A DNA stretch of 64,000 nt from NCBI GenBank assembly GCA_028822155.1, contig JAPKEJ010000004.1, positions 1 to 64,000 of the forward strand, in the 5' to 3' direction. The stretch comes from Porticoccaceae bacterium (lineage in GTDB: Bacteria > Pseudomonadota > Gammaproteobacteria > Pseudomonadales > Porticoccaceae). This document shows, piece by piece, positions 1 through 64,000 of the stretch. A program made the position numbers and the translations under genes. Position 1 is the stretch's first letter. Every line of letters begins with the position of its first letter. The notes under the pieces were generated by a model. It saw only the letters and a program-made list of their open reading frames with translations. It did not search any database and was not told where the DNA came from.

Positions 1-1
1 T

Positions 2-952
2 GATGTCTTTAATGGTGATGCTGACGGCATATGTGCCTTGGTTCAATTGAGGCAGGTTGAGCCGAGAGATTCGAAACTCATCACGGGTGTAAAGCGAGAT
101 ATTCAGCTGTTAAGTCAGGTGCACGCCAAAGAGGGCGACCGCATTACAGTCCTTGACGTCTCTATGGCTAAAAACTGTGATGATTTAGTTCGGGTTCTTA
201 AAGATGGCGCAACTGTGTTTTATGTCGATCACCATGTTGCCGGAGAGGTGCCAGCGTCATCATCACTGATATCATTGATCAATGAGTCGCCTAATGTGTC
301 AACTAGCCTACTAGTCAATCAATATCTTCGCGGCGCGCGTTTAGAATGGGGTGCGGTTGGTACCTTTGGTGATAATTTGCAACAGACAGCCCAAGGTATG
401 CTTAAAGGTAAGGATTTTTCAGCTGAGCAGGTTGAATTGCTTAATAAGCTTGGGGTCTATATGAATTATAATGGCTATGGATCGGACTTGAGTGATCTGC
501 ACTTTTCACCGAAAGAGCTTTACAAGCTGGTTTGTGAGTATAAGACTCCTCTTGATTTTATTACGGACAGTAATCAGCATTTTGAGAAGCTAGAAACGGG
601 TTATAACGAGGACTTTAGTGCCGTTCGCTCGCTAGCCCCTTTGCGCGCAAATAAGTGCTCTGCAGTCTTTATGCTTCCCGATTATGCTTGGGCGAGGCGC
701 GTAAGTGGGGTCTTTAGTAATGACTTAACCAACAAACACCCTGATCGAGCCCACGCGGTACTTACTGAGAAATCAAATGGCGGCTACTTGGTTAGTGTCA
801 GAGCTCCGCTAACAAATAAGCATGGCGCTAGTAAATTGTGCAGTCAGTTCCCAACAGGCGGCGGTAGAGAGGCGGCAGCAGGCATTAATGACCTAGCAGC
901 AGACCAGCTAAATCAATTCATCGATAAATTTGAAAAAACCTATCAGTCCTGA
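2..952 (+). CDS. DHH-family phosphoesterase, 5' end cut by the window
   Basis: The reading frame is open to the left edge, so the N-terminus lies outside. The first visible residues read DVFNGDADGICAL, the DHH-family metal-binding motif I (D-x-D). YVDHH follows about 75 residues later and supplies the DHH signature, and the C-terminal GGGREAAAG matches the DHHA1 substrate-binding glycine motif. The family uses Mn or Mg to cleave phosphoesters in oligonucleotides or cyclic dinucleotides; nothing here picks the substrate. A TTG at 38 could be mistaken for a start, but it lies inside the conserved motif and would destroy the active site. It stands alone ahead of the VOC gene, 43 bp away. Confidence 0.85.
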   Translation, partial: DVFNGDADGICALVQLRQVEPRDSKLITGVKRDIQLLSQVHAKEGDRITVLDVSMAKNCDDLVRVLKDGATVFYVDHHVAGEVPASSSLISLINESPNVSTSLLVNQYLRGARLEWGAVGTFGDNLQQTAQGMLKGKDFSAEQVELLNKLGVYMNYNGYGSDLSDLHFSPKELYKLVCEYKTPLDFITDSNQHFEKLETGYNEDFSAVRSLAPLRANKCSAVFMLPDYAWARRVSGVFSNDLTNKHPDRAHAVLTEKSNGGYLVSVRAPLTNKHGASKLCSQFPTGGGREAAAGINDLAADQLNQFIDKFEKTYQS

Positions 953-995
953 TAATTTACTAGGCTGACCACATTATATTTTTAAGGAGTTCGTT

Positions 996-1478
996 TTGGA
1001 TACAGACCGTCCATTTTCCGTGCTAGGTATACAGCAAGTTGCCATTGGGTCTGCTAACAAAGCTAAGCTAAGTGAATTCTGGGTGGGTCTGCTCGGTCTT
1101 CAGTACAAGAGTACTTTCATCAGTGAGAGTGAAAATGTGGATGAAGACATCTGTCTGATGGGCGCTGGTGATTTTGCTGTAGAGGTCGATTTAATGCAGC
1201 CGCTTGATATTGATAAAAAACCTAGAGTAGATACCCCGGCGCTTAATCATATTGGGCTCTGGGTCGATGATCTTGCGCAAGCTGTAAAGTGGCTTTCTGC
1301 AAAGGGTCTACGTTTTACTCCGGGCGGGATCCGTCAGGGAGCGAGTGGTTACGATGTGTGTTTCATTCACCCAAAGGGAAATGATGAGTTCCCATTGTCT
1401 GCTGAGGGAGTCTTGGTGGAATTGGTGCAGGCGCCTGCTAGAGTTATTGAGGCCTATAGGGTGCTTGCAGACGCCTAA
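996..1478 (+). CDS. VOC-superfamily protein, methylmalonyl-CoA epimerase-like
   Basis: This 160-residue protein has two betaalphabetabetabeta halves of the vicinal oxygen chelate fold (about residues 11-75 and 82-152). NHIGLWVDD and the C-terminal LVELVQAP resemble methylmalonyl-CoA epimerase, and HPKG precedes the second. The usual first metal ligand, a His in an H-V-A-I context near the N-terminus, is Gln here (QQVAIG, about Gln14), while the later His and Glu remain. The start is TTG, with AAGGAG six bases upstream (984-989). Activity as a true epimerase is therefore doubtful; a dioxygenase- or glyoxalase-like role is possible. Confidence 0.7.
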
Positions 1479-1636
1479 TACCGTGATTTAGGCTCTAATT
1501 ACCAGTAAAACCCGTTAAAAATAGCTTTTGCACACTAATATCTGTATTCTCCGCGCCATTCTCGGACCATCTAAGAATTCCTATTCAACGTCGCAGCCCA
1601 GGTCCTAGGTTTGCGGCTAACAAAAAAGACACAATT

Positions 1637-3163
1637 ATGACGTTTAATTCTCTGGGCCTTTCCGCGCCCCTTTTAAAAGCTGTTGCCGCACAAGGCTACG
1701 ATACTCCTTCACCTATCCAAGAAAAGGCCATACCAGCCGTCTTGGCTGGGCATGATGTCATGGCCGCTGCTCAAACAGGAACAGGTAAGACGGCAGGTTT
1801 CACCCTGCCTATTCTAGAGCTGCTGTCCAAGGGTCGGCGAGCGCCTGCTAATGAAGTGCGAACTCTGATATTGACCCCGACTCGGGAGTTAGCGGCACAG
1901 GTGGGAGAGAGTGTTGCTACTTATGGGAAGCATATGTCTTTGTCGTCTGCCGTCGTTTTCGGGGGCGTAAAAATAAACCCTCAGATGATGAAACTCCGCA
2001 GAGGTGTTGATGTTTTGGTCGCCACACCGGGGCGTTTAATGGATCTCTATAGCCAAAATGCGGTTAGATTTTCCAATCTAGAAATTCTCGTACTGGATGA
2101 AGCAGATCGGATGTTAGACATGGGCTTTATCCATGATATAACCAAAATTATTGCACTTTTACCTAGGCGTAGACAAAACCTAATGTTTTCGGCTACTTTT
2201 TCTGACGATATTAGAAGGTTAGCCAAGGGCTTGGTTAAGAATCCAATAGAAATTTCAGTATCTCCACGGAACGCTGCGGCGCCATCGGTAACTCAGTGGG
2301 TTTGCCCTGTAGATAAAAAGCAAAAAGCACCACTTTTGACCAAACTTATTAAAGATGGTGGCTGGAGCCAAGCTCTGGTTTTTACCAAAACTAAGCATGG
2401 GGCTAACAAATTAACTAAACATCTTGAGTCACAGGGTATCGTGGCATCGGCCATCCATGGCAACAAAAGCCAGGGGGCGCGAACCAAGGCACTGGCTGGA
2501 TTTAAAGCGGGTGAAATCCGTATTCTTGTGGCCACTGACATTGCTGCGCGTGGTCTGGACATTGAGCAATTGCCTCATGTTGTTAACTTTGACTTGCCTA
2601 ATGTGTCTGAAGACTATGTTCATCGCATTGGCCGCACAGGGCGTGCCGGCGCGACGGGCGAAGCTATATCTTTTGTGAGTGCGGAAGAAGTTGATTTGCT
2701 ATCTGATATAGAACGGCTAACGCAAAAACTGTTACCGCGAAAAGAAATTGAGGGTTTTGAACCCGAACAGACGGTCAAAGAAACAACGCTAAATCGTCCT
2801 GTGAGAGCGAGCAAGCCTCGCAAGCCTCTAAATAGCCAAACGAACAACACTGATAATACACCGCATAATAATAATTCATCGAACACTAAGCGTCGAGCGG
2901 CGTATGGGCAAGGCCCTAAGCCTGGTAATAAGTTCAAACGAGGTGGCCAAAACCAAACTCACAGCGCCGGTGGAAATAGGGAGCAGTCTAACTCGGGTAA
3001 CAGAAGATCAGACGCCGGGGCTGGTGATGTTGCGACTAGACCGTCGACGAAGGGAGCGTCCCCCTATGCAAGTGCTAGAAAGACTTCTAGTGCCTCTTCA
3101 GGTCGAAACCGACCATCAGGTGGTAATTCAAACCGCGGTTCCGGTCGCGGCCGCAGCAATTAG
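1637..3163 (+). CDS. rhlE: DEAD-box ATP-dependent RNA helicase RhlE
   Basis: A 508-residue helicase that unwinds RNA duplexes in the cytoplasm (ribosome maturation and RNA decay in relatives). Visible in order: a Q motif (TPSPIQ), Walker A AQTGTGKT (45-52), PTRELA, TPGR, DEAD box [13 protein letters not shown], and in the second RecA domain [10 protein letters not shown] and [10 protein letters not shown]. The last roughly 130 residues are a disordered Asn/Gly/Ser/Arg-rich tail typical of RhlE and likely to bind RNA. The upstream gap is 158 bp, so a long 5' UTR is possible; only a weak A-rich ribosome binding site is visible. Confidence 0.93.
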
Positions 3164-3220
3164 TGGTTATTAAGTTTTGATGTCCGCTACACACAACACT
3201 CATGAAGAGAAAATGTATTA

Positions 3221-4786
3221 ATGTTCGAATTTCAGTTCAGTAAAGTTGCAACTCTTAAAAATGACGTACTTTCCGGTTTAACTGTTGCTCTGGCACTCGT
3301 GCCAGAAGCCGTTGCTTTTGCTTTTGTTGCCGGTGTTGACCCGTTGGTAGGCCTCTATGCCGCATTCATGGTTGGTTTGATCACTGCTTGTATTGGCGGC
3401 CGGCCGGGCATGATTAGTGGTGCTACTGGTGCTTTAGCCGTAGTGATGGTTTCTCTTGTTGCGGATCATGGTGTTGAATACCTATTTGTAACCGTAATAT
3501 TGATGGGTCTCTTGCAGATCACCGCTGGGGTCCTAAAGTTGGGTAAGTTTATCCGAATGGTGCCTTACCCGGTAATGCTAGGATTTGTGAACGGGCTTGC
3601 TATTGTAATCTTTCTAGCTCAGTTGGGTCAGTTTGGTAATGTGGGCGAACCTGGCTGGCTACATGGAACGTTTATGCAAGGGTCTATTGTTGATGTGTCT
3701 TGGTTACAAGGTGAACAGCTTTATATGCTGATAGCCTTGGTTTTTTTGACCATGTCTATCATCCATTTCTTACCTCGTTTTACTAAGGCTGTTCCTTCAT
3801 CTCTGATCGCTATTGTGGTGGTTACGCTCCTAGTATTTGGGTTAGATCTGAACACCCGTGTAGTCGGAGACATAGCTTCTATTGCCGGTGGGTTCCCAGC
3901 ATTTAGCCTCCCAGCGGTACCCTATAATCTCGATACCTTCTTTATAATATTGCCTTACGCGATTATTCTGGCGGCGATTGGTTTGATAGAATCATTACTC
4001 ACATTACGACTCATAGATGAAATTACTGAGACTCGTGGGCGTGGCAATCGAGAGTGCATCGGCCAGGGCGTTGCTAACACTGTTACGGGTTTGTTTGGTG
4101 GGATGGGTGGCTGCGCTATGATTGGGCAAAGCATGATCAATGTTAACTCTGGTGGCCGTGGCCGGGCTTCAGGCATTACTGCGGCGATGTTTTTACTTAT
4201 TTTTATTCTGTTTGCGTCTCCTCTTATTGAACGCATTCCTTTAGCTGCTCTAATTGGGGTTATGTTCATTGTGGTTATTGGTACATTTGAGTGGAGTAGT
4301 TTCCGTATTGTTGGCAAGGTACCTCGTTCTGATGCATTGATTCTGATTCTGGTATCTGGGGTTACAGTAGCGACGGACTTGGCCGCAGCCGTGGTCGTAG
4401 GAGTAATTGTGTCTGCTTTAGTATTTGCCTGGGAGCATGCCAAGCATATTAGAATTGACACGCGAGAGGACCATAAGGGTTCAACTGTCTACGCAGTGAC
4501 CGGTCCATTGTTCTTCGGGTCGGTGACGTCATTTTTGGAGCGGTTTGATCCCAAGCAAGATAATGATGATGTTATTATTGATTTCGCGCGTTCTAGGGTT
4601 GCAGATCACTCAGGTCTTGATGCTATTGATACTCTGGCAGAGCGGTATCTTAATGCAGGTAAAACGCTACATTTAGTTCATCTGAGTAACGAATGCAGAA
4701 AGCTACTTAACAAGGCGGGTAACCTTGTTGAAGTCAATGTTATTGAAGATCCTAAATATTTTGTTGCTGAGGATAGCCTTGCTTGA
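3221..4786 (+). CDS. SulP-family inorganic anion transporter with STAS domain
   Basis: A 521-residue inner-membrane carrier. The first roughly 400 residues are hydrophobic with many membrane segments and carry family patterns such as [16 protein letters not shown] and the sulfate transporter core [13 protein letters not shown] cytoplasmic STAS domain fills about residues 415-515 ([24 protein letters not shown]). SulP members move sulfate, bicarbonate or other anions with Na+ or H+; the substrate cannot be read from sequence. It follows rhlE by 57 bp on the same strand. Confidence 0.9.
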
Positions 4787-4834
4787 TCTAGATTAGCTTG
4801 GTTCCTTTTAGACTTTGTCCGATAAGGTGAGAGT

Positions 4835-5368
4835 ATGGGGTTTGATCTAAAGTTAGCGATATTTAAGCCGGCTCTAAAGTTTGCCATGGAGCGCTCAGGT
4901 CATGGCGCCGCTCTGGGTTTTAAGCTCACGCGAGTCGGGCGAGGAGAGGTCGAAATGACCTTTCCCTATAAAGAAGAGGTAATTGGCAATCCAATTACGG
5001 GGGTAGTTCACGGTGGGGTCATTGTCAGTCTACTCGATACCTGTTGTGGCTGCGCAGCGATTACCGTATTAGAGCGAAGGGCTATTACACCCACTATGGA
5101 CCTGCGCCTCGATTACATGCATCCTGCTGAACCTAACAAGCCAATTTATGTGTCCGCGAAGGTCTATCGCAATACCACCAATGTGATCTTTTGCAGAGGC
5201 TCTGCTTGGCAAGAAGATGAAGATAATCCAATTGCTCATTGTGTGGCCACCTTTATGAAAGTCGATGCTGAGGGCATGCGGTTTTCTGATATCTTACGAC
5301 GCAGGCTAAATAGGTTGTTTAACTCGAACAAAAAGTCCTCTGCTGAAAAGTTAGAGGAGGCCAAGTGA
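4835..5368 (+). CDS. PaaI-family hotdog-fold thioesterase (first of a pair)
   Basis: A 177-residue protein. The segment NPITGVVHGGVIVSLLDTC contains the HGG-x5-LLD motif of PaaI-type acyl-CoA thioesterases, where the Asp and the preceding Asn/His region form the active site at the dimer interface. LDYMHPAE is the usual following strand. It has an extra basic tail of about 25 residues. The stop codon overlaps the GTG of the next gene (GTGA, 5365-5368), so the two are probably translationally coupled and may form a heteromeric enzyme. The acyl substrate is unknown. Confidence 0.85.
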   Translation: MGFDLKLAIFKPALKFAMERSGHGAALGFKLTRVGRGEVEMTFPYKEEVIGNPITGVVHGGVIVSLLDTCCGCAAITVLERRAITPTMDLRLDYMHPAEPNKPIYVSAKVYRNTTNVIFCRGSAWQEDEDNPIAHCVATFMKVDAEGMRFSDILRRRLNRLFNSNKKSSAEKLEEAK

Positions 5369-5832
5369 ATCAATCCTCTAGTGATAACAAGTTGGATCAG
5401 GACGAGATCTCGCAGGTGATTATTGCTGCTCGACAGGCTAAAAAGCCACAAATGATTCTAGATCTTATTCCTTATAGCAGTTTCATTGGTACACAGGCTA
5501 AAGTAGAAAAAGAAGCCGTCATATACTGGCTTGAGAGGCGATCGAGCAATATTGGCAACCCGTCGTTGCCTGCGATTCACGGTGGTGTGATTGGTGGGTT
5601 CTTGGAGCTTTCAGCGGCCATAGAGATCCTCTATGTCTTAGATGTAAACGCGGTCCCTAAAGTAGTCGATTTCTCTCTCGATTATTTACGACCGGGCCGT
5701 TATAAAACGATTTATGCTAATTGCACCGTACTCAGGCAGGGCAAGAAACTTGTCAATGTGTCAGCCACGGCGTGGCAGGATGATCCGGCGACGCCTATAG
5801 CGACGGCACGGTGTCACTTTTTACTTCCGTAA
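5365..5832 (+). CDS. PaaI-family hotdog-fold thioesterase (second of a pair)
   Basis: A 155-residue paralogue of the preceding gene. It has the same IHGGVIGGFLE core and a matching FSLDYLRPGR strand, but Glu stands where the first protein has the catalytic Asp. It starts at a GTG overlapping the upstream stop and is preceded by GAGGAGG (5353-5359), inside the end of the first gene. Either this is a second active thioesterase or it is the non-catalytic partner of a heterodimer. Confidence 0.85.
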   Translation: MNQSSSDNKLDQDEISQVIIAARQAKKPQMILDLIPYSSFIGTQAKVEKEAVIYWLERRSSNIGNPSLPAIHGGVIGGFLELSAAIEILYVLDVNAVPKVVDFSLDYLRPGRYKTIYANCTVLRQGKKLVNVSATAWQDDPATPIATARCHFLLP

Positions 5833-5846
5833 TATCCTTTATAAAG

Positions 5847-5874
5847 GTTGAAATTCGCTACTTTGCCCCCATCT
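5847..5874 (+). promoter_or_regulatory. Heat-shock (sigma-32-type) promoter of htpG
   Basis: GTTGAAA (5847-5853), a 13-base spacer, then CCCCATCT (5867-5874). The E. coli RpoH consensus is CTTGAAA, spacer 11-15, CCCCATnT, so this matches 14 of the 15 specified positions. Transcription would begin about 5881, roughly 50 bases before the htpG ATG at 5932. Confidence 0.8.
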
Positions 5875-5931
5875 CGAGAAGCAGAGTCTAAACAACTAAA
5901 TATTTTATACACATCAGGAGAGCATAAAAGA

Positions 5932-7887
5932 ATGACAGCTAAAGCAAAGGCAGGCGCAGAGACATTAGGTTTTCAAACTGAAGCAAAGCAACTACTTCAT
6001 CTTATGATCCATTCGCTGTATTCAAATAAGGAGATTTTTTTAAGAGAATTGATATCGAATGCATCGGATGCGACTGACAAGCTTCGCTTTGAAGCGTTAG
6101 AGAATACAGCTCTTTATGAAGACGAAGGGGAGGTCCATATTCGCATTGGTGTTGACGAAGAAGCCAAAACGATTACGATTTCAGATAACGGAATTGGAAT
6201 GTCGCGTGACGAGGTGATCGCTAATTTGGGTACTATTGCACGGTCTGGAACTGCTGATTTCTTGAAGAATCTAACAGGAGATCAACAGCAGGATTCACAG
6301 CTGATAGGCCAATTCGGTGTTGGTTTTTATTCTTCATTTATAGTCGCTGATCGAGTGGTTGTTGAGACACGTCGTGCCGGCGCTGCATCTTCAGAGGGAG
6401 TTCGCTGGAGCTGTGATGGCGAAGCTGATTACCAGTTAGAGCCTATCGACCGTGCTGAGAGGGGCACGCAAATCACATTGCACCTAAAGTCTGATGAAGC
6501 TGAGTTCGCTAATGATTGGCGGCTCCGTAGTATTGTTAAAAAGTATTCAGATCATATTGCCATACCTGTGGAAATGCTAAAGCAGATCGTGCCTCCTATG
6601 CCGAGCATGGAGTCCGAGGAAGTGGGGGATGAGGAAACGATTATTGAGAGTGCCCCCGAGTGGCAGGCGGTTAACGATGCTAAGGCGTTATGGACTCGAT
6701 CTCGATCGGATGTAACAGAAGATGAATACAAAGAGTTCTACCGACATGTCTCAAGTGATTTTGCAGAGCCATTAACCTGGAGTCATAACCGCGTCGAGGG
6801 AAAGCAAGAGTACACAAGCCTACTTTACATCCCCGGCATGGCGCCAATGGATCTATACCAGCGTGAAGCTTCACGCGGCATTAAGCTGTACATAAAGCGA
6901 ACATTTATTATGGACGACGCCGAACAGTTCATGCCCATGTATTTGCGCTTTGTTAAAGGAGTTCTGGATAGTACAGACTTACCACTGAATGTTTCTCGGG
7001 AAATCCTCCAAAAAACGCCTTTAGTTGACAGCATTAGGGCCGCTTTAACCAAGCGTGTTCTTGATATGCTAAGTAAGATGTCGACTAGCGAACCTGAGAA
7101 GTACGCGACATTTTGGTCACAATTTGGCGCTGTTTTGAAGGAAGGTCCAAGTGAAGATCATGGAAACCGTGAAAAAATTGCTAAGCTGTTTCGTTTCGCA
7201 AGCTCTACCGTTGATGGCGCGGTTCCTTCGGTTAGCCTAGCCGACTATATTGAAAGAATGAAAGAAGGGCAGGACAAGATTTATTACGTTACTGGAGACA
7301 GTTACTCAATCATTAACAATAGTCCTTACTTAGAGGTTTTTCGCAAGCACGGTATTGAAGTGCTACTGATGTCCGATCGAATCGATGAGTGGATGATGGG
7401 CTACCTGACCGAATTCGATGGTAAGTCCTTTCAAGACGTTGCTCGTGGCGAACTTGACCTAAGCAAGATAACCGGAGATTCAACTCAAAAAGATGCTGAT
7501 CCAGAAGCTAAAAAAGACCCCAAGTCTGATGATAATGCTGATCTCATCGCGCGAATTAAGAGTCTACTTGAACAAAGAGTAGATGATGTGCGTACGACCA
7601 CGCGATTGACGAACTCTCCTGCGTGCTTAGTGGTAGGCGATAATGATATGGGAGAGCAAATGCGTAAGATTATGGAAGCTGCAGGGCAGGCAGTGCCTGA
7701 ATCAAAGCCTATTTTGGAAATCAATATGGAGCATCCTCTAGTCAGTAAGCTGAGTGCTGAATCTGATGAAGGGGCAGCCGCTATACTCGCGGGGGTTCTC
7801 TTTGATCAGGCAGCATTATCAGCCGGACGGCCGCTTGAAAATCCGGCTCAGTTTGTGCAGGAGCTAAACAGGCTTATGTTTGGTTAG
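5932..7887 (+). CDS. htpG: Molecular chaperone HtpG (bacterial Hsp90)
   Basis: A 651-residue ATP-dependent cytosolic chaperone that works as a dimer with DnaK and client proteins. GHKL ATPase motifs are visible: [23 protein letters not shown] and [15 protein letters not shown], then the middle domain ([11 protein letters not shown]) and the C-terminal dimerisation domain. I chose ATG 5932 over an in-frame TTG at 5848. The protein from 5932 aligns at once with E. coli HtpG ([19 protein letters not shown]), AGGAG lies upstream at 5916-5920, and 5848 falls inside the -35 element of the heat-shock promoter. It is a single gene, followed by a hairpin. Confidence 0.96.
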
Positions 7888-7906
7888 GGCTGTGCTTATC
7901 TGATTA

Positions 7907-7927
7907 AGGCGCCTCCATGAGGTGCCT
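7907..7927 (+). terminator. Hairpin after htpG, possible terminator
   Basis: Arms AGGCGCCTC (7907-7915) and GAGGTGCCT (7919-7927) pair over 9 bp with one G-U pair and a 3-base loop. No real T tract follows (CGTCATTTAC), so intrinsic termination would be inefficient. It lies between htpG and the gpsA promoter. Confidence 0.45.
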
Positions 7928-7939
7928 CGTCATTTACGG

Positions 7940-7968
7940 CTGACATCCCGAGCTCTAGAACCTATAAT
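7940..7968 (+). promoter_or_regulatory. Sigma-70 promoter of gpsA
   Basis: CTGACA (7940-7945, 5/6 to TTGACA), a 17-base spacer and TATAAT (7963-7968, 6/6). Transcription should start near 7975, leaving too little leader for a start at ATG 7981 but about 27 bases for the GTG at 8002. Confidence 0.75.
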
Positions 7969-8001
7969 AAGTATCATTACATGCTCTTTTTTGAGGCTTT
8001 A

Positions 8002-9036
8002 GTGGTTAATAATAAAAACAATAAGGTGGCTATTTTAGGTGGCGGTAGTTTTGGGACTGCCCTGGCTAACATGATTGCTGTAAATGGCTATCAGGCGACG
8101 CTGTGGTTGCGCAGTGAAGAGGTTTTTCGTCAAGTTACTGAGGACGGCGAGAATTCAGCGTACCTGCCAGGGTATAAACTACACCCTAGCTTATCAGTAA
8201 GTACTGACTTAAAAGCTTCGGTGGAAGGTTGCGATAGTGTTTTTTTTGCGATTCCCAGTGGCTCTTTTCGTGATGTGGCCAAGCAAGTTAGCCCATGGAT
8301 TTCCTCCGGAAGCTATGTGGTTAGTACGGCTAAAGGTATCGAGGCTGAGACCTTTTTATTGCCAAGCCAGATACTTGAACAAGAGCTTCCAGGTTGTAAG
8401 GTCGGTGTCATCAGCGGGCCCAACCTTGCTAAAGAGATAGCTCAGTTTGAGATAACCGCTACGGTAGTAGCCAGTGATGATGATTTATTCTGTGCCCATA
8501 TCCAGAAACTTTTAGTGTCTGATTATTTTCGCGTGTATCCCAATCATGATCGTTTTGGTGTTGAACTCGCGGGGGCTCTCAAGAACATTTACGCCATTGT
8601 TGCAGGTATCGCTGATGCTATGGGTGTCGGACAAAATACTAAAAGCGTAGTGCTTACTAGAAGCTTGGCGGAAATGAGTCGTTTTGCTGTTGAGTTTGGC
8701 GCAAACCCGCTTACTTTTCTTGGTCTAAGTGGGATAGGAGACCTTTACGTAACCTGTACTTCACCTTTGAGTAGAAACTTTCGAGTTGGATTTGCTCTAG
8801 GTAGCGGAAGATCTCTTGATGAGGCTGTGATTGAAGTTGGACAGATTGCTGAGGGCGTTAATACAACGCGGCTGGTGATACAGAAAGCTGAAGAGCTAGG
8901 TATTTATATGCCCCTAGCAGCTGCTTTATATGGTACTTTATTTGAGCAACGATCCATTAAAGAGTCTCTGCGTGAAATGATGCTTGCGGATCAAAACAAG
9001 GATGTTGAATTTATGGTGAAATCAAATGGTGGATAA
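8002..9036 (+). CDS. gpsA: Glycerol-3-phosphate dehydrogenase [NAD(P)+]
   Basis: This enzyme reduces dihydroxyacetone phosphate to sn-glycerol-3-phosphate for phospholipid synthesis in the cytoplasm. The N-terminal Rossmann motif VAILGGGSFGTALA, the middle signature ISGPNLAKEIA, the catalytic lysine region ELAGALKNIYAI and LSGIGDLYVTC are all present. An in-frame ATG at 7981 would give seven more residues, but the promoter sits only 12 bases before it. GTG 8002 has TGAGG at 7992-7996 and gives the usual N-terminus, so I prefer it (344 residues). The gene overlaps the next by 11 bases. Confidence 0.93.
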   Translation: MVNNKNNKVAILGGGSFGTALANMIAVNGYQATLWLRSEEVFRQVTEDGENSAYLPGYKLHPSLSVSTDLKASVEGCDSVFFAIPSGSFRDVAKQVSPWISSGSYVVSTAKGIEAETFLLPSQILEQELPGCKVGVISGPNLAKEIAQFEITATVVASDDDLFCAHIQKLLVSDYFRVYPNHDRFGVELAGALKNIYAIVAGIADAMGVGQNTKSVVLTRSLAEMSRFAVEFGANPLTFLGLSGIGDLYVTCTSPLSRNFRVGFALGSGRSLDEAVIEVGQIAEGVNTTRLVIQKAEELGIYMPLAAALYGTLFEQRSIKESLREMMLADQNKDVEFMVKSNGG

Positions 9037-9466
9037 CAAAATGCATGTGAAAAATACTAATACCTGGGTTAGATTAGCCTATATGGTGCTGTTTGGCTTC
9101 TTACTTAATGCCGGCGGATTGGTTATGTCCGCCATTGTATTTGCACAATTTTTGTTTGTGCTTATAACAGGTAAAGATAATGATAATTTGAGAAATTTAG
9201 GCCAAGGACTGGGTAAGTGGGTATACCAGGCTATTATGTTTCTGACATTTAATGATGAAACTAAGCCTTTCCCATTTGACGAATGGCCAATAGCCGAGCC
9301 ATCACAAGGGTACTCCTCTGCTCCGCGCGATACGGAGGAAGTCGTGGATACCCAAGAAGATTCTGAAGAATTAAGTGATAGCAGTATCCCATCTTTCGTC
9401 GTCAGCGATGAGGGCGATAACGAGGCTCAGGGCGAAGAGGACGGAAAGCCCAAAAAGGGCGATTAA
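9026..9466 (+). CDS. DUF4389 membrane protein
   Basis: A 146-residue protein whose first 90 residues match the DUF4389 pattern: a long hydrophobic stretch (LAYMVLFGFLLNAGGLVMSA and beyond, about residues 13-48) that could form two membrane helices, then LGKWVYQAIMFLTFNDE-KPFPFDEWP. The remainder is acidic and low-complexity, probably cytoplasmic. The start overlaps gpsA by 11 bases, which implies coupled translation. No function is known for the family. Confidence 0.75.
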   Translation: MVDNKMHVKNTNTWVRLAYMVLFGFLLNAGGLVMSAIVFAQFLFVLITGKDNDNLRNLGQGLGKWVYQAIMFLTFNDETKPFPFDEWPIAEPSQGYSSAPRDTEEVVDTQEDSEELSDSSIPSFVVSDEGDNEAQGEEDGKPKKGD

Positions 9467-9671
9467 AGCTAACGGTGTAGCCACTCTCCAGCGCTTGGTT
9501 TAACTGTGTTAATGGAGCGCAGAGCTGCCCTTGTATTTCAAGAACTACCGGTGGCTGTAAGCTGGTAAGTTTCGAGTTTATTGATCTCAAAAAATGGCTA
9601 ACATCTTGACCACCTAAACGCGCCCGCTTTTGGTGTGGCGTAAAAGTTAGCGGTACTTAACTGGATTTATT

Positions 9672-10529
9672 ATGTCGATTGAATTTGTCAGAGAGCGAAG
9701 TTTTGAAACTAATGGGCTTACTCTAAAAGCTAAAGAGTGGGGTAGGTCGGGTTCATTGCCCGTTATTGCTCTTCATGGTTGGTTAGATAATGCTGCGACA
9801 TTCGATCGCATGTTGCCTTTCATGGACAATCTTAATGTATTGGCCCTAGACTTAGCTGGACATGGTTTAACTAGCCATCGCTCAGTCGATGCTAGTTATG
9901 ATATCTGGATGGATGTTAGCGAAGTCATGGCCGTAGCTGATCAGATGGGGTGGGAGCGTTTTGCTCTAATAGGCCACTCTCGCGGCGCGATCATATCAGG
10001 GCTTATCGCTGGAACTTTTCCTGATAGGGTGAGTCATCTCTTACTTATTGATGGCTATGTCCCTATACCTCAGTCGGGCGAGAGTGCGGCCAGACAGTTG
10101 GCTAAGGCTATAAGGGAGCATAGTCGTTTCGGTGCGTCATCGCCTACTTTTTTCCACGACTTTGAACGTGCTGTTCAGGCTCGCGTGAATGGATTTGTTC
10201 CGTTAGACGTAGAGGCAGCTGCGCTCTTAGCGGGTAGAGGTGTGGCGGAGGGCCCGAGAGGCTTTTACTGGAGTAGTGATCAGCGATTGAAAGCGGCTTC
10301 TTACACCAAATATTCAATGGAGCATCTAAAGAGCTTTTTCCTTGCGATTGCAGCTAGAGTGATGTTGATCCAAGCGAAAGATAGCCCACTCCAACCGGCG
10401 CGAGAGCAGAGCGAGTTGTTTGATTGGGTTCCGCAAATGCAGATTGTAAAAATGTCTGGCTCTCATCATCTCCATCTTGAAGGCCAAGCCGAAGAGGTCG
10501 CCGCGAAGGCGCAAGCTTTTTTGGTTTAA
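9672..10529 (+). CDS. Alpha/beta-hydrolase
   Basis: A 285-residue alpha/beta-hydrolase fold protein. The oxyanion region is LHGWLDNAATFD, the nucleophile elbow is GHSRG (Ser103), an acid candidate is Asp in QAKDSPL, and the catalytic His candidates are in SGSHHLHLE near the C-terminus. The triad appears complete. The substrate is unknown; relatives are annotated as esterases or haloperoxidase-like. A 205 bp gap without recognisable signals precedes it, and a strong hairpin follows. Confidence 0.85.
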   Translation: MSIEFVRERSFETNGLTLKAKEWGRSGSLPVIALHGWLDNAATFDRMLPFMDNLNVLALDLAGHGLTSHRSVDASYDIWMDVSEVMAVADQMGWERFALIGHSRGAIISGLIAGTFPDRVSHLLLIDGYVPIPQSGESAARQLAKAIREHSRFGASSPTFFHDFERAVQARVNGFVPLDVEAAALLAGRGVAEGPRGFYWSSDQRLKAASYTKYSMEHLKSFFLAIAARVMLIQAKDSPLQPAREQSELFDWVPQMQIVKMSGSHHLHLEGQAEEVAAKAQAFLV

Positions 10530-10541
10530 AAGGGTTTATTG

Positions 10542-10579
10542 CACACAAAGAGCGCGTCTAAAGCGTAACTCTTTGTGTG
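10542..10579. terminator. Bidirectional hairpin between convergent genes
   Basis: CACACAAAGAG (10542-10552) and CTCTTTGTGTG (10569-10579) are perfect 11 bp inverted repeats around a 16-base loop that could add three more pairs (CGC/GCG). It lies midway between the hydrolase and folE. No T tract is visible on the plus side and only a weak one on the minus side, so it could equally be an RNA-stabilising hairpin or a protein site. Confidence 0.5.
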
Positions 10580-10605
10580 GGATTGTGGGGATATGCCGAA
10601 AAAGC

Positions 10606-11151
10606 TTAACTGTTACCTAACAGAGAGAAGAACTCTGTCCGGGTTGCCTGACTGGTACGGAACGTCCCCAGCATCGCAGAGGTCTTCATTGACGAGTTCT
10701 GTTTCTCTACACCGCGCATCATCATACACATATGCTTGGCTTCAATAATGACACCCACCCCTTGCGCGTTTGTTACCTCTTGGATGGTTGATGCGATTTG
10801 TTGAGCTAGAGTTTCCTGAATTTGTAGACGCCGAGAAAACATATCGACCACTCTAGCTACTTTGGAGAGACCAAGAACTTTTCCGCTGGGTATGTAGGCT
10901 ACGTGGCATTTCCCAGTAAATGGCAGCATATGGTGTTCGCATAGCGAATATAACTCTATATCCTTAACCATGACCATTTCCTCAGAATCGGAAGGGAAAA
11001 GAGCGTTATTGATCACTGTGTCGAGGTCCATCTTATAACCGCTGGTAAGATAAGCAAAGGCTTTTGCTGCTCGAGCAGGCGTATCCAATAGCCCGGGACG
11101 GTTAAGATCTTCCCCGGTACTTTCAATGATTTTAGCAAAATGATTATTCAT
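10606..11151 (-). CDS. folE: GTP cyclohydrolase I
   Basis: A 181-residue enzyme that converts GTP to 7,8-dihydroneopterin triphosphate, the first step of folate (and possibly queuosine) synthesis. Zinc ligands are visible as Cys71 and His74 in LCEHHMLPF and Cys142 in [20 protein letters not shown] and RLQIQE are the family substrate-binding segments. The length is close to the roughly 180-220 usual for homodecameric FolE1. It is divergent from prmB across 112 bp. Confidence 0.95.
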
Positions 11152-11233
11152 GTATTAATTCCAACTAAACAAGTTAATGGCAGGTTATTACAGCGCCGAT
11201 ATTGTAACAAAATAAACACCAAGACACCTTTCG

Positions 11234-11251
11234 AGGGTAAAATATTACCCT
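11234..11251. promoter_or_regulatory. Palindrome just upstream of the prmB ribosome binding site
   Basis: AGGGTAA (11234-11240), 4 bases, TTACCCT (11245-11251): perfect 7 bp arms. It ends two bases before AGGAGG (11254-11259) of prmB and lies in the folE/prmB divergent region. It could be a repressor operator or an RNA hairpin that controls access to the ribosome binding site. Confidence 0.4.
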
Positions 11252-11263
11252 ATAGGAGGCGCC

Positions 11264-12199
11264 ATGACTAACAGCTCGACCCCATATGACTCTAAGAAGT
11301 CGTCAAACACTCAAAGTCTGTCTGTAGCTCAGTTATTAGATGAGGGCGAAGCCATGTTCATTGAACATGATATCTACTTTGGCCATGGCACTGACAGCGC
11401 ATGGGATGAAGCAGTTTCAATACTGTCCTATGTGCTGGACTTTCCGCCTAACGCTGACCGCTCGCTAATGACCAATATCCTCACTAATCAGGAAGCTATA
11501 CGCATTAGATCCTTGTTTGGACGTAGAGTTCAAGAACGTATACCTGCACCATATATCACAGGGCAGGCTTGGTTCTGCGGTTTGCCCTTTATGGTCGACC
11601 AGCGGGTTATCATACCGAGGTCACCCATCGCGGCACTTATCACCAATTACTTTGAGCCTTGGTTGACGTTTAATCCTGGGCGAATTTTGGACCTCTGCAC
11701 TGGTGGGGGATGTATAGGGATTAGTTGCGCTTATGGTTTTGATGACGCCGAGGTAGTCTTGAGTGATATATCGGCGGACGCAGTTGCCGTTGCCAATATT
11801 AATATCGAAAATCACCGTCTAGAGGGACGGGTGGTCGCCATTGAGTCTGACTTGTTTGAAGGACTCAAAGGACAGTGTTTTGATCTCATTATTAGTAATC
11901 CACCATATGTCGATCAAGAAGATTTTAAGAGTATGCCTGCTGAGTTTCGTCACGAGCCAGAGCTCGCTCTTGCGTCAGGTCATGATGGATTAGATTTTAC
12001 TCGCCGATTACTTCAGGAGGCGAGCGAACACCTTAGTGAAGCCGGCGTACTAATTGTTGAAGTTGGTAATTCTGGTGTAGCTCTTGAGCGTGTTTTTCCT
12101 TCTGTTCCCTTCCTGTGGTTTGAATTTGACGAGGGTGATGGTGGTGTTTTTATGCTGACCCAAGCCCAGCTGGCTGAGTGCAGCGAAATGTTCGCTTAA
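11264..12199 (+). CDS. prmB: Ribosomal protein L3 N5-glutamine methyltransferase
   Basis: A 311-residue SAM-dependent enzyme that methylates a Gln of ribosomal protein L3. The SAM motif LDLCTGGGCIGIS and the catalytic NPPY (212-215) are present. IIPRSPIAALI is characteristic of PrmB and separates it from the release-factor enzyme PrmC, which has a PRPET motif. The start at ATG 11264 has an excellent AGGAGG five bases upstream. aroC follows 60 bp later, as in many gammaproteobacteria. Confidence 0.94.
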   Translation: MTNSSTPYDSKKSSNTQSLSVAQLLDEGEAMFIEHDIYFGHGTDSAWDEAVSILSYVLDFPPNADRSLMTNILTNQEAIRIRSLFGRRVQERIPAPYITGQAWFCGLPFMVDQRVIIPRSPIAALITNYFEPWLTFNPGRILDLCTGGGCIGISCAYGFDDAEVVLSDISADAVAVANINIENHRLEGRVVAIESDLFEGLKGQCFDLIISNPPYVDQEDFKSMPAEFRHEPELALASGHDGLDFTRRLLQEASEHLSEAGVLIVEVGNSGVALERVFPSVPFLWFEFDEGDGGVFMLTQAQLAECSEMFA

Positions 12200-12259
12200 A
12201 AAGGGTATAATTAAGACACTTTCATTATAGTATTTAAGATAATAGGGTTAGCAATCAGT

Positions 12260-13345
12260 ATGTCAGGTAATTCAATAGGAAAGCTTTTTACAGTGACTAG
12301 TTTTGGCGAGAGCCACGGTCCAGCGATTGGTTGTATCGTCGACGGATGCCCTCCTGGGCTAGAGATTTCCGCAGCTGATTTACAGCCGGACTTGAATCGT
12401 CGTAAACCTGGCCAGTCCAGGTATACAACTCAGCGCAAAGAAGATGATGAAGTTAAAATATTATCTGGTGTTTTTGAAGGTAAAACCACGGGTTCTTCTA
12501 TAGGCATGATGATAGAAAACCAAGATCAGAAATCAAAAGACTACAGTAAAATCAAAGACTTATTTAGGCCCTCTCATGCTGATTATACATATCATCAGAA
12601 GTACGGTGACAGAGACTATCGAGGCGGAGGGCGCAGCTCTGCGCGCGAGACAGCAATGCGGGTGGCTGCTGGGGCCATCGCCAAAAAATATCTTAAAGAA
12701 ACAGCTGGAATTACTATTTATGGGTATGTTTCCCAGCTAGGCCCCATTATTGCTGAGCGATTTGTGAAAGATGAAATTGAAACTAATCCATTCTTTTTTC
12801 CTGATCCTGACAAGATCGAGGAACTTGAGAGCTATATGCAGGCATTGTCAAAAGAAGGTAACTCCATCGGTGCCAAGGTAACTGTCGTCGCGAATAATAT
12901 GCCTGTGGGTCTAGGTGAACCGGTATTTGACCGACTTGATGCCGATATTGCTCATGCTCTGATGGGTATTAATGCCGTCAAGGGAGTGGAAATTGGCTCT
13001 GGCTTTGAGTCAGTAAGTCAAAAAGGTACAGAACACCGCGATGAGCTTTCGTCTGGGGGGTTTTTATCTAACAATTCCGGTGGGGTCCTAGGTGGAATAT
13101 CGTCAGGGCAGTCTATTTTGGCCCACCTTGCACTGAAGCCAACATCGAGTATCCGCATACCAGGAAAGTCCATTGACAAGTTCGGTAACGCGGTAGAGGT
13201 AGTTACTGTGGGTCGTCATGATCCCTGCGTTGGTATTCGCGCCGTTCCTATTGCTGAGGCAATGCTGGCGTTAACATTGATGGACCATTTTTTGCGGCAT
13301 CGCGGCCAGAATGCTGCGGTGGACAGTGGTTTAAAACCTATATAG
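12260..13345 (+). CDS. aroC: Chorismate synthase
   Basis: A 361-residue FMN-dependent enzyme that makes chorismate from 5-enolpyruvylshikimate-3-phosphate, the last shikimate step. Signatures [31 protein letters not shown] (FMN and substrate Arg/Ser) and [17 protein letters not shown] are all present. It is probably co-transcribed with prmB and ends three bases from the convergent LysR gene. Confidence 0.97.
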
Positions 13346-13348
13346 AGA

Positions 13349-14224
13349 TCATAAGATAGTTGACGATTTTGCTATCAGGCTGATAAAAGCCTGAGCAGAA
13401 TTGGATAGTGTTCTTTTTTTGTGGTGAATATAGCCTAACTCTCTTTGTATATGGCAATTGTGGATGGGCATTACATGCAAATCTCGCACAAGCGTCTCGG
13501 GTAAAACACTCCAGCCAAGACCCACTTCGACCATTGTGCTAATGGTTTCAAGGTAATTAGTCGACATTGGCGATTTCAGGCGGATGTCTTCCTCTTGAAA
13601 CAGATTCTGTACGATTCGTCCCGTATAGGTGTTCAGTCCGGGCAGTATTACTGGGTAGTCCGCTAGATGAATGAGTTCCGGCGTTGTTAACTTGCTAAGC
13701 GGATGGTCTTGGGCGCAAACGAATCTTAATCGATCGTTCCATATCTTTTTGCCATCTATATTGTGACGCTCCTCGAGCGCCAATGTGATTACGGCCACCT
13801 CAGAGTGCCCCAACAAGATCTGCTCGTAGGCTTTCTCTGAATCCATAAATTCGATGTCTAAGACAACATCAGGGTGCGCTTGGGCGTATGTTTTTAGTAA
13901 GGGTGGCAGTCGATGAAGGCCCAAGTGGTGGCTTATCGCTAATCTGAGGGTTCCTGAGGTATTGCCTGAGAGGTCATTAATGGCCTGTATCGCATCTTTA
14001 TACTCTTTAAGCATGCGTTCAGCACGTGGCAGCAGTTCAGCCCCTGCAGGGGTTAGGGACACCTGACGAGCAATCCGATCAAATAGTTTCTGCCCCATGG
14101 TTTCTTCCAATAGAGCAATGCGCTTACTTATTGTAGATTGGGTGACATGGAGTATTTCTGCGGCATTAGAGAATGATTTAGCCTCCGAGACTGCAATAAA
14201 CGCGTTTAGATTATGTTTGTCCAT
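13349..14224 (-). CDS. LysR-family regulator, probably of leuCD
   Basis: A 291-residue regulator. The N-terminal winged helix-turn-helix (residues 1-60, with SFSNAAEILHVTQSTISKRI) is followed by a linker helix and a periplasmic-binding-like effector domain. It is transcribed away from leuC across a 113 bp gap holding a T-N11-A dyad, the classic arrangement for a LysR activator of its neighbour. A leucine-pathway intermediate as co-inducer is inference. It is not recognisable as LeuO. Confidence 0.85.
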   Translation of the reverse strand: MDKHNLNAFIAVSEAKSFSNAAEILHVTQSTISKRIALLEETMGQKLFDRIARQVSLTPAGAELLPRAERMLKEYKDAIQAINDLSGNTSGTLRLAISHHLGLHRLPPLLKTYAQAHPDVVLDIEFMDSEKAYEQILLGHSEVAVITLALEERHNIDGKKIWNDRLRFVCAQDHPLSKLTTPELIHLADYPVILPGLNTYTGRIVQNLFQEEDIRLKSPMSTNYLETISTMVEVGLGWSVLPETLVRDLHVMPIHNCHIQRELGYIHHKKRTLSNSAQAFISLIAKSSTIL

Positions 14225-14273
14225 GGTTAGCTCGAGCCAGCTATTCTATTCTGGAATGATATAAATGAAAATT

Positions 14274-14288
14274 ATGAATTTATTTCAT
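14274..14288. promoter_or_regulatory. LysR-type operator (T-N11-A dyad) between the LysR gene and leuC
   Basis: ATGAA (14274-14278), 5 bases, TTCAT (14284-14288): a perfect dyad whose T at 14275 and A at 14287 fit the LysR T-N11-A rule. A second ATGAA lies 9 bp upstream (14265-14269) in direct repeat. The dyad covers the -35 region of the leuC promoter, where activator sites usually sit. Confidence 0.6.
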
Positions 14289-14307
14289 CTTAAAGCAAAG
14301 CTATAAT
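14279..14307 (+). promoter_or_regulatory. Probable leuC promoter, activator-dependent type
   Basis: A perfect -10 TATAAT (14302-14307) with only TTTATT (14279-14284, 3/6) at 17 bp spacing. The poor -35 overlapping a LysR dyad fits a promoter that needs activation. The start would be about 14314, with a leader of about 24 bases. Confidence 0.6.
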
Positions 14308-14337
14308 ATCGGCAATAGTCAATTTGGAGAACATAAA

Positions 14338-15789
14338 ATGGTGGCAAGAACACTCTACGATAAGCTTTGGGATACTCATCTGGTGAATGAGAACCATGAT
14401 GGGTCCGCATTACTCTATATTGATCGGCATGTTTTGCACGAGGTGACATCACCTCAAGCCTTTGAGGGCTTGCGTATAGCCGGCAGAATGCCTTGGCGAC
14501 TGGATACAAATATAGCTACGCCTGATCATAATATTTCGACCGACCGTTCTGAGCGTGATGCCGGCGTGTCAGGAATCCCAGATGAAATTTCCCGTATTCA
14601 GGTTCAGACCTTAGATGACAACTGCGACCATTTTGGTATCAAAGAATTTAAAATGAACGAGATGGGCCAGGGAATTGTTCATGTAATGGGCCCTGAGCTC
14701 GGGGCTACTATGCCCGGTATGACCGTTGTTTGTGGCGACTCGCACACCGCGACACACGGAGCCTTAGCCTGCTTGGCCCATGGGATCGGAACCTCTGAGG
14801 TTGAGCATGTGCTGGCAACACAGTGCTTAGTGACTAAGAAGATGAAGAACATGAGAATACGCGTCGAGGGCAAGGTGGGCCTCGGTGTGACAGCAAAAGA
14901 CGTAGTTCTGGCTATTATTGGCAAAATTGGCACCGCAGGTGGAAGTGGTCATGCCATTGAGTTCGCAGGTTCAGTATTTCGGGACATGTCGATAGAAGGA
15001 CGGATGACAGTTTGTAACATGGCTATTGAGGCCGGAGCTCGTGTCGGCATGGTGGCGGTAGACGAAAAAACTATCGATTACTGCGAAGGCCGGAAATTTG
15101 TGCCTAAAGGGGACGTATGGCATCAGGCTGTTGCGTATTGGCGGACCCTAGTTAGTGATAGTGATGCCTTATTTGATACGGAGGTGGAATTGCATGCCGA
15201 CGATATTATTCCTCAGGTTACTTGGGGTACTTCTCCGGAGATGGTCGCACCGGTCACGGCATTAGTGCCGCGACCCGAGGATGAGCCCGATAAGGAGCTT
15301 CGTAAAGGAGTCGAACGGGCACTAAAGTATATGGGACTGGAGGGTGGCATTCCGATTGTATCGATCAATGTAGATAGAGTCTTTATTGGCTCCTGCACGA
15401 ACTCGCGAATCGAGGACATGCGAGAGGCGGCGAAAGTCGCCAATGGACGGCAGGTGGCAACTTCGGTGAAACAAGTGCTTATCGTACCAGGATCGCAAAT
15501 GGTAAAGGCTCAGGCTGAAGCCGAGGGTTTAGATAAGATATTCATCGCATCTGGAATGGAATGGCGTGAGCCTGGCTGTTCAATGTGCTTGGCGATGAAT
15601 GCTGACAAACTCGGGGATGGCGAACATTGCGCTTCGACGTCCAATAGAAATTTTGAGGGACGTCAAGGTAAGGGCGGACGAACCCACCTGATGAGTCCAG
15701 CGATGGCAGCAGCAGCAGCTGTTGCCGGCCATATAGTAGATGTGAGGTCATTTTTAGGCCAGCCGATATCACAGGAGATTCAGCTATGA
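14338..15789 (+). CDS. leuC: 3-isopropylmalate dehydratase large subunit
   Basis: A 483-residue aconitase-fold subunit that with LeuD isomerises 2-isopropylmalate to 3-isopropylmalate in leucine synthesis. The 4Fe-4S cysteines are seen in [11 protein letters not shown] and [11 protein letters not shown], and [12 protein letters not shown] is the substrate and cofactor signature. ATG 14338 has GGAG eight bases upstream (14326-14329). It overlaps leuD by ATGA. Confidence 0.97.
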
Positions 15790-16433
15790 AAGCATTTACA
15801 CAGCACCGCGGTTTAGTTGGGCCAATAGATCGAGCGAATGTCGACACAGATATGATTATTCCCAAGCAATTTCTTAAATCGATTAAGCGTAGTGGTTTTG
15901 GTCCCAATTTGTTTGATGAGTTACGCTATTTAGACCACGGAGAGCCGGGGCAGGATTGTTCCAGCAGGCCACTAAATCCAGACTTTTCTTTGAATCAACA
16001 GCGCTATCAGGGAGCTTCAATCTTGCTCACGCGGAAAAATTTTGGTTGTGGTTCCAGTCGGGAGCATGCGCCTTGGGCGTTGGAGGATTATGGTTTTAAT
16101 GCTGTGATCGCGCCAAGTTATGCTGATATTTTCTACAACAACTGTTTTAAAAACGGGGTGTTACCCGTCATTTTAAGCGAGGACGAAGTAGACACTCTCT
16201 TTTCGGAATTGGCTGCGGCAGATGGCTATCAGCTGGATATCGATTTGGCTAGCCAGACGGTAACCAGTGATTCAGGGCAGATTTTTAACTTTTCTCTAGA
16301 TCAATTTCGTAAGCAATGCCTATTAGAGGGGCTTGATGAGATTGGGTTAACACTCACGCAGTCCGAAAAGATAAAGCAATATGAAATTGAACGTGAAAAG
16401 TCTCAGCCCTGGGTTTATGGCGCAATAAAATAG
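15786..16433 (+). CDS. leuD: 3-isopropylmalate dehydratase small subunit
   Basis: A 215-residue swivel-domain partner of LeuC. It shows [17 protein letters not shown], the [13 protein letters not shown] substrate loop and [10 protein letters not shown]. Its ATG overlaps the leuC stop (ATGA, 15786-15789), so it is translationally coupled. The gene that normally follows, leuB, is absent; the next gene is asd after 95 bp. Confidence 0.97.
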
Positions 16434-16528
16434 GCTGGGAGTGCAATAAAGAGGCTAAAGAGATCTTGTAGGTGATCGTTTGGTTTATTTGTGTGGTTTA
16501 CGCTTCATCTTGAGAGTAGGAATAGTTA

Positions 16529-17638
16529 ATGAAAAAGATAGGTTTTGTAGGTTGGCGCGGCATGGTTGGATCCGTTTTGATGGAGCGCATGAAAGCCCAG
16601 CAAGATTTTCGGGATATTGACCCGGTATTTTTTACAACCTCCCAGGTGGGTCAGGACGGCCCGGACATCGGCAGCGGGGCAATGATTTTAGAGGATGCGT
16701 TTAATCTTGATGCTCTTTTGGCGATGGATATTATCCTGACTTGTCAGGGTGGTGGCTATACCTCCGAAATTCACCCGCAATTACGCAATCGAGGCTGGAC
16801 TGGGTTTTGGATAGATGCAGCGTCTACATTGCGGATGGAAAATGATTCCCTGATTGTGCTTGACCCTGTCAATAGTAATGTTATTAAGCGCGGCTTAGCG
16901 TCTGGCATTAAGGATTTCATCGGTGGCAACTGCACTGTTAGCCTGATGCTAATGGGCTTGGGAGGACTTTTTAATGCCGGGCTAGTAGAGTGGGCATCGT
17001 CTATGACCTATCAGGCTGCTTCCGGCGCTGGGGCGCAAAATATGCGTGAGCTTATTTCACAGATGGGTGCTATTAAGTCTGCAGTAAGTGATCAGTTAGA
17101 CGCCCCATCCTCAGCAATTCTAGATATTGACCGTGGTGTAACCGATATTTTACGAAGCGATACTTTTCCTGTTGACAGCTGGGGCTACCCATTAGCCGGT
17201 AGTCTTCTTCCCTATATTGATTCAGAATTAGTGAACGGTCAGAGTCGTGAAGAATGGAAGAACCAAGCGGAGACAAATAAGATCCTTGCCAGCGAATCAC
17301 ATCCGATTCCTCTCGATGGGCTCTGCGTTAGGGTTGGATCAATGCGTTGTCACAGTCAGGCCCTAACTCTTAAATTGACTAATGATGTACCGATGGATGA
17401 AATTGAATCGATGCTTAATGAGGCCAATCCATGGGCAACGGTAGTGGCTAATCATAGACAGCCATCATTACAATATCTAACGCCTGCAGCCGTTACTGGC
17501 ACTATGGACATACCAGTTGGTAGATTACGAAAAATGAATATGGGTCCACAATATTTATCAGCCTTTACTGTGGGTGATCAATTGCTCTGGGGCGCTGCCG
17601 AGCCACTTCGAAGAATGTTGCGTATTCTGATTGATTAG
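16529..17638 (+). CDS. asd: Aspartate-semialdehyde dehydrogenase
   Basis: A 369-residue NADPH enzyme that reduces aspartyl phosphate to the semialdehyde, the branch point to lysine, threonine, methionine and diaminopimelate. It has [11 protein letters not shown] (NADP loop), the active-site Cys135 in GGNCTVSLM, and the His/Arg pair in [11 protein letters not shown]. The Cys numbering equals that of E. coli Asd, which supports ATG 16529; AGGAA lies at 16518-16522. dapA, the next lysine step, is elsewhere in this window (60.6 kb). Confidence 0.96.
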
Positions 17639-17738
17639 CGGGTTGAAACTTGACCGAGCCCGTTTGCTAAATAAAAGCGCTGTAGTAAAAAAGCCCATGG
17701 AAGTCGCGTCTTTTTCATAGATTATGTCGCGTAAACTT

Positions 17739-17747
17739 TGCTATCAT
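17739..17747 (+). promoter_or_regulatory. Extended -10 element before fimV
   Basis: TG-C-TATCAT fits an extended -10 (5/6 in the hexamer) with no good -35. A start near 17754 would lie downstream of ATG 17724 and upstream of ATG 17787, so it favours the latter as the FimV start. Confidence 0.35.
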
Positions 17748-17786
17748 CGCCTTAGCATATTCGGTGTTTTTACTAGGGAAGTTTCT

Positions 17787-19700
17787 ATGGTAGCCCACAA
17801 GATCAAGTTCGCGATTACCCTGCTTACGGGATTTTTTGCTGTGGTTGTTGCTAGCTTTACTATGGCTGTAAGCCCAGGCAAGGTCGCTTTTGAATCTGTG
17901 GTTGATGGTTTTCTGGGCCCCGCGTTAGGTGACTATGAGTATAAGGTCACGGACGGTGACACTCTCTGGAACCTATCTAAAAGAATAAGCACGAACGGCA
18001 TCACAATTTGGCAAACTATGGATGCTATCTATATCGGTAACCCTTCGGCTTTTCTTGGCGAGGATGCGGGTAAGATAATTATTAAATCTGTTGTTAAGTT
18101 ACCTACGTTCAATGAAGTTAGTATTCAAACTGGAAATTTTGTCGCTAAAACTCTAGGTCTTGAGATAAATGCTGAAGTAGTTCCTTCTGAGTTGGACGAC
18201 GATAGTTCTTTTGTCGTTGGTCTTGGGGATCATCGTGTAGTGGAGGGTGACACGCTTTGGAATCTGTCCGAAAGAGTCAGGCCTGAAGGTACCACTATCA
18301 GACAAACTATGGACGCTATATTTATTGGTAATCTCCCTGCTTTTTTGTATGAAGACGCCAGTAAAATCATTATTAATACTGTTATCAAGCTGCCTACTTT
18401 TGATCAGGTGAGCATCCAAACTGGACATTTCGTGTCGGACCGGCTGAATCGTACGGTGTACCTTGAAAGTGTTGCGGACGAGACCGATGATGAGGATAAG
18501 TTGTCGGCTAGTGTCGTTAATTTGGGATCATCCGCAACAGTAGTAGATGAGTCTGATCAAGAAACTGGTGTCGACGTAGTTGGTGAGGATCAATCGGACG
18601 CTAAAGAGTTCCAACTCATTCCCTATCGTGTTGAGGTCGATATTATCAGCCTTGTTGAGAATGTTAGCTCGGCATCAGATGAGCAAGCTCAATTACCCGA
18701 AAGGGCTGAAGTTGAATTAGAGAATGAGGCGTTACGGAAAGAAGTGCTGGTGTTAACGACTCAATTAGAGAAGTTATCGCTGTCTTCGTTGGTAATGGCT
18801 GATGCTATTGAGATTGCCCCTATAAAGCAGCCACTCAATAGGTCAAATTCAGCTTTCGCTTGGATCGAAAGCCAACCGTGGTATGTCGTATCATTACTTG
18901 CAGCACTGATGACCATGCTAGGTTTTTTTGTCCATAAGACAATTAGTACGACCGCATCGGAGGCTAAAGCGCCTTCAGCAGAGCCCTATACAGTCCCTAG
19001 TGACTCACAGCTAGAGGTTACTGAGATTGTATTTGATGAAACTGATGGTGATATTTTCGCGGACCCAGAAGTTGAGTCTAATCTGGGCGGATTCGACCTG
19101 ATGGTTGACCCCGTATCTGAAGCAGAGGTTCATCTGTCACTAGGTCAGTCTAAAGAGGCGTTAGATATACTCGAGCGAGCACGGGACGCTAATGCTGGTG
19201 ATATGAGCAGCCGTCTTAAGCTGTTAGATATATACCTTAGTGAAGAATTGACTGAGGCCTTAGGCCCCTTGATTGAGGAGATTAATGCCTCAGGTGATGA
19301 AGTTTCTATCAAAAAGGTTGAGCTTATCCTTACCTCTGGATTGCAACAAGGGCAGAATAGTTTGGACGTTGATGAACAGGCTTCGAATCTTGATAATGAT
19401 AGTATTACTCCCATCGCCCTCGATGAAGCTTTTCCAGACATTGATGAACATTTTGATGCAGGTGTGCTCGAGAGCATCAATGCTCTGACATCCTCTGAGA
19501 CAGCGGATTTGTCGGATCTAGAGTATCTCGAGGAGTTTCAGGATATTAACCCCGTCGATATAAAGTTAGATCTGGCGTCTACTTACGCCGATTTGGGCGA
19601 TAAAGAAGGCGCTCGCGCTATTCTCAATGAGATATTGGCTGACGCCAGTAAGATCGATAAATCTAGAGCTCAAGCTATTCTTGATAAATTAGACCTATAA
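17787..19700 (+). CDS. fimV: FimV/HubP-like polar protein with two LysM domains
   Basis: A 637-residue inner-membrane protein. From the N-terminus: a signal-like hydrophobic segment (about 8-27), two FimV-type LysM peptidoglycan-binding domains (about 52-106 and 150-203), an acidic stretch, a short coiled coil (about 310-335), one membrane helix (WYVVSLLAALMTMLGFFV), and a cytoplasmic acidic region ending in the conserved FimV C-terminal helical motif (LDLASTYADLGDKEGARAIL). Family members organise cell poles, type IV pili and flagella. The two LysM copies share about 47 of 72 residues by eye; the family normally has one. ATG 17787 has AGGGAAG five bases upstream and gives a clean signal segment, unlike the in-frame ATG 17724. 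Confidence 0.87.
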   Translation: MVAHKIKFAITLLTGFFAVVVASFTMAVSPGKVAFESVVDGFLGPALGDYEYKVTDGDTLWNLSKRISTNGITIWQTMDAIYIGNPSAFLGEDAGKIIIKSVVKLPTFNEVSIQTGNFVAKTLGLEINAEVVPSELDDDSSFVVGLGDHRVVEGDTLWNLSERVRPEGTTIRQTMDAIFIGNLPAFLYEDASKIIINTVIKLPTFDQVSIQTGHFVSDRLNRTVYLESVADETDDEDKLSASVVNLGSSATVVDESDQETGVDVVGEDQSDAKEFQLIPYRVEVDIISLVENVSSASDEQAQLPERAEVELENEALRKEVLVLTTQLEKLSLSSLVMADAIEIAPIKQPLNRSNSAFAWIESQPWYVVSLLAALMTMLGFFVHKTISTTASEAKAPSAEPYTVPSDSQLEVTEIVFDETDGDIFADPEVESNLGGFDLMVDPVSEAEVHLSLGQSKEALDILERARDANAGDMSSRLKLLDIYLSEELTEALGPLIEEINASGDEVSIKKVELILTSGLQQGQNSLDVDEQASNLDNDSITPIALDEAFPDIDEHFDAGVLESINALTSSETADLSDLEYLEEFQDINPVDIKLDLASTYADLGDKEGARAILNEILADASKIDKSRAQAILDKLDL

Positions 19701-19728
19701 CACCTCAATTAATAATAAGGTTGACCCA

Positions 19729-20604
19729 TTGCAGACCCCCGACTGGAATTACATTCCAAATTGCCGCATTCCAGAGAATCAGACTCTTCCCGAGGGTGTT
19801 ATTCGGTATGCGGCCATTGTCAGTTATGACGGCTCTGAGTTTTGTGGTTTTCAGCGTCAAAAACATAGCCCTTCCGTTCAGGTAGTACTAGAAAAAGCGC
19901 TATCTTATGTTGCTGATGAGTCGGTTACTGTTGGTTGTGCGGGTAGAACAGATACGGCGGTTCATGCCAGCTATCAGGTTGTGCATTTTGACTGTACGGC
20001 TAAAAGAGATGGTCGAAATTGGGTCATGGGTGCAAATAGTAAGCTTCCAGATTCCGTGGCTTTGGTTTGGGCGGGGCTAGTAGGTTGTGACTTTCACGCT
20101 AGGTTTAGCGCTCTTTCACGCACCTACCGTTATGTTATGGTCGCTCAGGAGACACGTCCGGCGATTTTGTCGACCGGGGTGACTTGGGTGAAATATCCGC
20201 TTAGGGGAGATTTAATGGAGACTGCTTGCCAGTTCCTACTTGGGGAACAAGATTTTTCGGCATTTCGCGGCGCCGGGTGTCAGTCTTTGTCACCCTTTCG
20301 TAATGTAGAAAAAGCCACAGTCTACGAGAGTTCTAATTTGTTGGTCTTTGAGATCACTGCAAACGCTTTCTTGCTCCATATGGTTCGAAACATCGTTGGT
20401 TCATTGATGGAGGTGGGATTGTCTCGTAGGCCTGCAAGCTGGATTAAAGAGTTACTTGACGGTGGTGATAGGTGCAAAAGTGCCGCTACGGCGCCACCGA
20501 ACGGGCTTTATCTTGTTGATGTTACATATCCCGACATTGCAGAGATCCCCGAGCTCCCTAAGGGACCTCTGTTTTTGCCGGCGTTCACTACACGAGGTAT
20601 ATAA
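19729..20604 (+). CDS. truA: tRNA pseudouridine(38-40) synthase
   Basis: A 291-residue enzyme that isomerises uridines 38-40 in tRNA anticodon arms. The catalytic Asp75 lies in AGRTDTAVHA, with VSYDGSEFCGFQRQ before it and FLLHMVRNIVG near the end. The start is a TTG with AAGG eight bases upstream (19717-19720), preceding the conserved core by about 24 residues. It sits between fimV and trpF, as in Pseudomonas. Confidence 0.95.
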   Translation: MQTPDWNYIPNCRIPENQTLPEGVIRYAAIVSYDGSEFCGFQRQKHSPSVQVVLEKALSYVADESVTVGCAGRTDTAVHASYQVVHFDCTAKRDGRNWVMGANSKLPDSVALVWAGLVGCDFHARFSALSRTYRYVMVAQETRPAILSTGVTWVKYPLRGDLMETACQFLLGEQDFSAFRGAGCQSLSPFRNVEKATVYESSNLLVFEITANAFLLHMVRNIVGSLMEVGLSRRPASWIKELLDGGDRCKSAATAPPNGLYLVDVTYPDIAEIPELPKGPLFLPAFTTRGI

Positions 20605-20608
20605 TCTT

Positions 20609-21226
20609 ATGGCTGTAAAGGTAAAAATCTGCGGTATTACCAATAGCCAGCAGGCGCTAATGGCTCAGGATGCAGGAGCTGATGCGCTTGGCTTAGTATT
20701 ATATGAAGGTAGCAGCCGTTTTGTTAACCTCGAGCGAGCGATTAATATCCGTGAGGTTATCCGACCCGATGTACTTTGTGTGGTGCTGCTCGTGAATGCC
20801 GTCGCAGAATTTGTAAATTTGGTGATTGAAAGTATAAAGCCAGATCTTATCCAGTTCCACGGCGACGAGACGCCCGAGTTTTGCCAGCAATTTGACTTCC
20901 CTTATATCCGTGCAACCCGCATGCGAGATGACCTAGATATTTCCAGTGAAGTCCTCCGTTATTCAGACAGCAAGTGGTTTCTTTTTGATGCTTTTCATGC
21001 TGGTGCCTATGGCGGTACGGGTGAAAAGTTTGACTGGAATCGTCTGCCGAGCCTTCGAGACTATGCGCTCATACTAGCAGGGGGGCTTACACCTGAGAAT
21101 GTTGTGACCGCAATTGAGACCGTATCTCCCGATATGGTAGATGTCAGTGGGGGCGTAGAGACTGAGCCTGGCGTTAAAGATGAATTGAAGGTACGTCTTT
21201 TTATTGAGCGAGTTAAGTCCTGTTGA
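20609..21226 (+). CDS. trpF: Phosphoribosylanthranilate isomerase
   Basis: A 205-residue TIM-barrel enzyme that converts phosphoribosylanthranilate to CdRP in tryptophan synthesis. VKICGI holds the catalytic Cys, the general-acid Asp region is FLFDAF, and the phosphate site is LAGGLTPENV with DVSGGVE. ATG 20609 is four bases after the truA stop. The frame stays open back to 20456 inside truA, but that extension matches no TrpF N-terminus. It is a stand-alone trpF, not fused to trpC. Confidence 0.96.
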   Translation: MAVKVKICGITNSQQALMAQDAGADALGLVLYEGSSRFVNLERAINIREVIRPDVLCVVLLVNAVAEFVNLVIESIKPDLIQFHGDETPEFCQQFDFPYIRATRMRDDLDISSEVLRYSDSKWFLFDAFHAGAYGGTGEKFDWNRLPSLRDYALILAGGLTPENVVTAIETVSPDMVDVSGGVETEPGVKDELKVRLFIERVKSC

Positions 21227-21311
21227 TAACTCTATTACTGTTCAGTAACCCTAGGTACTAATCTAGCAAATTTAGGTAAATAATTTCCCAGACATTCTAT
21301 TGGTGGTGGCA

Positions 21312-21341
21312 TTGTCATGTTAGAATACGTCTTGAAATAAT
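21312..21341 (+). promoter_or_regulatory. Sigma-70 promoter of the accD operon
   Basis: TTGTCA (21312-21317, 5/6), an 18-base spacer, AATAAT (21336-21341, 5/6). The start would be about 21348, with a leader of roughly 40 bases to accD. The 163 bp gap after trpF supports a separate promoter here. Confidence 0.55.
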
Positions 21342-21389
21342 CTATAGAAATCGCTCTGGCCGCCTCTGGCGACTAGTAAAAGGAAGCTT

Positions 21390-22262
21390 ATGAACTGGCT
21401 GAATCGTATTCGACCCAAGGGCCCAGCGGCCGCGACAACGGAGCGTGCCAACTCGGTTCCTGAAGGGCTCTGGAAAAAATGCCCTAAGTGTGCCTCTCCT
21501 CTGTATCGTCCCGAACTTGAACGCAATTTAGATGTTTGCCCGAAGTGCACCCACCATATGCGGATCGGTGCTCGTCGGCGTCTTGATATATTTTTGGACA
21601 CAGACGGTAGGCAAGAGTTGGAAGTGGACCTTGAAGCTATAGATCGTTTGAAGTTTCGAGACGTCAAGAAATATAAGGATCGCCTGTCTGATGCTCGAAA
21701 AAAGACTGGTGAAAGAGATGCGCTAATAGCGATGAGCGGCAGTCTTAAGGGAATTCCTGTGGTGGCATGCGCTTTTGAATTTGCATTTCACGGTGGGTCA
21801 ATGGGATATGCTGTGGGAGAAAAGTTCACCCGTGCGGCCAATTTAGCGCTTGAACAGCGCAAGCCATTTATTTGCTTTTCCGCTACCGGCGGGGCGCGGA
21901 TGCAAGAAGCCTTGATTTCGTTGATGCAGATGGCAAAGACAAGCGCGATTCTAGAGAGGCTGAGATTGTCTGGTGTTCCCTACGTTTCATTCATGACTGA
22001 TCCAGTATACGGCGGTGTGTCAGCTAGTTTAGCGATGCTAGGGGATTTAAACGTCGCTGAGCCGGGCGCTAGAGCTGGCTTTGCGGGGCCTAATGTCATA
22101 GAAGATACTATTCGGCAAAAATTGCCGAAGGGGTTTCAGCGTAGTGAATTCTTATTGGAGCATGGACATATCGATATGATTATCAGTCGCAGCGAGATTC
22201 GCGATCGGTTAGCAAGTTCTCTGTCAAAGTTCATGGATATCCCAGAGACTAATAATGCCTAA
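21390..22262 (+). CDS. accD: Acetyl-CoA carboxylase carboxyltransferase subunit beta
   Basis: A 290-residue subunit that with AccA transfers the carboxyl group from biotin to acetyl-CoA, giving malonyl-CoA for fatty acids. The N-terminal zinc ribbon has Cys31, Cys34, Cys50 and Cys53, and the crotonase-fold core shows [23 protein letters not shown] and [23 protein letters not shown] precedes the ATG. It overlaps folC by 8 bases and heads the classical accD-folC-SPOR-cvpA-purF operon. Confidence 0.97.
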
Positions 22263-23538
22263 TCGCTCCCTCGGTGAGTGGTTGTCCATTTTAGAATCCA
22301 GGCATCCTAGTGAGATAGACCTTGGTTTAGAGAGAGTTTCAGAGGTCTGGAGTCGGCTAAATTCAAAGGTAAATGGCACTGGTGAGATCGCTAAACCAAT
22401 GACTGTTACCGTTGCCGGCACCAATGGCAAGGGGTCTTGCATAGCTGCTATGCAGGCCATTTTGTTGGGTCACGACTATTCTGTCGGTGTTTTCACGTCA
22501 CCACATTTTTTGAGGTATAACGAGAGAATCTGTATCGCTGGAGTTCCAGTCTCCGATGAGGTCATCGTTAGTGCTTTCACTCTTATCGAATCTGTTAGGC
22601 GAGGAGTATCGCTTACTTATTTTGAATTCAATGCTCTTGCGGCGCTAGTGATTTTTGGGCAGCAGAAGCTCGATGTGGTTTTATTGGAAGTGGGACTCGG
22701 CGGTCGTTTGGATGCAATTAACATTATTGATCCCGATATTTCGGTGGTCACTAGCATCGACTTGGATCATCAAGACTGGCTTGGCGACACGCGAATAGAA
22801 ATCGCTGCTGAAAAGCTAGGTATCGCGAGGGCTAACAAGCCTTTGATCATCGGCGAACCAAGCCCTCCGGCTGGGTTTGATGCCCTGGTGTTAAAAACCG
22901 GTGCTATTGCGATGCAAATAGGTCGAGATTTCTCTATCCTCAGCGATACTTTGGCGAGTCATTTCACCGCAAGGACTCAATTTGATGGGAAATTATTAGA
23001 CTTTCCTAGCATTGAAACCGCCGGGTTACTCTCTCAAAATAAGATTCTCGCTATTCAAGCGTTGGTCAGTATGGGCATCGGCTTGAATCCAGAAAAGGTG
23101 GCTGAATCATTAAAGGGTGCTCTGCTTACAGGGCGACAACAACGTGCAGTATATCGAGGGGTAAATGTACTGTTAGATGTGGCGCATAACCCCGCTGCCG
23201 CATCAGTTTTGAGGCAAAATATACCAGCTATTAAGGGTAAAACTTACGCGGTGGCGTCCGTGCTGGCCGACAAAGACTGGGCTGGAATGATAGAACAAGT
23301 TGCCGATAGGCTAGACGAATTATTGGTGGCTGAAATAAGTGATAATCCACGCGCCAGCACAGCTCAATCGATGCTTGATATGGTATATACTACAGGTCTT
23401 GAAGCCTGTCGCTGTGATTCAATAGAAGATGCATTCTTGAAAGCAATTAAGGTAGCTAGTGCAGATGATCAGATAGTCGTTTTCGGCTCATTTCATACTG
23501 TTTCATCAGTATTGAAGGTTATTTCAGAAGAGGTTTGA
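22255..23538 (+). CDS. folC: Folylpolyglutamate synthase / dihydrofolate synthase
   Basis: A 427-residue Mur-ligase-fold enzyme that joins glutamate to dihydropteroate and extends folate polyglutamates. The P-loop is AGTNGKGSC (54-62), followed by [13 protein letters not shown], the Mg/folate region [24 protein letters not shown] and the C-terminal LDVAHNPAA. The start overlaps accD by 8 bases. The folate pathway is also served by folE at 10.6 kb. Confidence 0.96.
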
Positions 23539-23539
23539 T

Positions 23540-24061
23540 GTGAGTGAAGGTTTAGCGCAGCGAGTAGCCGGCACACTAGTTTTGGGAGTCATTGGGTTGA
23601 TAGTATTGCCGCTGTTGATTGACTTCACCGACCCAAATAAAGTCGATCGAACAACCAAAATTCCGGTCCCGCCTTCTATAGCCCCCATCTCTCTTGAGAG
23701 TGCTCAGCGTCCGTCTGATGTTACTTCCAGAGAGGCTTCATCTGTTATTTTAGATGTTAATAAATCTGTGCCGGTGGTCAGTTATGATGGGCCCGACTTC
23801 GGCCTAACTGATAAGGGTCTCCCTCATACTTGGATTTTACAGGTAGGCAGTTTCGTCGAAAAGCCAAAGGCAGAGATACTGTTAGAGCAGCTTGTTGATA
23901 AGGGGTTTAAGGCGTTTATCGCACCGGCGGTAATTGATGGAGAGGACCATTTCCGCGTTTTGGTGGGACCTAAAATTGATAGGCGGCGTGTGACGGCCGA
24001 TAGAGATAACATAGACCTTATGTTTAAGACAAAATCCATCGTTTTGAAATACGAGACCTAG
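23540..24061 (+). CDS. dedD: SPOR-domain protein, DedD-like
   Basis: A 173-residue bitopic membrane protein. There is a short cytoplasmic start, one membrane helix (VAGTLVLGVIGLIVLPLLI, about 7-25), a Pro/Ser-rich periplasmic linker, and a C-terminal SPOR domain (WILQVGSFVEKPKAE to VLKYE, about 92-172) that binds denuded glycan at the division site. It starts at GTG one base after folC. The position between folC and cvpA is that of E. coli dedD, a septation protein. Confidence 0.88.
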   Translation: MSEGLAQRVAGTLVLGVIGLIVLPLLIDFTDPNKVDRTTKIPVPPSIAPISLESAQRPSDVTSREASSVILDVNKSVPVVSYDGPDFGLTDKGLPHTWILQVGSFVEKPKAEILLEQLVDKGFKAFIAPAVIDGEDHFRVLVGPKIDRRRVTADRDNIDLMFKTKSIVLKYET

Positions 24062-24085
24062 CTAACTGAGTGTGGGGAAGGCGTT

Positions 24086-24586
24086 ATGGGTGTAGGGGCA
24101 GTAGATATAGCAATTGTTGCAATTATCGCAATTTCAGGCTGTATTAGCCTTATTCGCGGTTTTGTAAAGGAAGCGATGTCTCTAGTGATTTGGCTGACCG
24201 CTTTTGTGGTCGCTATGACCTTCAAGGAGTTGGTTGCGGAGCTACTGGTGAATATGATTGCGCTAGCATCGATGCGCCAGCTAGCGGCTTGGCTTATGCT
24301 TTTTGTTGGGACTTTGTTATTTGGTGCTATGGTTAACTTTTTGCTGGGTAAGTTGGTAAGCTCAACAGGATTGAGTGGCACAGACAGAACCTTGGGGCTG
24401 GTGTTTGGTGTTTTTAGGGGCTTGCTAGTTGTTTTAGCGTTGGTGGTAATGCTTCCTGAGGCTCTACCAGTGGATCAAGATTTATGGTGGACGTCGTCAA
24501 AGCTTATTCCGGTGTTTATGTCCTTTAAGGGCGCGGGAATAGATGCGGCGATGGCGATCAAAGACTTCATAATAGGCTGGGTTTAA
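24086..24586 (+). CDS. cvpA: CvpA-family membrane protein
   Basis: A 166-residue inner-membrane protein with four hydrophobic segments and the CvpA hallmark [17 protein letters not shown] near the N-terminus, plus [17 protein letters not shown]. In E. coli CvpA is needed for colicin V production and envelope stress tolerance. It lies two bases before purF, the conserved order. Confidence 0.93.
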
Positions 24587-24588
24587 TC

Positions 24589-26118
24589 ATGTGTGGTGTT
24601 GTTGGAATTTCGGGTAAATCGAGTGTTAATTTGCGACTGTATGATGCCTTGACTATGTTGCAGCATAGGGGTCAGGATGCTGCAGGAATTGTTACTGAAT
24701 CAGGTGGTGAGCTTCATCAATGCAAGGGTGAGGGATTAGCGAGAGATGTATTTCGCCGCAGTCATATGCTGCGATTAGTTGGCGATGTTGGTATTGGGCA
24801 CGTGCGTTACCCAACCGCTGGTAGTTCTGGTCCAGCGCTAGCTCAGCCGTTGTATGTTAATTCGCCTTACGGAATTTTTATCGCCCATAACGGCAATCTA
24901 ACTAATGCCGATGAATTGCGACAACAGATTTTCCGGGAGGATTTACGGCATTTAAATACCGACTCAGATTCGGAAGTACTTCTGAATATCTTTGCTCACG
25001 AGTTACACGCGCAAGGTAAGCTTGAACCTTCTAGTAGCGATATTTTTGCCGCGGTGTCAGGGGTGCATGAGCGCTGTAAGGGGGCCTATGCAGTTGTTGG
25101 TGTCATCGCTAATTATGGGATGTTTGCCTTTCGAGACCGATTTGGTATTCGCCCACTGTGCTTTGGTAAGCGCGAAACATCTAAAGGTACTGAGTACGCT
25201 GTAGTGTCTGAATCTGTAGTGCTCGACAGTCTTGGGTTTGAATTAATTAGAGACCTTCAGCCTGGTGAAGCACTTTTTGTTGATCCATCTGGAGAGCTTC
25301 ACCTGCATCAATGTGCGAAAGAACACCAATTAGTGCCTTGTATCTTTGAACATGTGTACTTCGCTCGACCAGACTCACTAATTGATGATATCTCAGTCTA
25401 TAAATGCAGATTAAGAATGGGCGAGAAATTGGCTGATAAATTGACTCGACTTAGACCAGATCACGGCATAGACGTCGTTATCCCTATACCTGACACCAGT
25501 CGGGTTTCGGCGCAAGCGTTGGCTGAACGTTTAGGCGTTAAGTTGCGTGAAGGTTTTATGAAAAATCGCTATATCGGTCGTACGTTTATCATGCCAGGTC
25601 AAACTCAGCGGAAAAAGTCAGTGAGGCAAAAGCTTAATGCCGTGAAATTAGAGTTTGCAGGCAAGAACGTGCTCTTAGTCGATGACTCGATTGTCCGTGG
25701 TACTACCTCTGAAGAGATTATTCAGATGGCAAGAGATGCCGGAGCCAATAAAGTATTTATGGCTTCAGCGGCCCCTGGGGTTCGCCACCCGAATGTCTAT
25801 GGCATAGATATGCCATCGGCATCAGAACTCATTGCGCATAACAGGACTGATGAAGAAGTGGGCGACTTGATAGGAGCAGATTGGTTGATCTATCAGGACT
25901 TAGAAGACCTGGTTGACTCAGCAAAAGAGGGTAATAGCGAGATAACTCAGTTTGAGTGCTCGGTATTTGATGGGCATTACATAACCGGTGATGTTGACCA
26001 GAAGTACCTCAAGAGACTGGACTCGCAACGAAACAATTCGGTTAAGGAAGGGAGTAGCCCGGAACTTAATAAAGAGGACAGTCAAGTAATTGGGATCCAT
26101 AACAACAGTAGTAGCTAA
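24589..26118 (+). CDS. purF: Amidophosphoribosyltransferase
   Basis: A 509-residue enzyme catalysing the first step of purine synthesis: PRPP plus glutamine gives 5-phosphoribosylamine. The N-terminal nucleophile is Cys2 (MCGVVGISG), with glutaminase segments [11 protein letters not shown] and [10 protein letters not shown], and the PRPP loop [16 protein letters not shown] in the transferase domain. The last gene of the accD operon; no PurR-like box is evident inside the two-base gap. Confidence 0.97.
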
Positions 26119-26194
26119 GGTTTTAATTGATTGTCTTTAATACCAAATGACTGTTAAAGGCTACTAAATAAGCTGTAATGTAAGGATAATATTA

Positions 26195-26827
26195 ATGCTA
26201 TCGAGTTTATTTGGTAACAAAGGTCGTACCTCAGACCAATTTTTACCCGGCCGTAAAGAGGCTATGGTGATTTCCGACGTACATTTGGTTACTGGCCAGC
26301 CGCTTAAACCTCCGTTTGCAGAACACTTGGATATGGCAATTTTTGCCATGGGCTGTTTTTGGGGCGCGGAACGACGGTTCTGGGAGCAAGAGGGTGTGGT
26401 GTCTACGGTGGTGGGTTACGCTGGAGGGGTCACGCCGAATCCAACATACGAGGAAACCTGTACTGGCCTGACCGGGCACACTGAAGTGGTAATGGTTATT
26501 TTTGACCCTGCCATAACCACTTTTGACCGATTGCTTTCAGTATTTTGGGAGGCTCATGACCCAACCCAAGGTATGCGTCAGGGAAATGATCAGGGTAGCC
26601 AGTACAGATCTGCAATCTATGCGACATCTGATGAGCAACTCACGCATATAGAATTATCAGCCATCGATGTCCAAGCAAAACTAACGGCCCTAGGGCTTGG
26701 CGCTATTACGACAGAAATGATACCTGCACCAGAGTTCTATTACGCAGAAGATTATCATCAGCAGTATCTAATTAAAAACCCTGCAGGCTACTGTGGTCTG
26801 CGTGGTACGGGAATTACTTGCGGCTAA
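26195..26827 (+). CDS. msrA: Peptide methionine sulfoxide reductase MsrA
   Basis: A 210-residue enzyme that reduces methionine-S-sulfoxide in proteins. The catalytic Cys54 is in [12 protein letters not shown], followed by [27 protein letters not shown] and YHQQYL. The N-terminal extension of about 45 residues resembles that of E. coli MsrA. A resolving Cys in YCGLRGTG is retained. It is convergent with the peptide transporter operon, 29 bp apart. Confidence 0.95.
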
Positions 26828-26856
26828 TCATTTAGCTTGATGCTACAAAGCTACAA

Positions 26857-28503
26857 TTAAATATTTTCTATTCTAGCCCGCTCTAACAAAGGGTCAGCTA
26901 TGGGTATTGATCTCAATAAGTTTTGAGTATACGGATCTTGAGGGTTTGCCCACAACGCCTCAGTCTTACCTTCTTCCACGATAACCCCGTGATGCATTAT
27001 CATCACTCGATCGGATATATATCGCACAACGGATAGATCATGAGAGATGAACATCATCGTTAAGTTATGACTCTCAACTAAATCCAAAATAAGGTCTAGT
27101 ATCTGGGCTTGAATGGTCACGTCTAGTGCAGAAACGGGCTCGTCAGCGATTATAAACTCAGGCTTTGTTGCGATGGCTCTGCCAATAGCGATACGTTGCC
27201 GCTGACCGCCAGAAAACTCATGAGGATATTTGCGCATAGACCCACGGGCCAAGCCTACCTCATCCATCAACTCACTTACCCTGGAGAGTACGTTTTCTCT
27301 ATTAGCTAGACCGTGATATAAAAGAGGTTCAGAGAGAGTTTCATAGACGGTCATCCTAGGATTAAGTGAGGCGTAGGGGTCCTGGAATATCATCTGCATC
27401 CTGCGACGCCAAGGAACCAGCTGTCGAGGACTAAGGCCCGTTAGTTGGTCAGCTCCAAAATTAACGATACCAGAGGTGTTGGGTACTAGCTGCAGAATTG
27501 ATCGTCCGAGAGTCGATTTCCCTGAGCCTGACTCACCTACCAGGCCTAATATTTCGCCGCGTAAAATATTGAGAGACACATCATCAACTGCCTTGATTAG
27601 AGCGTATTTACCATCAATCTTTTGTTTGGAGTAGTCATTAAAATGTGTTTTTAAATGACTAACCTTGATTAAGGTTTCCGGCTTTACGCGGCTTTCTAAT
27701 TTCTTTGGACCGCTTGGGATCGCAGCTAATAGCTTTTTGGTGTATTCATCCTGTGACCGGTAAAATACGCTATCAGTATTACCGGTCTCTCGTATAGTGC
27801 CTTCGCACATGACGAGTACTTTGTCAGCGATGCCCGCTACGACTCCGAGATCATGGCTAATAAAAATAACAGCCACATCATGAGTTTGCTGTAGCTTTTT
27901 GATTAGTTTAAGTATCTGCGCCTGAATGGTTACATCCAGTGCCGTAGTTGGCTCATCACAGATCAATAGGCGAGGTTCGGTAATCAAAGCCATCGCAATC
28001 ATGACGCGCTGACGCATCCCGCCGGAGAACTCATGTGGATAGCAATCAAATCGGGAGTGAGGGTCTATAATGCCGACCTCATCGAGTAGTTGAATTGCTC
28101 GCTCTCGCGCCTTTGGGCGACTCTGTCTTAGTGTTTTATCTGGATGATAGATGAGTGGTTCAATCAGCTGCTCACCAATGGTTAGAAAGGGGTTCAAAGA
28201 GGTCATAGGGTCTTGAAATATTACTGCAATATCGTTACAGCGGTGATGCCGCATGCGATCGGGACTGCAGGTTAAGAGGTCTTCACCATCAAAAAAAGCG
28301 GTGCCTCCTTCAATTTTGGCTGGCGGCTTTGGTAAGAGATCGAGCAGGCTGTAGCAAGTGACTGATTTTCCTGACCCAGATTCACCAACAATGGCCAGTG
28401 TTTCGCCACTATCTACACTAAAAGAAACATCATCTACCGCTTTCACCAAGCCATTACGGGTGTGAAAGTAAACCTTTAAACCTTTGACCTCAAGAATCGC
28501 CAT
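26857..28503 (-). CDS. Peptide ABC transporter ATP-binding protein, two fused ATPase domains (OppD-OppF type)
   Basis: A 548-residue protein with two complete ABC domains: about 1-255 and 283-545. Each has Walker A GESGSGKS, a Q-loop (FQDPMTSLNP, FQDPYASLNP), a signature (SGGMRQR, SGGQRQR) and Walker B (LLICDEPTTALD, FIIADEPVSALD). Each also ends in the oligopeptide-family C-terminal tail. The fused layout is like E. coli YejF. It is the last gene of the operon, 15 bp after the second permease, and powers uptake of peptides by its partners. Confidence 0.93.
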   Translation of the reverse strand: MAILEVKGLKVYFHTRNGLVKAVDDVSFSVDSGETLAIVGESGSGKSVTCYSLLDLLPKPPAKIEGGTAFFDGEDLLTCSPDRMRHHRCNDIAVIFQDPMTSLNPFLTIGEQLIEPLIYHPDKTLRQSRPKARERAIQLLDEVGIIDPHSRFDCYPHEFSGGMRQRVMIAMALITEPRLLICDEPTTALDVTIQAQILKLIKKLQQTHDVAVIFISHDLGVVAGIADKVLVMCEGTIRETGNTDSVFYRSQDEYTKKLLAAIPSGPKKLESRVKPETLIKVSHLKTHFNDYSKQKIDGKYALIKAVDDVSLNILRGEILGLVGESGSGKSTLGRSILQLVPNTSGIVNFGADQLTGLSPRQLVPWRRRMQMIFQDPYASLNPRMTVYETLSEPLLYHGLANRENVLSRVSELMDEVGLARGSMRKYPHEFSGGQRQRIAIGRAIATKPEFIIADEPVSALDVTIQAQILDLILDLVESHNLTMMFISHDLSVVRYISDRVMIMHHGVIVEEGKTEALWANPQDPYTQNLLRSIPIADPLLERARIENI

Positions 28504-28518
28504 TAATGTATCCCTTTA

Positions 28519-29409
28519 TTAATCTTTAGAGGTTCTAGGGTCGAGAGCATCACGCAAACCGTCACCTAAGAAATTTAATGCAAACAATGTTAACGACAGA
28601 GCAATACCTGGAAATATTAATAACCACGGGTATTCCTCCATGGTTTCGACGCCATAGTTAATAAGTAGCCCCCAAGAGCTCTCGGGCGGCTGGATACCCA
28701 AACCAAGGAAGCTTAAAAAGGCCTCAAGTAACATAACACTTGGGATAGTGAGCGTGGTGTAAACAATGACGGGCCCTAGGGTGTTTGGAATAATATGGCG
28801 ACGTATAATGGTCCACTGAGAAAGACCCAAGGAGTACGCTGCTTCAACAAATTCTTGGTTGCGTAACGACATAACTTGCCCGCGGACAATACGAGCCATG
28901 GTGAGCCATTCAACTGCGCCAATAGCGAGAAAGAGCAACAAAATATTGCGGCCAAATACGACCATCAACAGAACAATAAATATCATAAAGGGCAAGGCGT
29001 AGAGTATATCAACGATACGCATCATTACAGCGTCTAGGCGACCACCATAAAATCCCGCTATTGCACCCCACAAGATTCCTATAACAAGCGCTACAGCGGT
29101 AGCAATAAATCCAACCATAAGCGATACACGGCCACCGTACATAATACGAGTTAGCATGTCTCTCCCAAAGATGTCAGTGCCCAACCAGTGTTGGAGCGAG
29201 GGTGCTGTAGCACCTAAGTCTAGGTTTTGCTGTTCGTAGCTGTATGGGGCTATCCACGGAGTTAGTAGAGATACCACACATAAAAGAATTAAAATTCCAA
29301 GACCAGCGAGTGCCAAATAGTTCTTACTTAACTTGATCCAAGCATCATTCCACAGTGAGCTGCCGTCCTCTTCGGAGGTTGCAGGCTGAGATAGGGTATT
29401 TTTGTTCAT
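28519..29409 (-). CDS. Peptide ABC transporter permease, OppC/DppC type
   Basis: A 296-residue inner-membrane permease with an N-terminal OppC extension (about 25-75), the family phrase LGTDIFGRDMLTRIMYGGRVSL, and the EAA loop VEAAYSLGLSQWTIIRRHIIPN that contacts the ATPase. Around six membrane segments are visible. Its ATG shares one base with the stop of the upstream permease (TAATG), indicating tight coupling. Confidence 0.94.
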   Translation of the reverse strand: MNKNTLSQPATSEEDGSSLWNDAWIKLSKNYLALAGLGILILLCVVSLLTPWIAPYSYEQQNLDLGATAPSLQHWLGTDIFGRDMLTRIMYGGRVSLMVGFIATAVALVIGILWGAIAGFYGGRLDAVMMRIVDILYALPFMIFIVLLMVVFGRNILLLFLAIGAVEWLTMARIVRGQVMSLRNQEFVEAAYSLGLSQWTIIRRHIIPNTLGPVIVYTTLTIPSVMLLEAFLSFLGLGIQPPESSWGLLINYGVETMEEYPWLLIFPGIALSLTLFALNFLGDGLRDALDPRTSKD

Positions 29410-30344
29410 TAATTACTCCCCCGAATTTCTTGGCGAAGCTTTGGGTTTAGCCAGATGGCAAGCATGTCTGATAGTAGGTTAAAGATAATAATGAGGGTCG
29501 AAAAGAATACTGTCATACCGAGAATTAACGTGTAATCCCTATTAAAGGCGGCTTGAACGTAAAATCTGCCTAAACCAGGTATTTGAAATATTGTTTCAAC
29601 CACAAAGGAACCGCCGAGGAGTCCTGCAAAAGCGGGGCCTAAAAAAGATACGACCGGTATCAGGCCGCCACGAAGAGCATGTTTCGCAATGACAATAGGC
29701 TCGCTTAAACCTTTGGCTCTGGCGGTGCGGATATAGTCTTGGGATAGCACTTCTAACATACCACCTCTTGAGAGCCTCGCTATATATGCTGCATAAGCAG
29801 TACCCAGGGTGATTGAGGGCAAAATCTTATCTCCTGGTATATCGCCCCAGCCAGAGACTGGAAGCCACTCAAGGTGGATTCCAAAAATGAGAACCAGTAA
29901 TGGCCCAAGTAAAAAAGATGGCATACAGATACCAATCATTGCAGCAGACATCGGGATATAGTCCTGCATTGTGTTGGGGCGCATTGACGCTGTTATACCT
30001 GCTGTAATCCCAACACCTAGCGCCACTAGCATGGCGTAAAACGCGAGCTCCGCTGTAGTGGGTAAGCCGGCCCCGATTAACTCATTGACAGTTCGGCCTG
30101 AATACTTAAATGATGGCCCTAGATCGCCTTGCACGACGTCACCAAGGTAACTTAGGTATTGCTTCCACATTGGTTGGTCCAGATTATATTGTGCCTCCAG
30201 AGCTTTTAAAACCTCAGGTGGCACTGCCTTGTCTGCATCGAACGGACCGCCAGGTGCGGAATGTACCAAAAAAAATGTCACAGTAATAACAACCAATAAT
30301 ACCGGTACCGCCTGCATTAAACGGCCTAGAGCAAATTTGAACAT
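29409..30344 (-). CDS. Peptide ABC transporter permease, OppB/DppB type
   Basis: A 311-residue permease with the OppB start (FALGRLMQAVPVLLVVITVTFFL), the loop HSAPGGPFD, DLGPSFKYSGRTV and the EAA motif TARAKGLSEPIVIAKHALR. It forms the channel with the OppC-type subunit. It is joined to the binding-protein gene upstream and the second permease downstream by one-base TAATG overlaps. Confidence 0.94.
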   Translation of the reverse strand: MFKFALGRLMQAVPVLLVVITVTFFLVHSAPGGPFDADKAVPPEVLKALEAQYNLDQPMWKQYLSYLGDVVQGDLGPSFKYSGRTVNELIGAGLPTTAELAFYAMLVALGVGITAGITASMRPNTMQDYIPMSAAMIGICMPSFLLGPLLVLIFGIHLEWLPVSGWGDIPGDKILPSITLGTAYAAYIARLSRGGMLEVLSQDYIRTARAKGLSEPIVIAKHALRGGLIPVVSFLGPAFAGLLGGSFVVETIFQIPGLGRFYVQAAFNRDYTLILGMTVFFSTLIIIFNLLSDMLAIWLNPKLRQEIRGSN

Positions 30345-32044
30345 TATTTATCTACCTGCATGGTTACTGGTGACTCTCCGTCCAGATAGATATCCTTATA
30401 AGAAGCCTGATCGAGAAGATTGCTATCGTAGTTCTTAACCGAAGGGTCTATTAATCGTTTGGAAGCATAGATGTATATTGGTAGTACGGGCATAGCATCA
30501 AGAAGCATTTTTTCAGCTTTGGAAAAAATTGCTAAGCGCTCCTCATGAGATTTCATTGCCGGGGCGACCTCAAGAATAAGTCGGTCATATTCTTCGTTGC
30601 ACCAACCTGTTCTGTTATTACCACCGCCACATAGGAACATATCAAGAAAGTTATTAGGATCAACGTAGTCGCCAATCCAACCGGCTCTGGACACCTGATA
30701 TTGTCCTGCGCTTTCGCTTGCAAGATACACCTTCCATTCCTGATTAAGGAGCTGTATGTCTATATTGAGGTGCTTTTTCCACATTTGTTGGATGGCGACA
30801 GCAATTTTCTTATGTGCTTCATTTGTATTGTATAAAATTTCAATCGAGGGGAAATTTTCCCCATTTGGATACCCGGCATCGGCAAGAAGCTGTCTGGCCG
30901 CTTCAGGATCAAACCTGAATTCTTGGGGTGGCTGGTAGCTTATAGTTCCTGGAGGTGTTATCGCATAGGCAGGGGTCTCGCCGGCTTTTACGATATTCCT
31001 GGTGAGGCTTTCTCGGTCAATAGTCATTGCCAGTGCCCGTCGAACACGGCGATCGCTAAGATGAGGTGTATTAATGTTGACTCTGTAAAAATACACACCT
31101 AAATAAGGAGCTAAGTGCAGTGCCGGACTCTTGTTGGAGCGATAAACCTCAATCTTGTCGGCAGGAATGTCGTTTGTAACATGGAGTTGCCCCGCGCGAA
31201 ACATTCGCTCCTCAGTCGTTGCATTCTCTGTTGGGTAGAAAACTATTCTATTAAGTTTTACGTTTTCCATGTCCCAATAGAGTGGATTTTTTTCTACTAC
31301 AATTCGTCGGTTGATCTTCCAGTCCACGAGAAGAAAGGGGCCATTCCCAATTAGATTCCCCTCATAAGTCCATCGTGTACCCCGTTCATCGGCTGCACCG
31401 AATTTTTCAATAGTAGCCTGATGAACTGGAAACAAACTGTAGTGATCAAGCAACTGTAAAAAATAGGGTGTCGGATTTCCTAGAGTGATCTGTAGGGTGT
31501 AATCATCAAGTGCTTTGACGCCCACTTCATCGAAACTTTCAATCTCTCCCTCGTAATATTGCTGGGCGTTCTTAATAGGAAATAACATGTAAGCGTAAAG
31601 GTTACCTAATGCGGGCTGAAGTGCCCGCCACCACGACCAGACATAGTCATTTGCCGTGTGCGGGTCACCGTTGGACCAAAGCGCATTTTTACGGATGTGA
31701 AAGGTGTAGACTTTAAGATCATCACTAACCTCCCAGGATTCAGCAACGGCGGGTATTGGCATCAGTGTCTTACGGTCTTTGCCGACAAGCCCCTCCATAA
31801 CAGATGTAATAATGTGGTGCTCAGGCACGCCAGTGGCTATTTGAGGGTCAAGGCTTTGAGGTTCGGTCCCGTTACCCCAGTGGAGAGTACCGGTACGATT
31901 ACCACTAGATACATTATTCTCAGAGGTCCCGCAGCTCGTCAATACTACTAATATTCCCAAAAGAGCCGCGCCCTTAGAAATGGCTGATGACGCTAGTGTT
32001 ATTGAGTCGGAGAATCTTAGGTAAACATTGTGGCTATAACGCAT
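30344..32044 (-). CDS. Peptide ABC transporter substrate-binding lipoprotein, OppA type
   Basis: A 566-residue solute-binding protein family 5 member. A hydrophobic segment ends in the lipobox LTSC (Cys38), so it is predicted to be lipid-anchored, unlike soluble E. coli OppA. The mature part has GTEPQSLDPQ, RKNALWSNGDPHTANDYVWSW and NPLYWDMENV, all typical of OppA/MppA. The n-region before the hydrophobic core is unusually long (about 25 residues); I see no better in-frame ATG. It leads the operon and faces the 4.5S RNA gene divergently. Confidence 0.92.
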   Translation of the reverse strand: MRYSHNVYLRFSDSITLASSAISKGAALLGILVVLTSCGTSENNVSSGNRTGTLHWGNGTEPQSLDPQIATGVPEHHIITSVMEGLVGKDRKTLMPIPAVAESWEVSDDLKVYTFHIRKNALWSNGDPHTANDYVWSWWRALQPALGNLYAYMLFPIKNAQQYYEGEIESFDEVGVKALDDYTLQITLGNPTPYFLQLLDHYSLFPVHQATIEKFGAADERGTRWTYEGNLIGNGPFLLVDWKINRRIVVEKNPLYWDMENVKLNRIVFYPTENATTEERMFRAGQLHVTNDIPADKIEVYRSNKSPALHLAPYLGVYFYRVNINTPHLSDRRVRRALAMTIDRESLTRNIVKAGETPAYAITPPGTISYQPPQEFRFDPEAARQLLADAGYPNGENFPSIEILYNTNEAHKKIAVAIQQMWKKHLNIDIQLLNQEWKVYLASESAGQYQVSRAGWIGDYVDPNNFLDMFLCGGGNNRTGWCNEEYDRLILEVAPAMKSHEERLAIFSKAEKMLLDAMPVLPIYIYASKRLIDPSVKNYDSNLLDQASYKDIYLDGESPVTMQVDK

Positions 32045-32200
32045 CTAAATAAGACCTTTGGTAAAGTTTGCTGCGGTTAAGTTGAACTGGAGTGTAGACA
32101 AGCACGAGGTATATGTGAAGAACAATATGAGTCTTTCCTACGTTCGTCACATCGAGCGGTATTAAAACTGATTTAGCGGAGGTTTTTAATCGATAATCTG

Positions 32201-32229
32201 TTGCACTTCCCTCACAAACCTCGGATAAT
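32201..32229 (+). promoter_or_regulatory. Sigma-70 promoter of the 4.5S RNA gene
   Basis: TTGCAC (32201-32206, 5/6), a 17-base spacer, GATAAT (32224-32229, 5/6). The predicted start is about 32236, just before the RNA's first helix strand. Confidence 0.7.
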
Positions 32230-32246
32230 CCAGCGTTTCGACTCAA

Positions 32247-32360
32247 TGGTGACCCTCTTTGGTCCCCTCGCAACAGCCAGCTATGAACTCCGCCAGGCCC
32301 GGAAGGGAGCAACGGTAGTGGTTACGCTGTGTGCCGAGGTGTGGCTACTGAGGGTCATCG
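32247..32360 (+). ncRNA. ffs: 4.5S RNA of the signal recognition particle
   Basis: The RNA partner of Ffh, needed for co-translational membrane targeting. The diagnostic apical segment CAGGCCCGGAAGGGAGCA (GGAAG tetraloop and symmetric loop) lies at about 32294-32311. The outer helix is formed by TGACCCTC (32250-32257) with GAGGGTCA (32350-32357). A position immediately upstream of dnaX is common in gammaproteobacteria. The exact ends are estimated from the helix. Confidence 0.93.
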
Positions 32361-32393
32361 CCATTTTCTCTTTCAGCTCCGTGCATATCTGCC

Positions 32394-32399
32394 TATAAT
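32394..32399 (+). promoter_or_regulatory. -10 element of a possible dnaX promoter
   Basis: A perfect TATAAT 28 bases before the dnaX ATG, with no convincing -35 at 16-18 bp. dnaX may also be reached by read-through from ffs, since no terminator is seen between them. Confidence 0.4.
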
Positions 32400-32427
32400 G
32401 GAGTTTTATCACAGATAAGAAGCTGAC

Positions 32428-34155
32428 ATGAGCTATCAAGTACTCGCCCGTAAGTGGCGTCCTAAATCCTTTTCCGAGACCGCTGGTCAAGAGCATGTAC
32501 TACAGGCGTTGATTAACGCGCTGGATAATGACCGCCTTCATCATGCCTATCTTTTCACGGGAACTAGGGGCGTAGGTAAAACAACTATTGCTCGAATCTT
32601 GTCGAAATGTCTCAACTGTGAAAAAGGTGTCTCTTCGGTTCCTTGCGGCGAATGCAGCAGTTGTAACGAGATCGATGAGGGGCGGTTTATTGATTTGATT
32701 GAGGTCGACGCCGCTTCTCGCACGGGTGTCGATGACATGCGAGATCTTCTCGACAATGTTCAATATGCTCCGTCTCGAGGTCGTTACAAGATTTATCTGA
32801 TTGATGAAGTGCATATGCTATCAAAGTCAAGTTTTGCAGCGCTCTTGAAGACTCTTGAAGAACCACCGCCCCATGTTAAATTTCTATTTGCTACTACAGA
32901 TCCTCAGAAGTTACCGATCACGGTCCTATCTCGCTGTTTGCAGTTCAATTTAAAAAATCTCAGCCCAGCTCGAATCGCAGAGCATCTTCAATTTGTTCTT
33001 GGGGAAGAAAAGGTCCCCTTTGATGAGGGGGGCATTTGGGCGATAGGCCGGGCAGCCGACGGCAGTATGCGAGATGCATTAAGTTTAACGGATCAGGCCA
33101 TAGGCCATGGCGGCGGTAACATTAATGAGGCTGACGTTAGTGCCATGCTGGGGACGATCGAGCGCCGGTTTGTAGTCAACATTTGTCAAGCTTTGGCGAG
33201 TCAAAGTGGTGTTGCACTGCTGGCCTCCATCGCGGAAATGGCTGAGCAATCGCCCGATTATGAGGCTGCGATGGCCGATATTCTGTCGATTTGGCATCAA
33301 GTAGCTATATTGCAAACTGTTCCGGAAGCACTCGACAAGGGGCTAAGTCATTTTGTTGAATTGGTCGCCTTGGCTGATACCGTGTCCCGTGAAGACGTTC
33401 AGCTCTTTTATCAGATTTGCCTTTTAGGCCGTAAAGATCTGTATATGGCACCGGATCAGCGGTCTGGTTTTGAGATGACGATGCTGCGCGCTCTCGCCTT
33501 CAGGCCCGCGACCAGTGGCAGACCAGTCGTTATTAGTTCGCCCCCACCAGAGGTAGTCCCCCCTGTAAAAAAGTTTGATGCCACTGACGTATCGGTGGCC
33601 TCCACTCAGCCAGCCCAGCCCGTAATTAACAATGACAAAAGTGTTAATGAGAGGCCGGGTGAAGTACTGGAGATTCAAGAAAATGAGAAAGAATCAAGCG
33701 AGGAACATGAAGCTTCTTCGCTCGTGCCATCAGAAGACCCCGAGTTAGTTGTGAGTATTATGCTTGATGACTTTACCTCTGAGAACTGGATAGATGTCAG
33801 ACGTCAGTTAACCATAGGGGCCTCATTAGGTGAGATAGCTAGTCACTGTCTATATCAATCACGACAAGATAATGAGCTAATTTTTGTGATCGACGATCAG
33901 GAAAACAGTCTCTATGACAGCAGTCATCAATTGGCTTTAGGTGTCGCTCTTACTGAGTATTTTGGCCAAGAGGTAACGGTGTCTATTAGCTCTGGCTTGG
34001 CTGAGACTGAGACGCCGCGGGCCGTAGATCGGCGAGAAACGGCAGAGCGTCATGCTGAGGCCGTAGATATGTTGAATGAGGACCCCGACGTAAAACGATT
34101 TAAACAACTTTTTGATGGTGTGCTTGATGAGCGCTCTGTCCAACCGATAGATTGA
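32428..34155 (+). CDS. dnaX: DNA polymerase III subunits tau and gamma
   Basis: The 575-residue tau product of the clamp loader. AAA+ motifs: Walker [11 protein letters not shown], a zinc module with four Cys (CLNCEKG to CSSC), Walker [10 protein letters not shown], sensor 1 ATTDPQK and sensor 2 GSMRDALSL. Domain III ends near residue 365; the rest is a linker plus a tau-specific tail that contacts DnaB and the polymerase. A slippery site at codons 380-382 should generate a shorter gamma protein of 383 residues. It is shorter than E. coli tau (643). Followed by ybaB and recR, the usual order. Confidence 0.97.
33567..33599 (+). other. Programmed -1 ribosomal frameshift signal in dnaX
   Basis: The heptamer A AAA AAG (33567-33573) is in the correct phase (codons GTA AAA AAG). 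After a -1 slip the next codons are GTT (33573-33575) and TGA (33576-33578), so the shifted product ends after one extra residue, as in E. coli dnaX. Six bases downstream, GCCAC (33580-33584) pairs with GTGGC (33595-33599), extendable by one T-G pair. AGAGG (33549-33553), a possible Shine-Dalgarno-like stimulator, is 13 bases upstream. Confidence 0.8.
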
Positions 34156-34162
34156 GGATATT

Positions 34163-34480
34163 ATGGATATCAATAATTTAATGAAGCAGGCGCAGGAAAT
34201 GCAGGAGAAGATGGCCGAACTTCAAAATCAGGCTGCTAACACAGAAGTAACTGGAGAATCTGGTGCTGGGATGGTTCAAGTTGTAATGACCGGTCGACAC
34301 GACGTTCGTAAAGTTACTGTAGACCCATCGTTGATGTCTGAGGATAAAGAGTTACTTGAAGATCTTCTTGCTGCTGCGGTTAATGATGCGGTTCGCAAAG
34401 TAGAATCGAAAAGTAAGGCAGCGATGAGTTCTATGACCGGTGGTATGGATCTCCCTCCCGGGTTTAAAATGCCCTTTTAG
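34163..34480 (+). CDS. ybaB: YbaB/EbfC nucleoid-associated protein
   Basis: A 105-residue DNA-binding protein of the YbaB family that forms a tweezer-like dimer. Features: the N-terminal helix [37 protein letters not shown] and the Met/Gly-rich tail [13 protein letters not shown]. It lies between dnaX and recR, 7 bp after dnaX, with GAGGA ahead of its ATG. Confidence 0.95.
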
Positions 34481-34507
34481 GATTCTTAACGAGTGTGAGG
34501 AGATTTT

Positions 34508-35101
34508 GTGTACGGAAAATTAATTGATCAATTGATCGATGCGTTGCGTTGTTTGCCCGGTGTGGGCGCTAAATCTGCCCAGAGAATGGCGCTTCAATTA
34601 CTCGAGCGTGACAAGCCTGGGGCCTCTCGGCTGTCTGAGATTATCGCTGAAGCGGTTGAGAAGATTGGTCGCTGCCAAGAGTGTAGAACATTAACCGAGC
34701 ATAGCCTCTGTGATATCTGTAGTAATAAGGCCCGACTCTCCAGCCAGGTGTGTGTCGTGGAGAATCCTGCTGACTTGTATGCTATCGAGAGTGCAGGGGG
34801 TTATCGGGGGAAATATTTCGTCCTTTTAGGCCATTTGTCTCCAATTGACGGTGTTGGGCCAGAGAAATTAGGCATTGATGACCTTATTGTTCGACTGAAG
34901 ACTCAAGAGGTTAGCGAATTAATTCTAGCCACTAACTTAACAGTTGAAGGCGAGGCGACAGCACACTTCATTGCCGATAAGGCCAAAGCAATTGGTGTGA
35001 CTGTTTCACGCATTGCCTATGGTGTGCCCATGGGCGGAGAGCTTGAATATGTTGATGGCGGGACATTGAATATGGCATTACAAAGTAGGAAGACCCTTTA
35101 G
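34508..35101 (+). CDS. recR: Recombination protein RecR
   Basis: A 197-residue partner of RecF/RecO in loading RecA at gaps. It has a helix-hairpin-helix ([17 protein letters not shown]), a zinc finger with CQEC and CDIC, and a Toprim domain ([19 protein letters not shown]). The GTG start at 34508 is preceded by GAGGAG. The stop codon directly abuts the ATG of rnd. Confidence 0.96.
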
Positions 35102-36214
35102 ATGAGCATTTGGGTGGATAGTGACGAAAAACTAAATCAGATGCTAAATGCTCTGTCTGACCAGGATTTACTCGCGGTGGATACTGAGTTTATTCGGACC
35201 AACACCTTTTTCCCCAAAATTGCTTTAATCCAGATATCCGATGGAAAGGAGTGTTTCTTGGTGGATGTGCTTGCTGTTAGTCACTATGACGGCCTTAAAC
35301 GGCTACTAGAAGACTCAGACAGAACCCTTATTTTTCATGCGTGTGCTGAAGATCTGGAAGTCTTAGAGCACGGACTGAATATAGTTCCGAAAAATATTTT
35401 CGACACACAAATCGCTGCAGGAATAGCTAATGTAGGCTATTCCATGGGCTATGCCCGGCTAGTTCAGCACTTATTTGACGTTGAGCTGGACAAACAGGAA
35501 ACGCGCTCAGATTGGTTGGCAAGGCCTCTTACTGAGCGACAGATTGAATATGCAGCCTTGGATGTTGCGTACCTGCATGCTATGCATGAAATATTGGATA
35601 AAATGTTGACTGATCAAGCCCGTCAGCTTTGGTTTGAGGAGGAAAGGGCCGCGGTGTATGCCTTGGTCTCCGATCGCAAAAATACTCAAAATTATCATCG
35701 AAAGCTCAAAGGGGCCTGGAGGCTAAATAGTGACTCGCTCACCGTCTTAAAAAGGCTATGTGATTGGCGCGAAACCACAGCTCGATCTTTAGATAAACCT
35801 CGATCACACGTTGTGAAAGATAATTCGCTACTGGAAATTGCTAAGCGTATGCCGGCTTTGGTAGCCGAGCTTTACGGTATTGACGACCTCTACGGAGGGA
35901 CTATAAAGCGCCATGGTAGTGCTTTGCTAAGTGAGGTGGCGGCAGCGGTGCAAGATGAACCTTTGCCGCGGCTTCCTGAACCATTATCAAAGTCAGTTAG
36001 TGCCGTAATGAAAACGATGCGTGTCGCTCTTACAGGCTTAGCTGAGGGGATTGAACTTCCACAAGAGTTTCTATCAAATAAAAAGGAGTTGGAATCTATA
36101 GTGCGCAGCGCAAGTCAGGGCAACTGTGTGTGGCCGCAACGGTTGAATGATGGTTGGCGCGGGGGGTTAGTAAAACCAGCGCTTGAAGGCGTTTTAGCAG
36201 AAGTGAAATTCTGA
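35102..36214 (+). CDS. rnd: Ribonuclease D
   Basis: A 370-residue 3'-to-5' exonuclease for tRNA 3' maturation. DEDDy catalytic motifs: AVDTEF (Asp27, Glu29), FHACAEDLEVL and YAALDVAYL with the Tyr. An HRDC domain follows (about 205-285: LKRLCDWRETTARSLDKP). It overlaps ycgL by one base (TGATG). The rnd-ycgL-ycgN order is conserved in gammaproteobacteria. Confidence 0.95.
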   Translation: MSIWVDSDEKLNQMLNALSDQDLLAVDTEFIRTNTFFPKIALIQISDGKECFLVDVLAVSHYDGLKRLLEDSDRTLIFHACAEDLEVLEHGLNIVPKNIFDTQIAAGIANVGYSMGYARLVQHLFDVELDKQETRSDWLARPLTERQIEYAALDVAYLHAMHEILDKMLTDQARQLWFEEERAAVYALVSDRKNTQNYHRKLKGAWRLNSDSLTVLKRLCDWRETTARSLDKPRSHVVKDNSLLEIAKRMPALVAELYGIDDLYGGTIKRHGSALLSEVAAAVQDEPLPRLPEPLSKSVSAVMKTMRVALTGLAEGIELPQEFLSNKKELESIVRSASQGNCVWPQRLNDGWRGGLVKPALEGVLAEVKF

Positions 36215-36519
36215 TGAGCCCCCAATCCATAAAATTGCTTTGTGATATCTATAAGGGTGATAAGAAAGAGGGCATGTATGTCTATGTGGACAAAAAAGAC
36301 GGCTTAAGCCATGTTCCAGATGTCTTGCTGAAGCGTTTTGGCAATCCAGCGCTAGTGACGACCATGCTACTAACCCCAGTCAAAAAACTAGCTCGAGCTG
36401 ACGCAGAACAGGTACTAGCTGATATCAATCGTCAGGGTTTCTATCTGCAAATGCCGCCAACATTCGAAGCCTTAGATTCTGCTTTTACAGAGAATTCCAA
36501 ACTACCAAGAAGCCAATAA
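36214..36519 (+). CDS. ycgL: YcgL-family protein
   Basis: A 101-residue protein of the YcgL family (CDIYKGDKKEGMYVYVDKKDGLS, then LLKRFGNPALVTTMLL). The family has a compact alpha/beta fold and no settled biochemical role. The ATG overlaps the rnd stop by one base and its own stop abuts ycgN, so all three are translated as one unit, which suggests a link to RNA metabolism. Confidence 0.92.
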   Translation: MSPQSIKLLCDIYKGDKKEGMYVYVDKKDGLSHVPDVLLKRFGNPALVTTMLLTPVKKLARADAEQVLADINRQGFYLQMPPTFEALDSAFTENSKLPRSQ

Positions 36520-36957
36520 ATGGATAATTTTTGGCAGACTAAAACCCTCGAACAAATGGACTCTATAGAGTGGGAGGCCCTCTGTGATGGCTGCGCTAAG
36601 TGCTGCTTGGTTAAGCTAGAGGATCATGAGAGTGCCGAGATATTTCATACCAATGTGACTTGTGAACTACTCGATATAGACTCCTGTCAGTGCAGCAACT
36701 ATTCAGGCAGGCACTCAGTTGTTAATGACTGTATCGCCCTTGACCAAAATAACATCCACGCATTAAGCTGGTTGCCAAAGAGCTGTTCTTATCGATTAAT
36801 AGCTGACGGACAACCGCTTCCTGATTGGCATTATTTGATCAGCGGTAGTAAGCAGACAATACATGCCTATGGAGCATCGCTTCAAGGTTGGGTGGTATCT
36901 GAATTGGATGTTCGCGATGATGATATTCAAGATCATGTTATTAGATGGGTTGATTAG
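36520..36957 (+). CDS. ycgN: YcgN-family cysteine-cluster protein
   Basis: A 145-residue member of the UPF0260/YcgN family. The metal-binding cysteine cluster is CDGCAKCC near residue 22, with a second set CELLDIDSCQCSNY and a later CIALDQNN. Cys spacing suggests an Fe-S or zinc site, with role unknown. It starts on the base after the ycgL stop. Confidence 0.92.
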   Translation: MDNFWQTKTLEQMDSIEWEALCDGCAKCCLVKLEDHESAEIFHTNVTCELLDIDSCQCSNYSGRHSVVNDCIALDQNNIHALSWLPKSCSYRLIADGQPLPDWHYLISGSKQTIHAYGASLQGWVVSELDVRDDDIQDHVIRWVD

Positions 36958-36959
36958 CT

Positions 36960-37325
36960 ATGTACAACACTGAAAATTATCTCTGGGGATGGGTCGCTTA
37001 TACATCCGGTGTTATGTGCCTATTATGGGTCGCCTGGTACCTGTTGCGAAATATTCGCTTTACGAGTCTGCGCCAGATCCTATTAATGGTTGCAGCTATA
37101 TTTTTTTTAACGCCAGTGACCGCATACACTGACAACGCCTATTTGGCGCCAGCCTTTTTTGTTAGTCTCTATGAGGGTCTTATCTCCAATGGAGACCCAG
37201 GTTTCCAACGTGGTGCAGCACCAATTTTGGCTTTTACTCTATTTGGCCTAATTGGATACGGCTTGATCAGATTGGTACTTTGGCGGTTCAAAAAACCGCG
37301 CAGAGAAATCAGCAAGAATGAATGA
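36960..37325 (+). CDS. Small inner-membrane protein of unknown function
   Basis: A 121-residue protein with three predicted membrane helices: about 10-28 (WGWVAYTSGVMCLLWVAWYL), 39-57 (ILLMVAAIFFLTPVTAY) and 90-110 (ILAFTLFGLIGYGLIRLVL), and a basic C-terminal tail. It begins two bases after ycgN and is likely the last gene of the rnd operon. I do not recognise a named family. Its stop is one base from the convergent membrane-protein gene. Confidence 0.75.
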   Translation: MYNTENYLWGWVAYTSGVMCLLWVAWYLLRNIRFTSLRQILLMVAAIFFLTPVTAYTDNAYLAPAFFVSLYEGLISNGDPGFQRGAAPILAFTLFGLIGYGLIRLVLWRFKKPRREISKNE

Positions 37326-37326
37326 C

Positions 37327-37650
37327 CTAAAATCGACTTCGCTCAGCCGCCCAATAGCCTATCCCGCCTAAAAGGCTAAACCCACCGGCGATACTCATTA
37401 TGGTCATAGGACCAATGACAAACTTAGTTGGAATACTGCTAATAAGTTCAGTGAATGGGAAAAAACTATAGGCTAAAGTGCAGCCAACAAAGGCACCAAG
37501 TAGTTCAATGGCAGCTTCCTTCCGAAAGGACACAGACTCGTGAAGATTTAGAAGTGTTAGCACACGCTTACCAAAGTGGCGATTACTTAGATAAGGCTCG
37601 CTGCTACGTGCCTGACTAAATAAGTTTTCAATATCAGTAGATTTTTTCAT
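37327..37650 (-). CDS. Small two-helix membrane protein coupled to an ECF sigma factor
   Basis: A 107-residue protein with about 45 polar residues at the N-terminus (FSQARSSEPYLSNRHFGKRV) and two hydrophobic helices (about 47-65 and 79-98). Its ATG overlaps the sigma-factor stop (ATGA, 37647-37650). By position and topology it could be a short anti-sigma factor or accessory membrane sensor, but no known anti-sigma domain is visible, so this is inference. Confidence 0.65.
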   Translation of the reverse strand: MKKSTDIENLFSQARSSEPYLSNRHFGKRVLTLLNLHESVSFRKEAAIELLGAFVGCTLAYSFFPFTELISSIPTKFVIGPMTIMSIAGGFSLLGGIGYWAAERSRF

Positions 37651-38210
37651 AGCTTACCCTCAGGTGTCCAACTTGCAAGGAGACCTCTCAGTGTTTTTTT
37701 GCCCCGATTTATCAGAGTTTTAACTGTCCCCAATGGAATCCCCATAATAGTTGTAATTTCTGCATGTGTTAATTGTCGGTGTAGATGTAAATGTATAGCC
37801 ATTCGCTGGTTGGTGGGTAAAGATTTCATTGCTTCAGCCAGATCCCTATGAAGGTCTAATTCAGAGGTAGTTGACCCGTCTATCTGTTCAAGCTGGCTTG
37901 TTAAAAGCTCCTCGCTTGCACTGACTTCTCGATTGCGGGCCAGTCTAAAATGGCTCACCATCTGATTATAGGCTATCCGATAAATCCAACTGCTAAACTT
38001 AGCCGTGCCGTTGTAACTTTTTAATGACTTGAATACTTGAATAAAGGTTTCTTGAGCCAAATCATCTGCTAGGGCCTCATTCCATCCGGTCATTTGACGC
38101 AGAGAATAGCGCAAATCTGACTGATATCGCTCAACAAGAATACCAAAAGAGTCGTGACAATTAGTTGTCACGACTCTATCGATGAGTGCCTGGTCCGTGG
38201 CTGATAACAT
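37647..38210 (-). CDS. ECF-type RNA polymerase sigma factor
   Basis: A 187-residue sigma factor. Region 2 (about 20-90) shows ALADDLAQETFIQVFKSL and KFSSWIYRIAYNQMVSHFR; region 4 (about 125-178) shows LPTNQRMAIHLHL and ITTIMGIPLGTVKTLINRGKK. I chose ATG 38210, eight bases after the stop of the upstream gene. A longer frame to 38321 adds a Cys-rich segment unlike sigma factors and lies inside the neighbouring gene. Stop overlaps the small membrane protein gene. Confidence 0.9.
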   Translation of the reverse strand: MLSATDQALIDRVVTTNCHDSFGILVERYQSDLRYSLRQMTGWNEALADDLAQETFIQVFKSLKSYNGTAKFSSWIYRIAYNQMVSHFRLARNREVSASEELLTSQLEQIDGSTTSELDLHRDLAEAMKSLPTNQRMAIHLHLHRQLTHAEITTIMGIPLGTVKTLINRGKKTLRGLLASWTPEGKL

Positions 38211-38215
38211 TAGCG

Positions 38216-38989
38216 TTATTGGTTGTCCGTTTTTGTCTCGGTCCGATTGCTTAAAACCCAGATGACGACTCTCGCAACACCTATAAACAGAGGTATTAGA
38301 GCCACAGACGCTACACCCCAATCTATCAACAGTCCTAAGAACAAAAAAAGTCCCGTCCCTATTCCCATTAGCATGATGCCTCTCTCAAGATTACCAGAAG
38401 GCGCGCCCGTGGCTCCATGACCTATTAACACTTCTTCGGGTACCTCTTTACCAGCATCGATGAACTTTGCTATTAAGCTATCTCGTTGTCGTCGCTTCCG
38501 GTGCTTGTAATAGAGTATCAGTGCAATAATTATAAACGGCAGACCAAAAGTTGAGAGAATAGCAATGACAGCGAGCAAGACTTCACCTACACCAATATTA
38601 TCGGCCTCTAGGTCAATTTCGACCCCGACCCCCGATTCAACCTGTTTTAGAGCCTCTATTATTTCTTGCTTCTCAGTATCATCAAGCTGGTCCCACTCAG
38701 TCTCAGCAAGTTTACTCAGGATTTCGGCGAGTGCAGAGATCTCTTCCTCGTCTGCTGACACCGATATAAAAACATGTTCATCAGAGGTCATTTTATGAAT
38801 CATTTGATTCTTATCGTCAGAACCTAGTACTAGCTTTATTTTTTTGTCATTAAACTTTAAGGTGTGCTCTTCGATTTCTGTCGACTCATCAGCATAAACT
38901 GGTGACGTCAGCATGACTGATACCAGTCCGATGGGTAATAGGTACAGCGCGATTACCAGGATAAGAGATTTTAATAGACGCGTTTTCAT
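38216..38989 (-). CDS. DUF6249-type membrane protein
   Basis: A 257-residue envelope protein. It has a signal peptide (1-33, ending near SPVYADE), an acidic extracytoplasmic part rich in Glu and Ser (34-125), a helix (VLLAVIAILSTFGLPFIIIAL), a charged loop (YYKHRKRRQRDSLIAKFIDAGKEVPEEV), and two more helices (about 205-245). The charged loop and following RGIMLMGIGTGLF match what I know as DUF6249. It is the first gene of a three-gene minus-strand set with the sigma factor, which suggests a sensing or output role. Confidence 0.75.
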   Translation of the reverse strand: MKTRLLKSLILVIALYLLPIGLVSVMLTSPVYADESTEIEEHTLKFNDKKIKLVLGSDDKNQMIHKMTSDEHVFISVSADEEEISALAEILSKLAETEWDQLDDTEKQEIIEALKQVESGVGVEIDLEADNIGVGEVLLAVIAILSTFGLPFIIIALILYYKHRKRRQRDSLIAKFIDAGKEVPEEVLIGHGATGAPSGNLERGIMLMGIGTGLFLFLGLLIDWGVASVALIPLFIGVARVVIWVLSNRTETKTDNQ

Positions 38990-39129
38990 TGGTTACTCCA
39001 TATCTGTTGTGCAAAGCTTACTTGTTATTAGAGTGCTCTACGCTGCCTTCAAGCCATGTCTAAGAGTACTGTTGGGTCATGATTAATGCCATTTTTCCCT
39101 TATATGACGATTCGATTGGTAAATATAGA

Positions 39130-39159
39130 TTCAAAACCCTTTATAGAATAGATTAAAAT
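39130..39159 (+). promoter_or_regulatory. Possible promoter of the MoxR-VWA pair
   Basis: TTCAAA (39130-39135, 4/6), an 18-base spacer, TAAAAT (39154-39159, 5/6), about 43 bases before the ATG. It lies in the 212 bp divergent gap next to the DUF6249 gene. Confidence 0.4.
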
Positions 39160-39201
39160 GTCCGGCTTACAACTAAATAACCTTGAAAGTGGATAAATGC
39201 T

Positions 39202-40047
39202 ATGAAATTTACTGGTACTAAAAACTATGTAGCCACCGAAGAGCTTCAGATGGCCGTGAATGCGGCTGTGACCTTACAGCGGCCGCTCCTTATTAAAGGG
39301 GAGCCCGGAACAGGAAAGACACTGTTGGCTGAAGAAGTAGCCAAAGCGCTCGGCAAGCCTTTAATGGCGTGGCATATCAAGTCCACCACCAAAGCGCAAC
39401 AAGGCCTGTATGAGTACGATGCGGTTTCTCGGTTGCGTGACTCTCAACTAGGCAGCGATAAAGTCCAAGATATCGGCAATTACATTAAAAAGGGCAAACT
39501 TTGGGAAGCTTTTACTGCTGATGAGCAGGTTGTTCTGCTGATTGATGAGATTGATAAAGCGGATATAGAATTTCCTAACGATTTATTACTTGAACTCGAT
39601 CGTATGGAATTCCATGTCTATGAAACTGGCGAAACCGTTAAAGCTGTGAAGCGGCCGATTGTGATTATCACCAGCAACAATGAGAAAGAATTACCTGATG
39701 CATTTTTACGTCGTTGTTTTTTCCACTTTATTAACTTTCCTGACCGCATGACTATGCAGAGAATTGTTGATGTGCATTTCCCAAAAATTAAAAAGCAACT
39801 GGTTGATGATGCCATGGATATATTCTTTGACGTCAGAAAGATACCTGGCCTAAAGAAGAAACCATCGACTTCAGAGTTAGTAGATTGGTTGAAGCTCATC
39901 ATGTCGGATGATATTCCAGAGGACATTTTAACTAATCGAGATCCCACTAAGGCGATTCCGCCGCTATATGGAGCCTTATTGAAAAATGAACAGGACGTTC
40001 ATCTATTGGAGCGGCTTGCGTTTATGACCCGTCGTGAAGCTCGATAA
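39202..40047 (+). CDS. MoxR-family AAA+ ATPase
   Basis: A 281-residue AAA+ protein. Walker A GEPGTGKT (33-40), Walker B VLLIDEIDKAD, sensor 1 IVIITSNNEKELPDAFLRRC with the Arg finger region. MoxR ATPases act as chaperones that activate or insert cofactors into partner enzymes, usually together with a VWA protein such as the next gene. No candidate client enzyme is adjacent. Confidence 0.92.
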   Translation: MKFTGTKNYVATEELQMAVNAAVTLQRPLLIKGEPGTGKTLLAEEVAKALGKPLMAWHIKSTTKAQQGLYEYDAVSRLRDSQLGSDKVQDIGNYIKKGKLWEAFTADEQVVLLIDEIDKADIEFPNDLLLELDRMEFHVYETGETVKAVKRPIVIITSNNEKELPDAFLRRCFFHFINFPDRMTMQRIVDVHFPKIKKQLVDDAMDIFFDVRKIPGLKKKPSTSELVDWLKLIMSDDIPEDILTNRDPTKAIPPLYGALLKNEQDVHLLERLAFMTRREAR

Positions 40048-40072
40048 ATTTTAAACTATAAGATCTTAACCT

Positions 40073-41248
40073 ATGCTAATTAACTTCTTTAATACGCTAA
40101 AAAAAGCTAACGTTCCTGTATCTATCAAGGAGCTTCTCGATCTTTTAGCGGCCATGGAGCAGAACCTTGCGTTCGGTTCTGTCGATGATTTTTATTTACT
40201 CGCACGGACATGCATGGTTAAAGATGAGAAATACTACGATCGTTTTGATCGCGCGTTTGGTGCTTATTTTAAAAATTTAGAGAATATTGAAGGTATTGTT
40301 GAAGCGTTGTTGCCGGAAGACTGGTTACGAAAAGAATTTGAAAAATACTTTACTGATGAAGAAAAAGCCAAAGTAGAGAGCCTCGGTGGTCTTGAAAAGC
40401 TCATAGAGGAGTTTAAGAAGCGTCTTGAAGAGCAAAAAGAAAGGCATGAAGGCGGCAATAAATGGGTTGGTACTAACGGAACATCACCCTTTGGGCACGG
40501 TGGTTATAACCCTGAAGGTATTCGTATTGGGGGTCCGGGCGGAAAGGGCACTGCGGTCAAAGTATGGGACGAGCGTCAATATCAAGACCTCGATGACTCT
40601 GTTCAAATAGGGACGCGAAATATCAAGGTTGCGTTGCGTCGGTTGAGGAAGTTTGCACGCGAGGGTTCAGCAGATCAGCTGGACTTAGATGACACTATTA
40701 GCTGTACAGCAAAAAATGCCGGTTATCTTGATATTAAAATGGTACCTGAGCGACATAACGCGGTGAAGGTACTTATCTTCTTTGACGTCGGTGGTTCTAT
40801 GGACCCCTATGTAAAGCTCTGCGAAGAACTTTTTTCTGCGGCTAAGACCGAGTTTAAACATTTGGAATACTTTTACTTCCACAATTGCTTGTATGACTAT
40901 GTATGGAAGGATAATCACCGCCGTCGAGAAGAACAAATCTCGACATTTGATCTGATCAATAAGTACTCGTCTGATTATAAGGTCATATTTGTAGGGGATG
41001 CCTCCATGGCACCTTATGAGGTGACCAGCGCGGGTGGTAGTGTGGAGTACAATAATGATGAGTCAGGTGCGATTTGGATGCAACGCATGGCTAAGACTTA
41101 TGATAAGTTGGTCTGGCTAAACCCAGTGCAAGAGAAATATTGGGATTACACACCATCGATAACAATGCTAAAGGAATTAACTGAAGACAAAATGTTCCCG
41201 CTGACTCTCGGGGGGCTAGAGAAAGGCATGGCTCTTCTATCCCGTTAG
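40073..41248 (+). CDS. CoxE-like VWA-domain protein
   Basis: A 391-residue cytoplasmic protein. The N-terminal half is helical and charged (FKKRLEEQKERHEGGN), followed by a Gly-rich stretch. The C-terminal VWA domain begins at IFFDVGGSMD, which keeps the D-x-G-x-S metal-ion adhesion site, followed by a distal Asp in VGDASMAP. It pairs with the MoxR gene 25 bp upstream; such pairs remodel metalloenzymes or complexes. Confidence 0.88.
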   Translation: MLINFFNTLKKANVPVSIKELLDLLAAMEQNLAFGSVDDFYLLARTCMVKDEKYYDRFDRAFGAYFKNLENIEGIVEALLPEDWLRKEFEKYFTDEEKAKVESLGGLEKLIEEFKKRLEEQKERHEGGNKWVGTNGTSPFGHGGYNPEGIRIGGPGGKGTAVKVWDERQYQDLDDSVQIGTRNIKVALRRLRKFAREGSADQLDLDDTISCTAKNAGYLDIKMVPERHNAVKVLIFFDVGGSMDPYVKLCEELFSAAKTEFKHLEYFYFHNCLYDYVWKDNHRRREEQISTFDLINKYSSDYKVIFVGDASMAPYEVTSAGGSVEYNNDESGAIWMQRMAKTYDKLVWLNPVQEKYWDYTPSITMLKELTEDKMFPLTLGGLEKGMALLSR

Positions 41249-41303
41249 CGGAGAGTACGTCGCGCGTTACTTTTGGAATATAATTAAATTACTGTGATCA
41301 AAA

Positions 41304-42962
41304 ATGTTAATTAAATCAGCTGTAACCAACGCTCAAAAAAGAATGGGTATATCCACTGAGCAGCCGTCTCTGTCAGCGCAGTCAATACTGCAGATTTGGA
41401 CTGAGGCAGTATCTGATTCGAGCTCTAGGCCCGCCTTCACCTGCTTGGGTCAAACGCTCAGCTATGGCGAGATAGACCAGTTGTCGCGGAGAGTCGCAAG
41501 TTACCTGCAGAAGCGTCTTAAGTTGCGGGCGGGCGATCGAATTGCAATTCAGCTCCCAAATCTCATCCAATATCCGGTGGTCGCTATTGCTGCTATGAAG
41601 CTTGGTTTGGTGATTGTTAATACGAATCCGATGTATTCGGTTAGAGAGCTAGTGCATCAGTTTAATGACGCAGGCGTTAAGGCCGTTATAGTCCTTGATC
41701 AGTTTTATGACGTACTCTCAGAGGCTGTGTCTCAAACCAGTGTTGAGCATGTCATTGTTACTCGTCCCCTAGATCTTATGCCCTCCTCAAAACGTGTATT
41801 ACTCGGAGGATTAATGAGGTTGATGGGGAAGAGTCCTCGCATCAAAAATCCGGACGTTATTGATTTTAAAGATTTGATAGCCGGAGGCACCAGTTATAGT
41901 AACCACAGGGCCTCAGTGAATGATATTTGTGCTTTGCAATATACCGGAGGCACTACTGGGGCCTCTAAGGGGGTTATGCTGACTCAGTCAAGCCTGACCG
42001 CTAATATCGCGCAGGCATTAGATGTTATATCGGTTACAGCTGAGCCGTTGACATACAGCACCACCGTCTTACCTCTTCCTCTCTATCATATATATGCATT
42101 CTCACTGAGTATTGGCGTGCTGCCCGCTGTTCGAGGGCACTCGGTATTGATTCCTGACCCTCGTAATATTCCGCTATTTGTTAGTGCGATTAAGAAACTG
42201 GATATTCAGATATTTTGCGGTCTGAATTCCTTATTTGTGGGCCTATTAGAAAATAAAGACTTCTGTAGGCTGGATTTTGGAGCTCTTAAAATAACGCTCT
42301 CTGGGGGGATGCCACTGATGAAGTCAGTAGCGGACCAATGGCAAGAAGTGACTGGCTGTATTATTAGTGAGGGCTATGGAATGACCGAGTCCTCTCCGAT
42401 CATTTCGATGAACCCGCCTGGCTTTGAGCGAATAGGCACTGCTGGTATACCCATTCCAGGGACAGAAATTAAGGTGGTTAATGAGACCGGAGAAGAGCAA
42501 CAGGTTGATGGTGTTGGCGAGCTATGCATCAAAGGCGAGCAGGTTATGGCTGGGTATTGGAATCAGCCTGAGCAAACAGCTGAGACAATTGTTGATGGCT
42601 GGTTACATACCGGAGACGTCGTTAGAGTTGATGATCAGGGATACATTACGATCGTGGACCGCCTCAAAGATATGATCATCGTGTCGGGTTTTAATGTTTA
42701 CCCAAACGAACTGGAACAGGTATTAACCTCCCACCCAGATGTTTCTCAGTGTGCCGCGGTGGGTATTCCTGATGACAAGGCAGGTGAGCTAGTGAAGATG
42801 TTTGTCGTAAAATCTAAGTCTTCGTTGACTGAGTCCAAAGTGATTGAGTTTTGTAAAAAGCATATGGCAGGTTATAAGGTTCCTAAAGTGGTGGAATTCC
42901 GTGAAGAATTGCCGATGACCAATGTGGGGAAGGTTTTGCGCAAAGACCTCAAGGGTCACTAG
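41304..42962 (+). CDS. Long-chain acyl-CoA ligase (FadD type)
   Basis: A 552-residue adenylate-forming enzyme that activates a fatty acid with ATP and CoA. The P-loop is YTGGTTGASKGVMLTQ, the A5 motif GYGMTESSP, the hinge DRLKDMIIVSGFNVYPNELE, and the A10 lysine is in TNVGKVLRKDL. The FACS linker motif supports a long-chain substrate but this is not certain. It ends 15 bp before a strong terminator. Confidence 0.9.
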   Translation: MLIKSAVTNAQKRMGISTEQPSLSAQSILQIWTEAVSDSSSRPAFTCLGQTLSYGEIDQLSRRVASYLQKRLKLRAGDRIAIQLPNLIQYPVVAIAAMKLGLVIVNTNPMYSVRELVHQFNDAGVKAVIVLDQFYDVLSEAVSQTSVEHVIVTRPLDLMPSSKRVLLGGLMRLMGKSPRIKNPDVIDFKDLIAGGTSYSNHRASVNDICALQYTGGTTGASKGVMLTQSSLTANIAQALDVISVTAEPLTYSTTVLPLPLYHIYAFSLSIGVLPAVRGHSVLIPDPRNIPLFVSAIKKLDIQIFCGLNSLFVGLLENKDFCRLDFGALKITLSGGMPLMKSVADQWQEVTGCIISEGYGMTESSPIISMNPPGFERIGTAGIPIPGTEIKVVNETGEEQQVDGVGELCIKGEQVMAGYWNQPEQTAETIVDGWLHTGDVVRVDDQGYITIVDRLKDMIIVSGFNVYPNELEQVLTSHPDVSQCAAVGIPDDKAGELVKMFVVKSKSSLTESKVIEFCKKHMAGYKVPKVVEFREELPMTNVGKVLRKDLKGH

Positions 42963-42977
42963 GGAGGTAATGAACAT

Positions 42978-43009
42978 AAAAAAACCGGGCGCTAATGCCC
43001 GGTTTTTTT
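42978..43009. terminator. Bidirectional rho-independent terminator
   Basis: A GC-rich hairpin CCGGGC/GCCCGG with a 6-base loop flanked by seven A and seven T, giving a 13 bp symmetrical stem (42978-42990 with 42997-43009). It serves the acyl-CoA ligase gene from the left and nhaB from the right. Confidence 0.95.
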
Positions 43010-43036
43010 ATGTCTATCTATCTACAAACTTAATTA

Positions 43037-44542
43037 CTAGAGCGCATAAACCACGCCGAGTAAGCCTACGCTGGTCAGCACGATAGTATAGGGGAAAGCC
43101 ATAATAACCATCCGCATGTATGACAGCCTTATTAACGGCGCCAAGGCCGACGTCAATAGAAACAAGAAAGCCGCTTGCCCATTAGGTGTCGCTACACTAG
43201 GAAGATTAGTTCCGGTGTTAATTGCGACTACGAGCTTATCAAAGTGGTCACGAGAGATATCGCCAGCATCAAAAACAGCCTTTACTTCGTTAATATACAC
43301 CGTAGCGACAAACACATTGTCACTGATAGCTGATAGCAAACCGTTGGCTAAGAAAAAGATGCCAGGCTGAACGGAAGGGTCTTGAGCCAAAACCCATGAG
43401 ATAACTGGGGAAAACAGATGCTGTTCGTGAATCACTGCAACAATAGCGAAAAACACAACTAATAGGGCGGTAAAGGGCAATGCCTCCTCAAAAGCATGGC
43501 CAATACGGTGTTCTTCAGTAATGCCGTTAAAGGCAGTTAGAAGGATGATTACCATCAGGCCAATTAGTCCCACAGCTGCCCAATGGAAGGCTAAACCCAT
43601 TACCAGAACAAAGGCGACAATTACCTGGACGATTAGAGCCGCTTTGTCATATTGCGTTCGTTTCCCGGCCTCATGATCGCTCGACTGTTGGAGTACATCA
43701 CGCACCTCGTCTGGAAGCTGAGCACCATAACCAAATATCTTTAGCTTTTCTAACAGAACACAGCATATTAGACCGGCTACTAGTACGGGCATGGTCACAG
43801 GCGCCATGCGCATGAAAAATTCAATAAATTCCCAGCCGGCTCTTTCTGCAATTAAAAGATTTTGCGGCTCACCGACAGTAGTGCAGACACCGCCCAATGC
43901 AGTACCAACAGCCCCGTGCATGATTAGACTGCGCAAAAACGCCCTAAAATCCTCTAGGTTGGTTCTATGACTGCTCTTAAGCATCTCGTCATGGCTATGG
44001 TCATGATCTTCATCAATGATCTGTTTTCCTGACGCGACCTTGTGATAGACAGAGTAAAAGCCAACGGCTATTGTTATCAGCACGGCAGTGACGGTCAATG
44101 CATCTAAAAACGCAGATAGAAAAGCCCCTGAAAAGCAAAACAAAAAGGAAAGGGTCGTTTTCGACTTCACGCCGAGTAAAAGTTTGGTGAATACAAACAG
44201 AAGCATATCGCGCATGAAATAAATGCCCGCGACCATAAACATCAGTAACAAAATCACTTGAAGATTGCTAGCAACCTCTTGATAGACCGCTTCTGGGCTA
44301 GCCATGCCAAGAATAATGGCTTCAATCGCTAGCAAACCGCCGGGTTGCAGTGGGTAACACTTTAATGCCATGGCTAGGGTAAAGATAAATTCAGCTATCA
44401 GGGCCCAACCAGTTATAAATGGACCGAACAGATAAAGCATGATGGGATTTAAGACGAGGAATGCAATGATCGCGGCTTCATACCAATCAGGTGAATTACC
44501 TAAAAAGTTCTTTTTAAAAGCCTGAGATAGCGTTGGTGTCAT
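43037..44542 (-). CDS. nhaB: Na+/H+ antiporter NhaB
   Basis: A 501-residue inner-membrane antiporter that exports Na+ in exchange for protons. The N-terminus ([20 protein letters not shown]) and later [36 protein letters not shown] and [20 protein letters not shown] match NhaB closely. About 11 membrane segments. A good AAGGA precedes the ATG. A sodium exporter suits a marine or halotolerant host. Confidence 0.95.
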
Positions 44543-44714
44543 CTATGAATTCCTTTTGTGTTTTGTAGGTAAAATAAACCTATTTGGCGCAGTTATGAAG
44601 GTAATTTACAAGTCAGGACAGTAAAACATCTTTGTTAACCATGCTAGACTTGACTCACTTCCTAATAGCCGCAAACCTTATCTTTACTCCTTGGTTTTTG
44701 CAAGGGGTGTAGAT

Positions 44715-44733
44715 TAAATTTGAATCAAATTTA
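44715..44733. promoter_or_regulatory. Palindrome immediately upstream of nudC
   Basis: TAAATTTGA (44715-44723), one base, TCAAATTTA (44725-44733): perfect 9 bp arms. Its end touches the AGAGG ribosome binding site (44733-44737). It looks like a repressor operator. The half-site TCAAATTT recurs in the palindrome before sohB. Confidence 0.4.
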
Positions 44734-44747
44734 GAGGCATAATTGTA

Positions 44748-45602
44748 GTGCTCGCACCTTCATCTCTTAAAGGCTTCTACGCTAGCTCAATACCCATTGG
44801 CAGTGATAATAAGTGGATAGTCGCGGTAATTGAGGGGGATGTGCTAGTACCTTCGCATAACTCTCTTGGGCCGACCTCTGTCGCGATTAATAGCGCGCAG
44901 GCTGACGGACTTAAATTTTTCCGTGAACGTAGTCTTTGTATTGGGCAATGGCAGGGAATTGACTGTGAAGTGTGGGAGTTGATTCCAGAGGCGGCATTAA
45001 GCGATGGATTTGTGAGAGTCGAATTACGTTCATTGCTGGCGCAATCAGGAGACGCAGAATTTTCACTGACTTGCCGTGCGTTACAACTTTTAGATTGGCA
45101 GGCTAAGCATAAGTTTTGTGGTGCCTGTGGAGGGCCTAATCAAGCCTCTGAGACAGAGCATGCATTTCAGTGCGATCCTTGTGACATTAGGCAATATCCG
45201 AGAATATCACCCTGTGTCATTGTGGCGGTTGTTAAGGATGATAAATGTCTATTTGCTCGGCACCCTAATTGGCCCGAAAACAGATTTAGTACACTTGCCG
45301 GGTTTATCGAGGCTGGCGAGAGCGCAGAGCAGGCTCTGCATCGTGAAGTTTTCGAAGAGGTCGGTATTGAAATTGAGAATATACGATATGTCGGTAGCCA
45401 GGCTTGGCCATACCCTGGCCAGTTAATGCTTGGCTATATAGCTGACGCTAAGACGGATAACATTACAATTGACGGTGTGGAGATAGCTGAGGCAAACTGG
45501 CATAGGTATGACAAGCTGCCAGAAGTTATCGCGCCGCCTACGATAATGGCTGGACGCTTGATCGAGCAGTTTGTGTTGGAATCAAAAGCTAAGTACGACT
45601 AA
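44748..45602 (+). CDS. nudC: NAD+ diphosphatase / NAD-RNA decapping hydrolase
   Basis: A 284-residue Nudix enzyme that cleaves NADH to NMNH and AMP and removes NAD caps from RNA. It has an N-terminal domain, a zinc ribbon (CGACGG, CDPCD), the Nudix box GFIEAGESAEQALHREVFEEVGIE region (first residues near 187), and the NudC-specific SQAWPYPGQLMLGY, a close variant of SQPWPFP. The start is GTG with AGAGG 10 bases upstream. Confidence 0.93.
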   Translation: MLAPSSLKGFYASSIPIGSDNKWIVAVIEGDVLVPSHNSLGPTSVAINSAQADGLKFFRERSLCIGQWQGIDCEVWELIPEAALSDGFVRVELRSLLAQSGDAEFSLTCRALQLLDWQAKHKFCGACGGPNQASETEHAFQCDPCDIRQYPRISPCVIVAVVKDDKCLFARHPNWPENRFSTLAGFIEAGESAEQALHREVFEEVGIEIENIRYVGSQAWPYPGQLMLGYIADAKTDNITIDGVEIAEANWHRYDKLPEVIAPPTIMAGRLIEQFVLESKAKYD

Positions 45603-45636
45603 TAATAGTGATATTGATTGGCCTATTAGAGGTCGG

Positions 45637-45646
45637 TCAAATTTGA
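45637..45646. promoter_or_regulatory. Perfect palindrome upstream of sohB
   Basis: TCAAATTTGA, a 10 bp perfect palindrome 28 bases before the sohB start. It is built from the same half-sites as the palindrome before nudC, its upstream neighbour. Confidence 0.3.
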
Positions 45647-45673
45647 AGCAATATTTATTATTTGGAGATTAAT

Positions 45674-46753
45674 TTGGAATTTTTATTTGAATACGGGCTA
45701 TTTTTTGCCAAAGTCGCGACGATGTTGATTGCCTTTATGGTGATCATTAGTGTCATCGTCAGTGCGAGCCAAAGAAATAAGATTGGCCCAGGGAAAGGCC
45801 ATCTGGAGATTATCCCTCTGAATCCGCAGTTTGAGGAGCTTAAAGAAACCATGTTGTTGGCAACAACTGATGAGGCCCAGCAAAAGGCCGAAGAGAAAAA
45901 ACTGCACAAAGCCAAAAAGAAGCAGATTTCTGCCGATAAAAAAGCTGCTAAGCGGGCGACTATCGCCCCTGAAAGTAGTGAGATACAGGTCAAGAGTAAA
46001 GTGTTCGTACTCAACTTTAATGGCAATATAAGTGCGGCAGCTGTGGAACACCTGCGCGAGGAGATTACCGCGATCCTCACTCTAGCCAACAGTAATGATG
46101 AAGTTCTATTGAAACTTGAAAGTCCCGGCGGGATGGTACACAGCTACGGTTTGGCCAGTAGTCAACTGGACAGGTTGCGTAAGAAGAATATTCCTCTCAC
46201 AGTGTGTGTAGACAAAGTTGCCGCCAGTGGAGGTTATATGATGGCGTGTGTGGCCGATAAGATTCTCGCGGCACCCTTTGCGATTATAGGGTCGATTGGT
46301 GTAGTGGCTCAGATTCCAAATTTTAACAAGCTATTGAAAAAGCATGATGTGGAGTTTGAAATGTTGACAGCTGGTGAGCATAAGCGAACCTTGACCATGT
46401 TTGGTGAAAATACCGATAAGGGTCGTGAAAAGTTTGTCGAAGAACTAGAAGATACTCACCAGCTATTTAAAGACTATGTTTCTGAGCGTCGCTCCCAAGT
46501 GGATATTGATAAAATTGCCACTGGCGAAATTTGGTTCGGTTCCAGAGCTTTATCGATGTCGCTTGTGGATGACATCCAGACTAGCGACGAATACTTAGTC
46601 TCTCGAATTGAGCAAGCTGATGTATTCGAGGTGGCCTATGTGTTTAAGAAAAAACTTCATGAACGGTTAGGCCTAGCGGCAGAAGAAAGCGCTGACAGAT
46701 TGTTAGTTCGATGGTGGGCAAGGCTGACGCAAGATTCCAATCGACGTCTTTAG
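45674..46753 (+). CDS. sohB: Inner-membrane peptidase SohB
   Basis: A 359-residue S49 (signal peptide peptidase A-like) serine protease. It has a single N-terminal membrane anchor, a charged Lys/Ala-rich linker (about 60-100), then the protease core: LESPGGMVHSYGLA and the nucleophile Ser in VAASGGYMMACVADKI. TTG 45674 is chosen because MEFLFEYGLFFAK lines up with the E. coli SohB start and GGAG (45664-45667) sits six bases upstream; an in-frame TTG at 45662 lacks this. Confidence 0.94.
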   Translation: MEFLFEYGLFFAKVATMLIAFMVIISVIVSASQRNKIGPGKGHLEIIPLNPQFEELKETMLLATTDEAQQKAEEKKLHKAKKKQISADKKAAKRATIAPESSEIQVKSKVFVLNFNGNISAAAVEHLREEITAILTLANSNDEVLLKLESPGGMVHSYGLASSQLDRLRKKNIPLTVCVDKVAASGGYMMACVADKILAAPFAIIGSIGVVAQIPNFNKLLKKHDVEFEMLTAGEHKRTLTMFGENTDKGREKFVEELEDTHQLFKDYVSERRSQVDIDKIATGEIWFGSRALSMSLVDDIQTSDEYLVSRIEQADVFEVAYVFKKKLHERLGLAAEESADRLLVRWWARLTQDSNRRL

Positions 46754-46759
46754 CTCCTG

Positions 46760-47935
46760 TTAGTCTCGGCGAAGCTTGTCACTTATTGCAATTGGGCTTG
46801 GGAAGTTAAGCACCACGATATAGCTTGAGACTAGGAAAGTAAGAATTGCAGTGGCCTGTATTAAGTGAGAAGAATGGGAACCTATCAATCCCGTGTTGAA
46901 AGCGAGGTAGGCTATCATTAGTGAAAATTCACTATTTTGGCCTAACCTAAATCCTATATCCCAAGCTAGGCTCTCGGTTTCGCTCTGATTTTTCAATAGC
47001 CAATGATAGATAAGCGGTTTAATTACTAACATCAGTGCCGCTAATACACAGGCTGCTATCGCGATGTTAGGGATCAGTGAAAGATTAAAACCGCTGCCGA
47101 GCGAAAAGAAAAACAAAATCAAAAAGAAGTCCCTGAGCGGTTTTAGATTAAGCGCGATGTATTGGGAAATAGGGCTTGTCGCGATAGATATGCCAGCGAT
47201 AAATGCGCCTATTTCACGAGACAGGCCTGAATACTCTGCCAACTCTGCAATGCCCAAACACCATCCTAATGCCAGTAAGAAGACGTACTCTCCAATTCGG
47301 TCAAACCTCGAGAACAGAGGCTGTAAGACCACTTTTACTGCGAGAAAGGAGCCGCCGACTAGCGCAGGCAAGGCAATAAGACTCTTTCCTAGGGGCAGCA
47401 GATTACCGCTAGTTATGTCCCCAGAGATAAGCAATAGCAACACAAAAATAGCCAAAAAATCCTGCATCAAGAGCATGCCAACCATTAGCTCACCAGAGTG
47501 TTTATGGTGTAGTGCCGTAGTGGGTAATAGTTTGATTCCAATGATGGTGCTTGAGAACATCATTGCAACACCAATAATAATATTCTCAATCATCGAGTAA
47601 CCAAAAAGATTCCCAACGGCAAAACCAACAAGCGCAAAGAGACTCGAGCTAATGAGTGTTACGTGCGTGACTTCACGCAGAACCCTCCATAGAACTTGGG
47701 GTTGCATATCCAAACCCAGTAAGAACAATAAAAATATGATTCCTACGCTACCAATTTGGCCGATCAGTTCAACGTCCGATACCCAGCCCAAGCCATAAGG
47801 CCCTATGACCGCACCCAGCACGATATAGGCTACTAAAAGCGGTTGGCGCCCGAATAGCGCAAGCGAAGCCATTACCGCGCCTCCAGTGAAGATAAGAAAG
47901 AAGAGCTGTATCAGATCGTTATGCATACTGTCCAT
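46760..47935 (-). CDS. CPA2-family cation/proton antiporter, membrane domain only
   Basis: A 391-residue protein with about 12 hydrophobic segments. Family patterns: LLFLLGLDMQP near the start and MMFSSTIIGIKLLP, then IGAFIAGISIATSP. The TrkA-N regulatory domain of KefB/KefC is absent, so it is the short form that exchanges Na+ or K+ for H+. Convergent with sohB, six bases apart. The exact cation is unknown. Confidence 0.87.
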   Translation of the reverse strand: MDSMHNDLIQLFFLIFTGGAVMASLALFGRQPLLVAYIVLGAVIGPYGLGWVSDVELIGQIGSVGIIFLLFLLGLDMQPQVLWRVLREVTHVTLISSSLFALVGFAVGNLFGYSMIENIIIGVAMMFSSTIIGIKLLPTTALHHKHSGELMVGMLLMQDFLAIFVLLLLISGDITSGNLLPLGKSLIALPALVGGSFLAVKVVLQPLFSRFDRIGEYVFLLALGWCLGIAELAEYSGLSREIGAFIAGISIATSPISQYIALNLKPLRDFFLILFFFSLGSGFNLSLIPNIAIAACVLAALMLVIKPLIYHWLLKNQSETESLAWDIGFRLGQNSEFSLMIAYLAFNTGLIGSHSSHLIQATAILTFLVSSYIVVLNFPSPIAISDKLRRD

Positions 47936-48246
47936 CGTTTAATTAAAGAGTGTATTATCACGCTAACTAGCGACTGATTTTGGCTGGGACTATCAATTTT
48001 TGCCATTATAGTTAGGTATCGTTTGCCAAGGCAGAACGGCGTTTGTTACCTGCTAATGCACATTTCGAGGAGCTATAGTCTAAAGATCAGCTTATGTAAT
48101 CACAAGGCCGTAGTCGACCTTATGACTATTATTGTTATCTTAAGTCTGTGCTAGTCTTTATTGTAAAAATGAACGTAACACAAAGCGAGACAGTTCGGTG
48201 ATTGATTGTTAAAATGCCGACCTCCAAAATTATTAGGCGTTTAGCA
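47936..48246. other. Intergenic region between the CPA2 antiporter and the nadA leader gene
   Basis: A 311 bp divergent gap. The only promoter-like pair I can support is GAGACA (48187-48192) and TAAAAT (48210-48215) with 17 bp spacing, reading toward the microprotein and nadA. There is no tRNA, hairpin terminator or known riboswitch. Confidence 0.35.
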
Positions 48247-48363
48247 ATGACAGACAACAATACTCCGCAGGAAAGTAATGATTCAACGGCCGATGCTATC
48301 GCGGCTGTAGCGATATTACTTATTATAGTGACGGCCGTTGTTTATTGGCTTTCTGGATTTTAG
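48247..48363 (+). CDS. 38-residue single-helix membrane microprotein
   Basis: An ATG-to-TAG frame encoding 38 residues: a polar acidic start ([16 protein letters not shown]), then one strong hydrophobic helix ([19 protein letters not shown]) ending SGF. The composition is that of a real tail-anchored inner-membrane microprotein. It lies 25 bp before nadA, in the same direction, in the leader that nadA would use. No strong Shine-Dalgarno is visible, so expression is uncertain. Confidence 0.55.
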
Positions 48364-48388
48364 ATTCAAGGACGGAGGCCCGTCAATA

Positions 48389-49459
48389 ATGCCTATGCAG
48401 CAGCACAATGCAGAAATAGTAGTAGAGAATGAGCGTCGCATCGTCGAAGAGTACCTCAATAGGGTGCCTTTGGTTGATAGCACCAATACGTCTGAGATCA
48501 AAATTCTTAAAGAAAAAATAAAATCCTTATTGGCATCTAAAAATACCGTCCTGATTGCTCATTATTATACCGACTCACTGATTCAAGAGCTTGCAGAGGA
48601 AACTGGCGGTATAGTGTCCGATTCACTGGAAATGGCTCGCTTCGGCAATACTCATAATGCACAGACACTGGTTGTCGCGGGCGTTAAGTTTATGGGTGAA
48701 ACAGCCAAAATTCTGACGCCACACAAGCGGGTATTAATGCCAACCCTTGAGGCAACTTGCTCACTAGACATTGGCTGTCCAGCTGATGAATTCTCCGCGT
48801 TTTGTGACCAGCACCCAGACCGCACAGTGGTGGTCTATGCAAATACATCAGCGGCAGTTAAAGCTCGTGCTGATTGGGTGGTTACTTCGAGCATTGCGCT
48901 TGATGTTATTGATTATCTTGATAGTCAGGGTAAAAAAATTCTCTGGGCGCCAGATAAATATCTGGGCAGTTATGTCCAAAAGAAAACTGGCGCAGACATG
49001 CTTCTTTGGGATGGCAGCTGTATTGTCCATGAAGAGTTCAAGGCCAAGGGGATTTTAGATCTGAAAAAAATCTATCCTGACGCTGCAGTCCTCGTTCATC
49101 CAGAATCGCCGGACTCAGTGGTGAGTATTGCTGATGTCACTGGGTCTACCTCACAGCTCATTAGTGCGGCGGTGGATTTACCCAACAAGCAACTCATTGT
49201 GGCCACAGATCAGGGTATTTTTTATAAAATGCAGCAAGCTGTCCCCGATAAGCAGCTGCTTATAGCGCCTACAGGTGGCAGTGGGGCGACTTGTCGAAGC
49301 TGCGCCAGCTGTCCCTGGATGGGTATGAATAGCTTGACAAACTTACTAGCATGCCTAGAAAGCGGCAGTAATGAGGTGTTTGTCGATCCTGAGATTGCCG
49401 AGCTTGCCATTCAGTCTCTTGACAGAATGATGCAATTTAAAGCGCGCCAGCTGGCCTAG
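48389..49459 (+). CDS. nadA: Quinolinate synthase A
   Basis: A 356-residue 4Fe-4S enzyme that condenses iminoaspartate with dihydroxyacetone phosphate to quinolinate in NAD synthesis. Cluster cysteines are in TCSLDIGCP, near CIVHEEF and in [31 protein letters not shown] is the family core. ATG 48389 has GGAGG ten bases upstream (48374-48378); the frame is open to 48338 but that would overlap the microprotein. Its stop overlaps the bepA stop on the other strand. Confidence 0.95.
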
Positions 49460-50904
49460 AGACGCTTCGCTTTTTCTTCCATTGAAACCACATCTCGAAG
49501 TCGTTGACTAACAATGGATGAACGCTTGAAATCAGCAGTTAGCAGTTTTCCCGCCAGTCCCAGTTGCTCTCTTGCTAGGTCAAAAGCGCCCACCAAAATA
49601 AAGTACTCAGCACGAGCTTCATGAACCCCTGATATATTGCCGGCTAGGCCACGCACCTCTGCTAGACGATACCAAAGCATAGGGTCTTCCGGACGACTGC
49701 GAGTGAGCGTAGTCAATACCTCGGCTGACTTTTCGTATTGATGATCTTGCCAGAGAATCTCACTTTCTATCGCCATTAGAGGGTAGTTATTAGGTGTTAG
49801 AGTCAATAGTCGATCTATCTTGAAAAGTGCTGTTGAGTAGTTTTCTTGCGCTAAATTTAGCTCTAAGTCGGTATATTGATAGGCGATTTGGCGGGGATGC
49901 TTTTTCAGAAGCGCTGAGATAAGTCTCTCAGCCTTCTTTAGTTGGCCTGAGTTCATATAAGCCAATACCAGACCATAGTTCGCCGCGTCAGGGCGTAACG
50001 TGTTGCTATCAAGTTCACTTTGAAATTTCGTGATGCTATCTTTGTTGCTAGTATCCATGGAAACTATCGCCCGAGCTCGCATCAGGTAATAGTCTGGTTG
50101 ATCAAGGTAGTGACGCATTGCGCTGCCCATAGCGCGACCTCGCGCATCAGCGATGCGCTTTTCAGTTACCGGGTGAGTTAGAAGGAATTCAGGGACACGG
50201 CTACCAGAATATCGTGTTTTCATCAGCAAAGTTTCAAACATATCGCCAGCAGCCGAAGGATCACGACCTGATCGCTCCATTGTCTGCAATCCTATTCGGT
50301 CCGCTTCTTGCTCGTTTGATCTGCTGTATTTCAGTCGGCTGTTCGAGGCATAGGCCTGGCTTGCGCTCATCGCGGCTAATCCGGCATCACCCCCAACCGT
50401 TGCGGCGACAACAAGGCCCGCTAAAAGTCCTGCGAGGCTCACCATTGTTGATGCTCTCTGCGCTTCAAGCCCTCGAGCAAAGTGCCGCTGGCTTAAATGG
50501 GCCAATTCGTGTGCCAACACCGAGACCATTTGATCTTCATTCTCTGCAAAGGCGAATAATCCGGTGTGGATACCAACGATACCACCTGGGACGGCAAATG
50601 CGTTCATAGTAGGGTTTTTTATAATAACCAGCTCTAGATCAGGATCTTCGAGGTCGCTGAACACAGCCAAATTGTAAATTAGCTCTTCGAAATAGAGTTG
50701 CATCAAAGGATCATCGTATTCTCTAACGCGGCTGCGGAAAACTTTCAACCAGGTCCGGCCGAGCTGGTACTCTTGTTGCTTGGAAACTATCCCAGAGCTA
50801 CTGTCACCAAGCAGAGGCAATTCAATCTCTTTTGCCTGTAAGGAGTTAGTCGGAATTAAAAAGCACCAGCATGCCAATAGGAGTGTGTTAAAAAGTCTTA
50901 GCAT
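49456..50904 (-). CDS. bepA: M48 metalloprotease with TPR repeats, BepA-like
   Basis: A 482-residue periplasmic protein. Signal peptide about 1-24, zinc motif HELAH (132-136) with the downstream Glu in NEQEADRIG, then about 150 residues of TPR helices from around 290 on. BepA checks assembly of LptD and other outer-membrane proteins by BAM. bamC, another BAM-related gene, is at 61.5 kb. Minus strand, tail to tail with nadA (CTAG shared stop). Confidence 0.93.
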
Positions 50905-51106
50905 ATGTGGAGTTTAGTCCTTTGTGCTGTGGTTGGCTGTAAGGTTCAAGCATACACGGGGGATTTAAAAATTCTACTATTTTGGAAAATAATATCTAGA
51001 GATTTGACAGTTGAAACTTCGACTCGTTTCATGTCTTATAAAGCTTTATACTAAATTTTCTGAAATAAGCTGGTTTTTATTGAACAGTTATTCTCAAGGA
51101 ACTTTC

Positions 51107-52180
51107 ATGAAGCAAGTGCTAAGCAGGTGGTTAGGTCGTTATTTCGGCAATGAAGAAGCGGTACTTTTGGCTGTGATGCTATTAGTTTCACTTGCTGTAA
51201 TGGCAACAATCGGTGGATTTTTGGGCCCCGTATTTACAGCCCTAATTTTATCATTTTTGCTACAAGGGGTAGTCAACACTTTGCAGCGCGCCGGTGCGTC
51301 GCCTAGGGTATCAATGGTGACTTCTTACGTGCTATTTTTGCTGGGTTTGGTGGCGATCTTGGTAGGTTTGGTGCCTATTGTCGGAAGGCAAATGTCTCTG
51401 TTACTTGCCGAAGTGCCAATCCTAATCAGTCGTATCCAAGGTTTCTTAGTGACGCTACCAGATCGATATTCCGCCTACTTGACTGCGGATCAATTTGAGC
51501 TGTTGTCGAGACGTATCTCTGAGGAGATAGCTAATATTGCGGAGCAAATACTGACGTTTTCAATTAGCAGCTTTCCAAGCCTTCTGGCCGTTGCTATCTA
51601 TTTGCTTTTGGTCCCAGTGCTGGTCTTCTTCATGCTAAAGGATAGACATCAACTGTTTGGCTTTGTAGCTAATCTGTTACCGCGTAGACGCCCGGTGATG
51701 ACAATTATTTGGTCTGAAATGAATGTTCAGTTTGCTAACTATGTTCGTGGTAAGGCTATTGAGATCCTGATCGTTGGCTCGCTATCTTTTGTTGCGTTTT
51801 TATTGCTTGGCCTTAATTACGCGGCTTTATTGGCACTATTAGTGGGTCTCTCAGTGCTAATACCGTATATAGGCGCAAGTGTTGTGACCTTGCCTGTGCT
51901 ACTAGTGGGCTATATGCAGTGGGGTTACTCAGCTGAGTTTGGTTGGTTGTTCTTTACGTACGGTGTCATTCAGTTTTTTGATGGCAATGTGTTAGTACCA
52001 CTGTTATTTTCTGAGGTTGTCAATTTACATCCAATAGCCATCATTGTGGCAGTGTTACTCTTTGGCGGTATCTGGGGATTTTGGGGGGTTTTCTTCGCTA
52101 TTCCCTTGGCGACATTGGTCAAGGCCGTATTTAATGCTTGGCCTGAAGGGTCGGCCGCTGAAGGGGTTTTAGAAGAGTAG
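51107..52180 (+). CDS. AI-2E/PerM-family membrane protein
   Basis: A 357-residue inner-membrane protein with about eight helices. Family features: EAVLLAVMLLVSLAVM, a long cytoplasmic or periplasmic loop, then FMLKDRHQLF and the conserved PxxxGxxxxxxP region LIPYIGASVVTLP. Members export autoinducer-2 or act as ion antiporters; the role here is unknown. ATG 51107 has AAGGA six bases upstream; an in-frame TTG at 51011 has no such signal. Confidence 0.88.
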   Translation: MKQVLSRWLGRYFGNEEAVLLAVMLLVSLAVMATIGGFLGPVFTALILSFLLQGVVNTLQRAGASPRVSMVTSYVLFLLGLVAILVGLVPIVGRQMSLLLAEVPILISRIQGFLVTLPDRYSAYLTADQFELLSRRISEEIANIAEQILTFSISSFPSLLAVAIYLLLVPVLVFFMLKDRHQLFGFVANLLPRRRPVMTIIWSEMNVQFANYVRGKAIEILIVGSLSFVAFLLLGLNYAALLALLVGLSVLIPYIGASVVTLPVLLVGYMQWGYSAEFGWLFFTYGVIQFFDGNVLVPLLFSEVVNLHPIAIIVAVLLFGGIWGFWGVFFAIPLATLVKAVFNAWPEGSAAEGVLEE

Positions 52181-52494
52181 ATTCTGGCGCTTAATCGGGG
52201 GATTCTGGTATAGCTCAGACTGTTCCAAAGGCTTAAATTCCATATTTCTGTAGTTTTACTAACTTATAAATCGTTTTACATTCTATTTAAATTGTTATAT
52301 TTCAATAAGATAGCTTTTTATTGCGACCCTCAATAGCGCAAATAATTTTAAAATTAGCTTTAATTGGCCTCTTTTTGTAGTTATACTACACACCTTTAAG
52401 CAGTGGCTGTTTCCCCACGCGTCAGGCTAGTACTATGCAGCCTGATTAGCGAAAGGAAACCCTAGCCACATAGGCCAGCGTTAGGGAATAGACC
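52181..52494. other. AT-rich intergenic region upstream of aceE
   Basis: A 314 bp gap, AT-rich in the middle. A -10-like TATACT (52382-52387) has no clear -35. A hairpin CAGGCT/AGCCTG (52425-52430 with 52441-52446) and a second pair CCCTA/TAGGG around 52460-52486 could fold in the aceE leader. No PdhR-type box is seen. Confidence 0.3.
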
Positions 52495-55158
52495 ATGCAA
52501 GATTTAGATCCATCTGAAACTAAAGAGTGGCTCGACGCTCTGGACTCCATACGACAGGCCCAGGGTGATGAGCGTGCTAGCTATATCCTTGATGCATTAT
52601 ATTCTCATGCTACTGAAATCAGAATCCAGTTGCCTCAGTCGGTTACGACTCCGTACAGAAATACCATTCCTGTTGAGCAAGAGAAAGTGATGCCTGGTGA
52701 TCTATTTATGGAGCGCCGCATAAGATCGCTCGTCAGATGGAATGCTCTTGCAATGGTGATGCGTGCGAATACTCAAAGCGAGGGTATTGGTGGTCACATC
52801 GCTAGCTTTTCCTCGGCAGCAACTCTTTATGATGTAGGTTTCAATTATTTTTTCAGGGGATCCAAAGATGACAATTTGGGCGATCTGATATTCTTTCAGG
52901 GTCATAGTTCCCCAGGTATGTATGCGCGATCTTTCCTGGAAGGGCGTTTAAGTGCGAGTCAGCTAGACAACTTTAGACGAGAAGTTGACGGCAAAGGACT
53001 CTCCTCGTACCCGCACCCATGGCTAATGCCTGACTATTGGCAGTTTCCTACCGTTTCGATGGGTCTGGGCCCGATCCAGGCAATTTATCAAGCCCACGTT
53101 ATGCGCTATTTGTCTGCGCGCAGTTTGGTTGAGCGCGGTGACAGAAAAGTTTGGGCGTTTCTCGGCGATGGAGAATGTGACGAGCCTGAAACTCTTGGAG
53201 CTATATCTTTGGCGGGTAGAGAAGGGCTAGAGAACCTTATATTTGTGATTAATTGTAATTTGCAGCGCCTGGATGGTCCGGTGAGAGGAAACGGAAAAAT
53301 CATTCAAGAGCTAGAGGGTCAGTTCCGAGGCGCCGGCTGGAACGTAATTAAAGTAATTTGGGGCCGTCATTGGGATGCCCTTATAGAGCGAGATAAAAGC
53401 GGGTTATTACTGCAGCGTATGAATGAAGTATGTGACGGTGAACTGCAAAATTATAAATATAATGGCGGCGCCTACACTAGGGAGCATTTTTTCGGTAAGT
53501 ATCCCGAACTTCTCGATCTTGTTAAAGATTTAACTGATGACCAGATCATGGGTTTAAATAGAGGCGGCCATGACCCTTATAAGGTTTATGCTGCCTACTC
53601 AGAGGCCGTTGCCAATAAGGGCAAACCAACTGTGATCCTTGCGCAGACAGTGAAGGGCTATGGACTAGGTGCGGGGGGTCAAGCGGCTAACGATACTCAC
53701 TCTGTCAAAAAACTAGATGTGGAGAATCTGCGTAGATTTAGAGATCGATTTGGTATTCCCATAACGGATGAGCAATTAGAGACAGTTCCCTATTATCGTC
53801 CGGCAGTGGATAGTCCCGAATTGATGTATATGAATCGTCGCCGCGAGAGCCTTGGGGGACCGCTTCCGGCGCGCAAGTCGGAATTCGAATCAATGAATAT
53901 TCCAGATCTAAACATTTTTGATAAACAGCTAGCCAGTAGTGGTAAACGTGAGATTTCGACCACTATGGCCTTTGTGAGAGTGTTGTCCACATTAATAAAG
54001 GACAAGAACATTGGCAAAAATGTGGTCCCAATTGTACCTGATGAAGCGCGAACATTTGGTATGGAAGGTATGTTTAGGCAACTTGGTATTTATACCTCGG
54101 TAGGCCAGCAATATGTACCCCATGACCATGAGCAAATCATGTACTACAAAGAAGATAAGAAGGGAGTTATTTTAGAGGAGGGGATCAACGAGGCTGGCGC
54201 TATGTCGGCATGGTTGGCGTTGGCGACTTCCTATAGCACCAACAGCTTCCCTATGATTCCGTTTTATATCTTTTACTCGATGTTTGGTTTTCAGCGTATC
54301 GGAGATTTAGCTTGGGCCGCAGGTGATAGTCAGGCAAGAGGTTTTTTGATCGGGGCAACAGCGGGTCGTACCACGCTTAATGGCGAGGGACTTCAGCATC
54401 AGGACGGACATAGTCTTATCCTGGCTAACACTATTCCAAATTGTAAAAGTTATGATGCGACTTACAGCTATGAACTTGCTGTTATTGTTCAGAGCGGTTT
54501 GAAATGTATGTTTCAAGAGAAACAAAATTATTTTTATTATCTAACGACTATGAATGAAAATTACGTCCAGCCAGCAATGCCCGAGGGCGTAGAGGACGGA
54601 ATTATAAAAGGGATGTACCCCTTAGTCCGTTCTGAGATTGGCACAGATAAAGTCGCTGAGGCAAAAAAGGTAACGTTGATGGGAGCGGGCACTATTCTCA
54701 ATGAGGTAATTGCTGCCGCAGCCATCCTAAAAGAGAGTTATGATGTTAATGCAGACATATGGAGCCTCACTAGTATCAACGAATTGGTTAGGGATGGACA
54801 AGATGTTGATAGGTGGAATTTATTGCATCCCGCGGAGAAGCCAAGACTGTGTTATGTCCAGACACAGTTAAAGGGTCTTTCTGAACCAGTAGTGATAGCA
54901 ACAGATTACATGAAGGCTTACGGTGAACAACTGCGCAGATATATTAATAGTCCTCTCCATGTCTTAGGTACTGATGGCTTTGGACGCAGTGACAGCAGGG
55001 TTGCCCTAAGGCGTTTTTTTGAAGTCGACCGTTATTTTATTGCGGTAGCGGCACTCAAAGGGCTAGCGGATAATGGAACCATTGACGCGTCAGTTGTGTC
55101 AGATGCGATAGATAAGTTCGGCATAGATGCCGAAAAGACAAATCCTCTGAATATGTAA
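52495..55158 (+). CDS. aceE: Pyruvate dehydrogenase E1 component, homodimeric
   Basis: An 887-residue thiamine-diphosphate enzyme, the same length as E. coli AceE, which decarboxylates pyruvate and passes acetyl to the E2 lipoyl arm. The ThDP-Mg motif GDGECDEPE to NLIFVINCNLQRLDGP is clear, with QGHSSPGMYARSFLEGRL upstream and LQHQDGHS in the middle. It begins the aceEF operon; aceF follows 57 bp later. AGGGA is the ribosome binding site. Confidence 0.97.
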   Translation: MQDLDPSETKEWLDALDSIRQAQGDERASYILDALYSHATEIRIQLPQSVTTPYRNTIPVEQEKVMPGDLFMERRIRSLVRWNALAMVMRANTQSEGIGGHIASFSSAATLYDVGFNYFFRGSKDDNLGDLIFFQGHSSPGMYARSFLEGRLSASQLDNFRREVDGKGLSSYPHPWLMPDYWQFPTVSMGLGPIQAIYQAHVMRYLSARSLVERGDRKVWAFLGDGECDEPETLGAISLAGREGLENLIFVINCNLQRLDGPVRGNGKIIQELEGQFRGAGWNVIKVIWGRHWDALIERDKSGLLLQRMNEVCDGELQNYKYNGGAYTREHFFGKYPELLDLVKDLTDDQIMGLNRGGHDPYKVYAAYSEAVANKGKPTVILAQTVKGYGLGAGGQAANDTHSVKKLDVENLRRFRDRFGIPITDEQLETVPYYRPAVDSPELMYMNRRRESLGGPLPARKSEFESMNIPDLNIFDKQLASSGKREISTTMAFVRVLSTLIKDKNIGKNVVPIVPDEARTFGMEGMFRQLGIYTSVGQQYVPHDHEQIMYYKEDKKGVILEEGINEAGAMSAWLALATSYSTNSFPMIPFYIFYSMFGFQRIGDLAWAAGDSQARGFLIGATAGRTTLNGEGLQHQDGHSLILANTIPNCKSYDATYSYELAVIVQSGLKCMFQEKQNYFYYLTTMNENYVQPAMPEGVEDGIIKGMYPLVRSEIGTDKVAEAKKVTLMGAGTILNEVIAAAAILKESYDVNADIWSLTSINELVRDGQDVDRWNLLHPAEKPRLCYVQTQLKGLSEPVVIATDYMKAYGEQLRRYINSPLHVLGTDGFGRSDSRVALRRFFEVDRYFIAVAALKGLADNGTIDASVVSDAIDKFGIDAEKTNPLNM

Positions 55159-55215
55159 TTGTTGTTTATACTTGTAGCACTGGGTTAGTATTCAAGCGAA
55201 ATAAAGGAAAAATGA

Positions 55216-56514
55216 GTGGCTATAGAAATTGTTAGAGTTCCCGACTTGGGTGGCGCTGAAACGGTTGATGTTATCGAACTGAGCTTAGCTCAGGGTGACA
55301 ATATTGCAATAGAGGACTCTCTGGTCGTTCTTGAATCAGACAAGGCCACTATGGATGTTCCCTCCCCCTATGAAGGGCAACTGGTCAAGTACCTAGTTGC
55401 AGAGGGTGATACGGTTAAGATCGGCGATCCTATCGCGGAGCTTGAAGTTTCTTCCTCAGAGTCAGTTTCTATGCCTGAAGTTGAGGAACCAGTTCAGACT
55501 GAGGTTGCCGAACCTAAGGTAGAAGCACCTGTGATTGAAGAAGAATCAGTGCCTATTCCAGAGCAACCAGCTATTGACTCTGAGGCATCACAGGATGGTG
55601 CAACAGGAGCCGATATCTATGCAGGGCCTTCGGTACGATTAATGGCCCGAGAGTTGGGCGTAAGCTTAGATTCGGTTGCTGGAAGCGGTCCTCGAGGACG
55701 TATTATTAAAGACGACATCGACGCCTATGTTAAAGACGCGCTAAACAGTAATACGGGTAATAGTCTTGCTACTGGTAGTGAAATTCCAACGATCCCAGCA
55801 ATTGATTTTAGCCAGTTCGGCGCAGTCGATATCATTAAATTAACTAAGATACAGAAACTCACCGCCGCCAATATGCATCGGAATTGGTTAAATGTCCCCC
55901 ATGTTACTCATTTTGATGACGCAGACATCACTGACTTGGAAGATTTCCGTAAGTCGCTTAAGGCCGAAGGAGAATCGCGTGGGGTTCGTATAACACCAGT
56001 CTCATTTATTATTAAAGCCATCGCCATGGCTCTCACCGCCAACCCAGTGATCAATCGGTCTCTAGCGCCTGATGGTGAGCACTATATTCAAAAAGCCTAC
56101 TGCAACATTGGCATGGCGGTAGATACCCCAAGAGGCTTGATGGTCCCTGTTATTCGTAACGTGGATGAAAAAGGTATTTGGGAGATTGCTGCAGATGTAG
56201 CTGATCTCGCTACCAAAGCGCGTGACGGTAAACTCAAGCCTTCAGATATGCAAGGCGGATGCTTTAGCCTGTCAAGCTTAGGGGCCATTGGGGGTAATGG
56301 ATTTACGCCCATTGTGAACGCACCTGAGGCCGGTATTTTAGGGGTTTCTAAATCCCAAATGAAACCGATATGGAATGGTGATATCTTTGAACCACGTCTA
56401 ATGTTGCCGATGGCGCTGTCCTATGACCACCGACTTGTAAATGGTGGTGATGCTGGCCGATTTATGACTGATATTGTCAAATTCTTGAGTGATATTCGCC
56501 ACTTAGTCTTGTAA
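55216..56514 (+). CDS. aceF: Dihydrolipoyllysine-residue acetyltransferase (E2 of pyruvate dehydrogenase)
   Basis: A 432-residue E2. One lipoyl domain (1-75, Lys43 in ESDKATMDVP), an Ala/Pro/Glu-rich linker, the peripheral subunit-binding domain (about 135-168, SVRLMARELGVSLDSV) and the catalytic domain with SYDHRLVNGG. E. coli has three lipoyl domains; this has one. The GTG start has AAGGA seven bases upstream. An ATG four bases before it opens a different 7-codon frame. No lpd (E3) gene follows. Confidence 0.95.
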   Translation: MAIEIVRVPDLGGAETVDVIELSLAQGDNIAIEDSLVVLESDKATMDVPSPYEGQLVKYLVAEGDTVKIGDPIAELEVSSSESVSMPEVEEPVQTEVAEPKVEAPVIEEESVPIPEQPAIDSEASQDGATGADIYAGPSVRLMARELGVSLDSVAGSGPRGRIIKDDIDAYVKDALNSNTGNSLATGSEIPTIPAIDFSQFGAVDIIKLTKIQKLTAANMHRNWLNVPHVTHFDDADITDLEDFRKSLKAEGESRGVRITPVSFIIKAIAMALTANPVINRSLAPDGEHYIQKAYCNIGMAVDTPRGLMVPVIRNVDEKGIWEIAADVADLATKARDGKLKPSDMQGGCFSLSSLGAIGGNGFTPIVNAPEAGILGVSKSQMKPIWNGDIFEPRLMLPMALSYDHRLVNGGDAGRFMTDIVKFLSDIRHLVL

Positions 56515-56543
56515 TTTTTTGAGTTCCATTTGTTGGGGTAAGC

Positions 56544-56984
56544 ATGCAGTTTTTACATACTATGGTCCGCGTTAGTAATCTTGAAGCTTCACTTGATTTT
56601 TATTGCGGTGGCTTAGGCTTATCTGAGATATCTCGAGTCGACAATGAGAAAGGGCGATTTACGCTTGTCTTTCTTGCCGCCGAGGGCGATGCAGATACCG
56701 CGAAATCTACTCAATCACCACTGATCGAGCTGACATGGAATTGGGATACTGAAGAGTATTTGGGTGGAAGAAACTTTGGTCATATGGCATTTCGTGTGAC
56801 CGATATTTATCAGACTTGCCAAAAACTAGCTGATAGTGGGGTTGTTATTAACCGTCCACCACGCGACGGGCACATGGCATTCGTTCGCTCCCCTGACAAT
56901 ATTTCCATCGAATTATTACAGGCTGGACCTAGACTCGCGTCAAAGGAGCCCTGGACGTCAATGGCCAATCTTGGCGAATGGTAG
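56544..56984 (+). CDS. gloA: Lactoylglutathione lyase (glyoxalase I)
   Basis: A 146-residue VOC enzyme that isomerises the methylglyoxal-glutathione hemithioacetal to S-lactoylglutathione. All four metal ligands are in place: His5, Glu62 in LIELTWNW, His80 in NFGHMAF and Glu123 in SIELLQ. The first residues (MQFLHTMVRV) match E. coli GloA. It follows aceF by 29 bp and may share its transcript; convergent with the next gene. Confidence 0.95.
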   Translation: MQFLHTMVRVSNLEASLDFYCGGLGLSEISRVDNEKGRFTLVFLAAEGDADTAKSTQSPLIELTWNWDTEEYLGGRNFGHMAFRVTDIYQTCQKLADSGVVINRPPRDGHMAFVRSPDNISIELLQAGPRLASKEPWTSMANLGEW

Positions 56985-56998
56985 CCCTGCGCCTCTAG

Positions 56999-58081
56999 TC
57001 AGACCTTTTTGAACGGTAACATTCCCATGGCTTGCTCAATATGCTGGGCGATGCCTAAATCTTCAGACTTTAGATAGCGCGCAATAGCATCCTTAAACTG
57101 TGGGTGCTTTATCCAGTGAAGCGAATGCGTTTTAACCGGCTCAAAGCCCCTTACTAATTTGTGCTCACCTTGGGCGCCTGCGTCATAACGACGGAGACCT
57201 TTTTGTATTGCAAACTCGATACCACTGTAATAACAAAGCTCAAAATGGAGGTAGGGGAACTCGCCCAGACTGCCCCAATAGCGGCCGTAGAGCGTCTCAC
57301 TGTCAAAGAGGTATAAGGCACAGGCAATGGGCTGTCCGTCCTTGATGCCAACGGACATGGCTATCTGCTCCGGCATGTTAGCTGCGATCTGTGCAAAAAA
57401 GGCCTGGGTCAAATAGCCTTTTGTTCCGTTTCGCTTAGCATAGGTGCGTTCATACAGCCTATAAAAAAGATCCCAGATTTCGGCGGTTATCTCGTTGCCG
57501 ACAAGGACCTCCACTTTGATCTCTTGCTTGGTTATTTCCGATCGCTCTTTACGTATCATTTTCCGTTTTCGTGAGGTCATCGAGCCTAAAAAAGCATCAA
57601 AATCATCATATTCCTTATTGAACCAATGATATTGAACGCCGCTGCGCTTAAGTAGCCGAGGATCCTCAAATACACTCAGCTGCTCGGAACTAGGAAATAG
57701 TAAGTGCCAGCTAGAGGCATCAATTTCGTCCGCGAGTCTTATTACCTCATCTAAAAACTGAACGCAGTGCTGTCTATCTAATGGATCATCGGTTCTGACC
57801 CTAATGCCGGTGGACGGAGTGAAAGGCACTGCGGTAATTAGTTTTGGGTAGTACTCAAGTCCGTTCTGGTGATATGCGTTTGCCCAGGCATAATCAAAAA
57901 CGTACTCGCCCATAGAGTGGTCTTTGAGATACAAAGGCATAAAGCACTGGCTGTCTTTCTCTTCCAGTTGCAGATGTATAGGGGTCCAGCCGGTTTCTGG
58001 TGAAACACTGCCGCTATCTTCAAGTGCCTGCAAAAAAGCGGGTCTTAGAAACGGATAGGGAAGTTGATCAGGTTGGGTCAT
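56999..58081 (-). CDS. FemAB/GNAT-like acyltransferase (PF04339 type)
   Basis: A 360-residue protein of the COG3146/FemAB-like group. It has PYPFLRPAFLQALEDSG and TGWTPIHLQL at the start, SRKRKMIRKERSE in the middle and LHFELCYYSGIEFAIQKGLRRYDAGAQGEHKL near the end, all family hallmarks. Related enzymes are thought to add amino acids to lipid or peptidoglycan precursors, but the acceptor is not known. Single gene, divergent from fabV. Confidence 0.85.
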   Translation of the reverse strand: MTQPDQLPYPFLRPAFLQALEDSGSVSPETGWTPIHLQLEEKDSQCFMPLYLKDHSMGEYVFDYAWANAYHQNGLEYYPKLITAVPFTPSTGIRVRTDDPLDRQHCVQFLDEVIRLADEIDASSWHLLFPSSEQLSVFEDPRLLKRSGVQYHWFNKEYDDFDAFLGSMTSRKRKMIRKERSEITKQEIKVEVLVGNEITAEIWDLFYRLYERTYAKRNGTKGYLTQAFFAQIAANMPEQIAMSVGIKDGQPIACALYLFDSETLYGRYWGSLGEFPYLHFELCYYSGIEFAIQKGLRRYDAGAQGEHKLVRGFEPVKTHSLHWIKHPQFKDAIARYLKSEDLGIAQHIEQAMGMLPFKKV

Positions 58082-58258
58082 AACGTTGCAGTTCTCAATG
58101 TATTTATATCATTCTACTGGCGCTTGACCCGATTAGGATCAGTGGTATTAGCACAGCATTATAGTGGGTCTTCAGGAGTTCTACACTGAGATAATCGGCT
58201 TCAAAGCCAATGCCCTTAGCGTAGATTACGGGCTGTCCTTAAAAACTGATCATTTATG

Positions 58259-58264
58259 TATAAT
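58259..58264 (+). promoter_or_regulatory. -10 element before fabV
   Basis: A perfect TATAAT about 85 bases before the fabV ATG, with no recognisable -35. It lies in the 267 bp divergent gap between the acyltransferase and fabV; nothing else clear is seen there. Confidence 0.3.
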
Positions 58265-58348
58265 TTGATTCTAATCTTACGAGACAGGGAGGCATTAGGG
58301 TATCATTGTATCTATACAGCGCAACCCCTTCAGATGGAGAGATATTGA

Positions 58349-59536
58349 ATGATTATTAAGCCTCGCGTGAGAGGATTTATGTGTATTACGAGTCATCCGA
58401 CTGGTTGTGAAAGCAATGTGGTAGAGCAAATTGACTATATTAAGGCTCAGGTACCGGTTGAGGGCCCAAAGCGAGTACTCGTGATTGGTAGTTCAACGGG
58501 ATATGGACTGTCTGCGCGTATTACCGCCGCGTTTGGTTGTGGAGCCTCAACACTAGGCGTATTTTTTGAGAAGCCTGGTACCGACCGCAAGCCTGGCACC
58601 GCTGGCTGGTATAACAGTGCGGCGTTCCATAAGCATGCAGACGCCAATGGTCTCTATGCTAAGAGTATCAATGGTGATGCATTCTCTGATGAAGTAAAGC
58701 AACGGGCCATCACAACCATAAAAGAAGATCTCGGTCAGATTGATTTGGTCATCTATAGCTTGGCTGCACCACGACGACAGCACCCGAAAACCGGCGAAGT
58801 ATTTAATTCGACCTTAAAGCCCGTTGGCAAAAATATCAGTATGCGCGGTATTAATACCGATAAAGAAACCATTCAAGAATTTAGCCTTGAAGCCGCCAGT
58901 GAACAGGAAATTCAGGATACGGTTGCCGTGATGGGGGGCGAGGACTGGGAAATGTGGCTTGAGGCCTTGGGCGATGCAGGAGTGCTGGCTGAGGGCGCCA
59001 AAACTACCGCATTTACTTATATTGGTGAGAAGATGACCTGGGACCTTTATTGGGATGGGACGATCGGTCAGGCAAAGAAGGACCTTGATACCAAAGTGAT
59101 TTCCATTAGAGATTCTTTAGCTCTGAGCGGCGGGGATGCTCGTGTGGCAGTATTAAAGGCTGTTGTTACACAGTCCAGCTCAGCTATCCCCATAATGCCT
59201 CTCTATTTAGCGATGTTATTCCGTGAGATGAAAGCTGACGGCAGTCATGAGGGTTGTATCGAACAGCTTTATCGCCTGTTTACAGAGGGGCTTTATACTG
59301 ATACACCACGATACGATGAAGTGGGTCGTCTTAGGATGGATGAACTCGAGCTACGCCCAGAGATACAGGCTGCTGTAGCTGAATCTTGGGCTAATATATC
59401 GACTGAAAACCTAAGAGAGTTAACCGATTTTGCTGGATACAAGCACGAATTTTTGGCTCTCTTTGGCTTCGATATTCCCGGTATCGATTATGAAGCCGAT
59501 GTAAACTCAGAAGTGGACATTGCACACCTTGTTTAA
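58349..59536 (+). CDS. fabV: Enoyl-[acyl-carrier-protein] reductase FabV
   Basis: A 395-residue NADH enzyme for the last reduction in fatty-acid elongation. The nucleotide motif is GSSTGYG (48-54), and the catalytic pair is Tyr234 and Lys243 in the FabV spacing Y-x8-[19 protein letters not shown] is the family start. FabV enzymes are insensitive to triclosan. lpxL begins 12 bp after its stop, so the acyl product and its use in lipid A are linked in one operon. Confidence 0.96.
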
Positions 59537-59548
59537 GGTCACTATATT

Positions 59549-60505
59549 TTGAATTTTAATCAGTCTAAGGGCACGAAATTCCAGATTGGATTATTGCATC
59601 CAAAGCATTGGCCTATCTGGCTGATCTTTGGCTTATGGCGTTTTATCACTATTTTCCCCTTCTCAGTGTTACTGGCTTTTGGTAAAGCATTAGGCCTTTT
59701 GGTACACAGCATCCCTAACCGACGCAAACATATTGCCAAGCGTAATATAGAAATATGTTTCCCGGAGAAGACGAGTGCTGAGCAGCAAAAGATGCTCAGA
59801 GATAACTTTATCAATATGGGTATCGCCGTGATGGAAACGGGGATAGCATGGTGGTGGTCGAAACGTCGGTTTGCTAGGTTGATCAACTATGATGGGCTTG
59901 AGTATTTTGACTCAATAGATCCAGGCCAAGGAATAATGTTGCTCGGCATTCACTTTACTACTCTGGAGATCGGTGGCGGTGCCATAGCAATGGCCACTCA
60001 AATGGATGGAATGTACCGCGCACATGGCAATCCAGTTTATGACTTTATTCAAGCGCGAGGCCGCGTCTCAAAAGGGGAAGGGAATACGGTCGTGTATGAG
60101 CGCAGAGATGTAAGAGGGACAATGAAAGCCCTCAAGAAAGGTCGTACGCTTTGGTATGGCCCAGACCAGGACTATGGGCTAGGCCAGGGTTTGTTTGCTC
60201 CTTTCTTTGGTATTAAGGCGGCTACGGTGTACGGTACAGCAAGGTTTGCGAAAATATCTGGGGCTGCAGTCATTCCTTTTAGCCATGTTAGACTCGAAGG
60301 GAGCAAGGGTTACCAAATAACTATATATCCACCCTTAGAGAAGTTTCCTGAAGGCGATGATCTGGTGGATGCAACGCGGATTAATAAGCTCGTCGAACAA
60401 TTTGTTTTACTCAAGCCGGATCAATACCTGTGGGCCCATCGGCGATTTAAAAACCGCCCTGAAGGTGAGCCTGATCTTTATAATTTACCGGTCAAAGTCA
60501 AATGA
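59549..60505 (+). CDS. lpxL: Lipid A biosynthesis acyltransferase (LpxL/HtrB family)
   Basis: A 318-residue inner-membrane acyltransferase that adds a secondary acyl chain to Kdo2-lipid IVA. Membrane anchor about 18-45, active site HFTTLE (H-x4-E), then DQDYGLGQGLFAPFFG and RRFKNRP near the end. Start TTG 59549 has AAGGT nine bases upstream. Whether it adds laurate, myristate or another chain is not visible. Confidence 0.92.
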   Translation: MNFNQSKGTKFQIGLLHPKHWPIWLIFGLWRFITIFPFSVLLAFGKALGLLVHSIPNRRKHIAKRNIEICFPEKTSAEQQKMLRDNFINMGIAVMETGIAWWWSKRRFARLINYDGLEYFDSIDPGQGIMLLGIHFTTLEIGGGAIAMATQMDGMYRAHGNPVYDFIQARGRVSKGEGNTVVYERRDVRGTMKALKKGRTLWYGPDQDYGLGQGLFAPFFGIKAATVYGTARFAKISGAAVIPFSHVRLEGSKGYQITIYPPLEKFPEGDDLVDATRINKLVEQFVLLKPDQYLWAHRRFKNRPEGEPDLYNLPVKVK

Positions 60506-60602
60506 TCCTAAAAGTGTTTTCATCTGTAGACTTTTACTTGTACCTAGGTGATAGCCTCAGTACCATAAGTGCCCTTATCACGTCGGCGAACTGGAGAACC
60601 AA

Positions 60603-61484
60603 ATGATCACTGGTAGTATTGTTGCATTGGTTACGCCTATGCGAGCGGAGTCTCTAGACATAGACTGGCCGTCCCTAAAAGAATTAGTAGAGTGGCATGT
60701 TCAGCAAGGCACCAATGGGATCGTTGCTGTAGGTACGACTGGGGAGTCCGCTACGCTGAATGTCAGCGAGCATAAGGAAGTGATTAAGGTCGTTGTAGAT
60801 CAGGTGGCAGGGCGTGTACCTGTTATCGCAGGAACCGGCGCAAATTCTACAGCCGAGGCCATTATATTGACTAAAGCCGCAAAAGAGTCTGGAGCCGATG
60901 CCTGCCTGTTAGTCACTCCGTACTATAATAAGCCAACTCAAGAGGGGCTTTATGTGCACTATAAAACAATCGCTGAGGCCGTCGATATAGATCAAATACT
61001 TTATAATGTTCCAGGAAGAACTGCCTGTGATATGCAGCCCGACACCGTCGCGCGTCTAAGCAAACTAGATAATATCGTAGGGATTAAAGAAGCCACTGGC
61101 GACTTATCTCGAGTTGGAGTTTTAAAGGCCGACTGTGCTGATGGGTTTGCCATTTATTCCGGAGACGACGTAACGGCCAGAGAGCTTATGCTGATGGGTG
61201 GGCATGGTGATATCTCTGTCACCGCGAACGTTGCACCAAAGTTGATGTCAGACATGTGTGCGGCTGCGATTGCCGGTGATACTGAGCTCGCCGCTAAAAT
61301 TGATATGAGCTTGGCAGCATTACATACTGCGCTTTTCCTAGAGTCTAATCCCATTCCTGTAAAATGGGCTGTGTCACAAATGGGGCTAATGGATAATGTT
61401 CTACGACTCCCTATGACGCCCCTTAGCAGGGAACATCAAAATACTGTCGGCGCAGCGCTTAACGCGGCTGGTATTACTAAATAA
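60603..61484 (+). CDS. dapA: 4-hydroxy-tetrahydrodipicolinate synthase
   Basis: A 293-residue TIM-barrel lyase that condenses pyruvate with aspartate semialdehyde on the way to diaminopimelate and lysine. The Schiff-base Lys162 is in VGIKEATGD, Tyr134 is in ILYNVPGRT, and GTTGESATL is the pyruvate-binding loop. It uses the product of asd (16.5 kb). It begins the dapA-bamC-MBL cluster, 97 bp after lpxL. Confidence 0.97.
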
Positions 61485-61523
61485 TAAGCGCAACTAATTG
61501 CACAATTAAGAAGGCACTGTTTG

Positions 61524-62555
61524 ATGAGTAAAATAATCTCTAACGCTATTATATTTATTTTCATTTGTAGTCTCACCGGCTGTGGTTGGTTGGGGCTTAG
61601 GGATCGTGGTGAGGACTATCTGTTATCCGAAGAAACGGCACCGACGGTAGTTCCTGCAGAGATGGATAGTGTAGTCTTAGGTCAGGCCTATCCCATACCT
61701 CAAATTAAGACCAACTCCGAACAGCTAAGTTCCTATGACGTCCCGCGGCCACTGGCTGCATCAGTCAATACATTCGAGCAGCTAGTTAAAATTCAGAGCT
61801 TTGATGAGCGACGCTGGGTGTTGATTAATATCGCGCCAGGGGAATTGTGGCCCCGGTTAAGAGGCGTGTTAAACCGGAGTGGCGTCCCTTCTGCCCTTGC
61901 AGAGGGTTCATCTGGGATAATAGAGACAGTTTGGGTCACTTTTAACTCTGACGAAGAAAACTCACATCGATTTCGCTTCAATATAACCCCAGGTGTTCAG
62001 GTAGATAGTACCGAGATAACAGCCTTACATAATCAGGTTGTTCGCGGTTCAGAAGAAGACGGGCTCTGGCCAGAAACTTCGGACGATGATCAGCGAGAGC
62101 TAGATATAATGACCTTAGTAGCCAATGAGTTGGCGGAAGAGTCTAATTTCGCGAGTGTTTCACTTTTAGCACAAGACATTGGTGGGTCAGCAAAGGTCGA
62201 TATTTTATCACCTCAAGTTGCCGATCCTTATATCCGCATCAAGTTAGGTTTTGACCGTTCATGGGCGTCACTTGTGTACTCTAGTGACAGAGGCGGTTTT
62301 ACGACGATAGACAAAGATCGAAGCGAAGGGATAATTTTTGTTAACTTCACAGAAGCTAGTTCTGAAGAAATTGGTTTCTTTGGGAAGTTATTTGGTGGTG
62401 GGAAGGATGAGGACATCATAAAGGCAAATTATCAAGTCCTCATGCAGGCCGTTGGCTCTGACACAGAGATTAGAATAGTAGATGACAGTGGCAACGGTTT
62501 AACTAGAGCTGATGCCTTGAGATTGCTTACTGTCATACGTAGTAATCTTTCTTGA
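61524..62555 (+). CDS. bamC: Outer-membrane assembly lipoprotein BamC
   Basis: A 343-residue lipoprotein of the BAM complex. The signal peptide ends in the lipobox LTGC (Cys20). The unstructured N-terminal part (YLLSEET to YDVPRPL) that binds BamD is followed by two helix-grip domains. ATG 61524 is preferred to the TTG three bases earlier; AAGG is nine bases upstream. It sits directly after dapA as in E. coli and Pseudomonas. Confidence 0.9.
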   Translation: MSKIISNAIIFIFICSLTGCGWLGLRDRGEDYLLSEETAPTVVPAEMDSVVLGQAYPIPQIKTNSEQLSSYDVPRPLAASVNTFEQLVKIQSFDERRWVLINIAPGELWPRLRGVLNRSGVPSALAEGSSGIIETVWVTFNSDEENSHRFRFNITPGVQVDSTEITALHNQVVRGSEEDGLWPETSDDDQRELDIMTLVANELAEESNFASVSLLAQDIGGSAKVDILSPQVADPYIRIKLGFDRSWASLVYSSDRGGFTTIDKDRSEGIIFVNFTEASSEEIGFFGKLFGGGKDEDIIKANYQVLMQAVGSDTEIRIVDDSGNGLTRADALRLLTVIRSNLS

Positions 62556-62568
62556 GGAAAAGTATCTA

Positions 62569-63333
62569 GTGCGATTTGCCTCCTTAGGCAGCGGGAGCAA
62601 GGGGAATTCCACTCTCATTGAGGCGCAGGGTACCTGCGTGATGGTTGACTGTGGATTCGGCATCAAAGACGTCTGCAGGCGTCTTTCGGCCTTAGGCAAA
62701 ACCCCTGAAGACCTAAGTGCTATTTTGGTCACCCATGAGCATAGCGATCACTGGAAAGGCGTAGTGCCCTTGGCACGTAAATTTTCCATCCCCATCTTCC
62801 TCACTGCTGGGTGCCTAAAGTCCAGAGATAGGGTTTATGAGGGCGTTAACTTCAATATTATCGACAGTCATATTCCCTTTCCTATTGGTGATCTTCAAGT
62901 AACACCAGTTGCAGTACCTCACGATGCACGGGAACCGGTTCAATACGTCTTTGATGCTAATGGTATTAAGTTCGGAATACTGACCGATATCGGGCATTCG
63001 ACCCCATTTGTAGAAGCCCAATTCTCGAATTGCCATGGACTACTTCTGGAGGCTAATTATGATCAAGATATGCTAGACACTGGCCCTTATCCAACCTTTT
63101 TAAAAGAGAGGGTAGGTGGGAAATTTGGTCATTTAAGTAACGATCAGCTAAGTGGTTTTTTGTCCAAGATAGACCAGACTTACCTTAAGGTTATCTTAAT
63201 TGGGCACGTCAGCGAAAAAAATAATCATTTAGACAAAGTTAAGGTCGCCATATCAAATTCTTTATTGGCCAGGGACCCTATCCAGTATGCCAGCCAAGAA
63301 GCCGGCAGTCCTTGGATCGAGCTTAACGGCTAG
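62569..63333 (+). CDS. Metallo-beta-lactamase-fold hydrolase (YycJ-like)
   Basis: A 254-residue protein. The di-metal motif THEHSDH (His56, His58, Asp60, His61) follows SLGSGSKGNSTLIE, the start typical of the YycJ/VicX-like group; later His residues are in VPHDAREP and IGHVS. Substrate unknown; family members include nucleases. Start GTG, with TGAGGAAA upstream. purC often follows in relatives but not here. Confidence 0.88.
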   Translation: MRFASLGSGSKGNSTLIEAQGTCVMVDCGFGIKDVCRRLSALGKTPEDLSAILVTHEHSDHWKGVVPLARKFSIPIFLTAGCLKSRDRVYEGVNFNIIDSHIPFPIGDLQVTPVAVPHDAREPVQYVFDANGIKFGILTDIGHSTPFVEAQFSNCHGLLLEANYDQDMLDTGPYPTFLKERVGGKFGHLSNDQLSGFLSKIDQTYLKVILIGHVSEKNNHLDKVKVAISNSLLARDPIQYASQEAGSPWIELNG

Positions 63334-63695
63334 GGTTAGCAGGGTCGTAATGAGCTTTTATTGTCGTAGATCATTGTTTAGTAAAGAGCAAGTTTTATTT
63401 AGTATTTTGGAGGATCTATTCAGCAATGAATGACTTTTTTCCACAGATGGGCATATGATATAAAATATATATTAGATATGGGCCGTAAGTCATTGATTCT
63501 TAGCCTTTGGATTGTTAAACCATTGATATATATAGATATTTTTGTGTGGTCAAAAAGTGATCAATTTAACATAATGCCATATTAATTAGGCTCTAATAGC
63601 GCTCAACCACCGTTAATCCACAAAGTTATCCACAGATATTGTGAGTAACTTTTGGCAGTACAATTCGGTAAAATTCCTAGGGAAACTCCCCAATC
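63334..63695. other. AT-rich intergenic region with DnaA-box-like words
   Basis: A 362 bp gap, markedly AT-rich. TTATCCACA (63626-63634) is a perfect DnaA box and TTTTCCACA (63437-63445) fits TTWTNCACA. TAATCCACA (63614-63622) and the reverse-oriented TGTGAGTAA (63640-63648) are one mismatch off. GGATCTATT (63411-63419) and several AT tracts could be easy to melt. No gene or terminator is apparent. A DnaA-dependent element is possible but unproven. Confidence 0.35.
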
Positions 63696-64000
63696 TCAAA
63701 CCTTACACTCCCTCGAATGAGTAAGCCCTGTTTCGATAAACCCCTCTAGTACTTGGAGTTGCTGGCATGGGATATTATTGTTGTCTGATAAGTCAGCTAT
63801 CATAAGCCCGCCTAAGGATAGCAATGGCCCAATATCATAAAGTTCATTGCCGCTAAGCTTAATCCTTGCTAGCCCCTGAAATTGCTCCAAGCCCTCCAAG
63901 CTTTTGATTCCAGCATGACTGCAATCAAGAGTCTCTAGATCGTCGATTCTAATCGCGTTTTGAACTTTTAATGTTTCGATTAAACAGCGCGATAGTGACG
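63696..64000 (-). CDS. Leucine-rich-repeat protein, C-terminal end, cut by the window
   Basis: The frame is open from the stop at 63696 to the right edge, so only the last 100 or so residues are visible. Repeats of about 22 residues show the LRR rhythm: L-ETLDCSHAGIKSLEGL, FQGLARIKLSGNELYDIGPL, LGGLMIADLSDNNNI. Cys occurs in the last stretch (CQQLQVL, RECKV). The fold is internalin-like; the role and the start are unknown. A TTG at 63899 is not the start, since the repeats continue upstream of it. Confidence 0.75.
   Translation of the reverse strand, partial: SLSRCLIETLKVQNAIRIDDLETLDCSHAGIKSLEGLEQFQGLARIKLSGNELYDIGPLLSLGGLMIADLSDNNNIPCQQLQVLEGFIETGLTHSRECKV

Follow-up and report, generated by a model that had tools for sequence, protein, structure and literature searches.

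The dnaX gene of the Porticoccaceae bacterium analyzed here very probably carries a signal for programmed -1 ribosomal frameshifting of the Escherichia coli type, a reading to which we assign a probability of about 0.93 on the basis of sequence comparison. The gene lies in a stretch of 64,000 nucleotides (positions 1 to 64,000 of contig JAPKEJ010000004.1), referred to as the window. Some of the ribosomes translating it would very probably slip back by one base and end early, such that a single gene gives rise to a long and a short protein. The mechanism as such is already known; what is seen here is that most members of one family of marine bacteria have retained its signal. A preliminary description of the locus had proposed such a frameshift, and this proposal is now supported by the individual sequence parts and by their conservation in the family, with the slip itself, its efficiency, the gamma protein and the role of gamma being those that we infer from the precedent of E. 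coli. The case rests on the relatives, because it is there that the heptamer, the spelling of its Lys-Lys pair, the -1 stop, the Shine-Dalgarno sequence and the fold are found to be retained beyond synonymous expectation.

The full-length tau frame of dnaX spans positions 32428..34155 of the plus strand (575 codons) and was assigned from the list of open reading frames and its match to E. coli tau (8gj0_B; E 2.5e-140), which pairs residues 1-366 of the window protein with residues 1-364 and, in a second, weak alignment, residues 430-574 with residues 499-643. The closest named relatives found were a Porticoccaceae and a SAR92-clade genome, with 86% identity over residues 1-367. Directly 5' of dnaX, Rfam places a gene for the small SRP RNA (32257-32353, plus strand), and the reading frames on its 3' side are presumably ybaB, recR and an rnd-type nuclease gene, to judge from their sequence.

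The slippery heptamer A_AAA_AAG is located at 33567..33573 (plus strand) in the exact reading phase initially reported, as established both by base-by-base reading and by script: it starts with the last base of GTA (codon 380) and continues with AAA (codon 381) and AAG (codon 382). In the -1 frame, the site reads AAA AAA GTT TGA, with the stop at 33576..33578 (plus strand). The predicted path for gamma (32428..33578, plus strand), which we re-derived by script, would thus follow codons 1-382 in frame 0, then read GTT and TGA in the -1 frame, giving the product of 383 residues with the C-terminus Lys-Lys-Val that had been suggested before. This product would retain the N-terminal part that aligns with E. 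coli tau (residues 1-366) and lack the C-terminal one (430-574). It had also been claimed that the stop lies just after clamp-loader domain III, as in E. coli. This statement holds in kind, but not in distance, since the last aligned N-terminal residue (366 in the window, 364 in E. coli) precedes the end of the product by 17 residues in the window and by 67 in the 431-residue gamma of E. coli. As a separate observation, the zero frame of one dnaX locus from the same genus (L097, genome G047) stops after codon 423, within repeated KEPSA-like codons that follow codon 399, and the C-terminal part of tau continues in other frames, reflecting either a sequencing error or a broken tau.

The window gene thus combines the features that define the E. 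coli type, namely an open tau frame, a phased heptamer, a -1 stop, an upstream Shine-Dalgarno sequence and a predicted stem-loop. In dnaX of E. coli K-12, A_AAA_AAG is likewise in phase and followed by a -1 TGA after one codon, with a Shine-Dalgarno sequence upstream and a stem-loop just downstream. The two genes differ in the position of the site (codons 381-382 of 575 in the window, 429-430 of 643 in E. coli), the distance of the Shine-Dalgarno sequence (13 versus 10 bases upstream), the length of the stem (8 bp versus the 11 bp given in a passage of PMC5009743) and the last residue of gamma (Val versus Glu). Taken alone, the window gene provides only weak to modest evidence for a frameshift signal, because 6.3% of its synonymous redraws (1,261 of 20,000) contain the heptamer and meet a -1 stop after no more than one codon; an in-frame A_AAA_AAG as such is present in 7.5% (1,497 of 20,000). 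There is one Lys-Lys pair in the window DnaX protein, and the 57 open reading frames of the window (19,413 codons) hold three in-frame copies of the heptamer.

About half of the ribosomes translating E. coli dnaX shift, and the region that is then missing, the C-terminal region of tau, contacts the polymerase. By analogy, ribosomes on the window gene would arrive at A_AAA_AAG and be held there by the pairing of the upstream Shine-Dalgarno sequence with 16S rRNA and by the stem-loop ahead. The tRNA-Lys, weakly paired to AAG, could then re-pair with AAA one base back, and the shifted ribosome would read GTT and terminate at TGA. The outcome would be a gamma protein of 383 residues, composed of the clamp-loader domains only, beside the 575-residue tau. 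A passage of PMC5009743 ties slipping on AAG to the presence of a sole tRNA-Lys. In a member of the genus assembled as one contig (G026), one tRNA-Lys with the anticodon UUU was found among the 30 of 35 tRNA matches read; the window's own assembly gave 13 tRNA matches, of which 12 were named by ARAGORN, none of them as Lys.

Searches for relatives matched dnaX in 45 of 50 genomes of the same genus and in 100 of 112 genomes of the family, genus included. From the 55 matched genomes outside the genus, 53 loci were fetched (all but G056 and G073), 52 of them readable at the site and one (L182) ending 5' of it. Counting copies that lie in frame between codons 340 and 540 and meet a -1 stop no more than eight codons on (slightly different limits were used for some counts), we found A_AAA_AAG in all 45 loci of the genus, including the window, and in 42 of the 52 others, a number that includes one locus (L134) whose A8 run and context look coincidental. 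Synonymous replacement of the heptamer in relatives had been named as an outcome that would speak against the frameshift; the heptamer is lacking in ten of the family loci. The position of the site ranges from codon 371 to codon 447, because the length of the linker varies. Within codons 355-480, the 97 readable family loci contain 109 Lys-Lys pairs, of which 87, one per site-bearing locus, are spelt A_AAA_AAG, whereas the other 22 are spelt AAA-AAA or AAG-AAA and never AAA-AAG. Given the amino acids and the codon use of each gene, only 3.9 of the 86 distinct sites should have the heptamer. Ten different codons, specifying nine amino acids, precede the Lys pair in the 86 distinct loci, with the A before the pair being given by construction, as the loci were chosen by the full heptamer.

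The -1 stop shows a similar excess. It follows within one codon in 67 of the 86 distinct loci, compared to an expectation of 24.4, and within eight codons in all 86, compared to 45.3, counts that are not independent, as the family sites share descent. The codon after the heptamer ends in T in 72 of these loci, against an expected fraction of 0.32. The conservation of heptamer and stop thus exceeds coding constraint, as had been anticipated for a functional site.

The internal Shine-Dalgarno sequence is the strongest signal at the family sites and again goes beyond coding constraint. In the window, the AGAGG motif noted earlier is located at 33549..33553 (plus strand), 13 bases 5' of the heptamer, and its duplex with the anti-Shine-Dalgarno sequence has an energy of -7.1 kcal/mol, close to the -7.4 kcal/mol obtained for E. 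coli K-12. For the 21 bases leading up to the site, the family mean is -10.2 kcal/mol, compared to -6.1 kcal/mol for synonymous redraws, and the pairing is more stable than the locus's own mean redraw in 84 of 85 loci. Energies of -6 kcal/mol or lower are reached in 85 of 85 cases at the site, versus 11.8% gene-wide, and the spacing between Shine-Dalgarno sequence and heptamer clusters at 10-14 bases. A second fold signal is apparent further upstream, where the mean z is -1.04 at a distance of fifteen codons from the site and -0.67 at twenty, and many members of the genus could form a hairpin (CCUCC...GGAGG) that masks the Shine-Dalgarno sequence. We do not accept this hairpin as a separate element, because the signal shrinks to z -0.31 +/- 0.16 (44 genus loci) and -0.27 +/- 0.13 (41 other loci) once the Shine-Dalgarno block is held fixed and the upstream codons are redrawn. 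The upstream signal is thus mostly explained by the Shine-Dalgarno block itself.

Downstream of the site, a hairpin had been described six bases after the heptamer, and a stem of 8 bp with the tetraloop CGTA is indeed possible at 33580..33599 (plus strand; GCCACTGA-CGTA-TCGGTGGC), forming the predicted stimulatory stem-loop. The segment 33572-33610 folds at -13.5 kcal/mol, with z -2.36 relative to dinucleotide shuffles and 3 of 200 shuffles being as stable. Against synonymous redraws, the window fold does not reach significance (z -0.95, p 0.145), but this test has little power for any single gene, since even the site of E. coli K-12 only reaches z -1.56 and p 0.057. The fold tests included 85 of the 87 family loci (excluding a duplicate and L107, where an N lies close to the site) and gave a mean z of -1.26 +/- 0.13 at the site, with values near zero or positive starting six codons further 3'; in a fuller version, z was below -1 in 48 loci and above 0 in 16, and p was at most 0.05 in 26. 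The stem-loop signal is thus clear family-wide, whereas the window by itself does not stand out from its synonymous redraws. Near relatives (L087-L089) retain the window stem only in part, and their best folds differ, as judged by eye. Because the stem sequences also differ between subclades of the family, as read from predicted folds, the structure seems to have been rebuilt over and over.

Two DnaX products from one gene can also arise in other ways. In Thermus thermophilus, they result from slippage on an A run (PMC5009743 and PMC1088944, in the parts devoted to this gene), which PMC5009743 describes as transcriptional. A run of As with nearby stops is what such slippage requires, and both are present in the window gene. 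However, the Thermus run comprises nine As, according to a passage of PMC1088944, whereas the window has six, and it is the occurrence of exactly six As in 83 of the 86 distinct family loci (seven in two, eight in one) that makes a transcriptional origin of the short product very unlikely. In addition, the internal Shine-Dalgarno sequence would be of no evident use to slippage. Outside the family, longer runs do occur at some sites, with ten As in L222 (codon 382) and L224 (codon 377) from the order and nine in L276 (codon 369) and L283 (codon 373) from the class, each in frame, ending in G and close to a -1 stop; these four loci could use transcriptional slippage instead. Split dnaX genes, which produce tau by frameshifting (PMC3711429, in its account of these genes), share A-run recoding with the window gene but must join two reading frames, whereas the zero frame of the window is open over 575 codons with no stop at the site. 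Caulobacter also has two forms of DnaX, but its gamma is released from tau by a protease, as outlined in a section of PMC5009743, whereas that of the window is predicted to arise by frameshifting.

It is also conceivable that selection acts on the protein or on the speed of translation rather than on the slip. A Lys-Lys pair necessarily accompanies the site, and 6 of the 10 heptamer-less family loci contain one, spelt otherwise, somewhere in codons 355-480, as might be expected if the residues were retained because they serve the protein, and the pattern of bases were coincidental. The count of Lys-Lys pairs strongly disfavors this explanation, as the kept site has the spelling A_AAA_AAG in 87 of 87 loci and the 22 other pairs never do, and both the -1 stop and the Shine-Dalgarno sequence are over-represented; we consider it the least credible of the alternatives, with next to no weight. 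A Shine-Dalgarno sequence combined with a stem-loop can pause ribosomes, and the signal sits after the clamp-loader domains, where a pause might aid inter-domain folding, with the slip and the early stop not being its purpose. Yet ribosomes could pause without a slippery heptamer or a -1 stop, and both of these are kept beyond expectation, and this explanation appears about as improbable as transcriptional slippage. Programmed ribosomal frameshifting is thus the reading that we retain.

The signal has not been kept throughout the family. The ten loci without the heptamer come from genus g14, in which L134 is a questionable exception, from genus g2 and from one member of g10, a pattern indicating loss in some lineages rather than decay everywhere, as far as can be judged from the sequences. 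Given that 10 of the 52 other members lack the heptamer, frameshift-made gamma would not be indispensable in this family. The mean G+C content is 0.425 in the eleven family loci without the heptamer (including the truncated L182) and 0.531 in the 87 loci with it. The gain of a tRNA-Lys(CUU) was considered as a route to loss and found no support: in the 15 genomes searched with a tRNA-Lys sequence, the lysine genes that ARAGORN could name were all UUU (27 of 30 loci run; a diverged CUU gene could escape), and the heptamer-less genomes G106, G110, G052 and G075 are among those with such genes. Of the five g14 genomes examined, three have only part of the tRNA-Lys(UUU) gene, which is interrupted by contig ends or by stretches of N, likely as a result of assembly or masking.

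Beyond the family, a search of the order matched 241 of 245 genomes (230 outside the family), and 80 loci were read among the matches listed, 60 at one per genus and then 20 chosen mostly from families in which the site is absent or patchy. In 29 of these 60 genera, among the matches listed, A_AAA_AAG is followed by a -1 stop at most eight codons away, with two of the 29 loci having runs of ten As and two having runs of seven. The total of 32 heptamer-bearing loci among the 80 read from the matches listed is not a rate, owing to the choice of the last 20. A search of the class matched 83 genomes besides that of the window, and 4 of the 69 loci read have the heptamer, which lies within a run of nine As in two of the four, in a sample that includes one locus from the same order (L288) and one that ends before the site (L302). 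Among 80 named loci, the heptamer is present in 3 of 3 from Microbulbifer and 4 of 4 from Marinobacterium, and it was found in none of 4 from Marinobacter and none of 40 from Pseudomonas. The latter result agrees with a passage in the 2012 review PMC3290774, according to which tau is the sole product of P. aeruginosa dnaX in recombinant E. coli. A statement in the same review, that most bacteria beyond the enterobacteria maintain no dnaX frameshift signature, fits the class sample but not the order, and part of a 2014 paper (PMC4066793) attributes dnaX frameshifting to E. coli and many bacteria. On a single-gene tree of 313 loci, we counted 27 changes of state, of which 22 fall within the order set and 4 within the family, numbers that are unsure because of long branches (L180 and L181) and do not tell gain from loss.

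In one family of the order (f26), a different heptamer, G_GGA_AAG, is found at dnaX codons 374-390 in 8 of the 9 loci read (L216, L242 and L355-L360). It is followed in the -1 frame by TAG after two codons in seven loci and by TGA after one in the eighth, and a stem-loop comes after it in each (mean fold z -1.40; 2 of 8 reach p 0.05). The upstream Shine-Dalgarno pairing is better than the synonymous mean in seven of the eight. Both G_GGA_AAG and C_CCA_AAG are highly shift-prone in E. coli, as stated in a section of PMC5009743, and we do not claim the swap as previously unreported. Two loci of another family, f32, contain C_CCA_AAG in dnaX (L199 at codon 412 and L361 at codon 411), with a possible stem-loop downstream and, in L199, also AAGGAG upstream.

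In the literature accessible under open licences, to which our search was limited, we found no report of dnaX frameshifting in the SAR92/Porticoccaceae lineage. Based on these comparisons, we lean towards the view that dnaX frameshifting is an old trait of the order that has been selected for its function, has had its parts exchanged and has repeatedly been dropped, making gamma a common but dispensable product rather than an enterobacterial speciality. According to this scenario, stem-loops would have been rebuilt, the site would have changed its position within the linker (codons 371-447 across the family), and G_GGA_AAG would have replaced A_AAA_AAG in f26, where it is present in 8 of the 9 loci read. 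Among the losses of the signal there would perhaps also be one in the ancestors of Pseudomonas.

The role of gamma has long been debated, as noted in a passage of PMC5009743. The marine family studied here, in which most members keep the signal and three lineages are without it, together with a related family that has another heptamer, may help to address this issue. Natural losses and a heptamer swap open the role of gamma to comparative tests, with signal-bearing and signal-less relatives forming natural pairs in which to probe both its function and the evolution of the signal.
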